The translations under genes were made by a program, and so were the position numbers. A DNA stretch of 64,000 bases from Halalkalicoccus sp. CGA53. GTDB taxonomy: Archaea > Halobacteriota > Halobacteria > Halobacteriales > Halalkalicoccaceae. The notes under the pieces are model-generated. The model worked only from the letters and a program-made list of their open reading frames with translations, made no database searches and was not told where the DNA came from. The stretch covers positions 1,116,001 through 1,180,000 of the forward strand of contig NZ_CP144125.1 of assembly GCF_036429475.1 (NCBI RefSeq), in the 5' to 3' direction. This document shows, in pieces, positions 1 through 64,000 of the stretch; positions within the stretch are counted from its first letter, which is position 1; every line of letters starts with the position of its first letter.

Positions 1-198
1 GGCATCGACTTCGTCCTCGCGGCGGTGTTCGTCGCGCTCGCAGTCGAACTCTGGGAGGGGGCGTCGAACTCGCTCGTGCCGTGGCTCGTCGCGCTCTCGG
101 TCGCGCTGGTCTCCTCCGAACTGCTCCACGGCCACTGGTACATCCTGCTCGGCGGGTTCGCCGCCGCTGGGGTGGAGGCGATCCGTCATGGCCGCTAG
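1..198 (+). CDS. azlC: AzlC family branched-chain amino acid exporter, C-terminal part
   Basis: This is the last 65 codons of a gene that begins before the window. The reading frame encodes a hydrophobic stretch with at least two membrane segments and ends in a short basic tail. AzlC is the large subunit of the two-component AzlCD exporter, which moves branched-chain amino acids or analogues out across the cytoplasmic membrane. Its stop codon lies inside the start of the following azlD frame, an 11-nt overlap that implies translational coupling. The assignment rests on the hydrophobic pattern and on the azlD neighbour. Confidence 0.75.
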   Translation, partial: GIDFVLAAVFVALAVELWEGASNSLVPWLVALSVALVSSELLHGHWYILLGGFAAAGVEAIRHGR

Positions 199-505
199 CG
201 CGCTCCTGCTCGACCCGCTCGTCGTCGGCGTGATCCTCGCGATGGCGCTCGTCACGGTGCTCACGAAGGTCGGGGGGCTCTGGCTCCTGAGCACGACCGA
301 CGTGAGCGAGCGCGTCGAGGCTGGACTCTCGGTGCTCCCCGGTGCGATCGTGGTCGCGCTCCTCGGACCCGAACTCGCGAGCGGCGGGCCCGCCGAGTGG
401 GCCGCCGCGGGAGTCGTTTTGCTCACGATGTGGCGGACCGAGAGTATCCTGCTCGCGCTCTGTGCCGGTGTCGGCGCGGTCGTCCTGTTCAGGGCGATGC
501 TGTGA
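188..505 (+). CDS. azlD: AzlD family small subunit of branched-chain amino acid exporter
   Basis: A 105-residue membrane protein with about four hydrophobic segments, the usual size of AzlD. AzlD is the small partner that AzlC needs for export. The motif TKVGGLWLL near residue 26 and the LPGAIVVALLGPEL segment near residue 50 resemble the family. The gene overlaps azlC by 11 nt, so the two are almost certainly one transcription unit. The real substrate in this organism is not known. Confidence 0.8.
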   Translation: MAASALLLDPLVVGVILAMALVTVLTKVGGLWLLSTTDVSERVEAGLSVLPGAIVVALLGPELASGGPAEWAAAGVVLLTMWRTESILLALCAGVGAVVLFRAML

Positions 506-592
506 TCGAACCCCGCCCAGCGTCCCCCTCGAACCGGGTCGAGCCGTGGGCGACTTCCCGTCCGGAATCGTCCACCAGAGATCCGAGTTCTG

Positions 593-604
593 CCACGATC
601 GTGG
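593..604. promoter_or_regulatory. Perfect 12-bp palindrome upstream of a small membrane gene
   Basis: The sequence CCACGATCGTGG is self-complementary. It lies about 35 bp upstream of a TATA-like element (CATATCA, about 638-644), which in turn is about 27 bp before the ATG at 667. That spacing fits a leaderless promoter with an upstream protein-binding site. A wider 10-bp inverted repeat (517-526 and 612-621) surrounds the palindrome. No regulator can be named. Confidence 0.35.
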
Positions 605-666
605 TCTCCCTGGGACGCTGGATACCCATCCGAAATCCATATCACCTCTTCGCTCGACGGACCTCC

Positions 667-909
667 ATGTACGACGGAATCGCCGAACTCCTGATCGAGG
701 CGCTGGTCCTCGCCGGGTACGCCTCGATCGCCCTCGTCCTCGTACTCGTCGGCCTCCTCGTCGAGTACTCGACGCTCTCGCTCGCGCTCTCGGGTGAGTT
801 CCTCCTCGCGGTCTGGGTCGGCGGGTTCGGGGCCATCGCGCTCTGGTCAGCCTACCTCGTCTTCAGCCGGAAGCTCTTGCCGCTCCTGGGACGGACCGTC
901 GCGGCGTAG
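667..909 (+). CDS. Small two-helix membrane protein, function unknown
   Basis: An 80-residue protein with two clear membrane segments (about residues 14-36 and 44-66) and a short basic C-terminus. I do not recognise a family. The ATG was chosen because a TATA-like element lies about 27 nt upstream, the normal distance for leaderless haloarchaeal genes, whereas upstream in-frame starts would add a hydrophilic, shadow-like extension. Confidence 0.6.
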   Translation: MYDGIAELLIEALVLAGYASIALVLVLVGLLVEYSTLSLALSGEFLLAVWVGGFGAIALWSAYLVFSRKLLPLLGRTVAA

Positions 910-925
910 ACCCCCCGTTCCGTCC

Positions 926-1171
926 TCACGTCCCGTCGAACTCGTACTCGTCGGCGAACAGTGTCACCCGCTCGCCGGGGCGAAGCCCGTCGACGACGAG
1001 GCCGAACTCGTCGCCGCCGGAGAACGGTCTGAGACGCGGCGGATCGGCGTCGGCCTCCGTCCGCTCGCAGACGAGTTCGATCGACCCGGTCGAGTCCGCC
1101 CTGAGTTCGATGCCGTTCATGGCCACCGCTACGCGCTCGGTGTGCTTCACGGTAGCCCCGCGAACGCCCAT
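926..1171 (-). CDS. Small conserved haloarchaeal protein (DUF7112-like)
   Basis: An 81-residue acidic protein that is probably a small all-beta fold, judging by its alternating short strands: VKHTERVAVAMNGIEL, SIELVCER and the terminal ERVTLFADEY. It has no catalytic motif or membrane segment. It is divergent from the ArsA/Get3-type gene starting at 1241, with which it shares a 69-bp promoter region. The ATG at the right end is the first plausible start; longer in-frame versions run through the coding region of the opposite gene. The family name is from memory and uncertain. Confidence 0.6.
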   Translation of the reverse strand: MGVRGATVKHTERVAVAMNGIELRADSTGSIELVCERTEADADPPRLRPFSGGDEFGLVVDGLRPGERVTLFADEYEFDGT

Positions 1172-1240
1172 AGAGGCGTCACGAACCGCCTCGAACCGAA
1201 CGGACCGACAGTATAGGTTCGTCCGGCCCTTCTCCCCGAC

Positions 1241-2176
1241 GTGACCGAATTCGTCCTCTACGGCGGGAAAGGAGGCGTCGGCAAGACCACCTGTGCGGCG
1301 GCGACGGCGCTCGCCGCCGCGGCGGGGGGAACCGACACCCTCGTCGTCTCGACCGATCCCGCCCACTCGCTGTCGGACTCGTTCGAAGCCGACCTCGGCC
1401 CCGACCCGACCGCGCTCGGGGAGGGGCTCTGGGCGGTCGAGATCGACCCCGAGGTACAGAAAGACGAGTACCGGGAGATCCTCGAGGCGCTCGCGAAGGA
1501 CCTCCGTTCCGTCGGGATTCGAATGGACGACGAGGACGTCGCCGACGTCTTCTCCGCAGGGATGCCCCCTGGCGGCGACGAACTCGCCGCGCTCGACCGG
1601 CTCGCCACCTACGCCGAGGACGACCGCTTCGACCTGATCGTTCTGGATACCGCGCCAACCGGCCACACCCTCAGACTGCTCGACCTCCCGGACGTGATGG
1701 ACACCGCCCTCGAGAAGACGCTCTCGCTCCGGGGGCAGGTACGGAGGATCGGCGACTCCGCCCGCCGGGTGATGCTCGGGCCGGCCTCGTACTTCGGGAG
1801 TTCAGGACGGAACGACAAGGACATCCTCGTGCTGAAAGCACGGATGGAGCGTGCCCGTGACACGCTCACCGATCCCGAGAGGACCGAGTTCCGTGTCGTG
1901 TTGATCCCCGAGGCGATGGCGATTTCGGAATCCGAACGGCTGGTCGCTCGCCTGCGCGAGTATGGGATGCCGGTCCGAACGCTCGTCGTGAACAGGGTGC
2001 TCGAAGAAATAGAGGAGGACTGCTCGCGGTGTCGCTCCCGGCACGACAGACACCGAGAGCGGGTCGCGGATATCGAAGCGCTGTTTCCCGAGCTCGAGGT
2101 GCGGACGCTCCCCGAGGCTGACGACGAGGTACAGGGAGTCGACGCACTCGGCGGGATCGGGGAACGACTTTCTTAG
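1241..2176 (+). CDS. arsA: ArsA/Get3 (TRC40)-type ATPase
   Basis: A 311-residue SIMIBI-class ATPase with a deviant Walker A (KGGVGKTT, residues 10-17), a switch I segment DPAHSLSDSF near residue 40 and a switch II segment DTAPTGHT near residue 136. A CxxC pair (Cys261, Cys264) matches the zinc-binding cysteines that hold Get3 dimers together. The family either energises arsenite pumps or delivers tail-anchored membrane proteins. With no ars genes nearby and the CxxC present, the tail-anchored-protein role is the better guess. The start is GTG, immediately in front of the conserved strand leading to the P-loop. Confidence 0.85.
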   Translation: MTEFVLYGGKGGVGKTTCAAATALAAAAGGTDTLVVSTDPAHSLSDSFEADLGPDPTALGEGLWAVEIDPEVQKDEYREILEALAKDLRSVGIRMDDEDVADVFSAGMPPGGDELAALDRLATYAEDDRFDLIVLDTAPTGHTLRLLDLPDVMDTALEKTLSLRGQVRRIGDSARRVMLGPASYFGSSGRNDKDILVLKARMERARDTLTDPERTEFRVVLIPEAMAISESERLVARLREYGMPVRTLVVNRVLEEIEEDCSRCRSRHDRHRERVADIEALFPELEVRTLPEADDEVQGVDALGGIGERLS

Positions 2177-2278
2177 GGGAGACCGGACGGTTCGCCGTCA
2201 CGGTCGTGTTCACTCGACGAGCGCTCCGACCCACGAAAGGCTATGCTATCTCATGGCGTAGCACGCGGGGATCGAAAC

Positions 2279-2459
2279 ATGACGAAAGCGTATCAGTCCG
2301 TGTGGAGAGCTCCCCGACTACGAGGGGTGTGCGTTCATGATCCGATCGGCGGACGAGGACGAGGCGATCCGGATGGTCCAGGACCACGCGGAACACGGCC
2401 ACGGCGACTCGTTCGACCGCGAGGCGGTGAAGGGAGTCCTCGAGGAGGTCGAGGTGTAG
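2279..2459 (+). pseudogene. DUF1059-like small protein, frameshifted
   Basis: The frame starting at ATG 2279 encodes MTKAYQSV. The continuing homology lies in another frame (DYEGCAFMIRSADEDE, then a His-rich QDHAEHGHG segment) ending at the stop at 2457-2459. The join lies between about 2297 and 2316. Together the parts give about 60 residues that look like the small DUF1059 family, with its FMIRS and HAxxxHG pattern. No start other than an internal ATG at 2337 serves the second frame. It is either a broken gene or a one-base sequence error. The rest of the 2177-2566 stretch shows nothing I can identify. Confidence 0.6.
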
Positions 2460-2566
2460 GTCGACCGGATCGGACGACCGATCCAGTCCTCCGCAGCACC
2501 GAGTTCAACTATCGTATCCTGTGGGGGAGAATCGAGTCGGGGAACCGATGCTCGAACAGTTTCGTT

Positions 2567-3355
2567 CTAGCAGGTGTGCCAGCCGCCGTCGACGTAGAGC
2601 AGTTCTCCCGTGATATAGGACGCCGCGTCGCTCGCGAGATACAGCGTCGCGTCGGCGACGTCCTCCGGGTAGCCAGCCCGCCCCATCGGGATCGGTTTGA
2701 GGAACTCTTCGTCGCCGGCTCTGTCCTCCGTTCGTTCCGTGCCGTCCTCGGTGAACTCGGTCGCGATCTGTCCCGGCGCGGTCGCGTTCACCCGGATCCC
2801 GTCACTCGCTAGCTCGAGGGCCGCCCCGCGCGTGAGCATCCGGATCGCTCCTTTCGTCGTGTCGTAGGCGACCTGGCCGTGCTGGGCGAACGTCGAACTG
2901 ATCGAGGCGGTGTTCACGATCGCTCCTTCCGTACCTGACTCGACCATCTCCGCGGCCGCCGCCTGCGTCCCGACGAACATCCCCCGGACGTTCACCTCGT
3001 ACGCCTCGTCGAGCGTCTCGACCGCCAGGTCGGTGAACGACCCGCCCGCGAACGTCCCGGCGTTGTTCACCATCACGTCCACGCCGCCGTACTCGCGGGC
3101 GGCCTCGACGACCGCCTCCACCTCGCTCGGCTCGGAGACGTCACACTCGGCGTACGCGGCCGTCCCCCCGGACTCCTCGATCAGCCGGTGGGTCGGCACC
3201 TCTTCGTCGATGTCCTTCGGTTCCTCCTGGGTGTCGGCGACGAGCACCCGTGCCCCGGCGTCGGCGAAGCCGAGCGCACACGCCCTGCCGATCCCCGACG
3301 CGCCGCCGGTGACGATCACGGTCTCTCCCTCGAACGCGAAGCTCGCACGTCCCAT
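2567..3355 (-). CDS. SDR family NAD(P)-dependent oxidoreductase
   Basis: A 262-residue classical short-chain dehydrogenase. It has the nucleotide-binding TGGASGIG (residues 16-23), the NNAG motif (97-100), a catalytic Ser around 151-154 and YxxxK (Tyr164, Lys168). An Asp after the second strand (VADT, near residue 41) suggests NAD preference. The C-terminus (YITGELLYVDGG) is typical. The substrate cannot be deduced. It follows the aldolase gene on the same strand after a 41-bp gap and may be read from the same transcript. Confidence 0.85.
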   Translation of the reverse strand: MGRASFAFEGETVIVTGGASGIGRACALGFADAGARVLVADTQEEPKDIDEEVPTHRLIEESGGTAAYAECDVSEPSEVEAVVEAAREYGGVDVMVNNAGTFAGGSFTDLAVETLDEAYEVNVRGMFVGTQAAAAEMVESGTEGAIVNTASISSTFAQHGQVAYDTTKGAIRMLTRGAALELASDGIRVNATAPGQIATEFTEDGTERTEDRAGDEEFLKPIPMGRAGYPEDVADATLYLASDAASYITGELLYVDGGWHTC

Positions 3356-3396
3356 ACAGGCAGAGGGCGTTCTGCACCCAAAACGATCCGACCTGC

Positions 3397-4209
3397 TTAC
3401 GCCTCGATCGCCAGCCCGGAGATCTCGAGCGCCTCCTCCGCACTCGCGTCCTCGTGGATCACCGCGCTCACGGTCCGGGCGATCGCCTCGGGATCGTCGT
3501 GCTGGAAGATCGACCGTCCCATCGAGACGCCCGCCGCCCCGGCGTCCATCGCGCCCCGGACCGCCTCGGCCGTCTCGTAATCCGTCCCCTTCGCCCCGCC
3601 GGCGATCACCACCGGTAAGGAAGTCGACTCGACGACGTGGGCGAAGCTCTCGGCGTCGCCGCTGTAGGCCGTCTTGATCACGTCCGCGCCGAGCTCCTCG
3701 CCGAGTCGGGCCGCGTGAGCGAGGTATTTCGCGTCGTGTTCGGGGTCCTGTCCCTCGAGGTTCGCTCCCCGGGCGTAGGTCATCGCCAGCACCGGAATCC
3801 CGTATCGGCCGGCCTCGTCGGTCACCCGCGCGAGGTCCTCGATCTGCTCGCGCTCGTGGTTGCTCCCGACGTTCAGATGGAGCGAGACGGCGTCCGCGCC
3901 CGCGCGGATTGCCTCCTCGACCGTGCCGGTCATCCGCTTGTCGTTCGTGTCCGGCCCGAGCGTCGTCGAGGCGTTCAGGTGGACGATGTAACCCGCGCCG
4001 TTCGCGTTCGGGTGGACCCGCGGCGCGAGTCCCTTCTGTGTCAGTACGGCGTCGGCCCCGCCGCGTGTCACCCCGTCGATCGTCTTTTCGATCTCCTTGA
4101 GCCCCTTCACCGCACCGAGGGTGATCCCGTGGTCCATCGGGACGACGAGGTACTTCTCGTCCGTGCTGATCCGCCCGAGCCGTGCGTCGAGTCCCGCGTT
4201 CGTGTTCAT
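3397..4209 (-). CDS. 2-amino-3,7-dideoxy-D-threo-hept-6-ulosonate synthase (archaeal class I aldolase)
   Basis: A 270-residue DeoC/FbaB-type TIM-barrel aldolase with PMDHG near residue 25, TYARG near 144 and the Schiff-base lysine in VIKTAYSG (Lys179). In archaea lacking the normal first two shikimate steps, this enzyme makes the amino-heptulosonate precursor that the archaeal dehydroquinate synthase II then converts. Placement next to trpCBA supports this over a glycolytic aldolase. The ATG at 4209 was preferred to one six codons upstream because CTTAAG in the trpA tail sits at TATA distance. No dehydroquinate synthase II gene is in the window. Confidence 0.82.
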   Translation of the reverse strand: MNTNAGLDARLGRISTDEKYLVVPMDHGITLGAVKGLKEIEKTIDGVTRGGADAVLTQKGLAPRVHPNANGAGYIVHLNASTTLGPDTNDKRMTGTVEEAIRAGADAVSLHLNVGSNHEREQIEDLARVTDEAGRYGIPVLAMTYARGANLEGQDPEHDAKYLAHAARLGEELGADVIKTAYSGDAESFAHVVESTSLPVVIAGGAKGTDYETAEAVRGAMDAGAAGVSMGRSIFQHDDPEAIARTVSAVIHEDASAEEALEISGLAIEA

Positions 4210-4234
4210 GGTGGGAGTCCTTGGCACAGCGCTC

Positions 4235-5074
4235 TTAAGGCCGTTCCGCTCGCGGCGTGCGTTGCTCGAACCCCTTTTCTGTACCTCGCTTCAGCTCTCT
4301 CGCCTTCGCCTCCAGGCGTTCTTCGACCGTCTCCTCGCCGTCGCCCTCGGCGACGATGTCGACGAGCGCGCTGCCGACGATGATCCCGTCGGCGCCCCCG
4401 GCGACGATCTCCGCCGCCTGCTCACCCGTGCTGATCCCGAAGCCGACGGCCTTCGGCACCGGCCAGTCGGCCACGCGGTCGAGGCTCTCGCTGGTCTGAT
4501 CGCTCACGTCCGCCTTCGCGCCGGTCACCCCGAGACGTGCCTGCACGTAGAGGTAGCCCGAGACCTGCTCGCGGATCCGTTCGAGCCGCTCGCCGCGCGT
4601 CGTCGGCGCGACGATGAATATCAGGTCGAGGCCGTGTTCGTCACACGCCTCGCGCAGCGGGTCGGCCTCTTCTGCCGGTAAGTCGGGAACGACGAACCCC
4701 TCTATCCCGACCGCCGCCGAGCGCTCGACGAACGGCTCGGGACCCTCATCGATACCGAACTGGTAGATCAGGTTGTAGTAGGTCATGCAGACCAGCGGTG
4801 CCGAGACGTCGAGATCCGAGACGAACTCGAAGAAGCGCTCGGGCGTCATTCCCGCGTCGAGCGCCCGGGTCACCGCGCCCTGGATCGTCGGGCCTTCCGC
4901 GATCGGCTCCGAGAAGGGCAGACCGAGTTCGATCACGTCCGCGCCGCCGCGGTCGAGCGCCTCGACGTAGCGAAGCGAGGAGTCGTAGTCGGGGTCGCCC
5001 GCCGCGAGGTAGGGGACGAACGCCGGACCCCCCTCGAAGGCCGCCGCGAGCGCCGCGCTGTTCGCGCGGGTCAT
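4235..5074 (-). CDS. trpA: Tryptophan synthase alpha chain
   Basis: A 279-residue TIM barrel that cleaves indole-3-glycerol phosphate to indole and glyceraldehyde 3-phosphate, passing indole to TrpB. The catalytic Glu49 (VIELG) is present. The usual PFSDPxADGP loop reads [10 protein letters not shown], so the residue equivalent to catalytic Asp60 is Glu. The phosphate-binding GFGIST and [12 protein letters not shown] segments are intact. The start overlaps the trpB stop by four bases (ATGA), so translation is probably coupled. It is the last trp gene of the trpCBA unit. Confidence 0.95.
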
Positions 5075-6324
5075 CGACCGACTCCCTGAAAGACGTCCAT
5101 CTCGGGCGCGCCCTCGATCTCCCTTTCACTCGTCTCCTCGATCACCGACTCGAGGTCCTTGTCGCCCCGGCCGGAGACGTTGACGATCACGATCTCGCCC
5201 AGGTCCCCGTAGTTTTCGTGGAGGTAGCCGAAGGCGTGGGCGGTCTCCAGCGCCGGGATGATTCCCTCCTCCTGGGAGAGCCGGTGGAACGCCTCCAGCG
5301 CCGCGTCGTCGTCCACCGTGACCGGCGTTACCCTACCGGTGTCGACGAGGTGGGCGAGTTCGGGGCCGACGCCGGCGTAGTCCAGCCCCGACGAGACGCT
5401 GTGGGACTCCATGATCTGGCCGTCGCGGTCCTGGAGGATCCGCGTTCGCGCGCCGTGGAGCACGCCCTCGGTGCCGGTCGAGAGCGACGCGGAGTTCGGT
5501 GCGACGCCGCGTTCTTCGTCGACGCTGAGAGAGGAGCCGCCCGCCTCCACGGCGTAGAGCTCTACTCCGTCGTCCGAAACGAAGTGGTGAAACGCCCCCA
5601 TCGTGTTCGAGCCGCCGCCCGCGCAGGCGAGTACGGAGTCAGGAAGCCGACCCGCCTTCTCCAGCACCTGTTCGCGCGCCTCCTCGCTGATGACTGCTTG
5701 AAAGTCGCGGACCATCCGCGGGAACGGGTGCGGGCCGACGACGCTCCCGATCACGTAGTGCGTCGTCTCGACACTGGCTGCCCAGTCGCGCATCGTCTCG
5801 CTGATCGCCTCCTTGAGCGTACCGCGCCCCGCGGAGACGGGATTCACCTCGGAACCATTGAGTCTCATCCGGAAGACGTTCGGGCGCTGGCGGACGATGT
5901 CGCGCTCGCCCATGTAGATCTCACAGGGGAGGTCGAGGTGGGCCGCCGCCATCGCCGTCGCGGTGCCGTGCTGGCCCGCACCGGTCTCCGCGATGATTCG
6001 TTCTTTTCCCATGTACTTCGCGAGCAGCACCTGTCCGAGCGCGTTGTTGAGCTTGTGCGCCCCGCCGTGGAGTAAGTCCTCGCGTTTCAGGTAGACGTCG
6101 CGTCCGTAGCGCTCGGAGAGCCGATCGGCGCGCTGGAGCGGGAGCGGCCGCCCACCGAAATCAGCGAGGCGCTCGCGGAATTCGTCCACGAACCCGTCCT
6201 CGTTCTCGAGGACGTAGCGTTCGTAGGCGTCCTCTAGCTCCTCGATCGCCGGCATCAACGCCTCCGGAACGAACTGGCCGCCGTACTCGCCGAATTTGGG
6301 GTTGCTCTCGGTACCGTAGCTCAT
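5071..6324 (-). CDS. trpB: Tryptophan synthase beta chain
   Basis: A 417-residue PLP enzyme that condenses indole with serine to make tryptophan. The PLP lysine is in [11 protein letters not shown] (Lys91). The AETGAGQHG loop and the phosphate-binding CAGGGSN are present. The N-terminus [11 protein letters not shown] marks the standard TrpB1 type that works with TrpA rather than the stand-alone TrpB2. The start ATG overlaps the trpC stop (ATGA). A much longer in-frame extension upstream is only a trpC shadow. Confidence 0.96.
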
Positions 6325-7082
6325 CGTTCCGCCTCCACGAGCGCCCGCGTGTTCTCCCGCACGTCGCCGTCCATGATCGCCGTCCCGACGAGCAGCGCGT
6401 CCGCACCAGCCTCGCGCATCCTCTGTACGTCTCCTCTGTACCGGATCCCGCTCTCCGCGACGAGCGTCACGTCCTCCGGTGCCTCCCGCGCGACCCGCTC
6501 GAACGTCGAGCGGTCGACCTCCAGCCGGGCGAGGTCGCGGTTGTTCACGCCGACGATCTCCGCACCTGCGTCGAGGGCGTCTTCGAGCTCCGGTATCGAG
6601 TGCACCTCGACGAGCGGCTGGAAGCCGCGGGCCTCGGCCATACGGACGAGGCCGGGAAGGTCGTCGACGAACCTGGCGATCAGTAGGACGAGGTCGGACT
6701 CGACGGCGTCGAGCTGCGCCTCCGAGAGCACGAAGTCCTTCCTGAGGACCGGGACGTCGACCGCCTCGCGGATCCGTTCCAGGTTTTCCGTCGATCCCCC
6801 GAAGTGCTCGGGTTCGGTGAGCACCGAGAGTGCGGCCGCCCCACCGGCGACCATCTCGCGGGCGAGGTCGACCGGATCGTCCCTCCGTACCCCCTCGGTC
6901 GTCGGACTCGTCGGCTTTACCTCGGCGATCACCGGTACGTGGCCGCCGGCTTCCGCCGCTTCGAGCGCCCCTTCGAACGATCGTGCGTCGACCGAGATCG
7001 GCTCTCGGTCGGGCACCTCGCGCTCGCGCGCCGCGTCGAGGATCGACTCGACGGCCGGCGCGAGCTCCTGGTTGGCGTTCAT
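6321..7082 (-). CDS. trpC: Indole-3-glycerol phosphate synthase
   Basis: A 253-residue (beta/alpha)8 enzyme that converts CdRP to indole-3-glycerol phosphate, the substrate of TrpA. The family signature appears as IAEVKPTSP (catalytic Lys56), followed by LRKDFVL and VESGI. It is the first gene of trpCBA. The ATG at the right end was chosen because it starts the conserved N-terminal helix and sits just beyond a promoter with two TGTACA boxes. Anthranilate-forming genes (trpE, G, D, F) are not in this window. Confidence 0.95.
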
Positions 7083-7085
7083 CGT

Positions 7086-7118
7086 TGTACATCGTTGGAC
7101 TAGTTTGTACATAAGGCT
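7086..7118 (-). promoter_or_regulatory. trpCBA promoter with two TGTACA (TRP-box-like) operators
   Basis: Reading toward trpC there is a TATA-like CCTTATG (about 7112-7118), then two palindromic TGTACA hexamers at 7106-7111 and 7086-7091. They are spaced exactly 20 bp start to start, about two helical turns. The first abuts the TATA box and the second falls near the expected transcription start. TGTACA is the consensus TRP box bound by the tryptophan-sensing repressor TrpY in Methanothermobacter. The hexamers are seen directly; a TrpY-like mechanism in this halophile is inferred. No TrpY gene is in the window. Confidence 0.55.
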
Positions 7119-7163
7119 TCCGTCGTCGCCACGTTCAAGCAGTGGACGGCCTTCGGAGGCGGT

Positions 7164-7628
7164 ATGCACCACGACGGGACGACCGGCGTCTTCGCCCGCG
7201 AGTTCGACGCGCTCGGCCGGTGGGTACAGATCGGCGTCGCCTCGGGGAACGTCATCAGCGTCTCGTTCCCGACCGAACCGGAGGCCGAGTCCGAGGAGAA
7301 CGCGGTGCTGGACCGGATCGGGGCGTATCTTGACGGCGAGGAGGACGCCCTCTCGCACGTTGAGGTGGCGCTCACGGTTCCGACCGATCAGCGCACGGTG
7401 TTAGAGACGGTCAGGGCGATCCCGTACGGTCAGGCGGTGGGCGTCGACCAGGTCGCGCGGATGGCGGCCGGCTTGGAGGACGACGAAGGTGGCTGGGAGG
7501 TCGTCGAGCGTGCGCTCTCCGCGAACCCCGTTCCGATCCTGATCCCGGATCACCGCGTCGTCGACGGGCCGAGCGGCGCGCCCCGCGAGGTGGTCTCGAA
7601 ACTGCAGTCGCTGGAGGGCTTGGCGTGA
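7164..7628 (+). CDS. MGMT-domain protein lacking the active cysteine (alkyltransferase-like)
   Basis: A 154-residue protein whose C-terminal half has the O6-alkylguanine-DNA alkyltransferase fold signature: [17 protein letters not shown] (recognition helix) and then [13 protein letters not shown]. In true MGMT/Ogt the last motif is PCHRV. Here the reactive Cys is replaced by Asp129, so the protein cannot take alkyl groups by the normal route. Alkyltransferase-like proteins with such replacements bind damaged DNA and flag it for excision repair, so that role is inferred. It overlaps the next small gene by GTGA. Confidence 0.8.
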
Positions 7629-7741
7629 CTCGTAAGGGGAAGTCCACACTCGAGGAGTTCCTCGACGAGATCCCGAAGCGCCCCGAGCCGGAGGGGATAG
7701 ACTGGGACGAACGCTACGGCGAACGGTTCGAAAACCGATAG
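7625..7741 (+). CDS. Small acidic protein, 38 residues
   Basis: A 38-residue frame starting with GTG that overlaps the stop of the MGMT-like gene (GTGA). It begins [13 protein letters not shown] and ends WDERYGERFENR. It has normal haloarchaeal composition and G/C third-position bias over its whole length, which supports it being real. I recognise no domain. Its tight coupling suggests it works with, or is made alongside, the MGMT-like protein. Confidence 0.55.
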   Translation: MTRKGKSTLEEFLDEIPKRPEPEGIDWDERYGERFENR

Positions 7742-7754
7742 TGGGCCTGGGAGA

Positions 7755-8660
7755 TCACCCGATCCACTCGATCCCCAGCCCCTCGTGGACGACGAACTCC
7801 AATGCGTTGACGACGTAGTGGGCGACGATCACCAACAATAGGCTCTCCGTGAGCACGAACGCCGCCGCGAGGACGAAGCCGAGCAATCCCGTTACCACGA
7901 CGCCCGCGTTGCCCTGTGCGCTGTGGCCCAGCGCGAACGCAGCCGAGGAGACGACCGCGAGCAGCCACGGGTCGATCCCGAAGCCGGCGTGGACCGCGCC
8001 GATCAGCGCCGCCCGGAAGAGCAGTTCCTCGAACACGGCGATGATCGGGAGGACGACGAGGAGGAGGGCGACCCAGCCCTGCACGCCCTCGGGGGCGAGC
8101 AGTTCCCTGAGGGATTCGTCGCGGTCGATCCCGAACCGCTCGGAGACGGCCCCACCGACCTCGGAGGCGAGGTAGAGCGCGAGGCCGAGGCCGATCCCCC
8201 ACGCTGTGGCCTCCAGTCCCGTGATCTCACCGCCGATTCCGAGCGCCCACGCGGGTATCTCCGTCCACCACGCGGCGGCGACGAGCACGCCGAGGAACAG
8301 TCCCTGACTGAGCGCGACGTTCGCGAGCAACATCCCGGTGGTCAGCTCGACGTCGGGCTCGAGCGTGCGCTCGGCGGGCGTCGCCTGCTCGCTCTCGCCC
8401 CCGTGTTCGGGACGCAGACCGTCGGGCGTCGGTGTCGGTTCGGCCTCGCTCCCCTGGTAAACGACGAACTCGTCGGACGTCTCCGTGTGGGTGCTGTCGG
8501 CCCCCGGGCGGTCCGGTCCGGGTTCGGTCGACCGCTCACCGACCTCGCCCGTGTGGTCGGCGTCGCTCTCGGTTATCAGATCGGCGGAGGTACGCGCGAG
8601 AACGAGCAGGAGACCGAGGACGACGACCGTGATCCCGACGAACGTCGCCCAGTCGGTCAC
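7755..8660 (-). CDS. CPBP family intramembrane metalloprotease
   Basis: A 301-residue protein with one N-terminal membrane helix, an acidic linker (about residues 30-105) and six or so membrane segments carrying the CPBP/Abi motifs: EExxxR (Glu211, Glu212, Arg216), His246 and HxxxN (His281, Asn285). The complete motif set suggests an active glutamate-type intramembrane protease of the Rce1-like group. It starts three bases after the LonB stop codon, so it is cotranscribed with a membrane-anchored ATP-dependent protease. Its substrate is unknown. Confidence 0.85.
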   Translation of the reverse strand: MTDWATFVGITVVVLGLLLVLARTSADLITESDADHTGEVGERSTEPGPDRPGADSTHTETSDEFVVYQGSEAEPTPTPDGLRPEHGGESEQATPAERTLEPDVELTTGMLLANVALSQGLFLGVLVAAAWWTEIPAWALGIGGEITGLEATAWGIGLGLALYLASEVGGAVSERFGIDRDESLRELLAPEGVQGWVALLLVVLPIIAVFEELLFRAALIGAVHAGFGIDPWLLAVVSSAAFALGHSAQGNAGVVVTGLLGFVLAAAFVLTESLLLVIVAHYVVNALEFVVHEGLGIEWIG

Positions 8661-8663
8661 GCC

Positions 8664-10745
8664 TTACTGCGGGGTCGGGCTGCCGCCGGGGACGGCGTCG
8701 GTGAACGCCGGCCCGGTGACGCTCTTCAGCTTGTCCACGAGGCCGTCCTTCTTCGGCTCGCCGACCAGCGCGATGTCGAGCACCTCGCTGATGTGACTGA
8801 CCGGGATGACCTCGACCATCTCCTCGTACTCGTCTTCGATCATCACGTCCTGGGCGTTCGACGCCGGGATGATGATCGTCTCGATCCCCGATTTCGCGGC
8901 CGCCTCGATCTTGTGGGTCACCCCACCGACCGGCAGCACGTCCCCGCGCACGGAGAGCGAGCCGGTCATCGCGACGTTCTGGTCGACCGGGATGTCCTCC
9001 AGCGCGGAGATCACCGCCGTCGCGATCGAGATGCTCGCGGAGTCGCCTTCCACACCCTCGTAGCTCTGGAGGAACTGGATGTGGACATCCATCTCGTTGA
9101 CGTTCTTGTCCGTGAGCTTCTTGATGATCGCCGAGACGTTCTGTACGGACTCCTGGGCGATCTCCTGGAGCTTGCCCGTCGCGATCACCTCGCCGTGGCC
9201 CTGGGTGACCTCGGCCATGATCGGTTTGACGATACCGCTGTCCTCGCCCATCACGGCGAGCCCGTTGACCCGGCCGACGACCTCGCCCCGGTTCATCGAG
9301 ATGTCGTAGTCGCTGTAGCGCTCGATGTAGTTGTCCGCGAGCTGCTGTTCGATCGAGCGCGAGCGCTCTTTCGCCATCAGCACGTCCTCGCGGTCGGTGA
9401 ACTCCTTGCCCTGGCCGCGGGCGATGTCGCCCGCCACACGCACCAGCCCGCCGAGGTTGCGGAAGTGGAGCGTCAGGTGGCCCTTCCGGCCCGACCGTCG
9501 CTTCGCCTCGAGGATGATCTCCTCGATCGCCTCGCGCGAGAAGTGCGGCAGCTTGCCGTCGCGCTCGACCTCCTGGGCGACGAAGCGGGCGTACTTCCGG
9601 CGCATCTCGGGGTCGTCGTCGATGGTGTCGTCCATGAACACCTCGTAGCCGTAGCCTTTGATCCGCGAGCGAAGCGCCGGATGCATGTTCTCCAGGGCGT
9701 CCCTGTTGCCGGCCGCGACCATGACGAAGTCACAGGGGACGGGTTCGGTCTGGACCATCGCGCCCGAGGAGCGTTCGCTCTGGCCGGTGATCGAGAACTC
9801 GCCGTCCTGGATCGCCGTCATCAGGTGCTGCTGGGACTTCACGTCGAGCGTGTTGATCTCGTCGATGAACAGCACGCCCTTGTTCGCCTTGTGGATGCCG
9901 CCGGGCTCGACGCGGTCGTGACTCGGCGTCTCCATTCCGCCGGACTGGAACGGGTCGTGGCGCACGTCGCCGAGGAGCGCGCCGGCGTGGGCGCCCGTGA
10001 CGTCCTCGAACGGCGCCGCGGTGTGATCACCGTTGTTGACGAGCAGGTTCGGAACCATCGCGTCCGAGCCGCGCGAGGCGTACTTGAACGCGACGTAGAT
10101 GATCGCCGCGGCGATAATCCCCAGCAGGATGTTCCCGATGAACAGCGAGTAGCCGAGGATCACGATGATGATCAGCCACATGAGGATGGTGCGCATCGTG
10201 TTGCGCTTTCTGGCCTCCTCCTTGTGGGCCTCGACGATCTGCTCGCCCTTTCCTGCCGGCACGGTCCTGACCTTCGGCTCGTTGCCGTCGTCCGGGTTGT
10301 GGTAGACGAGGACGTCCTGGAGCTCCTCGTTCGGCAGCAGGTGGCTCATCGCTTTCGCCAGCATCGACTTTCCGGTCCCCGGCGAACCGATCATCAGCAC
10401 GTGGCGGCGCTGCTCTGCGGCCTTCATCACCGTCTCGCGGGCGAGGTCCTGCCCGATCACCTGATCGACCAGTCGGTCGGGCACCTCGATGTCGGCGGTG
10501 GACTCGACGCGGAGCCCACCCAGGAGGTCGTCCTCGTCGGGGTCCTCCTCGACGACGAGCTCGTCGTCGACGCCGACGTCGCTGCCCAGGTCGTCGAGCA
10601 GTCCACCGTCGCCGGTCTCCTCGTCACGAGCGGAGTCGTCGCTGGCCTCGTCGGCGGCCAGCTCCTCGCCGCTGGCCTCCGATCGATCGACCTCGTTCGC
10701 CTCCACCGTCGGAGGGTACTCGTCCGAATCGGTCTCCTTGCTCAT
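8664..10745 (-). CDS. lonB: Archaeal membrane-anchored ATP-dependent protease LonB
   Basis: A 693-residue archaeal LonB. It has an acidic N-terminal extension (1-80), Walker A GSPGTGKS (120-127), two close membrane segments inserted in the AAA+ module (about 185-221) and Walker B in VLFIDE. The C-terminal protease domain has the catalytic Ser569 (GDSAS) and Lys612 of the Ser-Lys dyad. LonB degrades unfolded and regulatory proteins at the inner face of the membrane and, as far as I recall, is essential in Haloferax. A TATA-like element near 10785 on this strand gives a short leader. Confidence 0.95.
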
Positions 10746-10898
10746 AGAATGCGTTTCCGTACAGGTTTTGAAGGCCGCTCGACTGATATACTTTCTCCCT
10801 CACTCTGCGCCTCGTGCCGCCGAAAACCGGCCGATGCGACGGTGTCTGACGCGACCGTATCTCGCCACGCTTTTGCCGGTCGCCGTCGACTCCCGGGT

Positions 10899-11432
10899 AT
10901 GATTCGGGGGATCTACGTCGGTCGCTTCCAGCCCTACCACACCGGCCACCACCGGATGGTCACGCGCATCGCCGAGGACGACGACGTCGACGAACTCGTC
11001 CTCGGTATCGGGAGCGCCGACGCCTCTCACTCCGCCACCGACCCGTTCACCGCCGGCGAGCGTATCATGATGATCACGAAGTCGCTCGTCGAGTACGACC
11101 TCGTCACCTACGCGGTGCCGATCGAGGACCTGGACAGGAACTCCGTCTGGGTGAGCCACGTCCAGTCGATGAGCCCGCGCTTCGAGGTGGCATACTCGAA
11201 CAACCCGCTGGTCATCCAACTGTTCAGCGAGGCGGGCATCGAGGTCAGGCAGTCGCCGATGTTCGACCGCGAGGTGCTCGAAGGGGCGAACGTCAGGGAG
11301 CGGATGGTCGCCGACGACGGCTGGCGCGACCTCGTTCCGGACCCGGTCGAGGAGGTCGTCGACGAGATCGACGGCATCGAACGGCTCCGGCGGGTGAGCA
11401 GAAACGACGCGAACGGGAACGACTGGGAATGA
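10899..11432 (+). CDS. nadM: Nicotinamide-nucleotide adenylyltransferase (archaeal NadM)
   Basis: A 177-residue nucleotidyltransferase that joins NMN and ATP to make NAD. The family signature GRFQPYHTGHH (residues 8-18) is the HxGH-containing nucleotide-binding loop, and the length matches archaeal NadM. A TATA-like CTTTTG lies about 29 bp before the ATG, while the huge in-frame upstream extension is the antisense shadow of lonB. The stop overlaps the start of the SAM hydrolase gene (ATGA), indicating an operon. Confidence 0.93.
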   Translation: MIRGIYVGRFQPYHTGHHRMVTRIAEDDDVDELVLGIGSADASHSATDPFTAGERIMMITKSLVEYDLVTYAVPIEDLDRNSVWVSHVQSMSPRFEVAYSNNPLVIQLFSEAGIEVRQSPMFDREVLEGANVRERMVADDGWRDLVPDPVEEVVDEIDGIERLRRVSRNDANGNDWE

Positions 11433-12220
11433 TCACGCTCGCCTCGGACTTCGGCTCGCCCTATCCCGCCGCTATGCGCGGCGTGCTCCTCTCTCACACC
11501 GACGCTAGACTGGTCGACGTCGCCCACGACTTCCCCCGGGGTGACGTCCGCACGGCCGCGTTCTGGCTCGCCCGGACCCTGCCGACCTTCCCGCCCGCCG
11601 TCCACCTCGGTGTCGTCGACCCCGGCGTCGGTACGGACCGACGGGCGATCGTCGTCCGTGCGGGCGAGCACGCGCTCGTCTGTCCCGACAACGGGCTCTC
11701 GCTCCCGGCGGCCCGCGACCTCGCCGACGACTCCGACGAGGGCTCGATCGAGGCGTTCGAGATCGATTCAGCTACCGAGGAGTTCCCCGGGACCGACGGC
11801 TCCGGAGCGACGTTCGACGGCCGGGACGTCTTCGCGCCGGCCGCAGCCGCCGTCCACGAGGAGGGGGTCAACTCGCTCGAGGGGATCGCGTGGCTCTCGG
11901 CCACCGAGGAGGTCGAGGACCTCGCGTTCCCGGAGCCGGAGATCCAGGGCGAGCGCGCGCTCGGCGAGGTCCTCGTCGTCGACGGGTTCGGCACCGCGAT
12001 CACGAACGTCCCCGGCGAGTTTATAGAGGAGAACTTCGGCGAGGAGGTCGCGGTGAACGGGACGCGCGTCCCGGCCGAGCGGAGCTACGGGTTCGTGGGA
12101 CGAGGCGAGGCGCTCCTCACGGTGGGAGGCCACGGCAACGTCGAACTCGCGGTGAACGACGGACGCGGCGACGAGGCGTTCGGCGTCGGGGTCGGTACAG
12201 AGATCCGCGTCGACCGCTGA
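11429..12220 (+). CDS. S-adenosyl-L-methionine hydrolase (SAM hydroxide adenosyltransferase, DUF62)
   Basis: A 263-residue protein of the SAM hydroxide adenosyltransferase family, relatives of fluorinase and chlorinase. It shows the N-terminal LASDFGS with its conserved Asp, the HLGVVDPGVG segment near residue 53 and the VCPDNGL loop near residue 93. The enzyme splits SAM with an activated hydroxide to adenosine and methionine. It overlaps nadM by four bases. The link between NAD synthesis and SAM hydrolysis is unexplained, though both handle adenylate compounds. Confidence 0.88.
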   Translation: MITLASDFGSPYPAAMRGVLLSHTDARLVDVAHDFPRGDVRTAAFWLARTLPTFPPAVHLGVVDPGVGTDRRAIVVRAGEHALVCPDNGLSLPAARDLADDSDEGSIEAFEIDSATEEFPGTDGSGATFDGRDVFAPAAAAVHEEGVNSLEGIAWLSATEEVEDLAFPEPEIQGERALGEVLVVDGFGTAITNVPGEFIEENFGEEVAVNGTRVPAERSYGFVGRGEALLTVGGHGNVELAVNDGRGDEAFGVGVGTEIRVDR

Positions 12221-12258
12221 TCGCCCCCGCGGTCCGGTCGGGGCTGATTCGCCCTCGC

Positions 12259-13143
12259 TCAGCCGTTGACGACCGAGCCGCCGTTGACGTGGATCGTCTG
12301 GCCGCTCACGTACGAGGAGTCCTCGCTGGCGAGGTAGACGTACGCCGGGCCGAGTTCGCTCGGCTGTCCCGGTCTGCCGAGGGGGACGTTCTGGCCGAAC
12401 TCGGAGACCGCCTCGGGGTCGAACTGGCCGATCGTCGCCGGGATCAGCGGCGTCCAGATCGGTCCCGGGGCGACCTGGTTGACGCGGATCCCCTCGTCGG
12501 CGACCTGCTGGGAGAGAGAGCGCGTGAACGCGACGATCGCCCCCTTCGTCGAGGCGTAGTCGACCAGGATCTCCTTTCCCTCGTAGGCGACGACCGAGGT
12601 CGTGTTGACGATCGTATCGCCCTCCTCGAGGTAGGGGAGCGCCGCCCGCGCCATGTAGAAGTAGCCGTGGATGTTCGTCGCGAACGTCTCCTCCCACTGC
12701 TCGTCGGTGATCTCGGTCAGGTCGGTCTTCACCACCTGCATCGCCGCGTTGTTCACGAGGACGTTCAGGTCGCCGAACTCCTCGACGACGTCCTCGACCG
12801 CCTCGCGACAGAACCCGCTGTCGCGGACGTCGCCCTCCACGAGCAGACACTTCCCTCCCTCCGCCTCGACCATCCTCGCGGTCTCGCGGGCGTCGCCTTC
12901 CTCTTCGAGGTAGACGACCGCCACGTCGGCGCCCTCCCGCGCGAAGTGGACCGCCGCGGCCCGTCCGATCCCGCTGTCGCCGCCGGTGACGATCGCGACT
13001 TTCTCCTCCAGTTTGCCGCTTCCCCGGTAGTCGTCGCGGATGAACGCCGCTTCGGGCTCCATCTCGCCCTCGACGCCCGGCTGGTCGTCCTGTTCCTGCG
13101 GCTCGATCCCCTCCGCCTTCCGTTCCGCTGTCTCCTGGCTCAT
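12259..13143 (-). CDS. SDR family oxidoreductase (YhdF/general stress type)
   Basis: A 294-residue short-chain dehydrogenase with an extra N-terminal stretch of about 45 residues containing the charged EPEAAFIRDDYRGSGKLEEKVA, typical of the bacterial general-stress SDR group. TGGDSGIG (53-60), the VNNAA motif and YASTK are all present. The ATG at the right end was chosen over one 14 codons upstream because it starts this conserved extension. It converges on the SAM hydrolase gene. The substrate is unknown; sugars or alcohols are usual for the group. Confidence 0.85.
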   Translation of the reverse strand: MSQETAERKAEGIEPQEQDDQPGVEGEMEPEAAFIRDDYRGSGKLEEKVAIVTGGDSGIGRAAAVHFAREGADVAVVYLEEEGDARETARMVEAEGGKCLLVEGDVRDSGFCREAVEDVVEEFGDLNVLVNNAAMQVVKTDLTEITDEQWEETFATNIHGYFYMARAALPYLEEGDTIVNTTSVVAYEGKEILVDYASTKGAIVAFTRSLSQQVADEGIRVNQVAPGPIWTPLIPATIGQFDPEAVSEFGQNVPLGRPGQPSELGPAYVYLASEDSSYVSGQTIHVNGGSVVNG

Positions 13144-13280
13144 TGGTATCCCCGACCGGTAACGCACGCCCGATCGGACGCTCACGCTACGACGGCGCGA
13201 CGGTTGAGCGTGCGCGTTGCACTCTCATGGTCGGCGTCGGCTGTCTGCGTTCGTGTCCGTCGCGAAAAGACCCCGCTCCG

Positions 13281-14861
13281 CTAGTTCGCCGCGATGACGT
13301 CGTCGATGCGGACGATCATCGTCGCGGCCTCGGCGGCGCTTTCCACTGCTTCGCGCTTCACTGCGGCGGGGTCGAGGATGCCCTCCTCGACGGGGTCGCC
13401 GATCTGGCCCTTCTCGCCGGTGGCGATCACGCCCGCCCGTCCCTCGCGGTCGTGGGCAGCACGCAGGTCGACCAGCGCGTCGATCGGATCCATCCCCGCG
13501 TTGCGCGCGAGCGTCCGGGGCAGGATGTCGATCGCGTCCGCGAACGCCTCGACGGCGAGCTGCTTTCTCCCGGTGATGCCCGCGGCCTCGCTCCGGACGC
13601 GCTCGGCGATGGCGATCTCGGTCGCGCCCGCGCCGGGGACGACGCCGCCCTCGTCGAGCGCGGCGGCGACCACGTCGAGCGCGTCGTCGAGCGCGCGCTC
13701 CAGTTCGGAGGTGACGTGCTCGGTCGAGCCGCGGACGACGACGGTCACCGACTCGGCGTTCGCGCCGCCCTCGACGAACGCGAGTTCGTCCTCGCCGAAG
13801 CGCTCGACGTGGACGTGGTCGACGTGACCGAGGTCGCTGTCCTCGATGTCGTCGACCGAGCCGAGTCGCTTCGCGCCGGTCGCGCGGGCGATCGCCCGAG
13901 CGTCCTTGTTGTCGATGTCCTCGAAGGCGAGCACGCCGGCGTTCGCGAGCGCGCTCGCGACGCGGCCCTCGATGTCGTCGGTCACGAACGCGACGTCCAC
14001 GCCCGCCTCGACCAGTGCGTCGGCGTAGCCCTTGAGCTGGGCCTCCTCGGCCTCGATCGCGGCGTTGAGCTGGTCGATGTCCTCGATCGTGTACTCCGCG
14101 TCGATCTCGGTCTCTCTGATGTCGAGTTCGAGGTCGAGCACCGCGACGCTCGCGTCCTCGACCGACCGGGGCATGTTGTCGTGGGCGGGCTCCTCGTCGA
14201 CGACGACGCCCTTCACGAGCTCGGTCTCGGCGGAGCTACCGCCGACCTGCGTCTGCATCCGGACGTTCTCGCGCTCGACGCCGTCGTCGCCCTCGACCTG
14301 TCGGATCGTCTCGACGACGAGTTCGGCGAGCGTCTCGGCGGTGACGCCGCCGGTGCCCTTGCCGGTCATCGAGGACTCGGCGACCGAGCGGAGGATCTCG
14401 TCGGTGAGCTCCTCCTCTAACGTGACCTCCCCGATCGCCTCCTGGGCGATCGCCGCCGCCTCGTGGTAGCCCTCGACGATCGTCGTCGGGTGGACGTCGT
14501 CTTCGAGCAGGTCCTCGGCCTGGGCGAGCAGTTCGCCCGCGAGCACCGCCGCCGTCGTGGTGCCGTCGCCGACCTCTTCCTCCTGGCTCTCGCTCACCTC
14601 GACGATCATCTGCGCCGCCGGGTGCTCGATGTCCATCTCGTTCAGGATCGTCGCCCCGTCGTTCGTGACGACCATATCCCCCGAGGAGTCGACGAGCATC
14701 TTGTCCATCCCGCGCGGGCCGAGCGTCGTCCGTACCGCTTCGGCGACCGCTTTGCCCGCCGCGATGTTCGACTGCTGGGCGTCGCGCCCGCGCGTTCGCT
14801 CGCTGTCCTCGCCGAGAATCACTACGGGTAAGCCTCCCATGCGTCGCTGTCCTGATGCCAT
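13281..14861 (-). CDS. Thermosome subunit (group II chaperonin)
   Basis: A 526-residue CCT/thermosome subunit. The ATP-binding motifs are LGPRG (47-51), NDGATIL (67-73) and GDGTT (98-102). The apical domain follows, then the C-terminal PGAGATE segment near residue 415. It ends soon after VRIDDVI without the GGM-rich tail seen in many archaeal subunits, so it may be a diverged paralogue rather than the main subunit. A strong TATA box (CTTATATAG on this strand) lies about 35 bp upstream, as expected for a heat-responsive gene. Confidence 0.93.
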
Positions 14862-14890
14862 GTATCTCACCTGCAATGTCGTTAGCGGTT

Positions 14891-14900
14891 CTATATAAGC
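14891..14900 (-). promoter_or_regulatory. TATA box of the thermosome gene
   Basis: GCTTATATAG read on the minus strand is a near-ideal archaeal TATA box. It is centred about 35 bp before the thermosome ATG, so the leader would be only about 10 nt. There is no competing gene on this strand between the box and the start. Confidence 0.65.
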
Positions 14901-14987
14901 GTTTCTGTACGGGGAGCCGTGTGCTCCGGGTTCGCACTCCGTGAGACGAGCGATAGTCACCCGGGAGAGGGGGAGAACCGATCGCCG

Positions 14988-15920
14988 CTACCGCCAGTCG
15001 TGGCGTTCGACCGCCCGGTCGCGGCGCATCGACAGCCCGTTCGGGTTCCGGGTGCTCGTCCGGTCGCGGAACCGCGCGGCCAGGCCGTCTCTCGTACCTC
15101 GGAGGACGTTCTTCGAGATGCCGACGCCGCCGCCGAACCACGCGCTCGGGGGAAGAGTCCCCCCGAGCACGCTCCGCCCGGCAGCGACGCCGTCGCGCGC
15201 GGTGTGCCCCGCCATCCGGCGGACGACCGTCGGCCTGAGGCCGTAGTTCTTCGCCAGCCGGTAGGCGAGCGAACGGTACTTCCACGCCCAGCGGCGGTAC
15301 TCGCCGTCGGCGCTTGGGAGCTGTCGCGCGTCCCGCTCGCCCCCGTCCGCGGAGTACGGTCCCCTGACGCCCATCTCCGGGTGCCACTCGACCGTGCGCT
15401 TCTGGGCGGCCAGCCGGTGGGCGGCGTCGCGCGCGCCGCCGGTCTCAAGGTACTCGTCGAAGCCGTCGAGCGAGAGCGCCACCTCCCGGGTGAACGCGAC
15501 GTTCCCGCCGGCGAAGTAGCTCACCTCGCGGCCGGCGATCGAGCGCGACTCGAGTTCGTCGCCGGTCGCCCCGCCTCGAACGGTTCGTCGCGTGGGTCCG
15601 GTGACGCAGTCCGCACGGGAGAGCCCCTCGCGCAGGCTCGCCTCCCAGGTCGGCTCGACGCGGTAGTCCTGATCGACGAACGCGACGAGGTCCCCCGAGG
15701 CGACCGAGAGCCCCGCGTTGCGCGAGACGTTGATGTTGCGCTCGGGGAGTTCGACGAGCACGTCGACGTCGTCGCGGCCGTGGACCATCCCGCTCGTTCC
15801 GTCCGTGGAGGGCCCGTTGACGACGATCACCTCGCTCCCGGTGTGCAAAGAAAGGGCATCGAGACACTCCGACAGCCGCTCGCGCCCGTTGAGCGTCGCG
15901 ACCACCACCGAGAGCTCCAT
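14988..15920 (-). CDS. Family 2 glycosyltransferase
   Basis: A 310-residue GT-A type transferase. It opens with LSVVVATLNGRERL, has VNGPSTDGT around residue 40 and the acidic AFVDQD motif near residue 81 that would hold the metal-nucleotide sugar. The later GGNVAFTRE segment is the usual acceptor-side loop. No membrane helix is obvious. The C-terminal third is Arg-rich and may contact membranes or acidic polymers. The acceptor is unknown. It precedes the methyltransferase neighbourhood but has no tight coupling. Confidence 0.8.
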   Translation of the reverse strand: MELSVVVATLNGRERLSECLDALSLHTGSEVIVVNGPSTDGTSGMVHGRDDVDVLVELPERNINVSRNAGLSVASGDLVAFVDQDYRVEPTWEASLREGLSRADCVTGPTRRTVRGGATGDELESRSIAGREVSYFAGGNVAFTREVALSLDGFDEYLETGGARDAAHRLAAQKRTVEWHPEMGVRGPYSADGGERDARQLPSADGEYRRWAWKYRSLAYRLAKNYGLRPTVVRRMAGHTARDGVAAGRSVLGGTLPPSAWFGGGVGISKNVLRGTRDGLAARFRDRTSTRNPNGLSMRRDRAVERHDWR

Positions 15921-15960
15921 ACCCCCCGCATCTCTCCCGAGGGGCAAAAGCCCGACGCTC

Positions 15961-16677
15961 TCACCGCACCTGCGCGGTCCAGTAGCTCACCGAGGCGAAC
16001 CGATCGCTGGCGTTCGTCTCCTCGAGTCGCCCCTCGAGGCCGTAGAGCGCGCCGGCGACCGGTCCGGGGATCGCGCGGTAGAAGCCGTACGGCAGGAGGA
16101 AGTCGTGCTCCGCGCGGACGAGGTCGAGGTCGGCGCGGTCGACCAGTTCGTGGACGTCCCGCTCGGAGTAGAGCCGCGAACCCATCGGCAGCAGCCAGTT
16201 GTAGACCGTGCGCGTCGAGCGGTCGTTGAACGTGTCGAAGACGATCTCGCCGCTCGTCACGCGGCGCATCTCGGCGAGAAAGCGCTCCGGGTCGGGGATC
16301 AGGTGGAAAAACCGCATCGCGAGTACCGCGTCGAAGTGGTCGTCCGGGAACGGGAGTCGGGCGGCGTCACCCCGGACGAACTCGACGTGGTCCTCGACGC
16401 CCAGCTGTCGTGCTTTCACCCGGCCCTGCGAGAGCATCGCCGCGGAGATGTCGAGGCCGGTGATGTCCGCGCCACGCTCGGCGAGCATCACGGTGAAGCG
16501 GCCGGTCCCGCAGGCGATCTCGAGGACGCGCTTTCCCGACAGCGGCGAGAGCGCGTCGAGCACCGCCTGCTTCTCGCGGCGATCGATCAGACGGCCGCCG
16601 CGCGAGAAGCGCTTGTCGTCGTACTCCTCCGCGACCTCGGTCGTCTGGTACCACTCCTTGCCTTTCACTACACCCAC
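15961..16677 (-). CDS. Class I SAM-dependent methyltransferase
   Basis: A 238-residue protein with the SAM-binding motif I VLEIACGTGRF, motif II GLDISAAML and a post-motif segment DHFDAVLAMRFFHLI, which place it in the UbiE/Methyltransf_11 group. The substrate is not deducible; quinone, lipid or small-molecule C-methylation are common for relatives. The start is GTG; a second GTG three codons later is equally possible. It lies 40 bp upstream of the glycosyltransferase gene on the same strand. Confidence 0.82.
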   Translation of the reverse strand: MGVVKGKEWYQTTEVAEEYDDKRFSRGGRLIDRREKQAVLDALSPLSGKRVLEIACGTGRFTVMLAERGADITGLDISAAMLSQGRVKARQLGVEDHVEFVRGDAARLPFPDDHFDAVLAMRFFHLIPDPERFLAEMRRVTSGEIVFDTFNDRSTRTVYNWLLPMGSRLYSERDVHELVDRADLDLVRAEHDFLLPYGFYRAIPGPVAGALYGLEGRLEETNASDRFASVSYWTAQVR

Positions 16678-16714
16678 GTACTCGACCCGGGTGATAAAAC
16701 GGTACTGAAACGAC

Positions 16715-17113
16715 TCACTCCCCGCCGGTCGCGACGCCCCCGACCTCGATGCGGACGATCACCCGCTCCCCGCCCTCGTCGCCGTGGTGTGGGTACTCCT
16801 CGACGCCCATGTAACGCCGTGCGAGTGCGTCGATGTGCTCGACGGCACCCTCCTCGGTCACCTCCGCGACCTCGCCGCGGATCGAGATGTATCTGTACGG
16901 ATCGTCCGGGTCGAGTATCGAGAGTCCGACCTTCGAACCCCGCTCGACGTTTCGCTCCTTCTGCCGGCCGCGGGCGGTGTTCACCAGCACGTCACCGTCC
17001 TCGGCGTCGATCCACACCGGCGTCACCTGCGGCGTGCCGTCGGGCATCAGCGTCGCGAAGTGGGCGAACGACTCGCGTTCGAAGAGGTCCTGGTGGCTCT
17101 CGGGAATCGCCAT
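16715..17113 (-). CDS. Pyridoxamine 5'-phosphate oxidase-like (FMN/F420-binding split barrel) protein
   Basis: A 132-residue split beta-barrel protein with FAHFATLMPDGTPQVTPVWID near the start and SILDPDDPYRYISIRGEV in the middle, the pattern of the PPOX class of small FMN- or F420-binding oxidoreductases. In halophiles F420 is a likely cofactor, but the sequence cannot settle this. A TATA-like TTTTATT about 25 nt before the ATG supports the chosen start and leaderless translation. The gene is divergent from the HTH gene at 17241. Confidence 0.8.
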   Translation of the reverse strand: MAIPESHQDLFERESFAHFATLMPDGTPQVTPVWIDAEDGDVLVNTARGRQKERNVERGSKVGLSILDPDDPYRYISIRGEVAEVTEEGAVEHIDALARRYMGVEEYPHHGDEGGERVIVRIEVGGVATGGE

Positions 17114-17240
17114 GTCCTCACCTCGCCTCGACGGAATAAAAGCCCCTCCGACCGTGCTACTAGTACACCTTAAAGCATCCCTATTGTTTTCACATACATA
17201 TAGCCAACGCTTACCATGACGACCCGACCAGGACGGTACC

Positions 17241-17522
17241 ATGAGCACCAGTACGGCCGACGAGCGGGCGCGGGCGGGAGAGACGCTCCTCACCGACGAG
17301 GAGTACAGAGAGCGGCTGATCGAACTGCCCCCGAGCGCGAAGCTCGTCGCCAAAGTGCTGGAGAGCGACTCGCCGCTCTCGCAGGGCCAGCTCGCCGAGG
17401 AGTCGCTGCTCCCCGACAGGACCGTACGCTACGCGCTCAACAGGCTGGAGGAGGTCGGCATCGTCGGCTCTCGCTACAGCTTCCGCGACGCCAGAAAGCA
17501 GGTCTACTACCTGCACCGCTAG
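17241..17522 (+). CDS. Winged-helix (MarR/TrmB-like) transcription regulator
   Basis: A 93-residue protein with one winged-helix domain. The helix SAKLVAKVLESD, then LSQGQLAEESLLPDRTVRYALNRLEEVGIV forms the helix-turn-helix, and SRYSFRDARKQVYYL the wing. There is no ligand domain. Haloarchaea have many such small proteins, often acting on neighbouring genes. TATA-like CATACATATAG lies about 40 bp upstream, and an 8-bp palindrome TACTAGTA (17158-17165) lies in the divergent promoter region. Confidence 0.8.
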   Translation: MSTSTADERARAGETLLTDEEYRERLIELPPSAKLVAKVLESDSPLSQGQLAEESLLPDRTVRYALNRLEEVGIVGSRYSFRDARKQVYYLHR

Positions 17523-17564
17523 CTAAAGAGCGCGCTTTTTCCGCCGAGAACGAGACCGATCCGT

Positions 17565-18356
17565 ATGAGATCTATCGCCACCTGTTCGGTCCCGACGGCG
17601 ACGAGCGCCCCGAACGGCGCGACGAACGCCTATCTCGTCGGCCGCGAGGGGGCGATGCTCGTCGATCCCGCCGGTCGAACGCCCGGCCTCGACCGGGCGG
17701 TCGAGGCGCGCTCGGTCGAGCACGTCCTCCTCACGCACACCCACCCGGACCACGTGGGCGGGGTCGCGGAGTACGCGACGAGGACGGGAGCGACCGTCTG
17801 GGCGCACGGCGCGTACGAGGACCGGTTCGAGTGGGCGACCGGGATCGGCCCGGACCGAACGCTCTCCGACGGGGAGGTCATCCGTACGGGCGACGGAACG
17901 AGGGTAGAGGTCCTCGAGACGCCCGGACACGCGCCGGATCACCTCGTGTTCGCGATCGGATCGTCCCTCCTGGTCGGCGACCTCTCGATGGCCGAGGGGA
18001 GCGTCCTCGTGGGCGACGACGGCGATCTAGCCGCCTACCTCGCCTCGCTCGACCGGCTGCTCGCGCTCTCCCCGTCGACCTGCTACCCCGGGCACGGTCC
18101 AACGATCGAGGACCCGGACGAGACGCTCTCGCGGCTGATCGAGCACCGCAGAGAGCGCGAACGGCGGGTGGTGGCCGCTGTCCGTAACGGGAGGGAGACG
18201 GTCGAAGGGATCGTCGAGTCGGCGTACGAGAGAGACCTTACGGGCGTCGAGCACCTCGCCGGGCAGGCGGTCCGCGCCCACCTCCGGAAGCTCGCGGCGG
18301 AGGGTGTGGTCCGATGGGACGGTGAGCGTGCCCACGCGCTCGCGAGCGACGACTGA
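17565..18356 (+). CDS. Metallo-beta-lactamase fold hydrolase (LACTB2-like)
   Basis: A 263-residue MBL-fold protein with HTHPDH (58-63), a later GHAPDH segment, GDLSM and PGHGP, the ligands of a two-metal site. A C-terminal winged-helix-like tail of about 75 residues (EHRRERERRVVAAV through LRKLAAEGVVRW) is the arrangement of the LACTB2 family, some members of which are RNA endonucleases while others hydrolyse small thioesters. The substrate is open. It follows the HTH gene after 42 bp and may be its target. Confidence 0.82.
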   Translation: MRSIATCSVPTATSAPNGATNAYLVGREGAMLVDPAGRTPGLDRAVEARSVEHVLLTHTHPDHVGGVAEYATRTGATVWAHGAYEDRFEWATGIGPDRTLSDGEVIRTGDGTRVEVLETPGHAPDHLVFAIGSSLLVGDLSMAEGSVLVGDDGDLAAYLASLDRLLALSPSTCYPGHGPTIEDPDETLSRLIEHRRERERRVVAAVRNGRETVEGIVESAYERDLTGVEHLAGQAVRAHLRKLAAEGVVRWDGERAHALASDD

Positions 18357-18393
18357 GCGACGGGCTTTTTCGCCCCGCCCCGAAGTGGGACGT

Positions 18394-19029
18394 ATGGAGT
18401 CGCTTGAGGCCGAACTGGCGCGCGCTCGCGGACTCTCGGTGAGCGACCTCGCCGGCGCGATCGAGTCGATCGGCTTCGAGTGTACGCGCTGTGGGGCCTG
18501 CTGTACCGCCGAAGACGAGGACGAGCACACGGCGACGGTGTTCCCGGACGAGGTGCGCGAGCTACAGGGGGTGACCGAGAGCGAGTGGCGGGACGTCGCC
18601 CGGCCGATGCCGTACGGAATCGAGGACGGTGAGGGCGAGACGTTCGAGTGGGCGCTGCAGACCACCGCTTGCGGGGACTGCGTCTTCTACGAGGAGGAGG
18701 GGGGAGTCGGGGCGTGTACGGTCCACCCGGACCGGCCGCTGATCTGTCGGACCTACCCGTTCAGCGTCGCGCTCGGCGGGACGAGCCAGCCGATGGGCGA
18801 GCCGGTCGACCGGGAGGGGAGTGTCCGCGCCCACGAGTGCGAGGGGCTCGGCCGCGAGATCACCAGGAGCGACGCCGAGACGCTCGCGGCGACGCTGAGA
18901 GAGCGGGCGATTCGGGAACTAGAGGAGGCGATCGCCGTGCGTGACGCCTACGAACCGGCAGGACGGGGAGGGATCGTCGTCCACGACTCGGAGGGACGGA
19001 AGCGACCGGACGGGTCGGAGCTTTCCTGA
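18394..19029 (+). CDS. YkgJ-family cysteine cluster protein
   Basis: A 211-residue protein with the CxxCGxCC signature (Cys30, Cys33, Cys36, Cys37), then CGDCVFY and CTVHPDRPLICRTYPF, the motif set of the YkgJ/Fli(B) group thought to bind zinc or an iron-sulfur cluster. Its biochemical role is unknown. The ATG follows a T-rich stretch after the metallo-hydrolase stop and begins an Asp/Glu-rich helix. Longer upstream in-frame starts run back into the preceding gene and were rejected. Confidence 0.8.
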   Translation: MESLEAELARARGLSVSDLAGAIESIGFECTRCGACCTAEDEDEHTATVFPDEVRELQGVTESEWRDVARPMPYGIEDGEGETFEWALQTTACGDCVFYEEEGGVGACTVHPDRPLICRTYPFSVALGGTSQPMGEPVDREGSVRAHECEGLGREITRSDAETLAATLRERAIRELEEAIAVRDAYEPAGRGGIVVHDSEGRKRPDGSELS

Positions 19030-19088
19030 CCGGTGGGCCGACACTTCTATTAGGATCGGCTTCGAGTGGACGCCCGGAGGCTCTATCC

Positions 19089-19496
19089 GTGGAAATCTCT
19101 GATAAGCTCCTGTGTCTGTTCAACGCCGACGTCACCGCGACCGACGACGGCTACATCGTCGAAGTGCCGCGTAGCGAGGTCGAGAAGGGGTCGATCGATC
19201 CCGGCGAGACCTACCGCGTGGCGCTCATCTCGCGCGAGGCTCCCGAGGAGAAACCCTCGGAGTCGAAACGCGAGAGCCGCAAGGGTTCGGAGCCCCAGCC
19301 CCCGGTCGAGATCGGCGAGGTCCGCTACGTCGAGATCGAGGACATCGGCAAGCAGGGCGACGGCATCGCACGCGTCGAACGCGGCTACGTCATCATCGTC
19401 CCCGGCGCGGAGATCGGCGAACAGGTGAAAGTCGAGGTAACGGAAGTGAAATCGAACTTCGCGGTCGGCGAGATCATCGACGAGAGCACGCTGTAA
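19089..19496 (+). CDS. TRAM domain-containing protein
   Basis: A 135-residue protein starting with GTG. The N-terminal part (MEISDKLLCLFNADV) precedes a charged linker (55-72). The C-terminal TRAM domain (about 77-135) has GEVRYVEIEDIGKQGDGIARVERGYV and VKVEVTEVKSNFAVGEI. TRAM is a small OB-like RNA-binding fold found in tRNA-modifying enzymes. Archaeal stand-alone TRAM proteins act as RNA chaperones comparable to bacterial cold-shock proteins, so an RNA-binding role is likely. Confidence 0.85.
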   Translation: MEISDKLLCLFNADVTATDDGYIVEVPRSEVEKGSIDPGETYRVALISREAPEEKPSESKRESRKGSEPQPPVEIGEVRYVEIEDIGKQGDGIARVERGYVIIVPGAEIGEQVKVEVTEVKSNFAVGEIIDESTL

Positions 19497-19524
19497 CGGC
19501 GCTCAACGACCGTTTTTTCTCCCG

Positions 19525-21228
19525 CTACGAGCGGACGTACCGCCGCAGGTCCGCATCGACGCTCCTCGCCGCCGTCTCGGCCGAGTCGTACGGCCTGCCC
19601 ACGACGATATCCCCCGCGGTCCGCGAGCCAACCCCGGGGATCGCCCGGAGTTCGTCCATCGACGCCTCGTTCAGGTCCAGCGGGTAGGGCACCCCGGTCA
19701 CGGAGCGGTAGCCGTGGTTGACGACCGCGACGTCGAGGACCGAACCGAGCGGCCGATCTCCAGGGATTCCCACCAGCAGCGGATAGGTGCCGAGCTGTCG
19801 CCCGAACGTCCGTCCGTCCTGGTGGTACTCTAGGTGGACGTTCTCCAACACGGCTCCGGGCGGGACGACCCGCCGCAGCATTGGGTTGTCGATCTCCTCC
19901 CTGATCTCGCGTTTGTACCGCTTGAACAGCGCCCTGTGATCGACGGCGATGTCCGCGCCCGTCTCGCTCATCTCCGTACCCGCGAACGCCATCACCTGTC
20001 GGACGTTGATCCGCCTGAGCATCAGCCCCTCGTCGTAGACCCGCTGGAGGAACCGTTTGTTGTGCTCGTAGGTCTCCTCGCGCTCGCCCTGTAACCCGTG
20101 CAGCAGGTTGATCCCGGGAAGCAGTTTCGGCAATCGTCGGGCGTCGTTCCCGGTGGAGGGCCCCGATCCCGGCTCCTCGCCCGGCCGCCAGCCCCCCTCC
20201 TCGTTGACGATTTCGACCGCTCTGAGACACTCCTCCGCACTGACGTTCAGGTTGTTCTCCTCCTGTACCACCGGATCCGCACTCTCGAGACCGAACGCCG
20301 CGGTGTCCCCCGGCGTGTTGTGCTCGGCGATCATCCGGATCCCCTCTCGCGAGGCCTCGGGCCACTTCGCGATCGTGATCGGGTTCATGTTGTCGAGGTG
20401 GAGGGTTTTTAGAGCAGGTGCGACCTCGCGGATGCCGCCGTAGAGTTCCCTCAGCGCGTCCGGGTTCGGCCGCTCGCCGTCGCCTCCGTAGGCGAGGATG
20501 TCGGCCTGTCGGCCCAGCCGGAAGTGACGGACCCCTCGCTCGTACAGTTCACTCACCTCGCCGATCACGGACTCCGGCGAGCGGAACGACGGATTCCCGT
20601 AGAGGGGTTCGGTACAGAACGAACACCGGTAGGGGCAGCCACGCGAGGTCTCCATCTCGCAGATGAGGTACTCCGGGTGGTTCGGGTGCTGTTCGACGAC
20701 GAACGCGCCGAGCGCACCCCAGCGGTCGATCTCCCTGTTCTCTCGCATCCGGTTCCCGAAGCCTTCCAGACCACTCTCAACGAGGTCGTAGGCGGCGGCC
20801 TCGACGTCGCCTTTCGCGACGAACTCGTAGTCGAGGTCCTGACGCTCGGTCTCGATCGCCCCCTGGTTGCGCTCGCCGACGCCGAACTTCACGGGACCAC
20901 CCAGGAGCGTCGTCCCCTCGGCGACCCACGCGAGTTTCTTCACCTCGTCGGGTTCGGCGGGCGTCCCCCCGACGTACTTCCCGGGGACCGTCATCCCGCC
21001 GATGTAGACGAGCAGGTCGGCGTCGGCGACGTCACGCCAGTTCGCACGCTCCTCGCGCAGCGCGTCGATCGTGTGGTAGGTGACGTTCTCCTCGGCCACG
21101 CCCGCGTCGACGAGCGCCCCCGCCGTGTACCGCGGATACGTCGAGACGTACGGCGGGACGCCGAAGTGCGCCGGCTCGTCGACGTAGCCGTCGACGAGCG
21201 TCACCGAGAGTTCCGCCGGATCGGTCAT
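19525..21228 (-). CDS. Radical SAM protein with C-terminal helix-hairpin-helix
   Basis: A 567-residue enzyme with a cobalamin-binding-like N-terminal region, the radical SAM cluster motif CPYRCSFC (Cys198, Cys202, Cys205) and a C-terminal helix-hairpin-helix (LNEASMDELRAIPGVGSRTA, about 530-550) that would contact nucleic acid. The motif order matches the archaeal UPF0313/Elp3-like radical SAM group with HhH. The reaction is unknown; nucleic acid or tRNA modification would fit the HhH tail. It converges on the TRAM gene 28 bp away. Confidence 0.8.
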   Translation of the reverse strand: MTDPAELSVTLVDGYVDEPAHFGVPPYVSTYPRYTAGALVDAGVAEENVTYHTIDALREERANWRDVADADLLVYIGGMTVPGKYVGGTPAEPDEVKKLAWVAEGTTLLGGPVKFGVGERNQGAIETERQDLDYEFVAKGDVEAAAYDLVESGLEGFGNRMRENREIDRWGALGAFVVEQHPNHPEYLICEMETSRGCPYRCSFCTEPLYGNPSFRSPESVIGEVSELYERGVRHFRLGRQADILAYGGDGERPNPDALRELYGGIREVAPALKTLHLDNMNPITIAKWPEASREGIRMIAEHNTPGDTAAFGLESADPVVQEENNLNVSAEECLRAVEIVNEEGGWRPGEEPGSGPSTGNDARRLPKLLPGINLLHGLQGEREETYEHNKRFLQRVYDEGLMLRRINVRQVMAFAGTEMSETGADIAVDHRALFKRYKREIREEIDNPMLRRVVPPGAVLENVHLEYHQDGRTFGRQLGTYPLLVGIPGDRPLGSVLDVAVVNHGYRSVTGVPYPLDLNEASMDELRAIPGVGSRTAGDIVVGRPYDSAETAARSVDADLRRYVRS

Positions 21229-21321
21229 ACGGGGAGTGAGTAGGTCGAACGGTAAAACCGGTGCGGATGAGCCTCACTCGGAGATCCGAAACCGTAACCC
21301 TCCACACAACGAAGTCCAGGC

Positions 21322-22335
21322 GTGAAGTGGCGTATCGCCCTCGGGACGCTCGCTGCCGCCGCAGTCCTCTGGTTCACCGTCTCGCTCGTCGGTCGCGACG
21401 AGGTGGGTGAGGCGCTCGCGACCGCCGACCTCTCGATCTTCGCGCTGGGTTTCGGCGCGACGCTGCTCTCGCTTACGTTTCGGGGGATGGTCTGGGTCAG
21501 GTTGTTGAAAACGCTCGACCGGACGCTCTCGACCGGGCGGGTGCTCTCGCTCTACGTCGCCGCGGTGTTCGTGAAGTACGTCACCCCGTACGGACAGGTC
21601 GCCGCGGAGCCGTTCATGGCCTACGTCGTCGCGAGCGCGGGCGAACTCGACACCGAGAACGGCCTCGCGGCGATCGGAAGCGGCGACGTCCTCAACTACC
21701 TCCCGTACTACTCGCTCGGCGGTCTCGGTCTCGTCTTCGTCCTGCTCGCGAAGCCCGCCGAACCGGACCTGCTGCGCTACGCCCTCGGACTCGCGGTCCT
21801 CGCGGTCGTCGTCGTGACGGTGCTCGTGCTCGTGCTCACTCGCCGCTCGCTCGTCACGGCCACGATCGTCGTCGTCACCGCGATGGCCGGTCGCGGGATG
21901 GGTCGGCTCTCCGAGCGGCTGCTCGCGGCGACCCGCCCCGAGCGTGTCCGTCCCCGCGTCGAGGGGTTCTACGCGACGCTGGACCGTCTCGCGGCCCACC
22001 CCCGCCGGCTCGTCGCCGCGGTCGTGTTCGCGCACGTCGGGATGGCGTTCCTGATGCTCCCGCTCTACACGTCCGCGCTCGCCGTCGGAGAGGTCGTCGC
22101 ACTCCCGGTGGTCGCGCTCGCGGTCGCGGCCAGCAAACTCGGCTCGCTCTTTCCCGCCCCGGGCGGCCTGGGCGGGACCGAGGTGGTGATGGCCGCGGTC
22201 CTGACCCTCGGTGCCGGAATCGACCCGGCGACGGCGCTCGTGATCAGCCTGCTCTACCGGGTCGCGACGTACGGGCTCTCGCTGGTCGTCGGCGGCCTCT
22301 CGGCGGTCGCGCTCTCGGCTCGCGGCGTGGAGTGA
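21322..22335 (+). CDS. Lysylphosphatidylglycerol synthase/flippase-like membrane protein (UPF0104)
   Basis: A 337-residue integral membrane protein with about eight helices. It matches the AglD/MprF-N type family: SLTFRGMVWVRLL, KYVTPYGQVAAEP with its conserved Pro-Tyr-Gly, and FPAPGGLGGTEVVM near residue 278. Members move or present lipid-linked substrates, and in haloarchaea several accompany glycosyltransferases, but none is adjacent here. The start is GTG, giving an immediate hydrophobic first helix. Confidence 0.8.
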   Translation: MKWRIALGTLAAAAVLWFTVSLVGRDEVGEALATADLSIFALGFGATLLSLTFRGMVWVRLLKTLDRTLSTGRVLSLYVAAVFVKYVTPYGQVAAEPFMAYVVASAGELDTENGLAAIGSGDVLNYLPYYSLGGLGLVFVLLAKPAEPDLLRYALGLAVLAVVVVTVLVLVLTRRSLVTATIVVVTAMAGRGMGRLSERLLAATRPERVRPRVEGFYATLDRLAAHPRRLVAAVVFAHVGMAFLMLPLYTSALAVGEVVALPVVALAVAASKLGSLFPAPGGLGGTEVVMAAVLTLGAGIDPATALVISLLYRVATYGLSLVVGGLSAVALSARGVE

Positions 22336-22374
22336 TCCACGGCATTGATAACCGTTCCGAGCGAACGTGAGGGT

Positions 22375-22533
22375 ATGCCCGCGACGCTCGAAGTCGTCTG
22401 TACCGACGACGACTGTGAACTCGACATGTTCGAACTCCACTACACCTACGACATGCCAGACGACGTCGGCGTGGGTGATTTCGTCTGCCCGTACTGTCGC
22501 GAGACCGACCCCCTGGAGGCGATCGAACTATGA
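22375..22533 (+). CDS. Small zinc-ribbon protein, 52 residues
   Basis: A 52-residue protein with two cysteine pairs: CTDDDC (Cys9, Cys14) and CPYC (Cys38, Cys41). This spacing suits a single structural zinc. Such microproteins are common and often overlooked in haloarchaea, where several affect motility or biofilm formation. Its stop overlaps the start of the Hsp20-like gene (ATGA), so the two are translated together. Confidence 0.75.
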   Translation: MPATLEVVCTDDDCELDMFELHYTYDMPDDVGVGDFVCPYCRETDPLEAIEL

Positions 22534-23099
22534 GCCTGTGGGACGCCGGCCGCTCGCTCGGCAACGCGGTCGTCGAGGGTGTCGGCCGCATCGCGGGCCG
22601 CGTCCAGGAGTCGAAGCTGCTGGGCGCGGATCTGCTCGAGAGCGACGAGGAGTTCCTCCTCGTCTTCGACGCGCCGGGCGTGCGCCAGAGCGACGTGCAG
22701 GTGAAGTTCGTCTCCGGCGAGGTCCACGTCCGGGTCGACCGCTTTCGCGAGTTCTACGAGGGTTTCGAGATGCGCTTTCCCGGCCGCGGGCTCACCCTCG
22801 ATGGACGCGTCGAACTCCCCGACGGGGTCGACGTCGATCCCGACGCCGCCACCGCCCGGCTCACCGACCACGGCACGCTCCACGTCCGCGTCCCGAAGGT
22901 CGACGGTCCGTCGGACGACGCCGGCCCCCTCGGCAAACCGGAGACGCTCGACGAGCACGCCGGGACGGACGTCGACGTCGGAGCCGACGACGATGACGTC
23001 CAGGTCGATCCCGACGTCGAAGCCGACCTGCTCGACGAGGACGGCGAAGACGACGAACGCGTCGACGGTGACCGCGACGAGAACGGCGACCGCGTCTGA
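22530..23099 (+). CDS. Hsp20/alpha-crystallin-like protein with acidic tail
   Basis: A 189-residue protein. An N-terminal amphipathic stretch (1-30) is followed by an alpha-crystallin-like beta domain (about 37-128): FLLVFDAPGV, VHVRVDRF, LPDGVDVDPDAATARL and LHVRVPK. The last 60 residues are almost all Asp, Glu and Gly. The core fits the small heat-shock/GvpH-type fold that holds unfolding proteins. It is coupled to the 52-residue zinc ribbon through ATGA. Confidence 0.78.
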   Translation: MSLWDAGRSLGNAVVEGVGRIAGRVQESKLLGADLLESDEEFLLVFDAPGVRQSDVQVKFVSGEVHVRVDRFREFYEGFEMRFPGRGLTLDGRVELPDGVDVDPDAATARLTDHGTLHVRVPKVDGPSDDAGPLGKPETLDEHAGTDVDVGADDDDVQVDPDVEADLLDEDGEDDERVDGDRDENGDRV

Positions 23100-24221
23100 T
23101 CAGCGCCCTTCGACCGCCATCCCTTCCCTGATCTCGAACGTCTCGTCCCCGGAGAACCGACGCGGGTCGAACCCCTCTACTCCCTCGCCGCCGAGTACCT
23201 CGTTCGCGAGCCGTTCTGCGATCCCCGGCGCGCGCATGAAGCCGTGGCCCTGCCAGCCGGTCGCGACGAACAGCCCATCGCGGAGCTCGCCACAGAGCGG
23301 GTTCTGATCCGGCGTGGCCGTACAGAGGCCGGCCCACGCCTCCGCTACGTCAAGATGTACGTCGAGCCGGTGGGCCGCACAGTCGAGCGCCGAGTCGACG
23401 AAGATCGGATCGCCCTCGCGCTCCCACTCGTCGGGATCGCTCTCGACCAGCTCCGTCCCGTCTCCGACGAGCAGTCGGTCGTCCCAGGGCCGGAGGTAGA
23501 CACCGGCCGTCGCGTCGTAGACCATCGGCACGTCCGCCGGTCGATCGGTCGTCCGGAGCGCCTGCACCCGATAGGGTTTCATCGCGATCGGGACCCCTGC
23601 ATCCGCGAGCAAACGCTTCGTCCACGCGCCCGCGGTGACGACCACCCGGTCGAACGTCTCGACGCCGGAGCCGAGGTCCACCCCGAGCGGATCGGTCGAG
23701 AGTCGAGCCTCGACGTCGGTTCGAACCTCGACGCCGGCGCCCCTCGCCAGGTCGGCCATCGCCCGTGGATAGGTTCCCGGGTCGGTACAGCCAGCGTCGG
23801 CCGCGACCCCGGCGATCGCGACGTCTTCCGTCCGGAGGGAGGGGAACCGATCTGCGAGTTCGTCGGGTACGAGGAGCTCCACGTTCAGGCCGTGTTCGCG
23901 CATCCGGGGGACCTGTTCGCGGATGAGACGTTCACGCTTCCCGTCGCCCTCGCGAGCGAGCCAGACGTACGGCACCTCGTGAAACTCGAACCCTCCGCTT
24001 CCCGAGACCTCACGATAGTGCTCGACCGACCGACGGGCGATCTCCGCGTCGATCCGGTCGGAGAACGCGTCGTACACGACGCCCGCCGCTCTACCCGTAC
24101 TTCCAGCACTGCCGGAGCCGATCCCACCGCGTTCGGCGAGCCTCACCGCACAGCCCTCGACGGCGAGGTCGTACGCGGTCGTGACGCCGACCGCGCCGCC
24201 ACCGATCACGCAGACCCTCAT
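23100..24221 (-). CDS. FAD-dependent oxidoreductase (DAO family)
   Basis: A 373-residue flavoprotein with the N-terminal dinucleotide fold VCVIGGGAVG (GGGAVG 7-12), a VVTAGAW segment in the middle and a C-terminal GLFVATGWQGHGFM motif, as in glycine, sarcosine and D-amino acid oxidase-like enzymes. The substrate is likely a secondary or primary amine. It overlaps the upstream creatininase-family gene (ATGA), so both are made together. The ATG chosen begins the first strand of the FAD fold. Confidence 0.85.
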   Translation of the reverse strand: MRVCVIGGGAVGVTTAYDLAVEGCAVRLAERGGIGSGSAGSTGRAAGVVYDAFSDRIDAEIARRSVEHYREVSGSGGFEFHEVPYVWLAREGDGKRERLIREQVPRMREHGLNVELLVPDELADRFPSLRTEDVAIAGVAADAGCTDPGTYPRAMADLARGAGVEVRTDVEARLSTDPLGVDLGSGVETFDRVVVTAGAWTKRLLADAGVPIAMKPYRVQALRTTDRPADVPMVYDATAGVYLRPWDDRLLVGDGTELVESDPDEWEREGDPIFVDSALDCAAHRLDVHLDVAEAWAGLCTATPDQNPLCGELRDGLFVATGWQGHGFMRAPGIAERLANEVLGGEGVEGFDPRRFSGDETFEIREGMAVEGR

Positions 24222-24979
24222 ACGTGCTCGTGGGCCCGGAGCTCCGACCACCCGCGCTCTGCGAGCCAGTCGATCAGCGCGTCGAGTTCGCCGCTGGCCG
24301 CCTCGAACAGCCGCTCTCCGGCCTCCGCGCTCGCCTTCGTCGGCTCTCCGACCGCGCCGCTCTCGGTGAAGTCGAGCGTGTCGAAGCCGAGTTCCGCGCC
24401 GTGGACCTGCCGCCCCCAGGACTCGCCCGCTTCTGCCTCCGCGTCGGCGAGCCGATCCTCTCTCACCAGCTCCTGAGCGACCGCCAGCACCATGCTCGAC
24501 TCGACCTGGCAGGCGTGACCCGGGAACGCCCCGAACTCCTCGTCGACGGTTTCCTCGATCGCCTCGAACCAGCTCCACGGCGCGACGAACGCACGTTCGT
24601 CGTTCCGCAGGCGGCGGGCGACCCGCGAGAGCGCGTCGCGGTTGCCGCCGTGGCCGTTCACCACCACGCAGTTCTCGACGCCGTGGCTCGCGAGGCTCTC
24701 GATGGTCCCCTCGACGTAGGCCTCGAACGTCTCCGGTGGGACGGTGAGCGTCCCGTGGAACTGTCGGTGGTGGTCGCTCACTCCTACAGGGACCGTCGGC
24801 AACACCACGGTGTCCGACCGGTCCTCGGCCGTCGCCGCGAGCGCCTCCGCGGTGAGGAAGTCCGTGCCGAGGGGCAGGGCCGGCCCGTGCTGTTCGGTGC
24901 TGCCCACGGGAAGGACTCCAACCTCGGCGCCCGTAAGTGCATCCGCGAACCCCGTCGACGTCTCCGTTGCGAGTCGCAT
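24218..24979 (-). CDS. Creatininase family protein
   Basis: A 253-residue metal-dependent amidohydrolase of the creatininase fold. It has GSTEQHGPALPLGTD (27-41) with the usual Glu/His/Asp metal ligands, VGVSDHH, NGHGGN and the later HACQVESS. Family members hydrolyse creatinine, an FAPy intermediate of riboflavin/F420 synthesis (ArfB), or act in mycofactocin maturation, so the name does not fix the reaction. The overlap with an amine-type FAD oxidase makes amine/amide catabolism one possibility. Confidence 0.82.
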   Translation of the reverse strand: MRLATETSTGFADALTGAEVGVLPVGSTEQHGPALPLGTDFLTAEALAATAEDRSDTVVLPTVPVGVSDHHRQFHGTLTVPPETFEAYVEGTIESLASHGVENCVVVNGHGGNRDALSRVARRLRNDERAFVAPWSWFEAIEETVDEEFGAFPGHACQVESSMVLAVAQELVREDRLADAEAEAGESWGRQVHGAELGFDTLDFTESGAVGEPTKASAEAGERLFEAASGELDALIDWLAERGWSELRAHEHV

Positions 24980-24999
24980 ACCCGCTCTCTGCGGGCGGA

Positions 25000-25785
25000 C
25001 TACTTAGCGATGAACGCCTCGATCCCCGCTGCCGGATAGCCGACGACCGTGTCCACGCCAGCCTCGCGGAGCCGATCCACCCGCGCTCGGATCTCCGTTT
25101 CCGTACCGCAGAGCGCGTAGTCGCCGCTCGCGGCGGCGAGAACCTCCCGCGCCCGACCGCTCGCGTTCGCGTCGGTGGCCGCGCCCTCGGGCAGCGCCCG
25201 CACGACCGGGCCGCGCCGGGCGACGTAGCCGCCGACCGCGTCCAGGACCGTGTCGAGCTCCTCTGCGATCACGGTCGGTGCGTAGACCGCGATCTCGCCG
25301 TCGAAGCCGGCCGCGCGCACCCCACGAACGTCGCGCTCGGTCGCCCGCGAGAGCAGCTCGAACTGCGTCGCGCCCGTCGCGAGTGCGAGGCGCTCGATCC
25401 CCTCCGTGCCGACCCAGGCGTCCGGCGTGCTCTCGACGGCCGCGCCGAGCCGCGGGGCGATCGCTTTCTTTCGTTCTCCCTCGGTGAGATACGCGGGGTG
25501 ACCGGCGACGAGTACCCGGCGCGCTTCCTCGGGGATGCGATCGACGAGGTCCGCCGGCCCGAGCGGGTCGAACCCGTCGGCGCGAACCGGTGTCGTGACT
25601 CGGAGGTCGAGGCTCCCCGCGAGGTCCGAGAGCGTCTCCCGGTCCGGGAGGTTGGCTCTCCCCTCGTAGTCGATCACCACGGAGGAGAGCGAGAGCTCGG
25701 TCGCCCGGCGCACGTCACACCCGGCGGGTTTGAGCGCGACGGCGTCGAGGCCGGTCTCGCTGACGCTCCGCTCGGTTCTCAGCAT
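25000..25785 (-). CDS. Conserved haloarchaeal protein, possible TIM barrel
   Basis: A 261-residue soluble protein. Regularly spaced strands ending in acidic residues or Gly (SSVVIDYEG, VLVAGHPAYLT, EIAVYAPTV) and a final RARVDRLREAGVDTVVGYPAAG resemble the C-terminal part of luciferase-like F420-dependent enzymes. No cofactor or catalytic motif can be pinned down, so no reaction is proposed. It lies 20 bp upstream of the creatininase-family gene on the same strand and is probably in its transcript. Confidence 0.65.
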   Translation of the reverse strand: MLRTERSVSETGLDAVALKPAGCDVRRATELSLSSVVIDYEGRANLPDRETLSDLAGSLDLRVTTPVRADGFDPLGPADLVDRIPEEARRVLVAGHPAYLTEGERKKAIAPRLGAAVESTPDAWVGTEGIERLALATGATQFELLSRATERDVRGVRAAGFDGEIAVYAPTVIAEELDTVLDAVGGYVARRGPVVRALPEGAATDANASGRAREVLAAASGDYALCGTETEIRARVDRLREAGVDTVVGYPAAGIEAFIAK

Positions 25786-25902
25786 CGTCTTCCTCCGATC
25801 AGAACCGAATCACCGTCGTCGCGGAACTCGATCCATCGTCTGTGCGACCATGTACCTCCGCTGGGTTCGGTGTCGAGAAAAGCGTGTCGTTCCGCAGACG
25901 GG

Positions 25903-26508
25903 CTACCCGTACGCCTCGGGGTCGAGGCGTTCGGGCGCGCGCCAGTCGGTCGTGAGCTCCAGGAGTTGGACGACCATTCTTCCCGTCGCACCCCAGACGG
26001 TGTAGCCGTCGACGTGGAAGTAGTGGACGACGATCTCGCCGTAGGTCGGGTGTTCTCTGTGTTCGTACTCGTAGTTCCCGGGGTCGACGAGCCCCGAGAC
26101 CGGGAGGACGGCGATCTCGGCGACCTCGCGCTCGTCGGGGACGTACTCGCGATCGGGGATCCGCGCGACGACCGGCGTGATCGCGTACTCGGTGACGGTC
26201 TTGATCCCGTCGAGCGCGCCGAGCACGCTCGCCTCTCCCGGATCGAGGCCGACCTCTTCGTTGGCCTCTCTGAGTGCCGTCTCGGTCAGGTCGTCGTCCT
26301 CCGGCTCGCGGCCACCCCCCGGGAAGCTCATCTGGCCGGGGTGCTCGCCGAGGTGGTCGGCGCGCTTCGTGAACAGGAGGTAGGGGTCGGAGCCGGTCGA
26401 CGCGTCGGAACGAGCGGGCCGCTCGACGACCGGCACGAGCACCGCTGCCTCGCGTTCGGCGTTGCGCACCCGCCGCGGCGTCCGGGTGGCGAGGCGACCC
26501 AGATCCAT
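25903..26508 (-). CDS. Nudix hydrolase (CoA pyrophosphatase-like)
   Basis: A 201-residue Nudix protein. The box begins at GGGREPEDDDLTETALREANEEVG, and the preceding HPGQMSFPGG plus LLFTKRADHL are hallmarks of the NudL/YeaB CoA pyrophosphatase group. This group cleaves CoA and its derivatives to 3',5'-ADP and phosphopantetheine. The tail (YFHVDGYTVWGATGRM) is also typical. No neighbouring CoA genes are seen. Confidence 0.85.
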   Translation of the reverse strand: MDLGRLATRTPRRVRNAEREAAVLVPVVERPARSDASTGSDPYLLFTKRADHLGEHPGQMSFPGGGREPEDDDLTETALREANEEVGLDPGEASVLGALDGIKTVTEYAITPVVARIPDREYVPDEREVAEIAVLPVSGLVDPGNYEYEHREHPTYGEIVVHYFHVDGYTVWGATGRMVVQLLELTTDWRAPERLDPEAYG

Positions 26509-26541
26509 GCCTGTCGGTAGTGGTCGGGAGGTTAAAGGGTT

Positions 26542-26985
26542 TCAGTCGAGTCGGGCCCGGACCGCGCTCGCGTCGACCGCCGCCCACGCCTCGACGTCGT
26601 AACTCACCTCTCGGAGCTCCGCCCGCTCGGCCTCCTCGTCGCTCGTCTCGGCCGCGGCGAGCAGCTCCTCGACCACACGCTCGCCGAGGGCATCCCGGTC
26701 GACGCTCCGCTCGGGTACCGACATGATGTGCGGGAGGTCGGTCGCGTCGGGCGGGAGGTCGGGAAACGCCGTCGGTCCCGGGACCAGGAGCGTCTCTCCT
26801 CCTTCCTCGGACTCGACGAGCGCGTACGCCTCGGTCGCGGCGGCGATCCGGCCGGAGATCGCCTCCTCGTTCGCTTCGCGACCAGCCTTGAACGCGAGCT
26901 CCGAGAGCGCCTCGCGGAGCTCCCCGGGGGTGAGCGCGCCGAAGAGGTCGACCACGCCGGCCAGTTCGTCGTGGCTCGTCGCCAT
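26542..26985 (-). CDS. Conserved haloarchaeal protein (DUF7109-like)
   Basis: A 147-residue very acidic protein, mostly helical. The N-terminal half (DELAGVVDLFGALTPGELREALSEL) looks like a helix-turn-helix or winged-helix module with no obvious wing; the rest includes LLVPGPTAFPDLPPDATDLPH. The ATG was chosen because upstream in-frame codons overlap the divergent HTH gene. The family label is from memory. It may be a DNA-binding regulator, but this is weak. Confidence 0.65.
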   Translation of the reverse strand: MATSHDELAGVVDLFGALTPGELREALSELAFKAGREANEEAISGRIAAATEAYALVESEEGGETLLVPGPTAFPDLPPDATDLPHIMSVPERSVDRDALGERVVEELLAAAETSDEEAERAELREVSYDVEAWAAVDASAVRARLD

Positions 26986-27057
26986 ACCACACCGAACGAG
27001 CGCCCGCCTAAGAGTCTTCCCCGAAACGGTATCGTTCCGGCCCTCGTCTCCCTCCTC

Positions 27058-27312
27058 ATGCCCGAGGAACCGACGGAGGGAGAGCTCCTCGACGCGCTCT
27101 CCGACACGCCGCGGTCGGCGGAGGCGGTCGCGGCCGAGCTCTCGGCCGACGCCGACGTCGTCCACGAACGGCTCTCCGCACTCGAGACCGACGGACGGGC
27201 CCTCGCCACGGAGGAGGGGTGGATACGGCGATCCGACACCGACACGGACGAGCTGCTGAACGAGAGCGCCCGGCGGATCCACGACCGGCTCGGACGGGAC
27301 CCGCGGCGCTGA
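27058..27312 (+). CDS. Small HTH-like protein, 84 residues
   Basis: An 84-residue acidic protein. Residues 8-50 (ELLDALSDTPRSAEAVAAELSADADVVHERLSALETDG) have the layout of a winged-helix, with a wing at RALATEEGWIRR. The C-terminal helix is charged. It is divergent from the DUF7109-like gene 72 bp away. No target can be named. Confidence 0.7.
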   Translation: MPEEPTEGELLDALSDTPRSAEAVAAELSADADVVHERLSALETDGRALATEEGWIRRSDTDTDELLNESARRIHDRLGRDPRR

Positions 27313-27395
27313 TACGGACTACCGTACGTCCGACCGATCGGACCGGTGCCCGTCTCTCGATCCGAGCGGGTAACAGGTACAGCAGTCCGTCCGAG

Positions 27396-28319
27396 TCACT
27401 TCGACAGGAGCGCCGCGATCCGCGGCGCCTCGGCGCGGATCGCCCGCCGTTTCACGAGCGCGAAGCCGACGCAGATGAGAGAGAAGCCGCCGACGGTCGC
27501 GAGGTCGATCGTCTCGCCGACCCAGACGTACCCGCCCAGCGCGGCGAACACCGGGGTCGCGTACGAGATGAGCGTGACCTGGATCGAGCCGACCCGCGAG
27601 AGCAGTTCGAAGTAGATGAGGTAGCCGACCGCGCTCGCGAGGATCGCCAGGTAAGCGAGCGCGAACAGCGCTTCGACCGACCAGACCGCCGCCGCGACCG
27701 ACTCGCCGGGCAGGCCGAGGCTGACGAGGTGGAGACAGAGCGCTCCGAGGAGGTTCGACCAGCCGGTCATCCCCTCCGTGGAGATGGCCGGATCGAGACG
27801 CTGGACGAGGACGCTGCCGAGCGCGACGCTCACCGCCGCGCCCAGGACGAACAGCGTGCCGACGACGTCGCTCGCGAGCAGGTTCGACGGATCGGGCCGG
27901 GCGACGAACCCCACACCCAGCAAACCGATCAGGAGGCCGACGATCCCGGGGAGGGATAGTCGCTCCGCGGGGAGCAGCCCCCGGGCGAAGCCGGTCGCGA
28001 GGATCGGGTTCGTCGCGATGACGACCGCGGCGACGGCGGCGGTGACCGACTGCTGACCGACGAACAACAGCGCGTTGTACGCGGCGATGATCACGGTGCC
28101 GCCGACGAGGACGGAGAGGAGGTCGGCGCGGGTCCGGGGTCGCCAGTACTCGACGCGCCAGGCGGCGTAGGCGAGCACCAGCACCCCCGCGACGTCGTAG
28201 CGGATCGCCGCGAAGAGCACGGGCGGTAAGTAGGCGAGGCCGGCGCTGATCGCGGCGAACGCGACCCCCCAGATCACCGCGAGCGTGAGGAACAGGACGG
28301 CAGTTCTGTGCCCGCTCAC
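27396..28319 (-). CDS. EamA/DMT family transporter
   Basis: A 307-residue protein with ten predicted membrane helices formed by two EamA repeats, the pattern of drug/metabolite transporters. The first repeat starts VIWGVAFAAISAGLAYLPP, where the Pro-Pro follows the first helix as usual, and the second contains a YLIYFELLSRVG segment. The start is GTG. The substrate is unknown; amino acids or small metabolites are typical. Confidence 0.85.
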   Translation of the reverse strand: MSGHRTAVLFLTLAVIWGVAFAAISAGLAYLPPVLFAAIRYDVAGVLVLAYAAWRVEYWRPRTRADLLSVLVGGTVIIAAYNALLFVGQQSVTAAVAAVVIATNPILATGFARGLLPAERLSLPGIVGLLIGLLGVGFVARPDPSNLLASDVVGTLFVLGAAVSVALGSVLVQRLDPAISTEGMTGWSNLLGALCLHLVSLGLPGESVAAAVWSVEALFALAYLAILASAVGYLIYFELLSRVGSIQVTLISYATPVFAALGGYVWVGETIDLATVGGFSLICVGFALVKRRAIRAEAPRIAALLSK

Positions 28320-28377
28320 GCCGGGAGTCCTCGCGGCGCGCCGATGAGCGTTGCGTTCTCCGCTCCCCCGACCACCC

Positions 28378-29469
28378 CTACCTCACCGCGTCGAGGTCGG
28401 CGGCCGCCGCGGCGAGCACCTCCTCCGGGTGGATCGGCGCGTCCTCCCACGCGGGCAGCCGGGGATCGGCACACGGTGGGGCGATCGCTCCTGCGTACCG
28501 CTCGACCTGCTCCCGTTCGACCTCCGCGTCGTAGTCGAGCCCGTTGAACGCTGCGTCGGCGGCGTAGGACCGGATCAGCCCCTCGGCGTGCTCGCGGTAC
28601 CGTTCCGGGAGTCGCCCGTAGTCCGGTTCGACGCCTCCGTCCTCGATCGCGCGACAGAGCGCCTCGCCCACGGATTCGGCCATCGCTTCCAGCCCCGAAT
28701 CGCCGCCCACGGAGCGGTGTTCGTGCTCGTGGGTTCCGAGGTCGACCTGTGCCGTCCCCTCGCTTCCCACCACCGAGAACGCCTCCCCGAGCGTCCCGGC
28801 TTCGAACCCCCAGCCCGGATCGGCGCGGATCGCTCTCGCCACCTCCGCGCGCATCCCCACCTCCCCCGAGAGCGCGTAGCGGAACGCCGAGAGGTACTCG
28901 AGGATCGCCGCGTCGTGCTCTTCCGAGAGCGCCCGGAGCAGCGGGACGACGAACAGCCGGACGAGGCGTCCGTAGAGCCGTTCGTCCTCGAACCGGGCGT
29001 AGTAGCCCTTCGTGAACCCGTAGGTCGAGAGCGGCGCGAGCAGTCGCGGGACGTGTGCCGCGGTGTAGCTCGTCGTGTCCGAGTCGTGGACGGCGACGTA
29101 CTCGCCTCGCTCCGCCGCGGTCCCGAGGGCGAGCCAGAGGTCCGTTCCCTTCCCACCCTGACCGTCGAGGCCCTCCTCCGAGAGCAGATCGGTGAGTCGG
29201 GGGCCGTTGCACCAGAGGGTGATGAGCGGGAGATCGAACCCGGAGAGCCACCGGTCGATTTCGGCCACCGCCGCCTCCGGGGCGCGCAGGGGAACGATCA
29301 CCTCACCGGGGGAGACCTCGGAGAGGATCGCGAGCGTTCGGTCGGCGGCGGCCGATCCCCCCTCGCGGCTCGCCATCGGGACGATCACCGCGGAATCGGA
29401 GAGCGGGGCGTCGGGGACCGGATCGGTGAGGTCGTGCAGCGTCGCGATCCGCTCCTGGACGTACTCCAT
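28378..29469 (-). CDS. GT81-like glycosyltransferase (glucosyl-3-phosphoglycerate synthase-like)
   Basis: A 363-residue GT-A enzyme. GQGGKGTDLW (103-112) followed by YVAVHDSD (Asp129, Asp131 as metal ligands) and GFTKGYYARF closely follow the order in glucosyl-3-phosphoglycerate synthase (GT81), which makes the precursor of glucosylglycerate, a compatible solute. In a halophile a solute role is attractive but unproven. No matching phosphatase gene is next to it. The ATG was chosen because it removes a weak nine-residue extension. Confidence 0.72.
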   Translation of the reverse strand: MEYVQERIATLHDLTDPVPDAPLSDSAVIVPMASREGGSAAADRTLAILSEVSPGEVIVPLRAPEAAVAEIDRWLSGFDLPLITLWCNGPRLTDLLSEEGLDGQGGKGTDLWLALGTAAERGEYVAVHDSDTTSYTAAHVPRLLAPLSTYGFTKGYYARFEDERLYGRLVRLFVVPLLRALSEEHDAAILEYLSAFRYALSGEVGMRAEVARAIRADPGWGFEAGTLGEAFSVVGSEGTAQVDLGTHEHEHRSVGGDSGLEAMAESVGEALCRAIEDGGVEPDYGRLPERYREHAEGLIRSYAADAAFNGLDYDAEVEREQVERYAGAIAPPCADPRLPAWEDAPIHPEEVLAAAAADLDAVR

Positions 29470-29550
29470 CACCCCTCCCTTCGACCGAGCGGACAAAAGG
29501 ACCGCTATACTCCAGCCGCTCGCGGCCGGAGTCCCACCCGCCCCGGTCCG

Positions 29551-30105
29551 TCAGTGACGTCCTTCCTCGATCTCCTCGACGACTTTCTCACAGAAGGCGG
29601 GCAGGTCGCCCGGGTTGCGGCTGGTGACTAACCCCTCGTCGACGACCACCTCCTCGTCGACCCACTCGCCGCCGGCGTTTCGGATATCGGTCCGGAGGCT
29701 CGGATAGGAGGTAACCGTCCGTCCCTCGAGCACGTCCGCTTCGACCAGCATCCACGGCCCGTGACAGATCACGCCGAAGGGCTTTCTCTCCTCCGCGAAC
29801 TCCCGGACGAAACTCACCGCGTCCTCGTCCGTGCGGAGTTCGTCGGCCCCGACGGTGCCGCCCGGGACGATCAGACCGTCGTAGTCGTCGGGAGAGGCCT
29901 CGGAGACGCTCTTTTCGACCTCGAAGGTCTCGCCCGGTTCGAGGTCGTCGTTCACGGCGTCGACCTCGCCGGTCTCGACGCCGACGACCTCGACGCTGGC
30001 GCCTGCGTCCTCAACGGCTTCCTTGGGATCGGTGAACTCGACCTCCTCGGTGCCTCTCGGAGCGATGAAGACCGCGACGTTCGTACCGGTGAGTTCGTCC
30101 GACAT
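29551..30105 (-). CDS. DJ-1/PfpI family protein (class I glutamine amidotransferase-like)
   Basis: A 184-residue protein with the nucleophile elbow GVICHGPW (Cys114 then His) and an upstream GTEEVEF carrying the family's acidic partner residue. LIVPGG at 79-83 is also typical. PfpI-type proteins have been described as proteases, deglycases or glyoxalases; which applies is unknown. The very acidic surface is as expected for a haloarchaeal cytosolic protein. Confidence 0.87.
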   Translation of the reverse strand: MSDELTGTNVAVFIAPRGTEEVEFTDPKEAVEDAGASVEVVGVETGEVDAVNDDLEPGETFEVEKSVSEASPDDYDGLIVPGGTVGADELRTDEDAVSFVREFAEERKPFGVICHGPWMLVEADVLEGRTVTSYPSLRTDIRNAGGEWVDEEVVVDEGLVTSRNPGDLPAFCEKVVEEIEEGRH

Positions 30106-30272
30106 CGTCTACAGAGGAGCGCCCGCTCCCGCTTACCGACGATGCCTGCCGCTGCACCCCGATCACCGTACGCTCTCACGGCCCCGCCGTCTCCGGGTCC
30201 GACCGGACGAGCGACCGTGAACGAGCGGCCGACTGCCGAAATCGGTCGACACCGGCGTCGGGTTTCCAGACC

Positions 30273-31433
30273 TCACCGCGGACCGATCCGGTCGGTCGCG
30301 AGCAACCCCCCGACCGTGACCACGAGCATCGCGAGCGAGACGGCGAGGCCCTGGAAGACCGCGTCGTAGGCGAACCCCCGTTCGACGAGTTCGCCGACGA
30401 GCCAGCTCCCGAGCGACTGACCGAGCATCATCCCGCCGCTGAACATCGCGTACGCACCGCCACGGTGCTCGTCGGGGAACGCCGAGAGCAACACCGCGTC
30501 TGCGGCGGGGTAGAGGCTGTGGATGACGTAGCCGACGAGCGCGCTCACGACGATGATACCGAGGAGGCTCTCGGTGACGGTGAGAAGCAGGACGCTCCCG
30601 ATGAACGTGCCGATGATACCGGCGAGGTAGGGCACGCTCGGGACGCGGTCGACGAGGATCCCGCTCACCCAGAAGGCGGGAACGCCGGCGGCGAAGACGA
30701 CCGTGAGGAGGTTTCTCGCCGTTCCTGGCGTGAACCCACGGGCCTCCATGTACGAGGGGTAGAAGTTGAACAGCCCCTGCCAGACGAAGCTCGTCGCGCC
30801 GAAGACCACCACCCCGAGGACGATCAGCGACCACTCCGCACGGATCGCTCCCAGGAAGTCCCGGTCCGCGCCGCTCGCCGCGGGGAACTCCGTTCGGCGG
30901 GCCATGAGGGTGAAGTAGACCGTCGAGGCGAGCGCGCCGAGACCGATGGCGACGAACACGAGCCGCCAGGAGACGAACAGCGCGAGCGAGACCATCGGCG
31001 CGGCGATCACCGCCGAGAGCTGTGCGGCGGTGCCGTGGATACCGAGCGCCCGACCCACCCGTTCCGTGTACAGCTCCGCGATCAGCGGGTGTGCAGCGAC
31101 GAAGTACGCCCCGCTCGCGGTTCCCAGTAGAACCGCGCCGATCGCGAGCGTGGCGATCGAATTCGCGAGCGTCGCGACGACCGACGAGAGGGTGAGCATC
31201 ACGCCTGTCGCGAGCACCATCGTGTGCCGGGGGTAGATCGTCAGCAGGTAACCCGTCGGAATCCGGGGGATGGCGCTCCCGACCCAGACGAGCGTGACGA
31301 TCAAGCCGACCGTGGCCGGACCGACTCCGAAGGCGTCCTGTAGCGGCTCGACCAGCGGCGCGAAGACCACCCTCGCGAGGTTCACGAGGAAGACCATCGC
31401 ACAGAGCGAGCCGAAGACGCCTCTCCGTGTCAC
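30273..31433 (-). CDS. MFS transporter
   Basis: A 386-residue protein with twelve membrane helices. The GYLLTIYPRHTMVL loop after helix 2 is in the position of the MFS A motif. It is similar in layout to nitrate/nitrite and oxalate/formate type permeases, but the substrate is unknown. Just upstream (31455-31465) is a small palindrome GGGTT-C-AACCC in the promoter region. The 166 bp downstream and 162 bp upstream hold no other gene I can see. Confidence 0.85.
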   Translation of the reverse strand: MTRRGVFGSLCAMVFLVNLARVVFAPLVEPLQDAFGVGPATVGLIVTLVWVGSAIPRIPTGYLLTIYPRHTMVLATGVMLTLSSVVATLANSIATLAIGAVLLGTASGAYFVAAHPLIAELYTERVGRALGIHGTAAQLSAVIAAPMVSLALFVSWRLVFVAIGLGALASTVYFTLMARRTEFPAASGADRDFLGAIRAEWSLIVLGVVVFGATSFVWQGLFNFYPSYMEARGFTPGTARNLLTVVFAAGVPAFWVSGILVDRVPSVPYLAGIIGTFIGSVLLLTVTESLLGIIVVSALVGYVIHSLYPAADAVLLSAFPDEHRGGAYAMFSGGMMLGQSLGSWLVGELVERGFAYDAVFQGLAVSLAMLVVTVGGLLATDRIGPR

Positions 31434-31595
31434 CTCCGGAGAGAACGGGTTCGTGGGTTCAACCCTTTCGAATCGTAGCCCTCCCGCCCGAACGTTCGTG
31501 TACGTCCGGGCGCGAACCGGGATCGAACGGTCGAGGCGGTGCTCGTCGGTTCCCGACGCTCGTTTCGTCGGTCGTTCTCGGGCCCGGAACCCCAG

Positions 31596-31916
31596 TCAGC
31601 CCCGCATGTAGAGCGAGTAGAGGATACAGGCGAGACCGACGACCTCGATCAGTCGACTGACGATCGGGAGCGTGTACGTGTAGGTGAAGGGGGTGAAGCC
31701 GACGGCGTCGCCGACCGAGGCGGCGGCGAGCGAGAGCACGAAGGGGGCGATGGTGACGAGCGCGAGGCCGGCCGCGAGGTAGAGCATCGGTCGACTCTCT
31801 GCACGTCGGTAGCCGCGGTAGGCCTGGAAGACGATGAGAAAGCCCATCGCCATCGCGAGCAGCGTCACGGCGAGCAAGAGGAGGTACGCCCCCGCCGGAC
31901 CGAGGAGGTCGTTCAT
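31596..31916 (-). CDS. Small four-helix membrane protein (DUF7521-like)
   Basis: A 106-residue protein with about three to four membrane segments (10-30, 45-65, 80-103). It is paired by an ATGA overlap with an upstream ArsR-like HTH gene, an arrangement seen repeatedly in haloarchaea, where the HTH partner probably controls the pair. No catalytic residues are visible. A long in-frame upstream extension lies over the HTH gene and was rejected. Confidence 0.72.
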   Translation of the reverse strand: MNDLLGPAGAYLLLLAVTLLAMAMGFLIVFQAYRGYRRAESRPMLYLAAGLALVTIAPFVLSLAAASVGDAVGFTPFTYTYTLPIVSRLIEVVGLACILYSLYMRG

Positions 31917-32260
31917 CTGACCCCCTCCCACAGCCGGGCGAAGCGGTCGGCCGGGTCCTCCTCGTCGACCTCGACACCGACTGCGAGTTCGCCCTCTACG
32001 AGTTCGACCGTGACCCGACGGAGGGTGGCCTCGTAGACGCCGTAATGTCTCCCCTCCTCGCCGATCCGGGTGTACTCCTCGACGAGGCCACACTCGATCA
32101 GGCGGTCGATACGCCGGTAGATCGTCGGGAGCGAGGCGTCACACGCCTCGCTCAGGGCTTTCGCTGACATCGCTTGCTCGCTCGCCTCCGTGAGGATCGC
32201 TCGTGCGTACTCGTCGTCGAGCAGCGCGAACAGCTCGTCCGGCGGCGGCTCCTCACTCAC
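31913..32260 (-). CDS. ArsR-like winged-helix regulator
   Basis: A 115-residue protein with a helix-turn-helix AMSAKALSEACDASLPTIYRRIDRLIECGLV and a wing GEEGRHYGVYEA. LFALLDDEYARAILTEAS before it is the standard opening helix of the haloarchaeal DUF7344/HTH_20 group. The GTG start was preferred to one 45 codons upstream because a TTTAGG element lies about 27 nt before it. ATGA overlap couples it to the membrane protein downstream. Confidence 0.78.
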   Translation of the reverse strand: MSEEPPPDELFALLDDEYARAILTEASEQAMSAKALSEACDASLPTIYRRIDRLIECGLVEEYTRIGEEGRHYGVYEATLRRVTVELVEGELAVGVEVDEEDPADRFARLWEGVR

Positions 32261-32391
32261 GGCTCTCCCCTCTCGACCCGCGGACCTAAACCCGAGGGAG
32301 GTTTTCCGATCCGGAGAATCGCTCTCCGATCCGGAATCACCCTCTCGTGGTTCCGACGAAACCCGACCGACTTGGCCCCTCGCGTTCTCCG

Positions 32392-33219
32392 TCACGGGTT
32401 GAGGCGCTCTCCCAGCCCCGTCGGATCCCCTCTGAGCTCGACGTAGGCCCGTGCGTAGACCGCGAGCGCGATCATCGCCGCGAGCGAGGCGAGCGGGACC
32501 ATCGCGAGCGTCGGGAGGAGTTCGCCCGGGAGGACGAGCGTCGGTGCCGTGATCCCGGCCTGCATCGCCCAGATCACGACCGCGAGCGCGAACAGCCGGA
32601 GGCGGTGACCCCGGGCCAGTCGCCAGCTATCGCGGAGTGAGGCGAGCGCCCGCGCGTCGCGGACGGCGATCTCGTAGGTGACGAAGAGGAGGCTGACGAC
32701 GAGGAAGACGGCGAGGACGAGCCCCACGAGGACCATCGACAGGACCACCCCGACGAGCGCGAGGCCGGTCAGTTCGCCCAGCAGCCAGTAGAGCGGGACG
32801 AACGGGAGGGCGAACGCGACGGCGTAGAGGACGAAGACGACGACGTCGGCGACGAGCGCGCTGAGCGTCGCCCGGCCGATCCGCCGGAAGACGTAGGGAT
32901 CGGGGATCCGATCGCGCTCGCCGCCGACGAACGTCCGGACCGCGACGATCGAGACGGGGATCGCGAGCAGGCTCGTCAGGAGGGTCGCGAGCGCCGTCGC
33001 GACCGCACCGACCGCGAACGGGAGCTGTTCGCCGGGTTCCGGGGCACCCTCCGCACCCACCAGACCGTCGCCGATCGGGACGTAGACCTGCCCGGCGCTG
33101 TAGACGAGCAACATCGAGAACAGCTGCACGGCCGCGAACAGCGCCATCAGCACGAGCCCGTTCCGGCTCGCCGCGATCCGCGCGCCGCCGACGAGAACCG
33201 TCCGAAAGCGAAACGACAT
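32392..33219 (-). CDS. Six-helix membrane protein (DUF7847-like)
   Basis: A 275-residue integral membrane protein. A conserved block SLRDSWRLARGHRLRLFAL lies near residue 210 between two helices and recurs almost unchanged in the frameshifted paralogue at 61229-61974. The family resembles YciC/glycerophosphoryl diester phosphodiesterase membrane domains of unknown function. A TTTATG element about 27 bp upstream supports the chosen ATG and a leaderless transcript. Confidence 0.75.
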   Translation of the reverse strand: MSFRFRTVLVGGARIAASRNGLVLMALFAAVQLFSMLLVYSAGQVYVPIGDGLVGAEGAPEPGEQLPFAVGAVATALATLLTSLLAIPVSIVAVRTFVGGERDRIPDPYVFRRIGRATLSALVADVVVFVLYAVAFALPFVPLYWLLGELTGLALVGVVLSMVLVGLVLAVFLVVSLLFVTYEIAVRDARALASLRDSWRLARGHRLRLFALAVVIWAMQAGITAPTLVLPGELLPTLAMVPLASLAAMIALAVYARAYVELRGDPTGLGERLNP

Positions 33220-33387
33220 ACCGGCCACTGCAGGTGCAGATCGCATAAACCCGGCGCCACTGTTCTCACTCTGAAACTGACGCTCCGCGTCGGAGACCGG
33301 TCTCGGGTCCGACCGGGTGCCCGGATCGGGACGAAACGTATCGGGTAGCCGGAGAGCTTTTACCGGCTGAACGCCAATCGCCGTTCC

Positions 33388-33558
33388 GTGAAATCCGTCA
33401 GAAAGGCGTTACGCGACGGCGACCTCGGGAAGGACACCTACGACCGCCTCGAGTGCGCCGCCTGCGAGCGCGCGCTCTCGACGCGAAACGATCCGGGCGA
33501 GATCGGCACGGTCCGACGCTGTGACGACTGTGGCCGGCGCTGGCGGGCGATCGGCTAG
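33388..33558 (+). CDS. Zinc-finger microprotein (HVO_0758-like)
   Basis: A 56-residue protein starting with GTG. It has two cysteine pairs, CAAC (Cys23, Cys26) and CDDC (Cys46, Cys49), giving a four-Cys zinc site, and a basic N-terminus (KSVRKALRDGDLGKDTYDRLEC). The layout matches, from memory, the haloarchaeal microprotein HVO_0758 of Haloferax volcanii, linked to biofilm and swarming phenotypes. It lies 45 bp before the next membrane protein gene. Confidence 0.8.
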   Translation: MKSVRKALRDGDLGKDTYDRLECAACERALSTRNDPGEIGTVRRCDDCGRRWRAIG

Positions 33559-33603
33559 AGCGGGGTCCCGAAGGGCTATCCGTATCGCTCCGGAACGTTG
33601 GCC

Positions 33604-34263
33604 ATGAGCGAGTCACGACGGCGCTCCGGCCCGGTCTACGCGACGGGCGACCGCCGAACGGGCGACGCCCCTCACCATCACGAGTCGGTCTACGACTTCT
33701 TCGTCGACCTGATCCAGGGCGGCTTCGCCCAGGTCACGATCTTCACGCTCCCGGTGCTGTTCGTCCTCGCGGCCACGCCCGTCTACGCGATCGAAGTCGG
33801 AACCGCGGCCGTCGTCTCGGTGCTCACGTTGACGTTCTTCCTCCCGCTCTTTCGGGGCGGTCACCTCGCCGTGGGCCGTCGGTGGCCGGTCCTCACGAAC
33901 CGCAAACTCGGGACGGGCACCGGCTACCGGGCGCTCTTCACTCGGGCTGTGGTCCTCTCGTGTTCGCTCCTGCTCGCCGCGTACACCGCAGTCCTCGCCG
34001 AGCTCGTCACCGGGTCGTTCGTGGCGAACGCGCTGACCGCGCTGGTGCTGAGCGTCGCCGCACTCGTCGCGCTCCCGTACCTCTCTGCCGGCTCGCGCCG
34101 AGCACGCCTCGCCCGTTTCGCCTACTGTCTATCGAGCTTCCTTCCGATGGTCGCGCTCTTCGCGCTGACGCCGGCAGCCCTCGAACCGGGGCTCGTCGTA
34201 CTCGTGCTCGTCGTCCTCTGCTCCGTGATCGTGGACGCCCGCTCGGTGCTCCTCCCCCGGTGA
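33604..34263 (+). CDS. Haloarchaeal membrane protein, function unknown
   Basis: A 219-residue protein with a hydrophilic N-terminus (1-30, including the His-rich DAPHHHESVYDFF) and about five membrane helices. No recognisable motif. The ATG was chosen over a TTG two codons upstream. It is read in the same direction as the zinc-finger microprotein and the DNA ligase, with 45- and 61-bp gaps, so a shared transcript is possible. Confidence 0.7.
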   Translation: MSESRRRSGPVYATGDRRTGDAPHHHESVYDFFVDLIQGGFAQVTIFTLPVLFVLAATPVYAIEVGTAAVVSVLTLTFFLPLFRGGHLAVGRRWPVLTNRKLGTGTGYRALFTRAVVLSCSLLLAAYTAVLAELVTGSFVANALTALVLSVAALVALPYLSAGSRRARLARFAYCLSSFLPMVALFALTPAALEPGLVVLVLVVLCSVIVDARSVLLPR

Positions 34264-34324
34264 GCTCCGGGGATCGCACTCGCCACCGGGCTCCATTTGC
34301 CTCCCGGGTCCGTAGCACCCTCGA

Positions 34325-36007
34325 ATGGAGTACGCCGCCCTCGTGGAGCTGTATCGAGAGCTCGATGCGACCGACTCGAACCTGGAGAAGACGGCGATCC
34401 TCGCCGACGTGTTCGCCGAGGCGGACGAGACGCACCTCCCCCTGCTGGTCACGCTCTGTCGCGGCGAGGCGTTCCCCGCCCGCGAATCGGCGGAACTCGG
34501 CATTTCATCGAAGCTGACCCGCGAGGCGATATCGAAGGCGACCGGGATCGGTGAGGGAGAGATCGAGGACGCCTGGCGCGAGACCGGCGACCTGGGCGAC
34601 GCCGCGGCGTGGGCGGTCTCTGAGCGAACCCAGCAGGCGCTCGTTCCCACGACCCTCGACGTCGAGACGGTCCACGCCACTCTCGAGGGTATCGCGGGCT
34701 ACAGGGGCGAGGGCAGTCAGGGGCGACGGATCGACGCCGTCTCCCGGCTGCTCTCGGACGCCGATCCGGAGGAGGCACGCTACCTCGTCCGAACCGTCCT
34801 CGGCCACCTCCGCGTTGGCGTCGGTTCCGGGACGATCCGCGACGCGCTCGCCGAGGCTTTCTTGGATGGGGAGGAGGCTGATCGGGCGGCGATCGAGCGC
34901 GCCTACCAGCTCACGAGCGACTACCGGATCGTCGCCGAGACAGCCCGGAATGGGGGACGGGAGGGGCTCCGAGAGCTCTCGATCGAGCTCTTCCGGCCGA
35001 TCGACCTGATGCTCGCGGAGAAGTCGGAGGGGATCGCCGAGGCGATCCGTGACGTCGCGGGGGAGGGTGAGGCGGTACTCTGGGAGTACAAGTACGACGG
35101 GATCCGGGTGCAGATCCACAAACGGGGCGAGGAGGTCAGGGTCTTCACCCGACGGCTAGAGGAGATCACGGCGGCGTTTCCGGAAGCGGTTTCGGCGGTC
35201 GAGCAGTCGGTCTCGGCGGAGTCGGCGCTACTCGACGCCGAACTCGTGGGCTACGACCGAGAGACGGAGAGACCGGTGGCGTTTCAGCAGCTCTCCCGGC
35301 GCGTCCGCCGGAAGTACGACGTGGAGGAGCTTTCAGAGGAGGTTCCTACGACGCTCCACGTCTTCGACCTGCTCTTCTGTGAGGGGAGATCGCTGCTCGA
35401 CGAACCGCTTTCGGAGCGTCTCTCCCGGCTCGATCCGCTTCTCTCCGACCGCGAGGGGATCGAACACGCCGAACGACTCCGATCGCATGAGGAAGAACGC
35501 GCTCACGAGTTCTACGAGGAGGCGCTCGCGGCGGGCCACGAGGGTGTGATGGCGAAGAACGCGGCGGCCAGCTACCAGCCCGGCCGACGGGTCGGTCACA
35601 TGGTGAAAGTGAAGCCGGCGATGGAGCCACTGGACCTGGTGGTGACCCGCGCGCAGTGGAGCGAGGGCCGGCGAAGCGACTACCTCGGCCGGCTCTTCCT
35701 CGGGTGTTACGACCCCGATACCGACACCTATCCCGAGGTCGGCCGCCTCTCGACGGGCTACACCGACGAGGAACTCGCGGAACTGACCGCCCTCCTCGAA
35801 CCGCTCGTCACCGGCATCGAGGGGAGACGGGTGTCGCTCCGGCCTGAACTCGTCCTCGAGATCGAGTACGAGGAGATCCAGAACTCGCCGGAGTACGACT
35901 CGGGGTTCGCGCTGCGGTTTCCTCGCTTCCTCCGCCGACGCGACGACCTGGCGCCGGCGGACGCCGACACGCTCTCGCGCGTCGAGGCGCTCTACGAGGG
36001 ACAGTAG
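34325..36007 (+). CDS. lig: ATP-dependent DNA ligase
   Basis: A 560-residue archaeal type I ATP-dependent ligase that seals nicks in replication and repair. The adenylated lysine is in EYKYDGIR (Lys256, KxDG). The N-terminal DNA-binding domain spans about 1-220, followed by the nucleotidyltransferase domain and the OB fold with the motif VKVKPA near residue 422. No PCNA-binding box is obvious at the C-terminus. The length is normal for the family. Confidence 0.94.
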   Translation: MEYAALVELYRELDATDSNLEKTAILADVFAEADETHLPLLVTLCRGEAFPARESAELGISSKLTREAISKATGIGEGEIEDAWRETGDLGDAAAWAVSERTQQALVPTTLDVETVHATLEGIAGYRGEGSQGRRIDAVSRLLSDADPEEARYLVRTVLGHLRVGVGSGTIRDALAEAFLDGEEADRAAIERAYQLTSDYRIVAETARNGGREGLRELSIELFRPIDLMLAEKSEGIAEAIRDVAGEGEAVLWEYKYDGIRVQIHKRGEEVRVFTRRLEEITAAFPEAVSAVEQSVSAESALLDAELVGYDRETERPVAFQQLSRRVRRKYDVEELSEEVPTTLHVFDLLFCEGRSLLDEPLSERLSRLDPLLSDREGIEHAERLRSHEEERAHEFYEEALAAGHEGVMAKNAAASYQPGRRVGHMVKVKPAMEPLDLVVTRAQWSEGRRSDYLGRLFLGCYDPDTDTYPEVGRLSTGYTDEELAELTALLEPLVTGIEGRRVSLRPELVLEIEYEEIQNSPEYDSGFALRFPRFLRRRDDLAPADADTLSRVEALYEGQ

Positions 36008-36090
36008 CCGGTCGGGGTCGACAGGCGGAACCGGGTGACGCGAACGTGCTCGACCCGCCGACACGACGCCGCATCCCGACCCCACGGCCA

Positions 36091-36953
36091 TTACAGGTGC
36101 CCGTAGCCTCGGCGTTCGAGCTCCCGGTCCAGCTCCGCGTTCATCGCTTCGAGCCCGCGGTCGTCGAGTCCCGAATCCCGCGCGACGCTCGTGGCGTCAG
36201 CGACGGTGGCGTGCCACTCCCGTACCGCGTCCACGAGCCGACCGAGCGCCGCTTCCTCCGTCGCTTCGCCCCGTTCGATCCCGGCTGCCACGTCCCAACC
36301 GTGGTCGAGGTGTTCGAGCAGGTATTCGGCGTCTTCGAACCGGATCGCCACCCTGCCCGACTCGCCGGATTCCGTCCTTCTGAGGGCGAGGACGTGTTCG
36401 ACGTCCTCACGTTCCTCGAGCGCACGGAGGTCGTCGACCGGCACTGGACCGTCCGGGAAGATCGATTCGAGCGGTTCCGGGAGCGCCGTCCCCTCCCAGT
36501 CGGCGGGTGATACTGCTCGACGGGGTCTCCTTTCTCCTTCACGACCTCCGGCGCTCTGTCCCCCGACTCGTCCCGGAGGACCTCCTTCAGTATCGCGTAG
36601 AACCGCCACTCGTCACCGTAATCGAACAGGTAGCAGATCCGGTCGCGCTCTGCCAGCCCCGGCCGTCCGACCATTCCGTCGATCGTCGTCTCCTCGGCGT
36701 TGTACACCTCCTCGTCGGGGCGTATCGATCCCCCGGGTAGCTCCTCGAACTCCAGTGGACACTGGTACTTCACGTCGCTCCGCCAGTACTCCTCGCCCGC
36801 GCCGACGAACCAGAGGTGGTCCCGGCCGAGCCCGACCGATCGGTTGAACGCCGCCTGGAACTCGTCGACCGTTCTCTCCCCGCCGATCACGACGTCCCGC
36901 CACAGCGACGTCGGATCCGGATCGAGCTTGACGCGGAACCGGTAGGCCGTCAA
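36091..36953 (-). pseudogene. pRiA4b ORF-3-like (PF07929) protein, frameshifted
   Basis: The first part reads LTAYRFRVKLDPDPTSLWRDVVI and continues through YLFDYGDEWRFYAIL to about EKGDPVEQYHPP. The homology then moves to another frame at ADWEGTALPEPLE, and that frame runs to the stop at the left end. The break is near 36505. The N-terminal region matches the IS1096 TnpR-like/pRiA4b ORF-3 family. The initiation codon would be TTG, overlapping the upstream stop as TTGA. It is either a sequence error or a decayed accessory gene. A full product would be about 287 residues. Confidence 0.68.
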
Positions 36954-37918
36954 CCCCGTATCTCCCCGCCCGTGCGGAAGCTCGTGAGGTCGCCGATCCG
37001 CCGCTCTAGCTCCTCGATCTCCCGGCGGAGCGTCTCCGCTTCGGCGTCCTCGCTCGTCGCGAGCCGGTCCTTCAACCCCTGAAGGCGCGAGCGTTTGACC
37101 TCCTCGTCCACCTCGGCCTTCCTGACGTACTCGCGCTCGTCGACGTCGTAGACGGCGGATTCCGGAAGGGTCGTCACCTCGAGCGCTTCGTCGACCTTCT
37201 CGCGATCGACGCCGGTCACCCGCTCGCGATCGATTCCGGCGTCCTCCAGGATCGAGAGCACCTCGTCGTCCTTGAGCGACCGATTGCGGCGGCTCGTCCG
37301 CCGGACCGATCCGTACTGTCCGTGGACGGGTCGGTCGTGGTGAAGCCTGGCGAGGAGCGTGTCGGTCACCTCCCGCCGGAAGTCGTCTGCGTTCCGTTGT
37401 ACGTCGGAGAGAAGCGTGTAGAGGTCCACGAGGGTCTCCGTCTCCAGGCCCTGCAGATCGGTCACGTCGTGGCGTTCGAGCGCGTCGACGAGGAGGAGGG
37501 ACTCCGAGTAGACGTCCAGACCGTCGGGTTCGGTCCGCTCTCGCTCCTCGGGTTCGGCTGCCGCATCGACCAGCCGGGTCGACGTCGGCCCCTCCGTCTC
37601 GACGATGACACCCGCCTCCTCGTCGACCTCGAACCGCGGGTGCAGGCTCAGTACCGCGGGGTACGGATCGGCATCGGGCGGGAGCCTGTCGAGGGCGAAC
37701 CCGTCGCGGGCGTCCCGAACGCGGTGATAGAGCGTCTCGAACTGCTCGCGCTGGAGCGGTCGCTTCTCCCCCGAGTCCTCGAACCGGATTACCACCCGGT
37801 GTTCCTGCGTGTCGACGACGCGAAACCGCCGGTGCGACAGCGACGCAAGGAACGTAGCGCCCTCGGGGAGCCCGTCGAGGCCCTCGAGGAGCGTCTTCCA
37901 ACTGACGCTGAACGACAT
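36950..37918 (-). CDS. Unrecognised acidic protein with C-terminal coiled coil
   Basis: A 322-residue protein with no family I know. The N-terminal 110 residues have alternating strands (TFLASLSHRRFRVVDTQEHRVVIRF). The middle is helical, and residues about 270-310 (KRSRLQGLKDRLATSEDAEAETLRREIEELERRI) form a likely coiled coil. It is coupled by TTGA to the frameshifted pRiA4b ORF-3-like gene and stands behind a 14-bp palindrome. The pair may be an accessory module inserted beside the DNA ligase. Confidence 0.6.
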   Translation of the reverse strand: MSFSVSWKTLLEGLDGLPEGATFLASLSHRRFRVVDTQEHRVVIRFEDSGEKRPLQREQFETLYHRVRDARDGFALDRLPPDADPYPAVLSLHPRFEVDEEAGVIVETEGPTSTRLVDAAAEPEERERTEPDGLDVYSESLLLVDALERHDVTDLQGLETETLVDLYTLLSDVQRNADDFRREVTDTLLARLHHDRPVHGQYGSVRRTSRRNRSLKDDEVLSILEDAGIDRERVTGVDREKVDEALEVTTLPESAVYDVDEREYVRKAEVDEEVKRSRLQGLKDRLATSEDAEAETLRREIEELERRIGDLTSFRTGGEIRG

Positions 37919-37958
37919 GAACGTCGGTTACCCGGCGATCCAGTTACCGGTTCTCGAT

Positions 37959-37972
37959 GGGGTGATCACCCC
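37959..37972. promoter_or_regulatory. Perfect 14-bp palindrome between divergent genes
   Basis: GGGGTGATCACCCC reads identically on both strands. It lies 41 bp before the ATG of the unrecognised gene on the minus strand and 67 bp before the exonuclease gene on the plus strand, a suitable place for an operator. No matching regulator is identified. Confidence 0.4.
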
Positions 37973-38038
37973 AGAGGGGACCTCGATCACGCTCCTCGCT
38001 CGAAAGCGTGAAAGCCGTACGTCGCTCACCGGATAGCG

Positions 38039-39013
38039 GTGCCAGTCAGACACACCGACGGGATCGAGATCCCCCTCGGTAACGAAACGGTCGTCTGCGA
38101 CGCGACCGTTCCAACTGGGATCGCCGCGTTGAGCCACGCCCACGGCGACCACCTCTACCGCGAGCGTCCGGAGGAACTGCTCTGCTCGGCGCTGACCGCC
38201 GGCCTCGCGGAGGTGCGCCGGCGGGAGGAGGGTCGGATCTCCCGGACGACCCACCCGGCGGTCGATCTCGTCCCCGCCGGCCACGTCGCCGGTTCCCGGT
38301 CGATCCTGGTGACCGACGAGGGTGGTCGGAAGACGCTCTACACGGGCGACATCTCGACGCGCGATCGCTTCTTCCTCCGAGGGTTCGAACCGCCAGACGC
38401 GGACGAACTGGTGATCGAGACGACCTACGGCGAGCCGGCGTACGTCTTCCCGCCGCAGGACGACCTCGAAGCCGAGATCACGGACTGGCTCTCGGACACG
38501 ATGGACGCGCCCGTACTGCTCTTCGGCTACACGCTCGGCCGGGCGCAGGAGCTCGAGAAACTGGTCGAGCGCTCGGAGCGGGATCGGCTGTTCGTGACGC
38601 GGGCTACCGCACGGATCGACCGGGTGATCGAGTCACACACGGACGTCGAGTTCGCCTCCGAGCGCTACCGCGAGGAGACGACCTTGGAACCGGGTGACGC
38701 GCTCGTCCTCCCGACGCAGACGAGCAGACTCTCGTTCGTCGAGAAACTCCGCGAGGAGGGGGCGATCAAGGCCGGCTTCTCCGGCTGGGCGACGAACCCC
38801 GGGTTCGAGTTTCGGGGCGACTACGACGTCACGTTCGCGCTCTCGGACCACTGCGATTTCGAGGAGCTGCTCTCGGTCGTGCGGACGGTCGACCCGGAGG
38901 TGGTCTACACGCACCATGGGTCGACCGACGCCTTCGCGAGCCACCTGACCCGGGAACTGGGCTACGACGCCCGGTCGTTGAAGCGCGACCAGACGACGCT
39001 CGGTGAGTTCTAG
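38039..39013 (+). CDS. Beta-CASP-type metallo-beta-lactamase nuclease
   Basis: A 324-residue MBL-fold protein. The metal site begins with SHAHGDH (His33, His35, Asp37, His38); PAGHVAGS and YTGDIS follow, then a TTYGEP and a GYTLGRAQELEKL segment of the beta-CASP insert and a final SDHCDFEELL. The pattern fits the family of mRNA 3'-end processing exonucleases (YSH1-like, DNA or RNA). A nucleic-acid substrate is likely but its nature is not. The start is GTG. Confidence 0.8.
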   Translation: MPVRHTDGIEIPLGNETVVCDATVPTGIAALSHAHGDHLYRERPEELLCSALTAGLAEVRRREEGRISRTTHPAVDLVPAGHVAGSRSILVTDEGGRKTLYTGDISTRDRFFLRGFEPPDADELVIETTYGEPAYVFPPQDDLEAEITDWLSDTMDAPVLLFGYTLGRAQELEKLVERSERDRLFVTRATARIDRVIESHTDVEFASERYREETTLEPGDALVLPTQTSRLSFVEKLREEGAIKAGFSGWATNPGFEFRGDYDVTFALSDHCDFEELLSVVRTVDPEVVYTHHGSTDAFASHLTRELGYDARSLKRDQTTLGEF

Positions 39014-39069
39014 CGGCCGACCGCCGGCCGCGGGCCCGACTTATCCGTTCGGCGAACGTAGGGGGTCGA

Positions 39070-39705
39070 ATGAAGAACAGGACGCGACTCCTCGCGCTCG
39101 CAGGGGTGGGCCTCGCCGCGACGGTCGGAAAGCGCACGATCGAGAGCCGCCGGGCCGAGCGGGTCCCGTACGAGACTGTCGAGGAGGGAGACGACGTCGA
39201 GCTCCGGCGCTACCCCCGGTGCGTGCTCGTCGAGACGACGGCACCGACGGAGACGGCGGCGTTCCGACGCCTCGCGGAGTACATCGGCGGCGAGAACGAG
39301 GGGGTCGAGACGGTCTCGATGACGGCGCCGGTCCGCACCGGTAGCGAGGCGGGAGGCGTCGACGTCCCGATGACCGCGCCGGTCCGCACGGACGAGGGAG
39401 GGGAGGGTGTGCGGATGGCCTTCTACCTCCCGTCGAGCTACGACGCGGCGAACGCGCCGCTCCCGACCGATCCCGCCGTTCGGCTGATCGTCGAGCCGTC
39501 CCGGACGCTCGCCGTCTCGGACTTCTCGTGGTTCGCGACCGACGACCGGGTCGAACACGCAGAGCGCCGGCTGCGCGAGGCACTCGACGAGTGGGGCGTC
39601 GAACCTCACGGGGAGGCGGTCCTTCTCCGGTACGACCCGCCGTGGACGCTCCCGTTCCTCCGGACGAACGAGGTGGCGGTCGAGGTCCGGGCGGCGGGGG
39701 AGTGA
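39070..39705 (+). CDS. SOUL heme-binding family protein
   Basis: A 211-residue protein with an N-terminal hydrophobic segment (6-20) and the SOUL/HBP pattern: VPYETVEEGDDVELRRYP, then FRRLAEYIGGENEGVETVSMTAPV (the MTAPV motif repeats as PMTAPV) and MAFYLPSSY. SOUL proteins bind heme or other tetrapyrroles, though many archaeal members are untested. It overlaps the decayed DUF2391-like gene downstream by GTGA. Confidence 0.85.
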   Translation: MKNRTRLLALAGVGLAATVGKRTIESRRAERVPYETVEEGDDVELRRYPRCVLVETTAPTETAAFRRLAEYIGGENEGVETVSMTAPVRTGSEAGGVDVPMTAPVRTDEGGEGVRMAFYLPSSYDAANAPLPTDPAVRLIVEPSRTLAVSDFSWFATDDRVEHAERRLREALDEWGVEPHGEAVLLRYDPPWTLPFLRTNEVAVEVRAAGE

Positions 39706-40332
39706 CGGGACCGGTCAGCAGGCCCTACTCCCGCGTTTCTCACTCTCGGGGTACGACCCACACCGGCCGGGACGACCCGCGAACACCGCCGGAGCCGGGC
39801 GACCTCCTCGAGGAGCTCGACCGACTCGAACGGGCCGTCGACTCACCGGAGGAGCGCGAACAGGTGAGACGGACGATCCACGTCGCCCGTACTGCCCCAT
39901 GGTGGCGTCTTCGGCCAGCGGATCCGCCCGTTCGGCCCGCCCGACGTCGCGGAGGCGTCCGTCGGGAGCGTCGTCATCGGATTACCGCTCCTCGTCGAGG
40001 ACGGCGTCCTCGACATCGGGACCTTCATGGCCGCCTCGCCGGCCTTTATCCTCGCGAACCTCGGGTTCGCCCTCGCGCTCGTCGTCGGCCTGCTCTACGT
40101 CGCTCGGTTCCAGCGGGTCGAGATCGTCGATCCCTACTTCGGCGTGCTGCCTCGCCGGCTCGTCGGCGTACTCGCCGTCTCGTTCGTCACCGCGACGCTC
40201 ATGATGACGCTCTGGGGCGCGTCGACTGGGCCGATCAGTGGCTCGCGCTCTGTCAGATGAGCGTGAGCTTCACGGGGATGGCCGTCGGCGTCCCTCGGGG
40301 ACATCCTTCCGGGCGAGCGCCGGCGCGAGTGA
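39702..40332 (+). pseudogene. DUF2391-like membrane protein, three frame changes
   Basis: The frame opens with GTG overlapping the SOUL stop and reads LLEELDRLERAVDSPEEREQV. Homology moves to a second frame near 39895 (VFGQRIRPFGPPDVAEASVGSVVIGLPLL, then two membrane helices), back to the first near 40214 (RVDWADQWLALCQM), and forward again near 40289 (SLGDILPGERRRE). Conceptually joined, it gives about 210 residues like DUF2391 haloarchaeal membrane proteins. Two breaks touch runs of four C or four G. The gene cannot be translated as it stands. Confidence 0.75.
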
Positions 40333-40406
40333 CAACGGTTATCCCGCCCCCCTCGGTACGGGGAGCCAACTGGCGATGGAGTCAGCCCCGGTACCGAGAC
40401 CGGCCG

Positions 40407-40808
40407 ATGACCATTTCGAGAGCCATGTCGCAGGTCCATCCCCTCGCGCGCATCGAGACGGTGTTGATGATCGGTATCGGCGGGTTCGCCGGGTCGAACC
40501 TCCGCTACTTCGTCGAGCTGACGGTGCCCTCGACGCTCGGGGCGACGCTCGCCGTGAACGTGCTCGGGAGCTTCGCGCTGGGCGTCCTCCTCTACGAGGC
40601 GATCTACAGCGGGGCGTTCTCGGACCAGGCGGGCACCGTCTTCGGCACGGGCTTTCTCTCCTCGTTCACTACCTACAGCATGTTCGTCTTCGACCTCTTC
40701 ACGAGCGCGCCTCGGCTCGCGCTCGCCTACCTCTGCGCGAGCTATCTCCTGGGTTTTCTCGGGGTGCTCGCCGGTCAGTCCGTCGCCCGGCGGCTGGAGG
40801 CGATCTGA
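40407..40808 (+). CDS. crcB: Fluoride efflux transporter CrcB, first subunit
   Basis: A 133-residue four-helix Fluc/CrcB protein. The GGFAGSNLRYF segment near residue 21 and the NVLGSFALGVLL helix with its Asn near 50 are family hallmarks, as is GTGFLSSFTTYSMF with the Phe and Ser residues that line the fluoride path. It is followed directly by a second crcB. A second ATG six codons downstream could be the true start. No fluoride riboswitch is apparent upstream. Confidence 0.88.
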   Translation: MTISRAMSQVHPLARIETVLMIGIGGFAGSNLRYFVELTVPSTLGATLAVNVLGSFALGVLLYEAIYSGAFSDQAGTVFGTGFLSSFTTYSMFVFDLFTSAPRLALAYLCASYLLGFLGVLAGQSVARRLEAI

Positions 40809-41147
40809 GTGGAGGCGTATCTCCTGGGAACCGGCGGGGCGATCGGCGCCGTCCTGAGACACCTCGTCTACCAGCTGCTCGTCGACCAGGACCTCCCGGT
40901 TCCAACGCTCGTCGTGAACGTCGTCGGCAGTTTCGTCTTCGGTCTCGTCGTCTTCGGCGGCGCCGCCTCGGACACCTTCTTCTTCCTCGGGATCGGGGCC
41001 TGTGGCGCGTTCACCACCTTCTCGACGTTCTCCTACGAGACGGTTCGGCTCTGGCAGGAGGGGCGGTGGGGGCTTTCGATCGGCAACGCCGCCGCGAACG
41101 CGCTCTGCTCGCTCGGGGCGATGGGCGTCGCCTGGCTCCTCGTTTGA
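40809..41147 (+). CDS. crcB: Fluoride efflux transporter CrcB, second subunit
   Basis: A 112-residue CrcB/Fluc protein starting with GTG immediately after the first crcB stop. GGAIGAVLRHLVYQLL, VVNVVGSFVFGLVVF and GACGAFTTFSTFSYE are the expected helices. Two different CrcB subunits encoded head to tail usually assemble into an antiparallel heterodimeric channel, each inserted in opposite orientation, so both genes are probably needed. Confidence 0.9.
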   Translation: MEAYLLGTGGAIGAVLRHLVYQLLVDQDLPVPTLVVNVVGSFVFGLVVFGGAASDTFFFLGIGACGAFTTFSTFSYETVRLWQEGRWGLSIGNAAANALCSLGAMGVAWLLV

Positions 41148-41201
41148 GCCCCGTCGGGTGGCCCCAGTAACGTATTCCTCCGCGGCGGTCCAACGGGCTC
41201 C

Positions 41202-41640
41202 ATCTACGAGACGATCCTCTTCCCGACCGACGGCAGCGAGGGCGCGAGGGTCGCCACGACACACGCGGTCGACCTCGCGACGACGTACGACGCGACCTCG
41301 CACGTCGTCCACGTGATCGACGATCGGTCGTTCGAGGCCGAAACGATCTCCGGAACGGTCCCCGAAGCGCGTCGCGAACGCGGCGAGCGGTCGTTCGAGG
41401 AGGTCGAGGCGCTCGCGGTCGACGCCGGGGTCGACGTCGTCGGCCGGATTCGGCGGGGAATCCCACACCAGGATTGATCCTCGCGTACGCGGGGGAGAGC
41501 GACGTCGCCCTCGTCGTGACCGGAACGCACGGTCGCTCCGGACTGGCACGCTATCTCCTCGGAAGCGTGGCCGAGCGCGTCGTACGGACCTCGCCGGTTC
41601 TTGTCCACACCGTCGGCGCGGATCCGGGCTGCCCTCCTGC
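41202..41640 (+). pseudogene. UspA-type universal stress protein, no start codon and frameshifted
   Basis: The conserved opening reads IYETILFPTDGSEGARVA, but its first codon is ATC where ATG is expected, and no upstream in-frame start exists before the sequence leaves the family. The frame ends at TGA 41475-41477, while homology resumes in another frame (ILAYAGESDVALVVTGTHGRSGLARYLLGSVAERVVRTSPVLV). Both the start and the reading frame are therefore lost. The 3' end is approximate because no in-frame stop follows. Confidence 0.78.
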
Positions 41641-41643
41641 GTG

Positions 41644-41844
41644 TTACCCCGTCCTCGACGACCGGTCCATCGTGGGCGTCGCCCACGCCTCGAGGACGAC
41701 GCCGGCGGCGGTCCCACAGAGCAGGCCGAGCAGCGGCCACAGCGCCAGGTCGCCGAGGGCGTATCCTACCAGCGTTCCGGCGACGACACCGGTCGTCGTC
41801 CCGGCCGCGAACGCCGCCGTCGCCCGCCGTTCGATCGCGTCCAT
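41644..41844 (-). CDS. Small glycine-rich two-helix membrane protein
   Basis: A 66-residue protein with two hydrophobic helices rich in Gly and Ala (TTTGVVAGTLVGYALGDLALWPLLGLLCGTAAGVVLEAW). The Gly-zipper-like pattern suggests tight helix packing. Its ATG overlaps the stop of the aldo/keto reductase gene by one base (TGATG), so they are translated together. Function unknown. Confidence 0.65.
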   Translation of the reverse strand: MDAIERRATAAFAAGTTTGVVAGTLVGYALGDLALWPLLGLLCGTAAGVVLEAWATPTMDRSSRTG

Positions 41845-42932
41845 CACTCGAACACCGAATCGAACGTCTCGGCTCCCAGCGGATCGAACCGCCCGGCAGC
41901 GACGTTCTCCTCGACGTGTTCTCCCCGACTCGCTCCGACCAGCGCGCTCGTCACGCCCGGGGCGCTCCGCGCGAAGTTGATCGCCCGCTGGACCGGGGAG
42001 CCGCCCGCGAGCAGCGAGGTGACCTCCTCCGGGAGCCCGTCCGCGAGCTCGCCCTGTCCGATGCTCGTGCTCGTGAACACGGAGAGGCCGGCGTTCTGGG
42101 CGAACCAGAGTGCGCTCTCGGTGCCGTCCCGTCCCTCGTGGGCTTCGACGGTGAACGCATCGGCCATGTGAACGTTGAACGGAAGCTGGATCGCTCTCAG
42201 ACCGGTCGAGGTGTTCCCCACCGTCTTCGCCGCCGACCGCGCCCGCGAGACGATCTCGGGTAACGAGAGGTAGCTCTCGTGCTCCTCGTGGACGCGCAGC
42301 GCCTCCCAGGTCGCCACCCCGTAGTACCGGAGTTCGCCCGCTGCCCGGCGCTCTTCGAGCCGCTCGAACGCTCTCTCTAGCTGGCCGTAGACCTCCGTCC
42401 GCGAGCGGACCCTGAGCTGTGTTTCGGGGTTGTGGAGGTAGTAGAGGTCGATCACCTCCAGGTCGAGGTTCTCCCTCGAGCGGTCGAACTGGTCGTCGAC
42501 GTAGTCGGGAGAGAGCGCGTGGGCGCCCATCGCGAGGTCGTCGACGTCGAGTATCCCGCTGTCGACGTACGCCGATTTCACGTAGCTTCCCGGGTCCGAC
42601 GGCCGCTCGCCGTCGAACGGGACGAACCCGCCCTTCGTCGCCACGAGCACCGCTTCTCTCTCCACCTCGCTCTCGACGAGCGCCTCGCCCACGACCCGCT
42701 CGGAACGCTGGTGGCGGTAGTTGATCGCCGTGTCGATCACGTTACAGCCGCGTTCGAGCGCCGTGAGAATCGCCTCGCGGTACCGGTCGTCGACCGTGTC
42801 GGTCGGCTCGCCGAGGTAGGTCCCGAGGCCGATACTGGAGACCACCCCGTCGCCGAACCGGCGGAAGTAGGTGCGACCGAACTCCTCGCCGAACCGGTCG
42901 CGGTATGCCCACGTCGCCTCCTTCGTCGCCAT
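41844..42932 (-). CDS. Aldo/keto reductase
   Basis: A 362-residue TIM-barrel oxidoreductase using NAD(P)H. It has NVIDTAINY with the catalytic Asp and Tyr, ATKGGFV with Lys, LYYLHNPE, then SALVGASRGEHVEEN near the C-terminus, the conserved cofactor segment. Length and order match the archaeal AKR group that acts on sugars or aldehydes. The final part is intact, so the overlap with the small membrane protein is real. Confidence 0.88.
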   Translation of the reverse strand: MATKEATWAYRDRFGEEFGRTYFRRFGDGVVSSIGLGTYLGEPTDTVDDRYREAILTALERGCNVIDTAINYRHQRSERVVGEALVESEVEREAVLVATKGGFVPFDGERPSDPGSYVKSAYVDSGILDVDDLAMGAHALSPDYVDDQFDRSRENLDLEVIDLYYLHNPETQLRVRSRTEVYGQLERAFERLEERRAAGELRYYGVATWEALRVHEEHESYLSLPEIVSRARSAAKTVGNTSTGLRAIQLPFNVHMADAFTVEAHEGRDGTESALWFAQNAGLSVFTSTSIGQGELADGLPEEVTSLLAGGSPVQRAINFARSAPGVTSALVGASRGEHVEENVAAGRFDPLGAETFDSVFE

Positions 42933-42962
42933 GACTCGAGTTCGGGCCCTGGCTGCAAAAGG

Positions 42963-43880
42963 CTACGAGGTCGGGGCGCCGTCGTCGCCGCAACGAGACC
43001 GCTCCCCGGACGTGTACGCGAGCACCGCCTCCCTGTACCCCTCGCGATAGGTCGGATACGAGAGCTCGTAGCCCAGGTCGCGGAGCTTCGCGTTCGAACA
43101 GCGCTTGCTCGTCAGGAGCCGTCGCCGGGCGGCCTCGGAGAGATCTCCCTCGGCGAGTCGCTCCTCCTTCGTCCGTTTCGCCGGTGGCTCCACGCCACAC
43201 TGCTCGGCGAGCCAGTCGGCGAACGCCCACTTGTCCGCGGGTTCGTCGTCGGCGACGAGCACGACCTCCTCCCGCGCGAGTCCCTCCTCGAGCAGGTAGC
43301 GCACCGCCCCGGCAGCGTCCTCTCGGTGGACCATGTTCAGGTAGCCCTCCGTGACCGGTCCCTCCAGGTAGCGCTCTAACCGGTACCGGTCCGGGCCGTA
43401 GAGTCCGGCGAACCGGGTCACTGTACCTGGAATCGGCGACTCCAGCGCGATCCGCTCGGCCTCGGCGAGTACGCCCGTCTTCTCCGTCGTCGGTTCGAGG
43501 GGCGTCTCCTCGTCCACCCAGTCTCCCCCGTGGTCGCCGTAGACGCCCGTGCTGGAGGTGTAGACGAGTCTGGTGGGCGCTCGTTCGCGTCCCGCGAACT
43601 GCCCGACCGCGGTCTGTAGCCCCTCGACGAACACCTCGCTGGCGGCGTCGGCACCCCGTCCACCCGAACTGGCGGCGAAGACGAGCGCGTCGGAATCGGG
43701 TACGGAGGCGAGTGACTCCGGATCGGTCACGTCCGCTCGCACCCCGTCGAAACCGGCCTCCTCGATCACGTCGATACCCTCCTTCGATCGGCGCACCCCG
43801 ACGACGTCGTGTCCTCGGGCGGTCAGCTGTCGACCCAGTTCGATCCCCACGTAGCCACAGCCGAGTATCGCGATCTCCAT
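42963..43880 (-). CDS. NAD(P)-dependent epimerase/dehydratase-like protein
   Basis: A 305-residue Rossmann protein: MEIAILGCGYVGIELGRQL starts the fold with GCGYVG, and VYTSSTGVYGDHGG with the Tyr follows. GCGYVG in place of GxxGxxG places it in the atypical SDR group (YeeZ-like). FAGLYGPDRYRL and KWAFADWLAEQCG complete the pattern. The substrate is unknown. The ATG chosen starts the first strand. Confidence 0.82.
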   Translation of the reverse strand: MEIAILGCGYVGIELGRQLTARGHDVVGVRRSKEGIDVIEEAGFDGVRADVTDPESLASVPDSDALVFAASSGGRGADAASEVFVEGLQTAVGQFAGRERAPTRLVYTSSTGVYGDHGGDWVDEETPLEPTTEKTGVLAEAERIALESPIPGTVTRFAGLYGPDRYRLERYLEGPVTEGYLNMVHREDAAGAVRYLLEEGLAREEVVLVADDEPADKWAFADWLAEQCGVEPPAKRTKEERLAEGDLSEAARRRLLTSKRCSNAKLRDLGYELSYPTYREGYREAVLAYTSGERSRCGDDGAPTS

Positions 43881-43935
43881 GTCCGCGGTTCGGATCGAGC
43901 CGCCAAAACCCCTCCTCCAGCGACCGCGTCCCGTG

Positions 43936-44364
43936 TTACGGCTTTCTGTCCTCGATCGTGTACCGGAGGTGGGCGTACTCCGCGAGGCTCGTCGGCGCAC
44001 GTCCCTCGACCTTCTGCTGGACCTCCTTCGCGTCGAGGTCGAGCTCCAGGTTCGCCGCGAGCGTCTCCACGTCGAGGACCGCCGTCGTCATCCCCATCAG
44101 GAGTCGATCCTGCATCTCTGCCTCGATGATCTCCGCGCTCGGCTCCCCCTCTGAGAGCGCGAGGATCGCCGCCGCTTCCTCCGTACCGAGCTCTGGTGAC
44201 TCGCCGGCGACGAGCGCCTCCAGCAGGGCCTCCTCGATGCCGGTCCCCTCGCTCGCCGTGGCGATCCCCCTCTCCTCGATTACGCCGGCGAGTTCGCGCT
44301 CGTAGCGCTCTCTGAGCGTCTCCGGGGTGAGGTCCTCCGTATCGACCGTCTGGTCGGTGAGCAT
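43936..44364 (-). CDS. Conserved haloarchaeal protein (DUF5791-like)
   Basis: A 142-residue helical acidic protein. The sequence LTPETLRERYERELAGVIEERG is a helix, and LGTEEAAAILALSEGEPSAEIIEAEMQDRLLMGM looks like a compact helical bundle. No catalytic residues stand out. The ATG at the right end removes an implausible extension running into the 80-nt inverted-repeat element. The DUF number is from memory. Confidence 0.65.
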   Translation of the reverse strand: MLTDQTVDTEDLTPETLRERYERELAGVIEERGIATASEGTGIEEALLEALVAGESPELGTEEAAAILALSEGEPSAEIIEAEMQDRLLMGMTTAVLDVETLAANLELDLDAKEVQQKVEGRAPTSLAEYAHLRYTIEDRKP

Positions 44365-44408
44365 TGACTGCGAGAGGGGGCGACCGCCGAAAGGCGTTGT
44401 TCTTTCCC

Positions 44409-44488
44409 ACGAGGACGGGTGTACCAGGTAACCGGTGTTCGCCGACCTGTCCAGACGATCACCGATACGAGACGACACCCGTCCTCGT
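44409..44488. repeat. Perfect 14-bp inverted repeat framing an 80-nt element
   Basis: The arms ACGAGGACGGGTGT (44409-44422) and its exact complement (44475-44488) surround 52 nt. The right arm runs up to the stop codon of the phosphodiesterase-like gene. An overlapping small stem (CCTCGTCA-GT-TGACGAGG, 44483-44500) shares part of the right arm, so two mutually exclusive foldings are possible. Within the loop, CGGTG/CACCG could pair as well. It may be a terminator or an RNA structure between the gene at 44488 and the next at 44364. Confidence 0.55.
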
Positions 44489-45834
44489 CAGTTGACGAGG
44501 CTCGCCCCGTCGAAGCCCTCGCGGTCGTACTCCATCTCCATCAGGTCGAGCAGCGTCGGCGCGATGTCGTAGAGGTTCGCCTCGCCGACGGTGATCTCGG
44601 GGTCGTCGACGAGCAGCGTCGCGTTGTCGAAGCTGTGCATCCCGTTTCGCGGACCGGTGTCGAACACCTCGCCGTGGCCCGAAAAGCCCGATTTGAGGTC
44701 GAAGCCGTGGGCCGGGATTGCCACCAGGTCCGGTGCGATCTCGTCGTGCGCACCCCGGAACGCCTTCTCCTTCTCGACGACGCGCTCACAGACCTGCTTC
44801 CCGTTCGGACCTTCGAGCGCGAGCAGCGCCTCTTTCAGTTCGTCACGGGTCGCCTCGTACTCCTCCTCCGGAACGCCTCCCCGCGGCTCTCTGCCCTCCA
44901 AGTTGATGTAGAACCGACCCGGGATCAGCGAGTACGCTCTCGTCTCGTCGGCGATGTCACCGAGCTCTTCGTGTTCCTCGCCCGAGAACGAGAGCCAGCC
45001 CTCCTCGGCGAGCCACTGGTTGAAGTGGACCTCGTACTCGAGGGTGGTGAAGCCGTGGTCGCTCGCGACGACCATCGTCACGTCCTCGGCGAGCAGCTCC
45101 CTGAGCTCGCCGAGATACTGATCCAGCTTCGTGTAGAACTCGAGGAACTCCTCCCTGTACCGGCCGTCGCGCTCGTAGTCCCGGAAGAGGAAGTGGTTCA
45201 CTCTATCCGTGGTCATGAAGACGCCGAAGAAGAGGTCCCAGTCGTCCTCGGCGACGTAGTGTTTGAACGAGGCGAAGCGGGCATCGAGCGTCTCGTGGGC
45301 GTCCTCGATGAACTCGGTCTTGTCCTTCTCGTGGCCGAGGCGGGCGTTGACGTCGATCCGGTAGTCGTACTCAGCGAGCGTCTTCGCGAGCTCCGCGGGC
45401 ACCGCCGCCTTCTCGACGCTCGGGGAGAGAAAACCCGAGACCATCCGCTGGAGGTTCCGCTGCGGGGGGAAGGTGACGGGGACGTTCATCACCGTCGCGT
45501 CGCGGCCGGCGTCGGTCACCCGGTCCCAGACGCGGGTCGCCTGCACGTCGCGGCCCATCGGGACGTACGTCTCGTAGGAGCCGACTTCGCGGTCCTGAAA
45601 GCCGTAGACGCCCGTCTCGCCGGGATTGACGCCGGTCGTGAGCGACGGCCAGCAGGCGCTCGACTCCGGCGGGACGATGCTGTCGATCGCCCCCGCGCTG
45701 CCCGCCTCGGCGAGCGCCGTCAGGTTCGGAAACGTCCCCGGTTCGTCCTCGATCAGACTGAACGGCACACCGTCGATACCGAAGAAGGCGACGCGCGGGG
45801 CGTCGTCGCCACGCAACCGGTCGAACAGACCCAT
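44488..45834 (-). CDS. Alkaline phosphatase superfamily phosphodiesterase-like protein
   Basis: A 448-residue protein of the type I phosphodiesterase/nucleotide pyrophosphatase group. FFGIDGVPFSLI near residue 17 holds the first metal Asp, PPESSACWPSLTTG near residue 55 holds the nucleophile (Ser or Thr), and VVASDHGF and GFSGHGE carry the remaining metal ligands. Members hydrolyse phosphodiesters or transfer phospho-groups; substrates are diverse. It has no signal peptide, so it acts in the cytosol. Confidence 0.85.
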   Translation of the reverse strand: MGLFDRLRGDDAPRVAFFGIDGVPFSLIEDEPGTFPNLTALAEAGSAGAIDSIVPPESSACWPSLTTGVNPGETGVYGFQDREVGSYETYVPMGRDVQATRVWDRVTDAGRDATVMNVPVTFPPQRNLQRMVSGFLSPSVEKAAVPAELAKTLAEYDYRIDVNARLGHEKDKTEFIEDAHETLDARFASFKHYVAEDDWDLFFGVFMTTDRVNHFLFRDYERDGRYREEFLEFYTKLDQYLGELRELLAEDVTMVVASDHGFTTLEYEVHFNQWLAEEGWLSFSGEEHEELGDIADETRAYSLIPGRFYINLEGREPRGGVPEEEYEATRDELKEALLALEGPNGKQVCERVVEKEKAFRGAHDEIAPDLVAIPAHGFDLKSGFSGHGEVFDTGPRNGMHSFDNATLLVDDPEITVGEANLYDIAPTLLDLMEMEYDREGFDGASLVN

Positions 45835-45887
45835 GGGGGCTCCTACTGGCGTCGGCTACAAGAACCTTCGTCTCCGGGTCTACGGGC

Positions 45888-46004
45888 TCAGTCGGCGGTT
45901 TCGGGCTCTCCCACCGGCGTCTCCGACTCGGGTTCGGGGACGAAGTTCGTCGGGACGACCGTCGGGTGGGCGATGCCGGGACGGGGTCGGTCGTTCGTGG
46001 CCAT
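45888..46004 (-). CDS. Small protein of 38 residues, proline/glutamate rich
   Basis: A frame starting MATNDRPRPGIAHPTVVPTNFVPEPE and ending PETAD. It has normal codon bias, a stand-alone ATG and a clear TATA-like element (GTATTATAATTATG, about 46044-46057 on this strand) upstream. I do not recognise it. It sits in a region where haloarchaeal genomes often carry short, conserved, unnamed genes. Confidence 0.5.
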   Translation of the reverse strand: MATNDRPRPGIAHPTVVPTNFVPEPESETPVGEPETAD

Positions 46005-46215
46005 CACGGGAGTACCTATCCGCTCCACACGAAAAAGATTACCCATAATTATAATACATCCGATCAGGGCGAGGAATTACCCCCGCGTATCGACCGGGGT
46101 TCCCTCGGGTGGTTCTCGTAGAGATCGTCGTCGAAACTCGTCGATCCTCGATCGCGGATCGAACGACATCGGCGTCGCGTGAGCCCACGAAATCCGGACG
46201 GCTACGACGTCCCTC
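46005..46215. other. AT-rich gene-free stretch, promoter region
   Basis: About 210 bp without a convincing gene. Its left third contains AT-rich sequence (CCATAATTATAATAC) that would serve as a TATA box for the 38-residue gene on the minus strand. The remainder has no repeat or coding pattern that I can support. Confidence 0.6.
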
Positions 46216-46749
46216 TCAGCCGAACTGCTCGACGTAGAGCTCCTGGGCGTGTTCGATCGCCTCGATCGCCGCGTCGCGGTCATCCCAGCCGAGGGTCTCC
46301 GTGCGTTTGCCCTCCTCCAGGTTTTTGTAGGTCTCGAAGAACTCGTCGATCTCGTCTCGTGTCTGCTGGGGGAGGTCCGAGAGGTCCTCGACGTGGTCGA
46401 AGCGGGGGTCCTCGGTCGGGACGGCGATCACCTTGTCGTCCTGCTCGCCGTCGTCGTCCATCCGCATCAGCGCGACCGGGCGGGCCTCGATTACGCAGCC
46501 GGGAAAGGTCGAGTCCTCGACGAGCACGAGCACGTCGAACGGGTCGTCGTCGTCGTACCACGAGCGGGGGATGAAGCCGTAGTCACCCGGGTAGTGGACG
46601 TTCGAGTGGAGCACGCGGTCGAGGACCACCGCCGGAATGTCCTTGTCGTACTCGTACTTGTTCCGGTCGCCCTTCAGACACTCGACGACGGCGTAGATCT
46701 CCTCGGGTGCGTTCGGTCCGGTCTCCAGGTCCTCCCACAGGTTGGTCAT
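46216..46749 (-). CDS. ppa: Inorganic pyrophosphatase (family I)
   Basis: A 177-residue soluble pyrophosphatase. It hydrolyses PPi formed in biosynthesis. Metal-binding residues are seen in DYGFIPRSW, DDDPFDVLVL and KVIAVPTEDPRF, all in the expected order. The length matches archaeal family I enzymes. The right-end ATG follows the haloarchaeal pattern MTNLWEDLETGP. It is divergent from the PadR-type gene. Confidence 0.94.
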   Translation of the reverse strand: MTNLWEDLETGPNAPEEIYAVVECLKGDRNKYEYDKDIPAVVLDRVLHSNVHYPGDYGFIPRSWYDDDDPFDVLVLVEDSTFPGCVIEARPVALMRMDDDGEQDDKVIAVPTEDPRFDHVEDLSDLPQQTRDEIDEFFETYKNLEEGKRTETLGWDDRDAAIEAIEHAQELYVEQFG

Positions 46750-46820
46750 GCGTCTGCCCCTGTGACCAGCGGCGAAAAAGCCCTTTCGACCCGTCCCGTC
46801 GGGCCGACGACCCGGTATGA

Positions 46821-46848
46821 ACGGGTAGTAACGTGATCGAATACCCGT
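46821..46848. promoter_or_regulatory. 28-bp inverted repeat, candidate PadR operator
   Basis: The arms ACGGGTA (46821-46827) and TACCCGT (46842-46848) are exact complements separated by 14 bp. The repeat lies 14 bp upstream of a TTAAATA TATA box of the PadR-type gene and about 70 bp from the pyrophosphatase start on the other strand. PadR regulators commonly bind inverted repeats at their own promoter. Binding is inferred. Confidence 0.4.
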
Positions 46849-46862
46849 CGGATTGCCAACTG

Positions 46863-46869
46863 TTAAATA
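46863..46869 (+). promoter_or_regulatory. TATA box of the PadR-type gene
   Basis: TTAAATA is centred about 27 bp before the ATG at 46893, the standard distance for a leaderless haloarchaeal transcript. An upstream purine/CG stretch could serve as BRE. Confidence 0.65.
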
Positions 46870-46892
46870 GGTAGACACCGTCCTCTCTGCTG

Positions 46893-47252
46893 ATGTCAGA
46901 GGCACAAGCAGTTCCGGGCACAGAGCAGACCGCACACGACCTCACGGCGTTTCAGCACAATATCCTCGTCATCCTGTCGGAGGAGGCGATGTACGGGCTG
47001 GCGATCAAGCGTCAGTTAGAGGAGTACTACGGCGCGGAGGTCAACCACGGTCGACTCTACCCCAACCTCGACGACTTAGTCGAGATGGGCTACGTCGAAA
47101 AGAGCGAACTCGACAAGCGGACGAACCAGTACGAACTCACCGACGATGGCTACGAGGTCGTCCTCGGCCAGCTCGACTGGGTCCTCTCGAAGCTCGTCAT
47201 CGACGGCGACAGAGCCGAGGACGTCCGCGCGCTCGTCGACGCACAGCTATAG
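46893..47252 (+). CDS. PadR family transcriptional regulator
   Basis: A 119-residue winged-helix protein. FQHNILVILSEEAMYGLAIKRQLEEYYGAEVNHGRLYPNLDDLVEMGYVEK is the PadR core with the signature YGxxI, GRLYPxLxxL and the following wing KRTNQYELTDDG. Most PadR members repress and are released by phenolic or other ligands; here the ligand and target are unknown. The inverted repeat upstream could be an autoregulatory site. Confidence 0.9.
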   Translation: MSEAQAVPGTEQTAHDLTAFQHNILVILSEEAMYGLAIKRQLEEYYGAEVNHGRLYPNLDDLVEMGYVEKSELDKRTNQYELTDDGYEVVLGQLDWVLSKLVIDGDRAEDVRALVDAQL

Positions 47253-47263
47253 AACAGACGACA

Positions 47264-47827
47264 TCACTCGGTTTCTTTCGCGACCTCGACCACCAGCGAG
47301 AGCGAGCGCTCTATCGCCGCGCGCTGGTCCGCACTCGGCCAGGCGTTGCGCACGAAGTAGTCGGTGAGGAACTCCTCGCGCTCTCGCTCGCCGGCTGTCT
47401 CCATCCGTCGGGCGTAGTGGTTTCCCATGAAATCCGCGAACGTCTCCGCGTTCTCGCCGTGGACCTCGCCGTACTTCGCTCTCACCCGCCTCGCGAGCGC
47501 GCGGTTGTGCGCCTCGACGCTCTCCCAGTCCTCCGGATCGGCCGCCCCGGTGAGCCTGATCTCGACCGCTCGGTCGATCTCCTCGATCCGTTCCGGGTGG
47601 ATCGTGCCCCCCTCTTCCCACCCCTCGGGGTGGAGTACCAGCACCTCCTCCTCGCCGTTCTCTCTGACCCGTGTCGTGAAGCCGCGGTTCGAGAGCAGTT
47701 CGTCTCGCTCCTCGCGGTAGGCCGACGCCTCCCCGTCGTCGACCGCCGCACGCGCGAGCCGCGTCAGCCGCTCCGCTCTCCTGACGACTTCCTCACCCAG
47801 CTCCTCCCGGTGGTCTCTCTCAGCCAT
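47264..47827 (-). CDS. RNase HI operon protein (DUF7108-like)
   Basis: A 187-residue acidic helical protein. RAERLTRLARAAVDDGEASAYREERDELLSNRGF, a VLVLHPEGWEEGGTIHPERI middle and a C-terminal FADFMGNHYARRMETAG are features of the family that regularly accompanies rnhA in haloarchaea and is named for it. It overlaps the rnhA stop by eight bases, so translation is coupled. Its biochemical role is unknown; a part in R-loop or primer processing is only inferred from the pairing. Confidence 0.78.
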   Translation of the reverse strand: MAERDHREELGEEVVRRAERLTRLARAAVDDGEASAYREERDELLSNRGFTTRVRENGEEEVLVLHPEGWEEGGTIHPERIEEIDRAVEIRLTGAADPEDWESVEAHNRALARRVRAKYGEVHGENAETFADFMGNHYARRMETAGEREREEFLTDYFVRNAWPSADQRAAIERSLSLVVEVAKETE

Positions 47828-48413
47828 CGTCCAACGCCTCGTTCGCCAGTTCGTCCGCGCGGCGGTTTATCTCGCGCGGAACGTGCTCGATCGACCACCG
47901 GTCGAACCCCGAGAGCAGCTCGCGGACCCGGACCCGGCGCTCTCTCAGCTCCGGGTCGTTCGTGTTCCACTCGCCTCTGACCTGTTTCACGATCAGCTCG
48001 GAGTCCCCCCGGAGGTCGACCTCGTCGAAGCCGTAATCGGTCGCGGCCGAGAGCGCGCGTATCAGTGCCTCGTACTCCGCGCGGTTGTTCGTCGTCTTCC
48101 CCAGGCGTTCGCCCCCTTCGGCGACGATCCCGCCCGAGGAGACGAGCACCCAGCCGGCGGCGGACGGGCCTGGGTTTCCCCGACACGCCCCGTCGAAGTA
48201 GGCGTGGACGCGCCCGCCCTCCTCTCGCAACAGCGCCTCGATGTCCCGTGGACGCTTGCCCTGGATCACGACCGTCCCGTCGTAAGCGACCGCCACCGCG
48301 TCCCCGTGTTCGGCCCGCCACAGCTCGTGGTCGGTGTTGCCGGGGTGGACCTCCGCGCCCACCTCGCGCAGGCGCTCTCTGGCCTCGTCCGGATCGCAGT
48401 CGACGGTCGGCAT
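47820..48413 (-). CDS. rnhA: Ribonuclease HI
   Basis: A 197-residue type 1 RNase H that cleaves RNA in RNA-DNA hybrids. The catalytic acids are seen in AYFDGACRGNPG, NNRAEYEALI and GDSELIVKQ, and a last Asp lies in RRADELAN. The N-terminal 65 residues (VDCDPDEARERL through IEALL) are an extra domain common in haloarchaeal RnhA. The ATG was chosen because a GATATAAC TATA box sits 28 bp upstream; the long upstream extension is unlikely. Confidence 0.92.
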   Translation of the reverse strand: MPTVDCDPDEARERLREVGAEVHPGNTDHELWRAEHGDAVAVAYDGTVVIQGKRPRDIEALLREEGGRVHAYFDGACRGNPGPSAAGWVLVSSGGIVAEGGERLGKTTNNRAEYEALIRALSAATDYGFDEVDLRGDSELIVKQVRGEWNTNDPELRERRVRVRELLSGFDRWSIEHVPREINRRADELANEALDDG

Positions 48414-48436
48414 CGAGCCGAGGTCGCCGGTACTCG

Positions 48437-48444
48437 GATATAAC
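48437..48444 (-). promoter_or_regulatory. TATA box of the rnhA operon
   Basis: GTTATATC on the minus strand is centred 28 bp upstream of the rnhA ATG. This supports the chosen start and a leaderless mRNA. Haloarchaeal rnhA thus has its own promoter separate from the divergent TFB gene. Confidence 0.6.
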
Positions 48445-48594
48445 GGCTTTGGTATGTGTTCGGCGCGGAAAGCCCCGCGATACCGGCGCCCTCCGGTGGT
48501 TATCTGTAACTGCGAGGTCGATCCTGTCGCCTGACTCACGACACAGTTCGAACCGAGGGTTTAAGTGTTTTGGTAGTACTACTATTTAAGTGCG

Positions 48595-49557
48595 ATGACA
48601 CGGTCCACCCGACAACGGGAGCGCGAGCGTGAGGCGCAGCAGACCAGCGAGGACGAGGGGGTTCGGGCGTGTCCCGAGTGTTCGTCCGAGGACCTGGTGA
48701 AGAGCTCGGACCGGGGCGAGCTCGTCTGTGATGACTGCGGCCTCGTCGTCGAGGAGGGATCGATCGACCCGGGTCCGGAGTGGCGGGCGTTCAACCACAC
48801 CGAACGCCAGCAGAAGTCGCGCGTGGGGGCGCCGACGACCCAGACGATGCACGACAAGGGGCTCACGACCACCATCGACTGGAAGGACAAGGACGCGTAC
48901 GGTCGCTCTATCTCCTCGAAGAAACGAAGCCAGATGCACCGGTTGCGAAAGTGGCAGGAGCGGATCCGGACGAAGGACGCCGGCGAGCGCAACCTGCAGT
49001 TCGCGCTCAGCGAGATCGACCGGATGGCGAGCGCGCTGGGGGTACCGCGCTCGGTTCGCGAGGTGGCGAGCGTCATCTACCGTCGCGCACTCAAGGAGGA
49101 CCTCATCCGTGGGCGGTCGATCGAGGGCGTCGCCACCTCGGCGCTCTACGCCGCCTGCCGGAAGGAGGGTATCCCGCGCAGTCTCGAGGAGATCAGCGAG
49201 GTCTCGCGCGTCGAGCGAAAGGAGATCGGCCGGACCTACCGGTACATCTCCCAGGAGCTCGGCCTCGAGATGCGCCCGGTCGACCCGAAGAAGTACGTTC
49301 CCCGGTTCTGCTCCGAACTCGAACTGAGCGAGGAGGTCCAGTCGAAGGCCAACGAGATCATCGAGACGACCGCCGAACAGGGGCTGCTCTCGGGCAAGTC
49401 CCCCACGGGCTACGCCGCCGCGGCGATCTACGCCGCGTCGCTGCTCTGTAACGAGAAGAAGACCCAGCGCGAGGTCGCCGACGTCGCGCAGGTGACCGAG
49501 GTCACGATCCGCAACCGGTACCAGGAACAGATCGAGGCGATGGGCATCCACAGCTAA
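48595..49557 (+). CDS. tfb: Transcription initiation factor IIB (TFB)
   Basis: A 320-residue archaeal TFIIB. The zinc ribbon cysteines are Cys26, Cys29, Cys45 and Cys48, followed by the B-finger ([22 protein letters not shown]) and two cyclin repeats (about 115-210 and 215-320). In the second repeat, [17 protein letters not shown] is the BRE-recognising helix-turn-helix. It recruits RNA polymerase to TBP-TATA complexes. Haloarchaea keep several TFBs; which one this is cannot be told. Confidence 0.95.
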
Positions 49558-49671
49558 CGCGCTCCACCCCGCGGACGGACTTTTCGGCGTAGCGTCTCCG
49601 GATACGGGAGACAGCTCTTTCCCAGCGACGCGGGCCGAACGTTCAAATCCGCGCGCCTCCTTCACCCACCA

Positions 49672-50943
49672 ATGCGCCTCGACGAGTTCGTAGAGGACCT
49701 GGAGACCGACGAGCGCGCCGAGATGCGTCGTCTCGCCCGGGAGAAGTCCTACGCGATCACCGACTACCTCACGGAGTTCGAGGACCGGTTCGAGTCGGTC
49801 GTCTCGGGCGACTCGCTGTTCGGCAGCGTCTCCCCCTCGATCTTCGTCGGGCGGTCGTCGTACCCCGAGGTCTCGACGGGCCTGCTCTCGCCCGTCGGCG
49901 ACGAGGACCGGGCGACCGAGTACGTCACCTCCGGGGACTGGTACGACCAGGGGATCGCAATCGAGGACGTCTACCAGTACCGGTCTGGACTGCTCAACTC
50001 GACGCGCTCGGCCCGCGTGAACGTCGAGGACGTCTGGGACGGCTTCGTCGGCGTCCAGCGCGAGGTCGCGATCGCCGATCGGCCGGTCGACGTCGAGATC
50101 GGCCTCTCGGGCTCGCCCGACCTGGACTTCGGACTCGACGACATCGCCACCCCGACCGGCCCGCACGCGCGCGCCGAGCGTGCCGACTTAGCGGAGAACC
50201 CCTCGGTACCGAAGGCGGTCGAGAAGACGCTCTCTGACGACGACTGGAAGGCCGAGGGGGCGATGACGTACCTGTACAGGAGAGGGTTCGACGTCTACGA
50301 GATCAACAAGATCCTCTCGGCGGGTGCACTCGGGATCGGGGAGCGGAGGCGACTGGTCCCCACGCGCTGGTCGATCACGGCCGTCGACGATACCGTTGGA
50401 AAGTACCTCCGGGGGACGGTCCGGAACGCGCCGAGCGTCGATAGCGTCGAGGTCTACACGAACGAGTACGTCGGAAACCGCTACTGGATCGTTTTAACAC
50501 CCGGCAACTGGGAGTTCGAACTCGTCGAGATGAAGTCGCCGGGGAGCGTCTGGAACCCGGATCTAGATGGCACGTACTGGGTCGCGAGCGACCACGAGGG
50601 CTACGACGGTCGGACCGAGTACGTCACCGGGGGGACCTCCGGCGCATACTACGCCGCCAGGGTGGGTGCGCTCGAACACCTCGCCGACCGTGGCCGGCAG
50701 GCGAAGGTCCTCGTCCTCCGGGAGGTCACCGACGAGCAGTGGGCGCCGGTCGGCGTCTGGCAGGTCAGAGAGAGCGTCAGGAACGCCTTCGACGGCGAGT
50801 GGGGCGAGGCGGAGTCGCTCGCGGAGGCGGTGACGACGCTCTCCGATCGGCTGCCGATCTCCCAGGAGCGCCTCCGTCGCTCCTCGGAACTCGTCGCGGG
50901 CGTCCAGTCCTCGCTGGCCGACTTCGGACGATCTGTCGGCTGA
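49672..50943 (+). CDS. nreA: Archaeal DNA repair protein NreA
   Basis: A 423-residue Nre-family protein. The N-terminus holds FVGRSSYPEVSTGLLSPVGDE; later YWIVLTPGNWEFELVEMKSPGSVW is conserved. At the C-terminus VQSSLADFG contains a PCNA-interaction-like box QxxLxxF (412-418). Nre proteins act in DNA repair via PCNA, with mutants sensitive to mitomycin C in Haloferax as I recall. A TTCAAAT promoter element lies 27 bp before the ATG. Confidence 0.88.
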   Translation: MRLDEFVEDLETDERAEMRRLAREKSYAITDYLTEFEDRFESVVSGDSLFGSVSPSIFVGRSSYPEVSTGLLSPVGDEDRATEYVTSGDWYDQGIAIEDVYQYRSGLLNSTRSARVNVEDVWDGFVGVQREVAIADRPVDVEIGLSGSPDLDFGLDDIATPTGPHARAERADLAENPSVPKAVEKTLSDDDWKAEGAMTYLYRRGFDVYEINKILSAGALGIGERRRLVPTRWSITAVDDTVGKYLRGTVRNAPSVDSVEVYTNEYVGNRYWIVLTPGNWEFELVEMKSPGSVWNPDLDGTYWVASDHEGYDGRTEYVTGGTSGAYYAARVGALEHLADRGRQAKVLVLREVTDEQWAPVGVWQVRESVRNAFDGEWGEAESLAEAVTTLSDRLPISQERLRRSSELVAGVQSSLADFGRSVG

Positions 50944-51026
50944 GCGACGACCGTTCTAGCGTGTATATATTCCATCCCTCCGTCCTAGGCATAGTTTTAG
51001 TACGAGGGGATTAGAACGATGACAGT

Positions 51027-51488
51027 ATGATCGGATCGTTCGACGACCCACTCGACATCGACCTCTACCTGCGAGAGGGCGCCACGAGCGCGCGCCCCAG
51101 ACAGGACGCGCTCCGTGCGCGACTCGACCGCCTCGCGTCGACGCCGCTCGTCTCGGCGTACAGGACACACACCTGGCCGGCGCGCGTGAGCACCGACGGG
51201 GACCCCGAGCGCATCGACCGGATCGAGGAGTGGGAGGCCTGGGCGGAGAGCCGGGGCGTCTCGCTCGCCCCGGCGTTCGAGCGTCACGAGGCGGGTTCGC
51301 TCGTCTCCGAGGCGGGGTACGAGGAGGTCGTGCTCCCGGTCGTCTGGATCGACGTCACGGCGGGCGACGAGCGGCTGATCGCCCCACACGTCGGCGAGAC
51401 GCCGTTCACGGTGCCCGAGTTCGTCACCGCGCTTGAGACCCGCGACGGCCCCGGCGACGTCGGGCCGATCGCGCGCACCGTCGCGTAG
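51027..51488 (+). CDS. Conserved haloarchaeal protein, function unknown
   Basis: A 153-residue acidic protein. The first half (REGATSARPRQDALRARLDRLASTPLVSAYRTHTWPARV) and the second (EEVVLPVVWIDVTAGDERLIAPHVGETPFTVPEFVTALE) suggest an alpha/beta fold without catalytic motif. I do not recognise the family beyond its frequent presence in halophiles. A TTTAGTA element lies about 28 bp upstream of the ATG. Confidence 0.65.
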   Translation: MIGSFDDPLDIDLYLREGATSARPRQDALRARLDRLASTPLVSAYRTHTWPARVSTDGDPERIDRIEEWEAWAESRGVSLAPAFERHEAGSLVSEAGYEEVVLPVVWIDVTAGDERLIAPHVGETPFTVPEFVTALETRDGPGDVGPIARTVA

Positions 51489-51947
51489 CTACACCCGTTT
51501 CTCGACGGCATCGAGCCGCGAGAACAGTTCCTCGACGAGTTCGCCCGTATCCTCGACGATCGACTTCCACTCCTCGCTGTCGGGCGCGATACCGAGCAGT
51601 CGCGCGACTTTCATGATCGAGAGGTGATAGACCCGCTGGCGTCCCGACTCCTCCTCCCAGACGATCACGTTACACGGAAAGAGCCCGCCGATCCGCATCG
51701 TCTCGTCGAGCGCGCGGTCGGCCATCTCCGGGTTGCACGCCCCGAGAACGTAGTAGGGATCGCGGTCGGCGTCGACCTTTTCGTTGAGTAGTTCCGAGGG
51801 CGAGAACTCGACGGGGATGCCGAAGCCCACCTCCAGACAGACCTCGCGGACGTGTTCTACCGCTTCTTCGTGATTCATCTCGAGGACTGCCTGTTTCTCG
51901 CCGATGTCCTCCGGGTCGATCTCGTTCGGGTCGATCGCGAGGCTCAT
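51489..51947 (-). CDS. DUF302 domain-containing protein
   Basis: A 152-residue soluble protein with the DUF302 pattern: EAVEHVREVCLEVGFGIPVEFSPSELLNEKV, then YYVLGACNPEMADRALDETMRIGGLFPCNVIVWEE. DUF302 proteins form a small alpha/beta fold of unknown activity, sometimes linked to metal or redox stress. It begins just after the preceding gene ends on the other strand. The C-terminal 40 residues are helical. Confidence 0.85.
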   Translation of the reverse strand: MSLAIDPNEIDPEDIGEKQAVLEMNHEEAVEHVREVCLEVGFGIPVEFSPSELLNEKVDADRDPYYVLGACNPEMADRALDETMRIGGLFPCNVIVWEEESGRQRVYHLSIMKVARLLGIAPDSEEWKSIVEDTGELVEELFSRLDAVEKRV

Positions 51948-52008
51948 GACCGTACGATGGGCCGATTCGGTGAAAAGCGTGGCGCAGGTTCGGTGGGAGT
52001 CGATCCGG

Positions 52009-52686
52009 TCACAGTGGCATCGGGAGCCACGAGAGCCACCGGAGCGTCGTCTCCGGGTCGATCACCGGGTCGTGGAGCACGAGCCAGTCGAGCAGCACGA
52101 GGCCGAAGCCGTGGGCCACCGTCGAGGGCAGGATCGAGTCCGCGTGGTAGTCGACCGCGCCGAAGAGTACGTCCGTCGGCCCCGAGAGCGCGAGTTCGAT
52201 CGGGGGCTTCGTCGAGTGCATGAGCGCGTAGACGATCGGCGAGATGAACACGCACTTGAAGCCGATCTCGCGCACGCCGACACAGAGCAGACCCCTGTAG
52301 TAGGTCTCGGTCGCGAGCGCGACGACGAACAGCATCACTGCGTGGGGGAGGAACTCGCCGATCGCGGGCGAGACCTGCCACATCGGGTAGTACTCGCGGA
52401 TCGTCGGCAGCGTCGAACCCACGACGTAGAAGGGGGCGACGAACGCGGAGAGGAGGACGGCGTCCCGGATCGCCAGCCGATCGATCCGCCAGCCGATCCG
52501 TCGACCGTGGAGCGCGGCGACCCCCAGTGGGATCACGATGTAGATGGCCGTGTCGCGGACGACCCTTGCCTCCAGTGTAGGCGCGAGCCACTGGTGGCCG
52601 AGAAAGAGCACCACCGGTCCGAGGACGAGCGCGCGGTGGACCCACGGCAGCGAGAACGCGTCGGGGAGGGACCGACGGACCGACAC
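52009..52686 (-). CDS. CPBP-like membrane protein with incomplete first motif
   Basis: A 225-residue membrane protein of about seven helices. The CPBP pattern is seen as ATETYYRG (Glu127, Arg131), MHSTKP (His157) and AHGFGLVLLD (His192). In active CPBP glutamate proteases the first motif is EExxxR; here the first Glu is Thr126. The protein may be a non-protease relative or have altered activity. It is next to a DUF5789-like gene upstream on the same strand (3-bp gap). Confidence 0.75.
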   Translation of the reverse strand: MSVRRSLPDAFSLPWVHRALVLGPVVLFLGHQWLAPTLEARVVRDTAIYIVIPLGVAALHGRRIGWRIDRLAIRDAVLLSAFVAPFYVVGSTLPTIREYYPMWQVSPAIGEFLPHAVMLFVVALATETYYRGLLCVGVREIGFKCVFISPIVYALMHSTKPPIELALSGPTDVLFGAVDYHADSILPSTVAHGFGLVLLDWLVLHDPVIDPETTLRWLSWLPMPL

Positions 52687-52689
52687 GGA

Positions 52690-52974
52690 CTACTCGGTCG
52701 GGACGGGACCGGTCCCGACGACGGACTGGACCGCCTCCGTGAACTCGCGTCGCGAGGCGAAGTAGGCCGTCTCGACCTCCGAGAGCACGTCCTCGACGGA
52801 CCGTGGGCCGTCGGGCGTTCGGATCACGCTCTCGCCTTCCTTTCTGACGACCTCGCTCTTCTGCTGTGGCCAGGTGAGACGGGAGGTGACACGCGCGAGC
52901 GGTGCGCCCTCGACGGACTCGCCCTCACCGAGTTCGACCGCCGGCGTCTCCTCCTCGTCGTCCTCGTCGCTCAT
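52690..52974 (-). CDS. DUF5789-like small protein
   Basis: A 94-residue acidic protein. A disordered start (MSDEDDEEETPAVELGEGE) is followed by VTSRLTWPQQKSEVVRKEGESVIRTPDGPRSVEDVLSEV, the conserved part of a short haloarchaeal family of unknown function that resembles DUF2795-like folds. It lies three bases before the CPBP-like gene, forming a two-gene unit. It is divergent from the PRC-barrel gene at 53086. Confidence 0.7.
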   Translation of the reverse strand: MSDEDDEEETPAVELGEGESVEGAPLARVTSRLTWPQQKSEVVRKEGESVIRTPDGPRSVEDVLSEVETAYFASRREFTEAVQSVVGTGPVPTE

Positions 52975-53085
52975 GGGCGCGGTTTCGCGGTAGCTCTCAT
53001 TAGCGCTTTCGGATGGGCCTCGGGTGATTCTTTCGCGCATGCCGGGTGCAGGGATATACGTATCGGTGGTGTATCTCTTCCGGCT

Positions 53086-53706
53086 ATGGCGATGCAATTC
53101 ACGGAAGACGACGAGGGAAAGACGGTCGTAGACGAGAGCGGCGAGGAAGTCGGCATCGTGAGCGAGGTCAGGGAAGGGACGGCCTACGTCGACCCCGACC
53201 CGGGGATCACCGGCACGATCAGCGCAAAACTCGGCTGGGGCGACGCCGACGACGAGGACTTCCCGCTCAGAACCGACTCGGTCGACTCGATCACCGACGA
53301 CGAGATCCGCATCCAGAGTACGGCGACCGAGACGGGTGGGGTCGGCGACGAGGCGACCGGAGCCGGCACGACCACGGGAACGACCGGTGCGGCCGGCACC
53401 GGGGACGCCGGCGTCACCGACGACGATGACGACCTGATCGGCGACGACGACGAAAGCCTCGTTGGTGATGACGACGACGATCTGATCGGAGATGACGACG
53501 ATCACCGTCACTCCGACGACGACGAGCTGCTCGGTGACGACGACGATCACCGTCACTCCGACGATGATGACCTCATCGGGGATGACGACGACAGCCTCGT
53601 TGGTGATGACGACGACGATCTAATCGGTGACGACGACGATAGCCTCGTCGGCGATGACGACGACGAGCACCGCGCCGCGGACGACGACGATCCGGCGACG
53701 CTCTGA
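53086..53706 (+). CDS. PRC-barrel-like protein with Asp/His repeat tail
   Basis: A 206-residue protein. Residues 1-78 look like a PRC-barrel (MQFTEDDEGKTVVDESGEEVGIVSEV, ending DSITDDEIRIQS). Residues 82-110 are a Gly/Thr linker. Residues 112-203 are about eleven units of seven to eight residues, such as DDDDDLIG, DDDESLVG and DDDDHRHS, that repeat almost exactly. The tail is extraordinarily acidic and includes His clusters, as a metal- or protein-binding repeat would. A TATA-like element is about 34 bp upstream. Function unknown. Confidence 0.75.
   Translation: MAMQFTEDDEGKTVVDESGEEVGIVSEVREGTAYVDPDPGITGTISAKLGWGDADDEDFPLRTDSVDSITDDEIRIQSTATETGGVGDEATGAGTTTGTTGAAGTGDAGVTDDDDDLIGDDDESLVGDDDDDLIGDDDDHRHSDDDELLGDDDDHRHSDDDDLIGDDDDSLVGDDDDDLIGDDDDSLVGDDDDEHRAADDDDPATL
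53415..53690 (+). repeat. Coding tandem repeat, about 24 bp units
   Basis: The DNA consists of roughly 24-bp units (GATGACGACGAT-type) that code for the Asp/His octads of the PRC-barrel-like protein. One unit is 21 bp. Such repeats can expand or contract by slippage, which would alter the tail length between strains. Confidence 0.7.
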
Positions 53707-53761
53707 GTCGGGTCGAGCGGTCCGTGAAAGTCTTTTTACCGGGCGGGTGCTACCGCGGGAC

Positions 53762-54352
53762 ATGTACGTTCGAGACGCGAGAAAACACGAGGAGGTCTGG
53801 CTGCTCGACCGCATCGAGGAGATGGGGCTCGACGGGCTCGCGTTTCGTTCCCGGGACTACGTGATCGCCCTCGACGAGGAGACCGGCGAGCGCGCCGGCT
53901 TCGGCCGGACTCGGCTCCACAAACTCGACGAGGAGTTCTGCGAGCTGACGAGCCTCGGCGTGATCGAGCCCTGGCGCGGACAGGGCGTCGGCGCGCACGT
54001 GATCGAACGCCTGCTGGATCACGCCTCGGACGACGGGTTCGAGCGGGTCTACGCGTTCGTCTCCACGCCGGAGTACTTCGAGGGGTTCGGCTTCGAGCGG
54101 ATCGACGAGGCCGCGCTCCCGGAGGGGCTGCGCGAGCGCCTCGACCGGAAACGCGAGCGGACGATGCCCGACGCGGTCCCCACCGCCATCGAGACCGAGC
54201 GGTTCGAGATGCCCGCCCGCCTGCGCGAGCGGTTCAAGGAGGCACGACCGCAGGGGGAGGGGGACGAGGACGAGGGTGCGGTGAACGAACTCGCGGAGGA
54301 GTTCGGTATCGACCCGGAGTCGGCGACCTACAAGTACGACACCGGGCGCTGA
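53762..54352 (+). CDS. GNAT family N-acetyltransferase
   Basis: A 196-residue acyltransferase with the GNAT fold: motif A is LGVIEPWRGQGVGAHVIERLL, with the acetyl-CoA loop GQGVGA, and motif B is RVYAFVSTPEYFEGFGFE. The C-terminal helix-rich tail (DPESATYKYDTGR) is additional. The acceptor is unknown. The ATG follows a T-rich stretch with a weak TATA-like element. It lies 55 bp after the PRC-barrel gene. Confidence 0.85.
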   Translation: MYVRDARKHEEVWLLDRIEEMGLDGLAFRSRDYVIALDEETGERAGFGRTRLHKLDEEFCELTSLGVIEPWRGQGVGAHVIERLLDHASDDGFERVYAFVSTPEYFEGFGFERIDEAALPEGLRERLDRKRERTMPDAVPTAIETERFEMPARLRERFKEARPQGEGDEDEGAVNELAEEFGIDPESATYKYDTGR

Positions 54353-54368
54353 CGGCGGGGACCGGAGC

Positions 54369-54653
54369 TCACTCGTAGTCCCACTCGCTCTGTTGGAGTC
54401 CGTCGCCGTACTCGTCGTGGTCGGTGACGAAGCCGCTTTTGAACGCGATCCACGTGATGACGGTGACGAAGAGGATCGGCGGGAGCATCGCGAACACCCA
54501 GAGCGGTTCGAGCCCCCAGCCGATGACGAGCGCGACGTTGCCCAGCCCGAGCAGCAGGAACGGCAGGGTGTAGAGCAGCGCTCGTCGCCGGCTCGACCCC
54601 TCGTCGGTGGGGATCGGGGGTCGGTCGACCGCTTCGGGCTCCGGGTCGCTCAT
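54369..54653 (-). CDS. Small two-helix membrane protein, function unknown
   Basis: A 94-residue protein with a Pro-rich, acidic N-terminus (1-24) and two membrane helices (27-47 and 50-70). The C-terminus is hydrophilic and ends SEWDYE. The family is conserved in haloarchaea as far as I recall, without known function. It converges on the GNAT gene 16 bp away and is divergent from the mutase gene. Confidence 0.65.
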
Positions 54654-54735
54654 GGTCGCGCTACGGACCGGGCGGGCAAAAACACCGCGTTCGACCCACC
54701 GTCAACGCTTAGACCCGCGCGGACCATCGTCTCCC

Positions 54736-56415
54736 ATGTTCGATCCCGAGGACCTGGCGGCGATCCGCGAGGGGAAAGCGCGCTGGGAGCGCGAGACGCT
54801 CTCGCCGACGCTCGATCGATTCGGCGAGCGACGGGAGGCGTTCACCACCGACACCGAGGGCCGCGATATCGAACGGCTCTACACACCCGACGACGTCTCC
54901 GGCCTCTCCTACGACGACCTCGGGTTCCCGGGCGAAGAGCCGTACACGCGGGGTGTCTACCCGACGATGTACCGCGGGCGGCTCTGGACGATGCGCCAGT
55001 ACGCCGGGATGGGAACCGCCGAGGAGACGAACGAACGCTACCAGTACCTCCTCTCACAGGGCCAGAGCGGGCTCTCGATGGCGTTCGACCTCCCCACCCA
55101 GATGGGCTACGACTCCGACAGCGCGATGGCCGACGGTGAGGTCGGGAAGTCGGGGGTGGCGATCGACTCGATCCACGACATGCGGACCGTCTTCGAGGGG
55201 ATCCCGCTCGACGAGGTCTCGACGAGCATGACGATCAACGCGCCCGCCGCCGTACTGCTCGCGATGTACATCGCCGTCGGCGACGAACAGGGCGTCCCGA
55301 GAGCGGAGCTTCGCGGGACGATCCAGAACGACATCCTGAAGGAGTACATCGCGCGGAACACGTTCATCTTCCCGCCCGAACCCTCGATGCGGGTGATCAC
55401 CGACATCTTCGAGTTCGCCGCCGTGGAGATCCCCAGATTCAACACGATCTCGATCTCCGGCTACCACGTCCGCGAGGCGGGCTCGACCGCCGCCCAGGAG
55501 CTCGCGTTCACGCTCGGAAACGGCATCGAGTACGTCGAGGCGGCGATCGGCGCCGGCCTCGACGTCGACTCGTTCGCCCCGCAGCTCTCCTTCTTCTTCA
55601 ACGCACACAACGACGTCTTCGAGGAGGTGGCGAAGTTCCGCGCCGCCCGACGGATGTGGGCGCGGATCATGGACGAGCGCTTCGGCGCCGAGGACCCGAA
55701 GTCGAGACAGCTGAAGTTCCACACCCAGACGGCGGGTTCGACGCTCACCGCACAGCAGGTCGAGAACAACGTCGTCCGGGTCGCCTACCAGGCGCTCGCC
55801 GCCGTCCTCGGAGGGACCCAGAGCCTCCACACGAACGGGAAGGACGAGGCGCTCGCGCTCCCGACGGAGAAGTCGGTCCGGACGGCGCTTCGCACCCAGC
55901 AGATCCTCGCCCACGAGTCGGGTGCCGCCGACACGATCGACCCGCTCGCGGGCAGCTACTACGTCGAGGCCCTGACGGACGACCTGGAGGCCGAGGCGTT
56001 CTCGCTCATCGCGGAGATCGACGACCGTGGCGGGATGCGCCGGGCGATCGAGGAGGGCTGGGTCCAGCGCCAGATCCAGGACGTCGCCTACGAGCGCCAG
56101 CGAGAGATCGAAGAGCGCGAGCGGATCATCGTCGGCGTCAACGAGTTCGAGGCCGACGAGGAGCCCGAGATGGACCTCGAGGAGGTCACGGAGGAGGACC
56201 AGCGACGGCAGATCGCCCGGTTGGAGCGCGCCTGGGGAGCGCGGGACGACGGTGCAGTCGAGGACGCCCTCGCCGAACTCCGCGAGGCGGCGAGCGGCGA
56301 GGAGAACGTGATGCCGTCGATCGTCCGGGCGGTGAAAGCCGAGGCGACGACGGGCGAGATCTGTAACACGCTGCGCGAGGTCTTTGGCGAACACCGCGCG
56401 GCGAGCGTCGCCTGA
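54736..56415 (+). CDS. mutA: Methylmalonyl-CoA mutase, catalytic (large) chain without B12-binding domain
   Basis: A 559-residue mutase chain: [28 protein letters not shown] near residue 75, then [22 protein letters not shown] and [21 protein letters not shown]. The C-terminal cobalamin-binding domain (DxHxxG) is absent, as expected where the small subunit is encoded elsewhere. It interconverts methylmalonyl-CoA and succinyl-CoA, important for propionate handling in haloarchaea that form PHBV or degrade odd-chain substrates. The ATG was chosen because the upstream extension is a shadow. Confidence 0.92.
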
Positions 56416-56464
56416 TCCCACACGGACTCCCGGGACCGCTTCGGTCGGCGGACACGTTGATTAC

Positions 56465-56483
56465 CCCACACTGTGAGTGTGGG
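56465..56483. promoter_or_regulatory. 7-bp hairpin just before the methylmalonyl-CoA epimerase start
   Basis: CCCACAC and GTGTGGG are perfect complements around a 5-nt loop TGTGA, ending two bases before the ATG at 56486. It could end mutA transcription, act as an operator, or fold in mRNA and shut off the start codon. Which applies cannot be judged. It lies 49 bp after the mutA stop. Confidence 0.5.
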
Positions 56484-56485
56484 CT

Positions 56486-56872
56486 ATGCACCTCGACCAC
56501 GTCGGTATCGCGACCGACGACGCCGACGACCTCGCATCGCGCTTCACGTCGCTGTTCGACGCGCCGGTCGCCCACGAGGAGAACTTCGACAGGATGCGAA
56601 TCTGTTTCCTCGCGCTCGGAAACGGCTACCTCGAACTGCTCGAACCCGTTGAGGACGGGCCGATCTCTCGATACCTGGAGCGAGACGGCTCCGGGATCCA
56701 CCACCTCGCGTTCGCGACCGACGACATCGACGGCGCGCTCGAGACGGCCGTGGAAAGCGGGATCGAACCGATCGACGACGAGCCCAGACCCGGGGCGTGG
56801 GGCCACGACGTGGCGTTCCTCCACCCGCGGGACACCGGTGGTGTGCTGATCGAGTTCGTCTCGCACCAGTAG
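56486..56872 (+). CDS. mce: Methylmalonyl-CoA epimerase
   Basis: A 128-residue vicinal-oxygen-chelate protein that interconverts (R)- and (S)-methylmalonyl-CoA. It has the first metal His (MHLDHVGIATDD), GSGIHHLAFATDDIDGAL in the middle with the second His, and VLIEFVSH at the end with Glu, the four-ligand pattern of the family. It sits directly behind mutA, with the mutase substrate link obvious. The start ATG is immediately after a small hairpin. Confidence 0.92.
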   Translation: MHLDHVGIATDDADDLASRFTSLFDAPVAHEENFDRMRICFLALGNGYLELLEPVEDGPISRYLERDGSGIHHLAFATDDIDGALETAVESGIEPIDDEPRPGAWGHDVAFLHPRDTGGVLIEFVSHQ

Positions 56873-56944
56873 ACCGACGCGAGGAGATCACTCGCGTGCC
56901 GGTATCAACCGTCTCGAAAAGTAAACCGGCCGATCAGTTCCGAA

Positions 56945-57790
56945 TCAGGCGAGGAACGCGCAGATGTTGGCGTCATCGTCGCCGTCGTCGGTCGATTTGG
57001 ATTCCTTCTCCTCTTCCGGTTCGGGTTCCGGCTCTTCTTCCACTTCTTCCGACTCCGCTTCTTCCGACTCCGCTTCTTCTTCTTCCGGTTCGGGCTCCGG
57101 TTCCGCTTCTTCCGGCTCCTCCTCTTCGCCGCCGCCACCCGTAGCGTCCGCGTCGTCGACTCGCGCGTCGAGCCAGCCGAAGACGTGCTGGTGTCGGGGG
57201 TTCGTGGTGTCCCCACCGAGTTCGATCACCGGGATCGGGCCGCTGCCGACGGCCGACGTGGCGCCGCCGGCGATCGATCGCAGGTCGCTGTCGTAGCCGC
57301 CGATGTTCGAAGTGGGCGAGGAGACGCCGGCGTCACCCATCCAGCCCTCGAGCGTGCCCGGGTTGGTCTGTCCCGGCATCGATCGGTAGACGCGGTCGAA
57401 GAAGGCCGGGAACGACTCGGGGTCGTTGTTCCAGACGGCGAGTGCGGCCTGACCGGCCTGCACGCCGTTCTGGGAGATGTAGGGTGAACTCGTGTTGGTC
57501 GGGTTGTACTCGAGCGGCTGCCACTCGAGGTTGAGCTGGCCCGTCTCGACGAAGTCGTTTACGATCCCGTCGAGCGTGTCGTCGACCGCACGAGCGGTGA
57601 ACGGACAGTTGAAACTGCCGTAGATCGTCGCGGTGGGGGCGTCCGGGTTCGTCCCGAACGTCGGGTACTCGCGACCGGAGAGAACCGGTGCGTTCGAGGC
57701 CGCGCTCGCCGCGCCGCTGGCCACGCCGAGGCCGAGGACTGTGCTTCCCGCTACTGCCATGAACCGTCGTCGCGTATGCTCTGGCGACAT
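56945..57790 (-). CDS. Exported DsbA-like thioredoxin-fold protein with monothiol motif and acidic tail
   Basis: A 281-residue protein. The N-terminus (HTRRRFMAVAGSTVLGLG) is a Tat signal with twin Arg, cleaved before residue 40 at AASAASN. The fold begins IYGSFNCPFTARAVD, giving a single Cys (62) in CPFT where classic DsbA has CxxC. Residues about 222-273 are a Glu/Pro-rich tail (EPEPEP, ESEEAE), and a final Cys278 is close to the end. It is likely a periplasm-side oxidoreductase or reductase partner; the second Cys may come from Cys278 or another protein. The dsbB gene is 286 bp upstream on the same strand. Confidence 0.8.
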   Translation of the reverse strand: MSPEHTRRRFMAVAGSTVLGLGVASGAASAASNAPVLSGREYPTFGTNPDAPTATIYGSFNCPFTARAVDDTLDGIVNDFVETGQLNLEWQPLEYNPTNTSSPYISQNGVQAGQAALAVWNNDPESFPAFFDRVYRSMPGQTNPGTLEGWMGDAGVSSPTSNIGGYDSDLRSIAGGATSAVGSGPIPVIELGGDTTNPRHQHVFGWLDARVDDADATGGGGEEEEPEEAEPEPEPEEEEAESEEAESEEVEEEPEPEPEEEKESKSTDDGDDDANICAFLA

Positions 57791-58076
57791 CCACCCGCCC
57801 CCATTATCGACTCCCTAATAAAAACTGCGATCCGCTATTTCTAGTACAACACACGTTTTATTTCGAGAACCGGATAACCGATCGTCTCCTTCCTCTCTAC
57901 TCCGGTGATATCATATAACCTATCTATTTACGGGGGACGTATCTCCGGAGAAACCGCCGACTGAACCCCGGTTATCGTCCGTGTACGTCTCCGGTTCCCT
58001 CGAACCGACGTCGACGCCCCCGTCCGGTTTTTGTCGACGCGTATATCTCTTGTGAGAGAGGGGTACGCACGGCCGA
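57791..58076. other. AT-rich gene-free region before the DsbA-like gene
   Basis: About 286 bp without a coding pattern. It contains a TTATTAG element about 27 bp before the DsbA-like ATG and, further left, GTGATATCATATAACCT and a weak 8-bp repeat (GATAACCG/CGGTTATC). These could hold promoters or regulator sites. No tRNA or other RNA fold stands out. Confidence 0.55.
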
Positions 58077-58493
58077 TCAGCCCCCCGCGCGTCCCGCCGA
58101 GACGACCAGGACGACTACGATCGCGAAGGCGACGAGCGAGAGGTTCGGCGTCGAGAGTCCGAGTACTTCGTACTGGACCGCGGCGCAGCCACCACCGACC
58201 GAGCAGGCGGCGCTCTCGGCCCCGGCGTACTGGATCCAGGAGTGGTAGGCGGCGACCGCGATCCCCGGAACCGAGAGCGCGAGGGCCGTTCGATCGACCT
58301 CGGAGCGTGACTCGACCGCGGCGACCCCGAGGACGGCCACGAGCGGGTACATGAGGATCCGCTGGTACCAGCAGAGGTCACACGGGACGAGACCGAGCCC
58401 CAGGCTGAGCCAGAGGCTCCAAACCGTGGCGACCGCGGCGACGAGGGTGGCGGCCGCGAGCCAGAGCCTGACCGAGGGCCTCTCATCGATCAT
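58077..58493 (-). CDS. dsbB: Disulfide bond formation protein B (DsbB)
   Basis: A 138-residue membrane protein with four helices. The first pair of cysteines is CDLC (Cys38, Cys41), near the first helix end, and the second is CSVGGGC (Cys97, Cys103) in the following external loop, the redox set that passes electrons from DsbA to quinones. Length and cysteine spacing fit. It lies upstream of the exported monothiol DsbA-like gene on the same strand. No cytochrome or quinone gene is in between. Confidence 0.9.
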   Translation of the reverse strand: MIDERPSVRLWLAAATLVAAVATVWSLWLSLGLGLVPCDLCWYQRILMYPLVAVLGVAAVESRSEVDRTALALSVPGIAVAAYHSWIQYAGAESAACSVGGGCAAVQYEVLGLSTPNLSLVAFAIVVVLVVSAGRAGG

Positions 58494-58530
58494 ACTGGCA
58501 TCTCTCGGTACGGAATCAAGAACCTACCCT

Positions 58531-60450
58531 TCAGACGAACCGGAACGTCTCCAGGTTCTTCGGCGCGAACGTCCGGATGTTGAACTCGTGATACAGCGCC
58601 GAGGAGAGGTCCTGGACCGAGCGCTCGTCACCGTGGACACAGAGCACCTTCTCGGGACGGGGGTTCATCGTCCGGACGAAGTTCATCAGCCCGTTCCGGT
58701 CGGCGTGACCGGAGAAGCCGTCGACGGTCTCCACGTCGAACTGGAGTTTGAGGTGGCGCGAGCGGCCACCGTCGCCGTTCATCGGCACCTCGTCCCAGCC
58801 GTTCTGGATCCGCCGGCCGAGCGTCCCGTGGGCCTGGTAGCCGACGAAGACCATCGTCGTGTCCGGGTCCGGTCCCAGGAGCTCAAGCCATGACATGATC
58901 GGCCCGCCGGTGACCATCCCCGAGGTCGAGAGGACGATACAGGGGTCGCCGCTCGCGACCTCTTGGCGCTCGTCCTCGCCCTCGTCGATGTGGTTGAACT
59001 GCTCGGCGAGGAACGGGTTCTTGTCGGTGTGGAAGATCCGCGAGCGGAGGTCGTCGTTCAGGTACTCGGGGTAGGTAGTGTGGATCGCCGTCGCCTCCCA
59101 GATCATCCCGTCCAGGTGGATCGGCATCTCGGGGATCTTCCCCGTCCGCATCGCCTCCTCCAGGACGAGCATGATCTCCTGGGATCGACCGACCGCGAAC
59201 GCCGGGATCAGCACCTTCCCGCCGCGGTCGTAGGTCTCCGTGACCAACTCGATCAGCGCGCGCTCGGCGTCGCCCTGGTCGGTCTGGTAGTCGTTTCGCC
59301 CGCCGTAGGTCGACTCCATCACGAGCGTCTCCACCCGCGGGAAGTCGTTGACCGCGCCGTTGAGGAGGCGAGTCTCGGAGTAGTGGATGTCGCCCGTGAA
59401 CGCGACGTTGTAGAGGCCGTTTCCGATGTGGAAGTGGCTCACCGCGCTGCCGAGGATGTGGCCCGCGTTGTGGAAGGTGAGTTTCACGTCCGGCGCGATG
59501 TCGGTGACGTCGCCGTACTCGACGGGGATGGTGTGTTTGATCGTCTCGCGGACCATCTCCGACTCGTACGGCGGGGCGCGGCCCTCCTTCGCCGCGACGT
59601 CGAGGTAGTCGAGCTGGAGCAGCCCCATCAGGTCGCGGGTCGGTTCGGTGGTGTAGATCGGCCCGTCGTAGCCGTACTTGAACAGCAGCGGGAGGAGCGC
59701 CGAGTGGTCAAGGTGGGCGTGGGTCAGCACGACCGCGTCGATGGAGTGGGCGCCCGAGCCGAGCGCCTCGGGGACTTGGAGGTAGGGCACCTCGCCCTCG
59801 GACCCGGGTTTGTCGCCACAGTCGATCAGGATCCGGGTGTCGGCCGTCGAGAGGACGAACGCGGCGCGTCCGACCTCGCGACAGCAGCCGAGGGTGGTGA
59901 TCCGGACCCACTGCTCGCTCGAGAGCTGTTCGCGGTGGATCTGCCTGCCGACGCGTTCGAGGATGTCACGCCGGTCGTCGCGCTCCTGTTTCAGGAAGTT
60001 CCTGACGTTCGAGACGGTCGGGGACTCGATCGGCGGCGTGCGGACGACCTCGGGCGTCCAGCCCACCTCCTGGGTGATCTGTCTGAGCGTCGAGCCGTGC
60101 CGGCCGATCACCATCCCCGGCTTCTGTGCCTCGATCACCACCTCGCCGGTGTCGGCGTGGAAGTCGAGGTCACTGATCCCGGCCTCCTCGGGGACGACGG
60201 ATCGGATCTTCTCCGCGGCGCGCTCGGGTGCCGCGAGCACGTCCGGGTCCGGTCGGACGGTGATCCGCTTTCGGAGCTTGCTCGCGAGGTTCCGGATGAG
60301 GTCGTCCTGTCGCGCGAACTTCTTCGGATCGCGCGTGTAGACGACGAGCTCCGGTCCCTCGTAGGTGACGTCCGAGACGGAGATGTCGTTGGGGATCTCG
60401 TTTCTGATCGTTGCTTTCAGGTCGTCGAGTTTCTGGTCCACTGCACTCAT
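58531..60450 (-). CDS. KH-beta-CASP ribonuclease aCPSF1 (FttA)
   Basis: A 639-residue archaeal RNase. Residues about 1-145 are two KH-type RNA-binding domains (VIGRHGS at 114-120), and the metallo-beta-lactamase domain has THAHLDH (His244, His246, Asp248, His249), followed by GDIHYS and the beta-CASP insert with GQ-like AFAVGRSQE. The enzyme cleaves mRNA 3' ends and drives transcription termination (FttA), and is essential and universally conserved in archaea. The ATG at the right end gives the family's usual N-terminus. Confidence 0.95.
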   Translation of the reverse strand: MSAVDQKLDDLKATIRNEIPNDISVSDVTYEGPELVVYTRDPKKFARQDDLIRNLASKLRKRITVRPDPDVLAAPERAAEKIRSVVPEEAGISDLDFHADTGEVVIEAQKPGMVIGRHGSTLRQITQEVGWTPEVVRTPPIESPTVSNVRNFLKQERDDRRDILERVGRQIHREQLSSEQWVRITTLGCCREVGRAAFVLSTADTRILIDCGDKPGSEGEVPYLQVPEALGSGAHSIDAVVLTHAHLDHSALLPLLFKYGYDGPIYTTEPTRDLMGLLQLDYLDVAAKEGRAPPYESEMVRETIKHTIPVEYGDVTDIAPDVKLTFHNAGHILGSAVSHFHIGNGLYNVAFTGDIHYSETRLLNGAVNDFPRVETLVMESTYGGRNDYQTDQGDAERALIELVTETYDRGGKVLIPAFAVGRSQEIMLVLEEAMRTGKIPEMPIHLDGMIWEATAIHTTYPEYLNDDLRSRIFHTDKNPFLAEQFNHIDEGEDERQEVASGDPCIVLSTSGMVTGGPIMSWLELLGPDPDTTMVFVGYQAHGTLGRRIQNGWDEVPMNGDGGRSRHLKLQFDVETVDGFSGHADRNGLMNFVRTMNPRPEKVLCVHGDERSVQDLSSALYHEFNIRTFAPKNLETFRFV

Positions 60451-60530
60451 AGTGAGAAAGGTTCACGCGGGTTCCGACGCCACCACTGGCGGAGGGCGTC
60501 GACGGTCGTGTGAGGTGTCTCCGGGCTGCG

Positions 60531-60622
60531 TCGCCGGACGGCGTGAGACTGCTCAACACGTGACCGTGGGTACATAGCGTCGGGTCCTAGTATGCGTCCT
60601 CCGGCTCTCTCGCCGGACGGCG
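60531..60622. repeat. Two direct copies of a 13-bp motif upstream of aCPSF1
   Basis: TCGCCGGACGGCG occurs at 60531-60543 and 60610-60622, each preceded by a CTCCGG. Inside each is a CGCCG/CGGCG stem with a two-base loop. One copy may fall in the aCPSF1 leader and one near its promoter. They may bind a regulator or form RNA hairpins; function not shown. Confidence 0.45.
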
Positions 60623-60719
60623 CGGGATCTCCGGGAAAAACCCGCTTACTCCGCCCTAAGACGGCCCGGTTATAAAACCCCTTCGCAAAACTCAGGTGAT
60701 CGGCGGGGAATCCTCGGTC

Positions 60720-61202
60720 ATGCAGCTCACGCCGGCCGCCGTCGAACGCGAACGCGACTGGGTCCGAGAGCGCGGGACGGTCGTCGTCCCCCTGATCAAC
60801 GACGTCCGATCGGCCCTCGGCGAGCGCTTCGAGACCGAGGTCGCCCCCGTCGACCGGGGTGCCTACGACGCCGCCGTCTCTGTGGTGTTCCGCGACGGGG
60901 ACCTCGCGGTGAACGTCGCCTGTCTCGTCGCGCTCCTGCGCGAGGTCGACGTGGAGGGCGACTATCCGGGCTTCGTCGTCGACGAGTTACTGGGGAGAGA
61001 GCTCGCCGCGATGATCGCCGGAAACCAGCCGCTCAGACTGCTCGCGGAGGCGACGTTTCACTACGCGGATATCCACCATCACCCGGACGACGCGACCGCC
61101 GGGAGCGACGACCTCGACGCGGCGCTCGCCGCCGGGTTCCAGACCCGGCTCCCCGGGTGGCCCTGGACGGAGACGGAGAGCCCGTTCGGCGTCGAGCCGT
61201 AA
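60720..61202 (+). CDS. Conserved haloarchaeal protein, function unknown
   Basis: A 160-residue acidic soluble protein. MQLTPAAVERERDWVRERGTVVVPLINDVRSALGERF is helical; the middle, VVFRDGDLAVNVACLVALLREVDVEGDYPGFVVDELLG, is alpha/beta. No catalytic motif. A GTTATAAAA promoter box (about 60669-60677) is 26 bp before an in-frame GTG at 60696, so the true start could be that GTG (8 residues longer) rather than the ATG used here. The family is unknown to me. Confidence 0.65.
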   Translation: MQLTPAAVERERDWVRERGTVVVPLINDVRSALGERFETEVAPVDRGAYDAAVSVVFRDGDLAVNVACLVALLREVDVEGDYPGFVVDELLGRELAAMIAGNQPLRLLAEATFHYADIHHHPDDATAGSDDLDAALAAGFQTRLPGWPWTETESPFGVEP

Positions 61203-61228
61203 AGAGAGCACTGCTGTCCTCGTTCGAG

Positions 61229-61974
61229 TCACTCCCACCGAAGCTCGTCGTCTCTGCTCGACACCTCCTCGCCCTCCACGTCGGTCACGTCGTCCTCGAG
61301 CGCCCACAGGTTCGTGTACGCCGCCGCCGTCGTCGTGGCCCGAGGACTCCCGTGATCGCGACGCCGATTTCGGCGACGATCGTGCCGAGCGTCGGGCCGA
61401 GAACCAGCCCCGGAACGCCGAACGCGATCCCGAGCGCACCCACGATCACGAAGTAGAGCACCCCGAGCGCGAACAGCCTGAGGCGGTGTCCACCCGTCAG
61501 CGCCCAGCTGTTCTGCAGGCTGGCGAGGAAGTCGTCGTCCTCAACGAGGACGTAGACGTCGAAGAAGAAGAGCGCAGTCAGCAGGAACAGACCGGGGATG
61601 ACGAGGAGGAGGAATCCGATCCCGACGACGATCGCGAAGACGATCCCCGCGATCAGGAAGTTGATCAGCGCGAGCGGGAGGTTTCGGGTGAACACGTTCG
61701 TGGGGACCTCCTCGGTCTCGTCGGTGACGAACGTCCTGATCGCCCCCACGTAGAGGACGACCGTCGCCACCGTGAGCAGCAGCGACGCGAGGACCGCGAC
61801 ACCGGGTGACAGGTCCACGAGCGTCGTTCCGTCGACCTGTCCGCCAGTCGGGCCTCCGAAGAGCACTGCGTCGACGGTCCCGACGAGGAAGAACAGCCCG
61901 ACGAACAGCGCGCCGTTTCGCGCCGTCGTCCGGGAAACCCCCTGCGTGAGCGTCCCGACGATATCGAACGTCAT
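61229..61974 (-). pseudogene. DUF7847-like membrane protein, C-terminus frameshifted
   Basis: About 210 residues of a five- to six-helix membrane protein read well (MTFDIVGTLTQGVSRTTARNG, then SLQNSWALTGGHRLRLFAL). Near 61343 the frame leaves the family and becomes an Arg-rich tail. The next frame continues as ATTTAAAYTNLWALEDDVTD and ends at a stop at 61229-61231. Restoring one G in a GGG run (expected GGGG) recovers the whole gene. It is a paralogue of the gene at 32392-33219. A sequencing error is more likely than real loss. Confidence 0.75.
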
Positions 61975-62069
61975 GCACGACGATCCTCGGCTCCCTGCTA
62001 TACGTCTGTTTGAACGAACTGACAGCTCGGGACCCTCACACTGAAGCGCCCCTCGGACCAACCGCCGGC

Positions 62070-62276
62070 ATGAAACCGCTCTGGGTCGCCGTCTGCGTCG
62101 CGCTCGGGGGGATGGCCGTCCTCACCGTCGCGGTCAACGTCCTCGACCCGGACACGCCCCGAGCGCTGAACGCGCTCTACAACCTCTGGCTGCTCGCGAC
62201 GATCGCCGTCTGCACGGTCGGCTTCTTCGGCGCCTGCTTTCGCTTCTTCGCGTTCATCACCGGCGAGCGGAAGTAG
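62070..62276 (+). CDS. Small two-helix membrane protein near the transporter
   Basis: A 68-residue protein with two membrane helices (about 5-25 and 40-65): WVAVCVALGGMAVLTVAVNVLD and NLWLLATIAVCTVGFFGACFRFFAF. No known family. It is read toward the sodium-dependent transporter gene 64 bp downstream and may be part of the same transcript. Confidence 0.6.
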   Translation: MKPLWVAVCVALGGMAVLTVAVNVLDPDTPRALNALYNLWLLATIAVCTVGFFGACFRFFAFITGERK

Positions 62277-62340
62277 TATTGACTATCCTACAAAACAGCT
62301 AAATGAGAGGGTGGTGGACTCTCCGGGGGAGTGTTCGCAT

Positions 62341-63798
62341 ATGGCAACCGAAGCGAAGACGGCCAGAGAGGAGTGGGGGACTCGCTTTGGCTTCTTGATG
62401 GCGATGATCGGAGCGATGGTCGGGGTGGGGAACATCTGGCGGTTCCCGTTCGTCACCGGTGAGAACGGCGGTGGGGCGTTCATCCTCGCCTTCCTCGTCC
62501 TGCTGTTCCTGCTCGCGGTGCCGGGGCTCATGGCGGAAGTCGCGCTGGGACGCTACACCGGAAAGGGCGTGATCGGCTCGATCCGCGAGTGCGTCGGCAC
62601 CGGCGGACTGGTCGGTCTCGGGCTGGTCGTGGTGCTGGTGAACTTCGCGCTGATGACGTACTACGCGCCGGTCGTCGGCTGGACGCTCTACTACATGCTC
62701 CACTCGTTCCTCTTTACCTTCACCGCGACCGGCTTCGACGCCGGCGGGTTCCTCGACGCGTTCTTCGCGAACCCGGCGGCGATGATCGCGATGCACACGG
62801 TCGTCATGGGCATCGTCGCCGGGGTGTTGTTCCTCGGGATCAAAGACGGCGTCGAGCGGCTCGTCGTCGTCGCGGTGCCGGCGCTCGTCGTCGCGCTCGG
62901 GGCGATCGCGATCCGCGCGGTCACCCTCCCCGGCGCGGGCGAGGGACTCGCGTTCACCTTCACCGTCCAGTGGGAGTACCTCACGTTCAGCGACACCTGG
63001 ATCGCCGCGCTCGGCCAGGCGCTCTTCTCTACCGGCCTCGGCTGGGGGATCGCGATCACCGTCGGGAGCTACCTGCGGGACTACGACGACGTCCCGCTCG
63101 GCGGCGGGGTGTTCACCGCGATCGGCGAAGCCTCGATCGGTATCCTCGCCGCCTTCGCCATCTTCCCGCTCGTCTTCGCCTACGGGCTCGACCCGGCGGG
63201 GGGCGCGGGGCTGGCGTTCGTCTCGCTCGTCCAGGTCTTCCCCGAGATGCCCGGTGGCGGGCTCTGGGCGATCCTCTTCTTCACGGGCTTCTTCCTCGCG
63301 GCGATCACCTCCGCGATCGTCATCACGGAGGTGCTGGTCACCACGATCAACGAAGAGACCCGGCTCTCGCGCGGCCAGACCGTGCTCGCGGTCTGTGGGG
63401 TGATCTGGCTGTTCGGCCTTCCGAGCGCCTACTCCGTCGAGTTCCTCGACTTCGTCGACCTCGTCTTCGCGAACTGGGGGCTGCCGCTCGCGACGCTCTG
63501 TATCATCATCGCGATCGGCTGGTTCTTCGGCCCCGAGCGCCTGCGCCTGCTCTCGGTGAACCAGAACGCCGGCGTCCACGTCGGGAGCTGGTGGAACCCG
63601 ATCGTGAAGTACGTCATCCCGATCGTGATGGTGTTCATCATGGCCTTCTTCGCGTGGGAGAACCGCGGTGAGGACATCATGATCGCCGGGATGGTCGTGC
63701 TCGTGACGTTCCCGATCGTCGGCTACCTCGTGATGCGGTACGTGGAGGGGCGCGAACGCCCACCCGAACCCGCCGGCGCTGCCGGAGGTGACGACTGA
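62341..63798 (+). CDS. Sodium-dependent transporter (NSS/SNF family)
   Basis: A 485-residue transporter with twelve helices. The sodium-site helix 1 is MIGAMVGVGNIWRFPF, where the unwound GNIWRF is the family hallmark, with GENGGGAF following. Helix 6 contains FSTGLGWGI. Members import amino acids or other small amines with Na+. A longer in-frame GTG start 10 codons upstream was rejected because the ATG begins the usual hydrophilic leader. Its stop overlaps the next gene's start (TGATG). Confidence 0.92.
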   Translation: MATEAKTAREEWGTRFGFLMAMIGAMVGVGNIWRFPFVTGENGGGAFILAFLVLLFLLAVPGLMAEVALGRYTGKGVIGSIRECVGTGGLVGLGLVVVLVNFALMTYYAPVVGWTLYYMLHSFLFTFTATGFDAGGFLDAFFANPAAMIAMHTVVMGIVAGVLFLGIKDGVERLVVVAVPALVVALGAIAIRAVTLPGAGEGLAFTFTVQWEYLTFSDTWIAALGQALFSTGLGWGIAITVGSYLRDYDDVPLGGGVFTAIGEASIGILAAFAIFPLVFAYGLDPAGGAGLAFVSLVQVFPEMPGGGLWAILFFTGFFLAAITSAIVITEVLVTTINEETRLSRGQTVLAVCGVIWLFGLPSAYSVEFLDFVDLVFANWGLPLATLCIIIAIGWFFGPERLRLLSVNQNAGVHVGSWWNPIVKYVIPIVMVFIMAFFAWENRGEDIMIAGMVVLVTFPIVGYLVMRYVEGRERPPEPAGAAGGDD

Positions 63799-64000
63799 TG
63801 GTCGAGGCGATCACCGCAGAGACCTGGATCGGCATCGGCGTCGCGATCGTCGCGTTCTGGGGGATCGCGAGCTGGGCGATGATCCGGACGCTCAGACAGG
63901 AAGAACGCAAGACGGCGATCCTCGACGAGCAGCGGCGCATGGACACCTACTCGCCGAAGGCGCTCTCGGAGCTCCGCGAGTGGATCGAGGCGAACCCCGA
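63798..64000 (+). CDS. Small membrane protein coupled to the transporter, partial
   Basis: The first 67 codons of a gene running past the window end. One N-terminal membrane helix (ETWIGIGVAIVAFWGIASWAMI) is followed by a charged stretch (RTLRQEERKTAILDEQRRMD). The ATG overlaps the transporter stop by one base, so it is translated with it. Small single-helix partners of NSS transporters are known in prokaryotes (MetS-like), so an accessory role is likely but not proven. Confidence 0.7.
   Translation, partial: MVEAITAETWIGIGVAIVAFWGIASWAMIRTLRQEERKTAILDEQRRMDTYSPKALSELREWIEANP

Follow-up and report, generated by a model that had tools for sequence, protein, structure and literature searches.

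Organization of the trpCBA locus and its promoter

The window analyzed here, a 64,000-nucleotide stretch of the Halalkalicoccus sp. CGA53 genome, contains a trpCBA operon headed by trpC and followed by a gene for a DeoC/LacD-family aldolase, all on the minus strand (Table 1). In Halobacterium salinarum, the trpCBA operon includes the gene OE1472F (PMC4162585). Judging from gene order and position, the aldolase is probably the counterpart of OE1472F and thus the first enzyme of the aromatic pathway.

Table 1. Genes and promoter elements of the trpCBA locus, and the gene of the candidate regulator (window positions unless a contig is given)
Feature	Position	Strand	Basis and remarks
DeoC/LacD-family aldolase	3397..4227	-	PF01791
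trpA, tryptophan synthase alpha	4235..5074	-	PF00290, 9.6e-90
trpB, tryptophan synthase beta	5071..6324	-	PF00291 and operon position
trpC, indole-3-glycerol phosphate synthase	6321..7082	-	PF00218, 1.8e-67; first gene of the operon
trpC start codon, ATG	7082-7080	-
Box 3, proximal TRP-like TGTACA	7086..7091	-	sequence and alignment; expected start of a leaderless transcript
Box 2, degenerate middle box AGTCCA	7096..7101	-	sequence; class consensus nGTnCR; 10 bp from either flanking box
Box 1, distal TRP-like TGTACA	7106..7111	-	sequence search; kept in the haloarchaeal alignment
TATA-like element, CTTATG	7110..7115	-	sequence and conservation; class consensus CTTATG; putative role
BRE-like element, CGGAAG	7117..7122	-	sequence and conservation; class consensus CGCAAG; putative role
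Gene divergent from trpC	7164..7628	+	match to PF01035
TrpY-family gene	G000:C2:645840-646331 (locus L160)		NF053754 match

On the coding strand, the trpC promoter reads CGGAAG-C-CTTATGTACA-AACT-AGTCCA-ACGA-TGTACA-ACG-ATG, with only 3 bp (ACG) between box 3 and the start codon. The original prediction, that two TGTACA palindromes lie exactly 20 bp apart in this promoter, is borne out by the start-to-start spacing of the two outer boxes. Since the AGTCCA box sits exactly midway between them, the pitch of the array is 10 bp. The accompanying statement that the boxes lie just downstream of the TATA-like element needs to be amended for the distal box, which shares 2 bp with the 3' end of CTTATG and is therefore not purely downstream of it.

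Conservation of the array in haloarchaea

To place the array in a wider context, 80 named haloarchaeal trpC loci were fetched and their upstream regions aligned and compared. The resulting promoter consensus is CGCAAG-Y-CTTATGTACA-nATnn-GTnCR-TTAR-TGTACA-nTA-ATG, embedded in unconserved flanks. Most positions of the outer boxes are 80–100% conserved (in the first box, base 4 is A in 74%), and the degenerate middle box keeps its G, T and C in 97, 94 and 98% of the sequences, respectively. When up to two mismatches were allowed, pairs of TGTACA boxes were found at a spacing of 20 bp in 78 of the 80 promoters and at 10 bp in 45 of the 80, compared with only 0–8 pairs at each of the other spacings from 7 to 33 bp, and with about 0.1 pair per 79 random windows taken from the same trpC loci. 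The exact pattern TGTACA-N5-GTNCR-N4-TGTACA is present in 67 of 195 genomes of the class, at a single place in each, while its reversed control gave 0 matches; trpC coordinates were listed for 40 of these matches, and each of the 40 precedes trpC on its own strand, 38 of them within 18 bp of the matched trpC start.

Two further occurrences of 10-bp pairs were encountered. In a small-genome relative (G021), a TGTACT/TGTACA pair is located at the trpC-trpB junction (around position 1485 of locus L352). A recurrent pair in family f4 (TGTACCTGCTTGTACAT) was dropped, as it is coding sequence for the peptide MYKQVQ.

Rarity in the genome and the second trp operon

TGTACA as such shows a mild enrichment in the window (6 sites vs. 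1.64 expected), and this is what might suggest that the array arose by chance or from local base composition. However, a pair of TGTACA boxes with a gap of 10–20 bp occurs only once in the entire 4.04-Mb genome, at trpC, and it is conserved class-wide, which refutes that explanation and leaves it with a practically negligible probability. A genome scan for the degenerate three-box pattern with up to two mismatches likewise gave trpC as the sole perfect match, with about as many matches in total as in the reversed control. The window's four other single TGTACA sites are at positions 31067, 36701, 50273 and 55265. A phased match at genome position 2956821 was rejected as a promoter array, being inside a coding sequence that resembles gcvPB.

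Boxes spaced at multiples of 10 bp were found in this genome only at the trpC promoter and at the promoter of a second trp operon, trpDFEG. In the trpD promoters, the TATA-like element CTTAAG is followed downstream by boxes of the TGTAC type (TGTACG-N4-TGTACA-N14-AGTACA in this genome), and among 30 trpD loci pairs are seen at 10 bp in 27, at 20 bp in 25 and at 30 bp in 25. The distance from the boxes to the TATA-like element differs between trpD and trpC promoters.

These observations bear on a simpler explanation, in which the conserved block is nothing but a leaderless gene's core promoter (BRE, TATA and initiator) plus its translation start, with no operator role. The CGCAAG-CTTATG portion does resemble BRE and TATA, and the ATG falls within the conserved block. 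Yet conservation extends far downstream of the TATA element with an exact 10-bp repeat, the block was not found in any other promoter of the genome, and the trpD promoters combine the same boxes with different TATA distances. We consider a purely core-promoter origin very unlikely.

Trp promoters of non-halophilic relatives

The survey was extended to 76 other genomes of the phylum, in which the first trp gene was located and its upstream region scanned. In these 76 non-halophile promoters, pairs were found at 10 bp (29), 20 bp (27) and 30 bp (20), while other spacings gave 0–7. For example, the non-halophilic relative at locus L202 carries TGTACAATGATGTCTAATGATGTACA upstream of trpC, with the same 20-bp geometry as in the window. 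Families f20, f21, f22 and f24 are mostly without recognizable arrays in their trp upstream regions. The trp loci of three genomes without a convincing TrpY-family member (G316, G325 and G334) show no array either, three genomes being too few to weigh.

Taken together, these comparisons make it highly probable that the box array is a real trp operator used across the phylum, by haloarchaea throughout and by many methanogens related to them. Such an operator would consist of three TGTACA-type sites at a pitch of one helical turn (10 bp), beginning at the TATA element and reaching up to the trpC ATG.

A TrpY-family protein as the candidate regulator

In Methanothermobacter, TrpY binds TRP boxes and represses trp genes with tryptophan, and the trpY and trpE promoters overlap (PMC6737238). 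The same paper describes the function of TrpY homologues on the haloarchaeal branch as unexamined, and states that the Thermococcus homologue does not regulate trp (PMC6737238). Our literature search found no description of TGTACA boxes in haloarchaea, and no paper stating the TGTACA consensus of the TRP box. That consensus reportedly goes back to Xie and Reeve in 2005.

The Halalkalicoccus genome encodes one TrpY-family protein, which matches NCBIfam NF053754 with a score of 236.7 bits (cut-off 180). Thus, neither of the outcomes that had been named as fatal to TrpY-like control, a lack of box conservation upstream of trpC in relatives and the absence of a TrpY-type protein, occurred. The protein has an N-terminal HTH-like segment and a C-terminal ACT-like domain, the latter giving only sub-threshold matches in Pfam (PF13840, E=0.0013). 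A search of the genome with the ACT-domain profile PF01842 returned only enzymes, regulatory subunits and one ACT protein resembling the homoserine-dehydrogenase-linked type; this is no evidence of TrpY absence, because TrpY scores below the PF01842 cut-off. The TrpY-family gene closely follows hisB and shares its strand (region 1489-2661 of locus L160, minus strand), a position from which it may be cotranscribed with the histidine gene. It is unlinked to trp, and no boxes were seen in its own promoter.

Of 120 genomes surveyed in the phylum with a haloarchaeal query sequence, 116 have a member of the TrpY family, almost always in single copy; the family assignment rests on the matches and the NF053754 score, not on the query. 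The HTH segment of the array-bearing lineages broadly follows SGxIEIPxTQxAxExxVDRRVV, while that of f21 and f24 differs. TrpY-family genes are also present in the mostly array-negative families f20, f21, f22 and f24, and in f24, the only family to show this arrangement, the gene adjoins trpC in divergent orientation (L193, L194, L195 and L196). This resembles the trpY-trpE arrangement of Methanothermobacter, in which trpY is adjacent to and divergent from trpE. No TGTACA boxes were found in the divergent trpY-trpC intergenic region of f24, whose TrpY-family protein may use another operator.

Comparison with known archaeal systems

The arrangement described here is similar to the TrpY/TRP-box control of trpEGCFBAD in Methanothermobacter thermautotrophicus in that TGTACA boxes stand in a trp promoter, where they may cover the TATA element and the start, and in that a TrpY-family protein is encoded in the genome. 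It differs in that trpY is next to hisB and has no boxes of its own, instead of being divergent from trp and autoregulated, and in that there are two separate trp operons, each with an array. A further possible difference is the geometry, with at least three boxes at exact multiples of 10 bp in this genome.

A second precedent is Tar (TK0271), which regulates trp together with other aromatic operons in the archaeon Thermococcus kodakarensis. However, Tar acts as an activator and has its binding site, TGGACA-N8-TGTCCA, upstream of BRE/TATA (PMC6737238), whereas the boxes here are TGTACA at a 10-bp pitch, reaching from TATA to the start codon, and the Tar palindrome is absent from the trpC upstream sequence of this genome.

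The third is LrpA2 (trh1), a candidate for regulating the aromatic amino acid genes of the haloarchaeon H. salinarum. There, a lack of aromatic amino acids induces the trp genes and also strongly induces LrpA2 itself (14.9-fold), and LrpA2 was proposed to regulate the biosynthesis of these amino acids (PMC4162585). It is conceivable that the array does serve as a trp operator but has a different reader, such as an Lrp-family protein of the LrpA2 type. The Lrp ligand domain (PF01037) is matched nine times in the Halalkalicoccus genome, and helical-turn spacing is common among the binding sites of Lrp proteins. By contrast, none of the upstream regions of the nine PF01037 loci contained a phased TGTACA array, so that the Lrp-type genes of this genome are without the boxes in question. 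TGTACA is the known TrpY box and no pairing of Lrp with TGTACA is known, nor do we know of any operator for LrpA2. The near-universal occurrence of the TrpY family in the phylum is also what such a widespread operator requires of its reader. We therefore regard reading by another regulator as unlikely.

Probable reading of the operator

With these points in view, the TrpY-family protein is the best candidate for the reader of the array, and on the available sequences probably the right one. Membership in the family is not proof of function, because the Thermococcus homologue leaves trp unregulated, and distribution alone cannot decide who reads the operator, because several array-negative lineages also carry TrpY. 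Counted against TrpY are the TrpY-bearing families f20, f21, f22 and f24, which mostly lack arrays (though the HTH segment of f21 and f24 differs), and the haloarchaeal trpY gene, which is free of boxes and unlinked to trp. The LrpA2 response in H. salinarum is counted on the same side, as is the statement, in a recent paper citing Large et al. 2007, that the trpCBA promoter of Haloferax volcanii is not tightly regulated (PMC13147458). Counted in favor, besides the conserved array and the family match, are the divergent trpY-trpC adjacency in f24 and the induction of trp in H. salinarum without aromatic amino acids.

If TrpY is the reader, tryptophan would be the ligand, and when it is plentiful, the TrpY-family protein would bind the boxes as neighboring units along a single DNA face. 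Binding of several regulator units to one face would fit the array because its pitch equals one helical turn. The bound protein might then block access of TBP/TFB and RNA polymerase, and such repression by occlusion would fit because the boxes would cover TATA and the expected start site. Occlusion would shut off trpCBA together with the aromatic-pathway aldolase gene behind it, and the same protein would be expected to shut off trpDFEG via its own phased boxes.

A broader scenario, which we put forward tentatively, is that the trp operator ancestral to the archaeal lineage spanning Methanothermobacter and Halobacteriota is a TGTACA array phased at 10 bp and read by TrpY. It would have been kept across haloarchaea and many methanogens despite changes in operon structure and trpY linkage, and would act by cooperative, polymer-like binding of TrpY side by side on one DNA face. 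Reading of the array by TrpY would in itself carry TrpY/TRP-box control beyond a single methanogen and into much of a phylum, and the array could yield a native tryptophan-repressible promoter. The results bear on the control of tryptophan synthesis in haloarchaea and provide a defined operator of precise geometry, with two operons as targets and a single candidate gene, each of which can be tested in H. volcanii.

The gene divergent from trpC

The gene on the other side of the trpC promoter matches the DNA-binding domain of O6-methylguanine methyltransferases. In this genome's copy, the product has IPDHRV where the catalytic PCHR is expected, and because of this replacement it resembles alkyltransferase-like proteins, which lack the acceptor cysteine. 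At 72 of the 80 haloarchaeal trpC loci, a relative is present.

Follow-up and report, generated by a model that had tools for sequence, protein, structure and literature searches.

Among the proteins of haloarchaea, PRC-barrel proteins have been described in cell division and in vesicles. In Haloferax, CdpB1 and CdpB2 stabilise the divisome, as described in an excerpt of PMC12186497, and HVO_1964, also a PRC protein, is enriched in vesicles, as given in an excerpt of PMC10927574. Here we describe a haloarchaeal gene whose product combines a predicted PRC-barrel with a long acidic tail built of short repeats. The gene lies in a 64,000-nucleotide stretch of DNA, the whole of which we call the window.

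A gene for a predicted PRC-barrel protein

The coding sequence occupies positions 53086..53706 on the forward strand and, translated as an open reading frame, gives 206 amino acids plus a stop codon. We chose M1 as the start, because relatives share a MAxxFTxDDEGK opening at the equivalent position. Three parts can be told apart, all on the forward strand: a domain of residues 1-80 (53086..53325), a Thr/Gly/Ala-rich linker of residues 81-111 (53326..53418) and an acidic repeat tail of residues 112-206 (53419..53703). The domain carries a net charge of -17, the 31-residue linker -4 and the 95-residue tail -49.

By sequence the domain falls below the thresholds of the family models. The sole Pfam match of the whole protein was DUF7130 (PF23458; E 0.046, 14 bits), below its curated cut-off of 35, and the domain alone scored 16.5 bits against PF05239 (PRC), below the cut-off of 21.2. 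A sub-threshold Pfam PRC match at E<=1 was found in 8 of the 9 family members scanned, the best of them (E 0.0021) also lying below the cut-off, and none of the four family proteins scanned matched any NCBIfam family. The divergent haloarchaeal PRC branch to which the protein belongs has its own signatures (GK.VV...GT.HV.PDPG...LGW...PL), and a PRC-type domain matching at E<=1e-20 is widespread, being present in 207 of 392 genomes of the order.

An AlphaFold model built from 44 sequences places a barrel over residues 1-80 (pLDDT 64-90 per block), with a helix at 78-82. In a Foldseek search of the PDB with this model, the top rows were Archaeoglobus CdpB1/CdpB2, reaction-centre H subunits, RimM and MTH1859, with probability about 1.00 and modest E-values of 1e-3 to 1e-2. 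VIA gave the Archaeoglobus PRC1/PRC2 complex as its best match (8onw_A, Z 7.8 over 72 residues, rmsd 3.0, 15% identity) and also listed RimM (2dyi, Z 7.6), MTH1859 (1pm3_A, Z 6.0) and CdvA (9s9i_B, Z 4.8). Every VIA Z was thus below 8, a range where common arrangements can score; we nevertheless accept the fold, because almost every one of the 50 rows listed is a PRC-barrel. Residues 1-80 are therefore predicted, with moderate confidence, to form a PRC-barrel. The first-pass annotation, made from the DNA and its translation, had called the protein PRC-barrel-like, and the description is upheld, since most of the top-listed PDB chains for the predicted fold are PRC-barrel proteins.

Upstream, a divergent intergenic region of 114 bases (52972..53085) is common to the PRC gene and to a DUF5789 gene (Pfam; 52690-52971, reverse strand). 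An A+T-rich stretch in this region, GGATATACGTA, about 30 bases 5' of the ATG of the PRC gene, reads like an archaeal TATA box. A GNAT acetyltransferase gene follows the PRC gene. The DUF5789, CAAX-protease, DUF302 and GNAT neighbours recur in at most 2 of 80 loci, found only in two MAGs of the window's genus. Around the Natrialbaceae genes we found, among others, an enoyl-CoA-hydratase-like gene in 40 of 80 loci and an aspartate-carbamoyltransferase-like gene in 37 of 80, names that we read from the sequences and not from a family search. In the 80 loci compared, these conserved Natrialbaceae neighbours had no evident tie to a tail. The neighbourhoods thus point to no partner, because the surroundings of the window gene differ from those of the Natrialbaceae genes.

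Grammar and turnover of the acidic tail

Tandem Repeats Finder reported a repeat at 53422-53666 with a period of 48 and a score of 218, the top score among its 15 rows for the 64-kb window. The tail it encodes, 95 residues of which 52% are Asp, consists of three DDDDDLIG units, one DDDESLVG, two DDDDSLVG, two DDDDHRHS, one DDDELLG and one DDDDLIG, and of two degenerate end units, DDDDEHRAA and DDDDPATL. The two DDDDHRHS units (residues 136-143 at 53491..53514 and residues 151-158 at 53536..53559, both on the forward strand) are genus-specific. The first-pass annotation had counted about eleven near-identical units; with 12 Asp-led units, two of them degenerate, the count stands, whereas "near-identical" does not fit a tail of several unit types.

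The gene and its repeat tail are real. We ruled out an assembly artefact, as the genome is assembled in 2 contigs and the same kind of tail occurs in L095, a separate MAG from this genus. All four relatives that are cut by a contig end (L094, L125, L131 and L149) are cut inside the tail; short-read assemblies thus break at the tails, and tail lengths from draft genomes should be read with caution.

In the AlphaFold model the linker (pLDDT about 46-52 per block) and the tail (about 44-52) have no structure apart from single short stretches, and in a second model, of a Natronococcus amylolyticus protein with an 18-unit tail (L118), the tail likewise has no regular structure. Linker and tail are thus predicted to be disordered, bearing in mind that low AlphaFold confidence is not proof of disorder.

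To describe the tails as a group we used 48 of them, comprising 3886 residues (49 tails less that of L136, which has masked letters). Asp makes up 52.7%, and Lys, Tyr, Trp and Cys do not occur. The hydrophobic residues number 753, and 668 of them form isolated pairs, most commonly LI (172) and LM (65); the next residue is usually G (219) or D (82). Adjacent hydrophobic pairs numbered 334, compared with 141 +/- 10 (maximum 169) in 500 composition shuffles, although pair counts are not independent events, because repeats are copied from one another. The spacing from pair to pair was 7-9 residues in 189 of 287 intervals. The grammar of the tail is therefore narrow: a run of Asp leads to a lone hydrophobic pair, most often Leu-Ile/Met/Val, which Gly or Asp follows, with a period of about 8-9 residues. 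At least one such acidic di-hydrophobic motif is kept in 48 of 49 tails. Other features are less constant. HRHS or HHHS units are confined to 3 of 49 tails, each from the window's genus, and the remaining tails contain little His; Arg or His is found away from the end in 30 of 49 tails, other tails placing Arg where the window protein has His. Halovivax and Natronoglomus have a different repeat (ELIDTDIG...ELVDLG) of the same chemistry; in these two genera (L126 5001-5642 and L135 5001-5762) a longer unit, DDDELIDTDIGDDAGDDELVDLGDDD, replaces DDDDLIG.

Tail length turns over fast. Two Natronococcus proteins (L115 and L118) are identical over their first 80 residues, with 97.5% DNA identity, and have tails of 128 and 163 residues, so that the copy number of the repeat, which the first-pass annotation suggested may vary between strains, does vary between species. 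Units within a tail were more alike in DNA (identity 0.768) than when units were shuffled among 31 tails (0.712; highest of 200 shuffles 0.725), as expected from repeated local duplication. In the window tail taken alone, the excess over its sister L095 was small (0.723 against 0.715).

We also considered, and dropped, a choice of codons that counters slippage. In the window gene, GAT accounts for 14 of 49 Asp codons in the tail and for 0 of 15 in the rest. Over 49 tails, however, the GAT share was 0.27, against 0.33 in flanking ORFs, which were picked mechanically and include wrong frames, and it was the higher of the two in 8 of 49 rows.

Relatives, paralogues and restriction of the repeat

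We compared the window protein with the best 80 of 88 relatives from a scan of named genomes (81 rows with the window), calling a protein tailed if it was longer than 100 amino acids. By this measure 49 rows, including the window, are tailed and 32 are not. An acidic tail is hence present in 48 of the best 80 of 88 relatives and absent from 32, so that its absence from relatives, which would have counted against the first-pass annotation, is not what we observe; in one of the tailed, Halopiger djelfimassiliensis (L107), the stretch beyond the linker contains only 6 acidic residues. Among these best 80 of 88, the tailed rows come from the window's genus, Halalkalicoccus paucihalophilus, an unclassified MAG near it and most Natrialbaceae, and the tail-less rows from Haladaptataceae, Haloferacaceae, Natronomonadaceae, Haloarculaceae, Natronoarchaeaceae and a few Natrialbaceae. 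Two members of a tailed family, Natrinema hispanicum and N. limicola, have no tail, and the tail is thus dispensable for some species. On a domain tree, which is built from 80 residues and, with few columns, weakly resolved, the distribution of the tail requires 5 changes, of which at least 4 fall on well-supported branches, compared with 25.6 when labels are shuffled.

The window genome also has a tail-less paralogue (L005 1501-1758; G000:C2:583331-583588), with a counterpart in a sister MAG (L096 702-974). This paralogue occupies the neighbourhood of the Halalkalicoccus tailed gene: the upstream gene is 68% identical over 251 residues and lies at a matching distance. The tailed copy of the window sits elsewhere, adjoining the DUF5789 gene, and does so in two MAGs of the same genus as well. 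The two copies of the genus are joined on the domain tree with support 96/87. A simple reading is that a duplication took place, after which the relocated copy would have the tail and the one at the original site would lack it. Another PRC-type paralogue of the same genome (L015 1501-1947; G000:C2:1443277-1443723) has a long, non-repetitive acidic tail.

To see where else the repeat occurs, we searched DNA with a degenerate 36-base pattern that encodes G-DDDD-x-hydrophobic-hydrophobic-G-DDD. It matched 25 of 391 genomes of the class, under two family labels (f1 with 2 genomes and f8 with 23), and the backward control of the pattern gave 0 among the matches listed. All 30 loci examined, taken from the matches listed with at least one per genome across the 25 genomes, encode PRC proteins, 29 by regular expression and one (L087) by eye. 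In viral contigs, a search for the PRC family gave 50 pattern matches and 0 confirmed relatives, and the repeat pattern was found on one contig (L194 6-1214; IMGVR_UViG_3300032233_000849). The protein of this contig has DDDDDMFG repeats followed by a region that by eye looks VWA/CobT-type (DYSGSMS motif); it had no Pfam match at E<=0.01 and, as far as read, is not a PRC protein. The presence of the acidic and hydrophobic-pair grammar in this apparently unrelated protein indicates that the grammar can arise elsewhere.

Possible roles of the tail and comparison with known systems

The best explanation we can offer, tentatively, is that the protein is an adaptor in which a PRC-barrel is joined to a disordered, multivalent tail. 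This reading builds on properties computed here, namely the fold, the predicted disorder, the grammar, the occurrence of the repeat in PRC proteins alone within the sample of the class and the fast turnover of length, and adds docking, partner binding and the tuning of avidity, which would work as follows. By analogy with the PRC domains of CdpB1/CdpB2, the barrel (residues 1-80) may dock on itself or on another PRC-type partner, and the flexible Thr/Gly linker would project the disordered polyanionic tail. Each hydrophobic pair would be a sticker, bound weakly by a groove of a partner, and the Asp runs would be spacers, holding the chain in an extended, soluble state in molar salt. Gain and loss of repeats would set the number of stickers and hence the avidity. 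We favour stickers because the pairs are retained while sequence and copy number vary, and because purely electrostatic effects should be weak at molar salt. In an excerpt of PMC8348266, acidic clusters are described as shorter and rarer in halophiles, with weak electrostatics at high salt given as the reason. Of the roles suggested in the first-pass annotation we prefer that of a scaffold tail, with the conserved hydrophobic pairs, which were not discussed there, as its active part. The role of CdpB1/CdpB2 in the divisome and the enrichment of HVO_1964 in vesicles make membrane-linked scaffolding a natural place to look. A more specific and rather doubtful possibility is an archaeal docking array, in which acidic di-hydrophobic motifs (Dn-x-Leu-hydrophobic-Gly/Asp) would be read multivalently by a dedicated, putative haloarchaeal receptor; repeat number would then be an evolvable dial for avidity or condensate formation, in a sticker-and-spacer scaffold evolved for molar salt.

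Metal binding had been proposed on account of the Asp clusters and the HRHS units. The confinement of HRHS to the window's genus argues against His-metal binding as a general role and weakens that part of the proposal, whereas binding of hard cations by the Asp runs survives as a rival, if an unlikely one: the clusters would buffer or store Mg2+, Ca2+ and Mn2+ with low affinity and high capacity. The calsequestrin tail, also acidic, binds divalent cations in this manner, and such a store could be of use in carbonate-rich soda lakes, which have little free Ca2+ or Mg2+. The Asp content of the 48 tails and the charge of the window tail fit this role, as does tail length: within the Natrialbaceae clade, the rows regarded as alkaliphiles have longer tails than the others (21 and 20 rows; medians 101 and 40 residues; Mann-Whitney p 0.0012, leaving out rows cut by a contig end and rows of unassigned phenotype). 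This raw association, however, comes down to 3-4 phylogenetically independent pairs, far below what a sign test needs, and three alkaliphile rows of the clade are tail-less; we take it as a lead that fits a soda-lake cation role and not as evidence for one. Moreover, cation binding needs no hydrophobic pairs, and molar intracellular K+ would be expected to compete.

It is also improbable that the tail serves hydration, solubility or a polyD-type chaperone activity, as a polyanionic brush with weak hydrophobic contacts that solubilises either the protein itself or its clients at high salt. Acidic poly-D/E chaperones (DAXX, for example) and the chaperonin GGM tails offer analogies. The alternation of acidic and hydrophobic residues, without Lys, Tyr, Trp or Cys in the 48 tails, and the disorder predicted in two models are consistent with this, and according to an excerpt of PMC8348266 acidic clusters stabilise the proteins that carry them; the same excerpt has them shorter and rarer in halophiles. 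Furthermore, the same barrel does without a tail in 32 of the best 80 of 88 relatives, and the barrel alone already carries -17 in 80 residues.

Fast length turnover, homogenisation within tails and loss of the tail in some lineages would all follow from neutral low-complexity expansion, with GAY-rich repeats arising by slippage and tolerated since acidic disorder is harmless in a haloarchaeon. We consider this quite unlikely, as the pattern is confined to PRC proteins (30 loci in 25 genomes, among the matches listed) and two lineages with different sequences use the same grammar. In addition, codons that differ from GAC/GAT by one step and would spoil the chemistry are seldom or never present: against 2047 codons for Asp there are 0 for Tyr, 13 for Ala (GCC/GCT) and 37 for Val (GTC/GTT, some within pairs). 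Finally, it is very improbable that the tail is an electrostatic cluster that curbs unspecific binding of nucleic acid by an RNA-binding PRC barrel (RimM also has a PRC domain): RimM is among the closest folds, and acidic clusters act in this way in Nop15, but molar salt abolishes the effect in that system (both from an excerpt of PMC8348266), and the -17 charge of the barrel favours neither nucleic-acid binding nor docking of the tail within the molecule.

Haloarchaeal PRC-barrel proteins are players in division and vesicles, and the branch described here, which scores below the Pfam PRC and NCBIfam models in the proteins tested, adds to them a disordered repeat tail whose length differs between close species. 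If it were a docking array, it would be a simple natural system for disordered scaffolds in molar salt, where electrostatics is screened and hydrophobic stickers are expected to dominate. Tailed and tail-less species and paralogues offer ready-made comparisons. The open-licence literature we searched yielded no description of such a PRC-barrel repeat tail.

Several known systems resemble parts of the protein. Short Asp/Gly repeats with hydrophobic positions are shared with the RTX beta-roll, whose nonapeptide consensus is GGxGxDxUx; the unit of the PRC tail is instead Asp4-x-hydrophobic2-Gly, of 7-9 residues, by eye no GGxGxD motif occurs in the tail of the window protein or in the tails of relatives that were read, and neither of the two AlphaFold models, both metal-free, predicts beta strands in the tail. 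MTH1859 and CdvA, archaeal proteins with a single PRC and a PRC-like domain, have folds similar to that predicted for the window domain, and we know of no repeat tail in either. The electronegative clusters of RNA-binding proteins, as set out in an excerpt of PMC8348266, are also disordered acidic runs beside a small domain; the PRC tail differs from them in its regular hydrophobic pairs, its acidic partner domain and its halophile host. CdpB1/CdpB2, the PRC-barrels of archaeal cell division, share both the fold predicted for residues 1-80 and an archaeal origin. Two other proteins of the same genome (L195 and L196) match PF05239 at 43.8 and 41.0 bits, in a search that did not recover the window protein; since they match the PRC model much better, they are the better candidates for CdpB roles, and we do not file the window protein as a CdpB. 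With the PF05239 proteins at large, which provide its best PDB matches, it shares the predicted fold, and it departs from them in its score below the cut-off, its divergent haloarchaeal signatures and its repeat tail. It is a recurrent, unnamed variant of a known domain.
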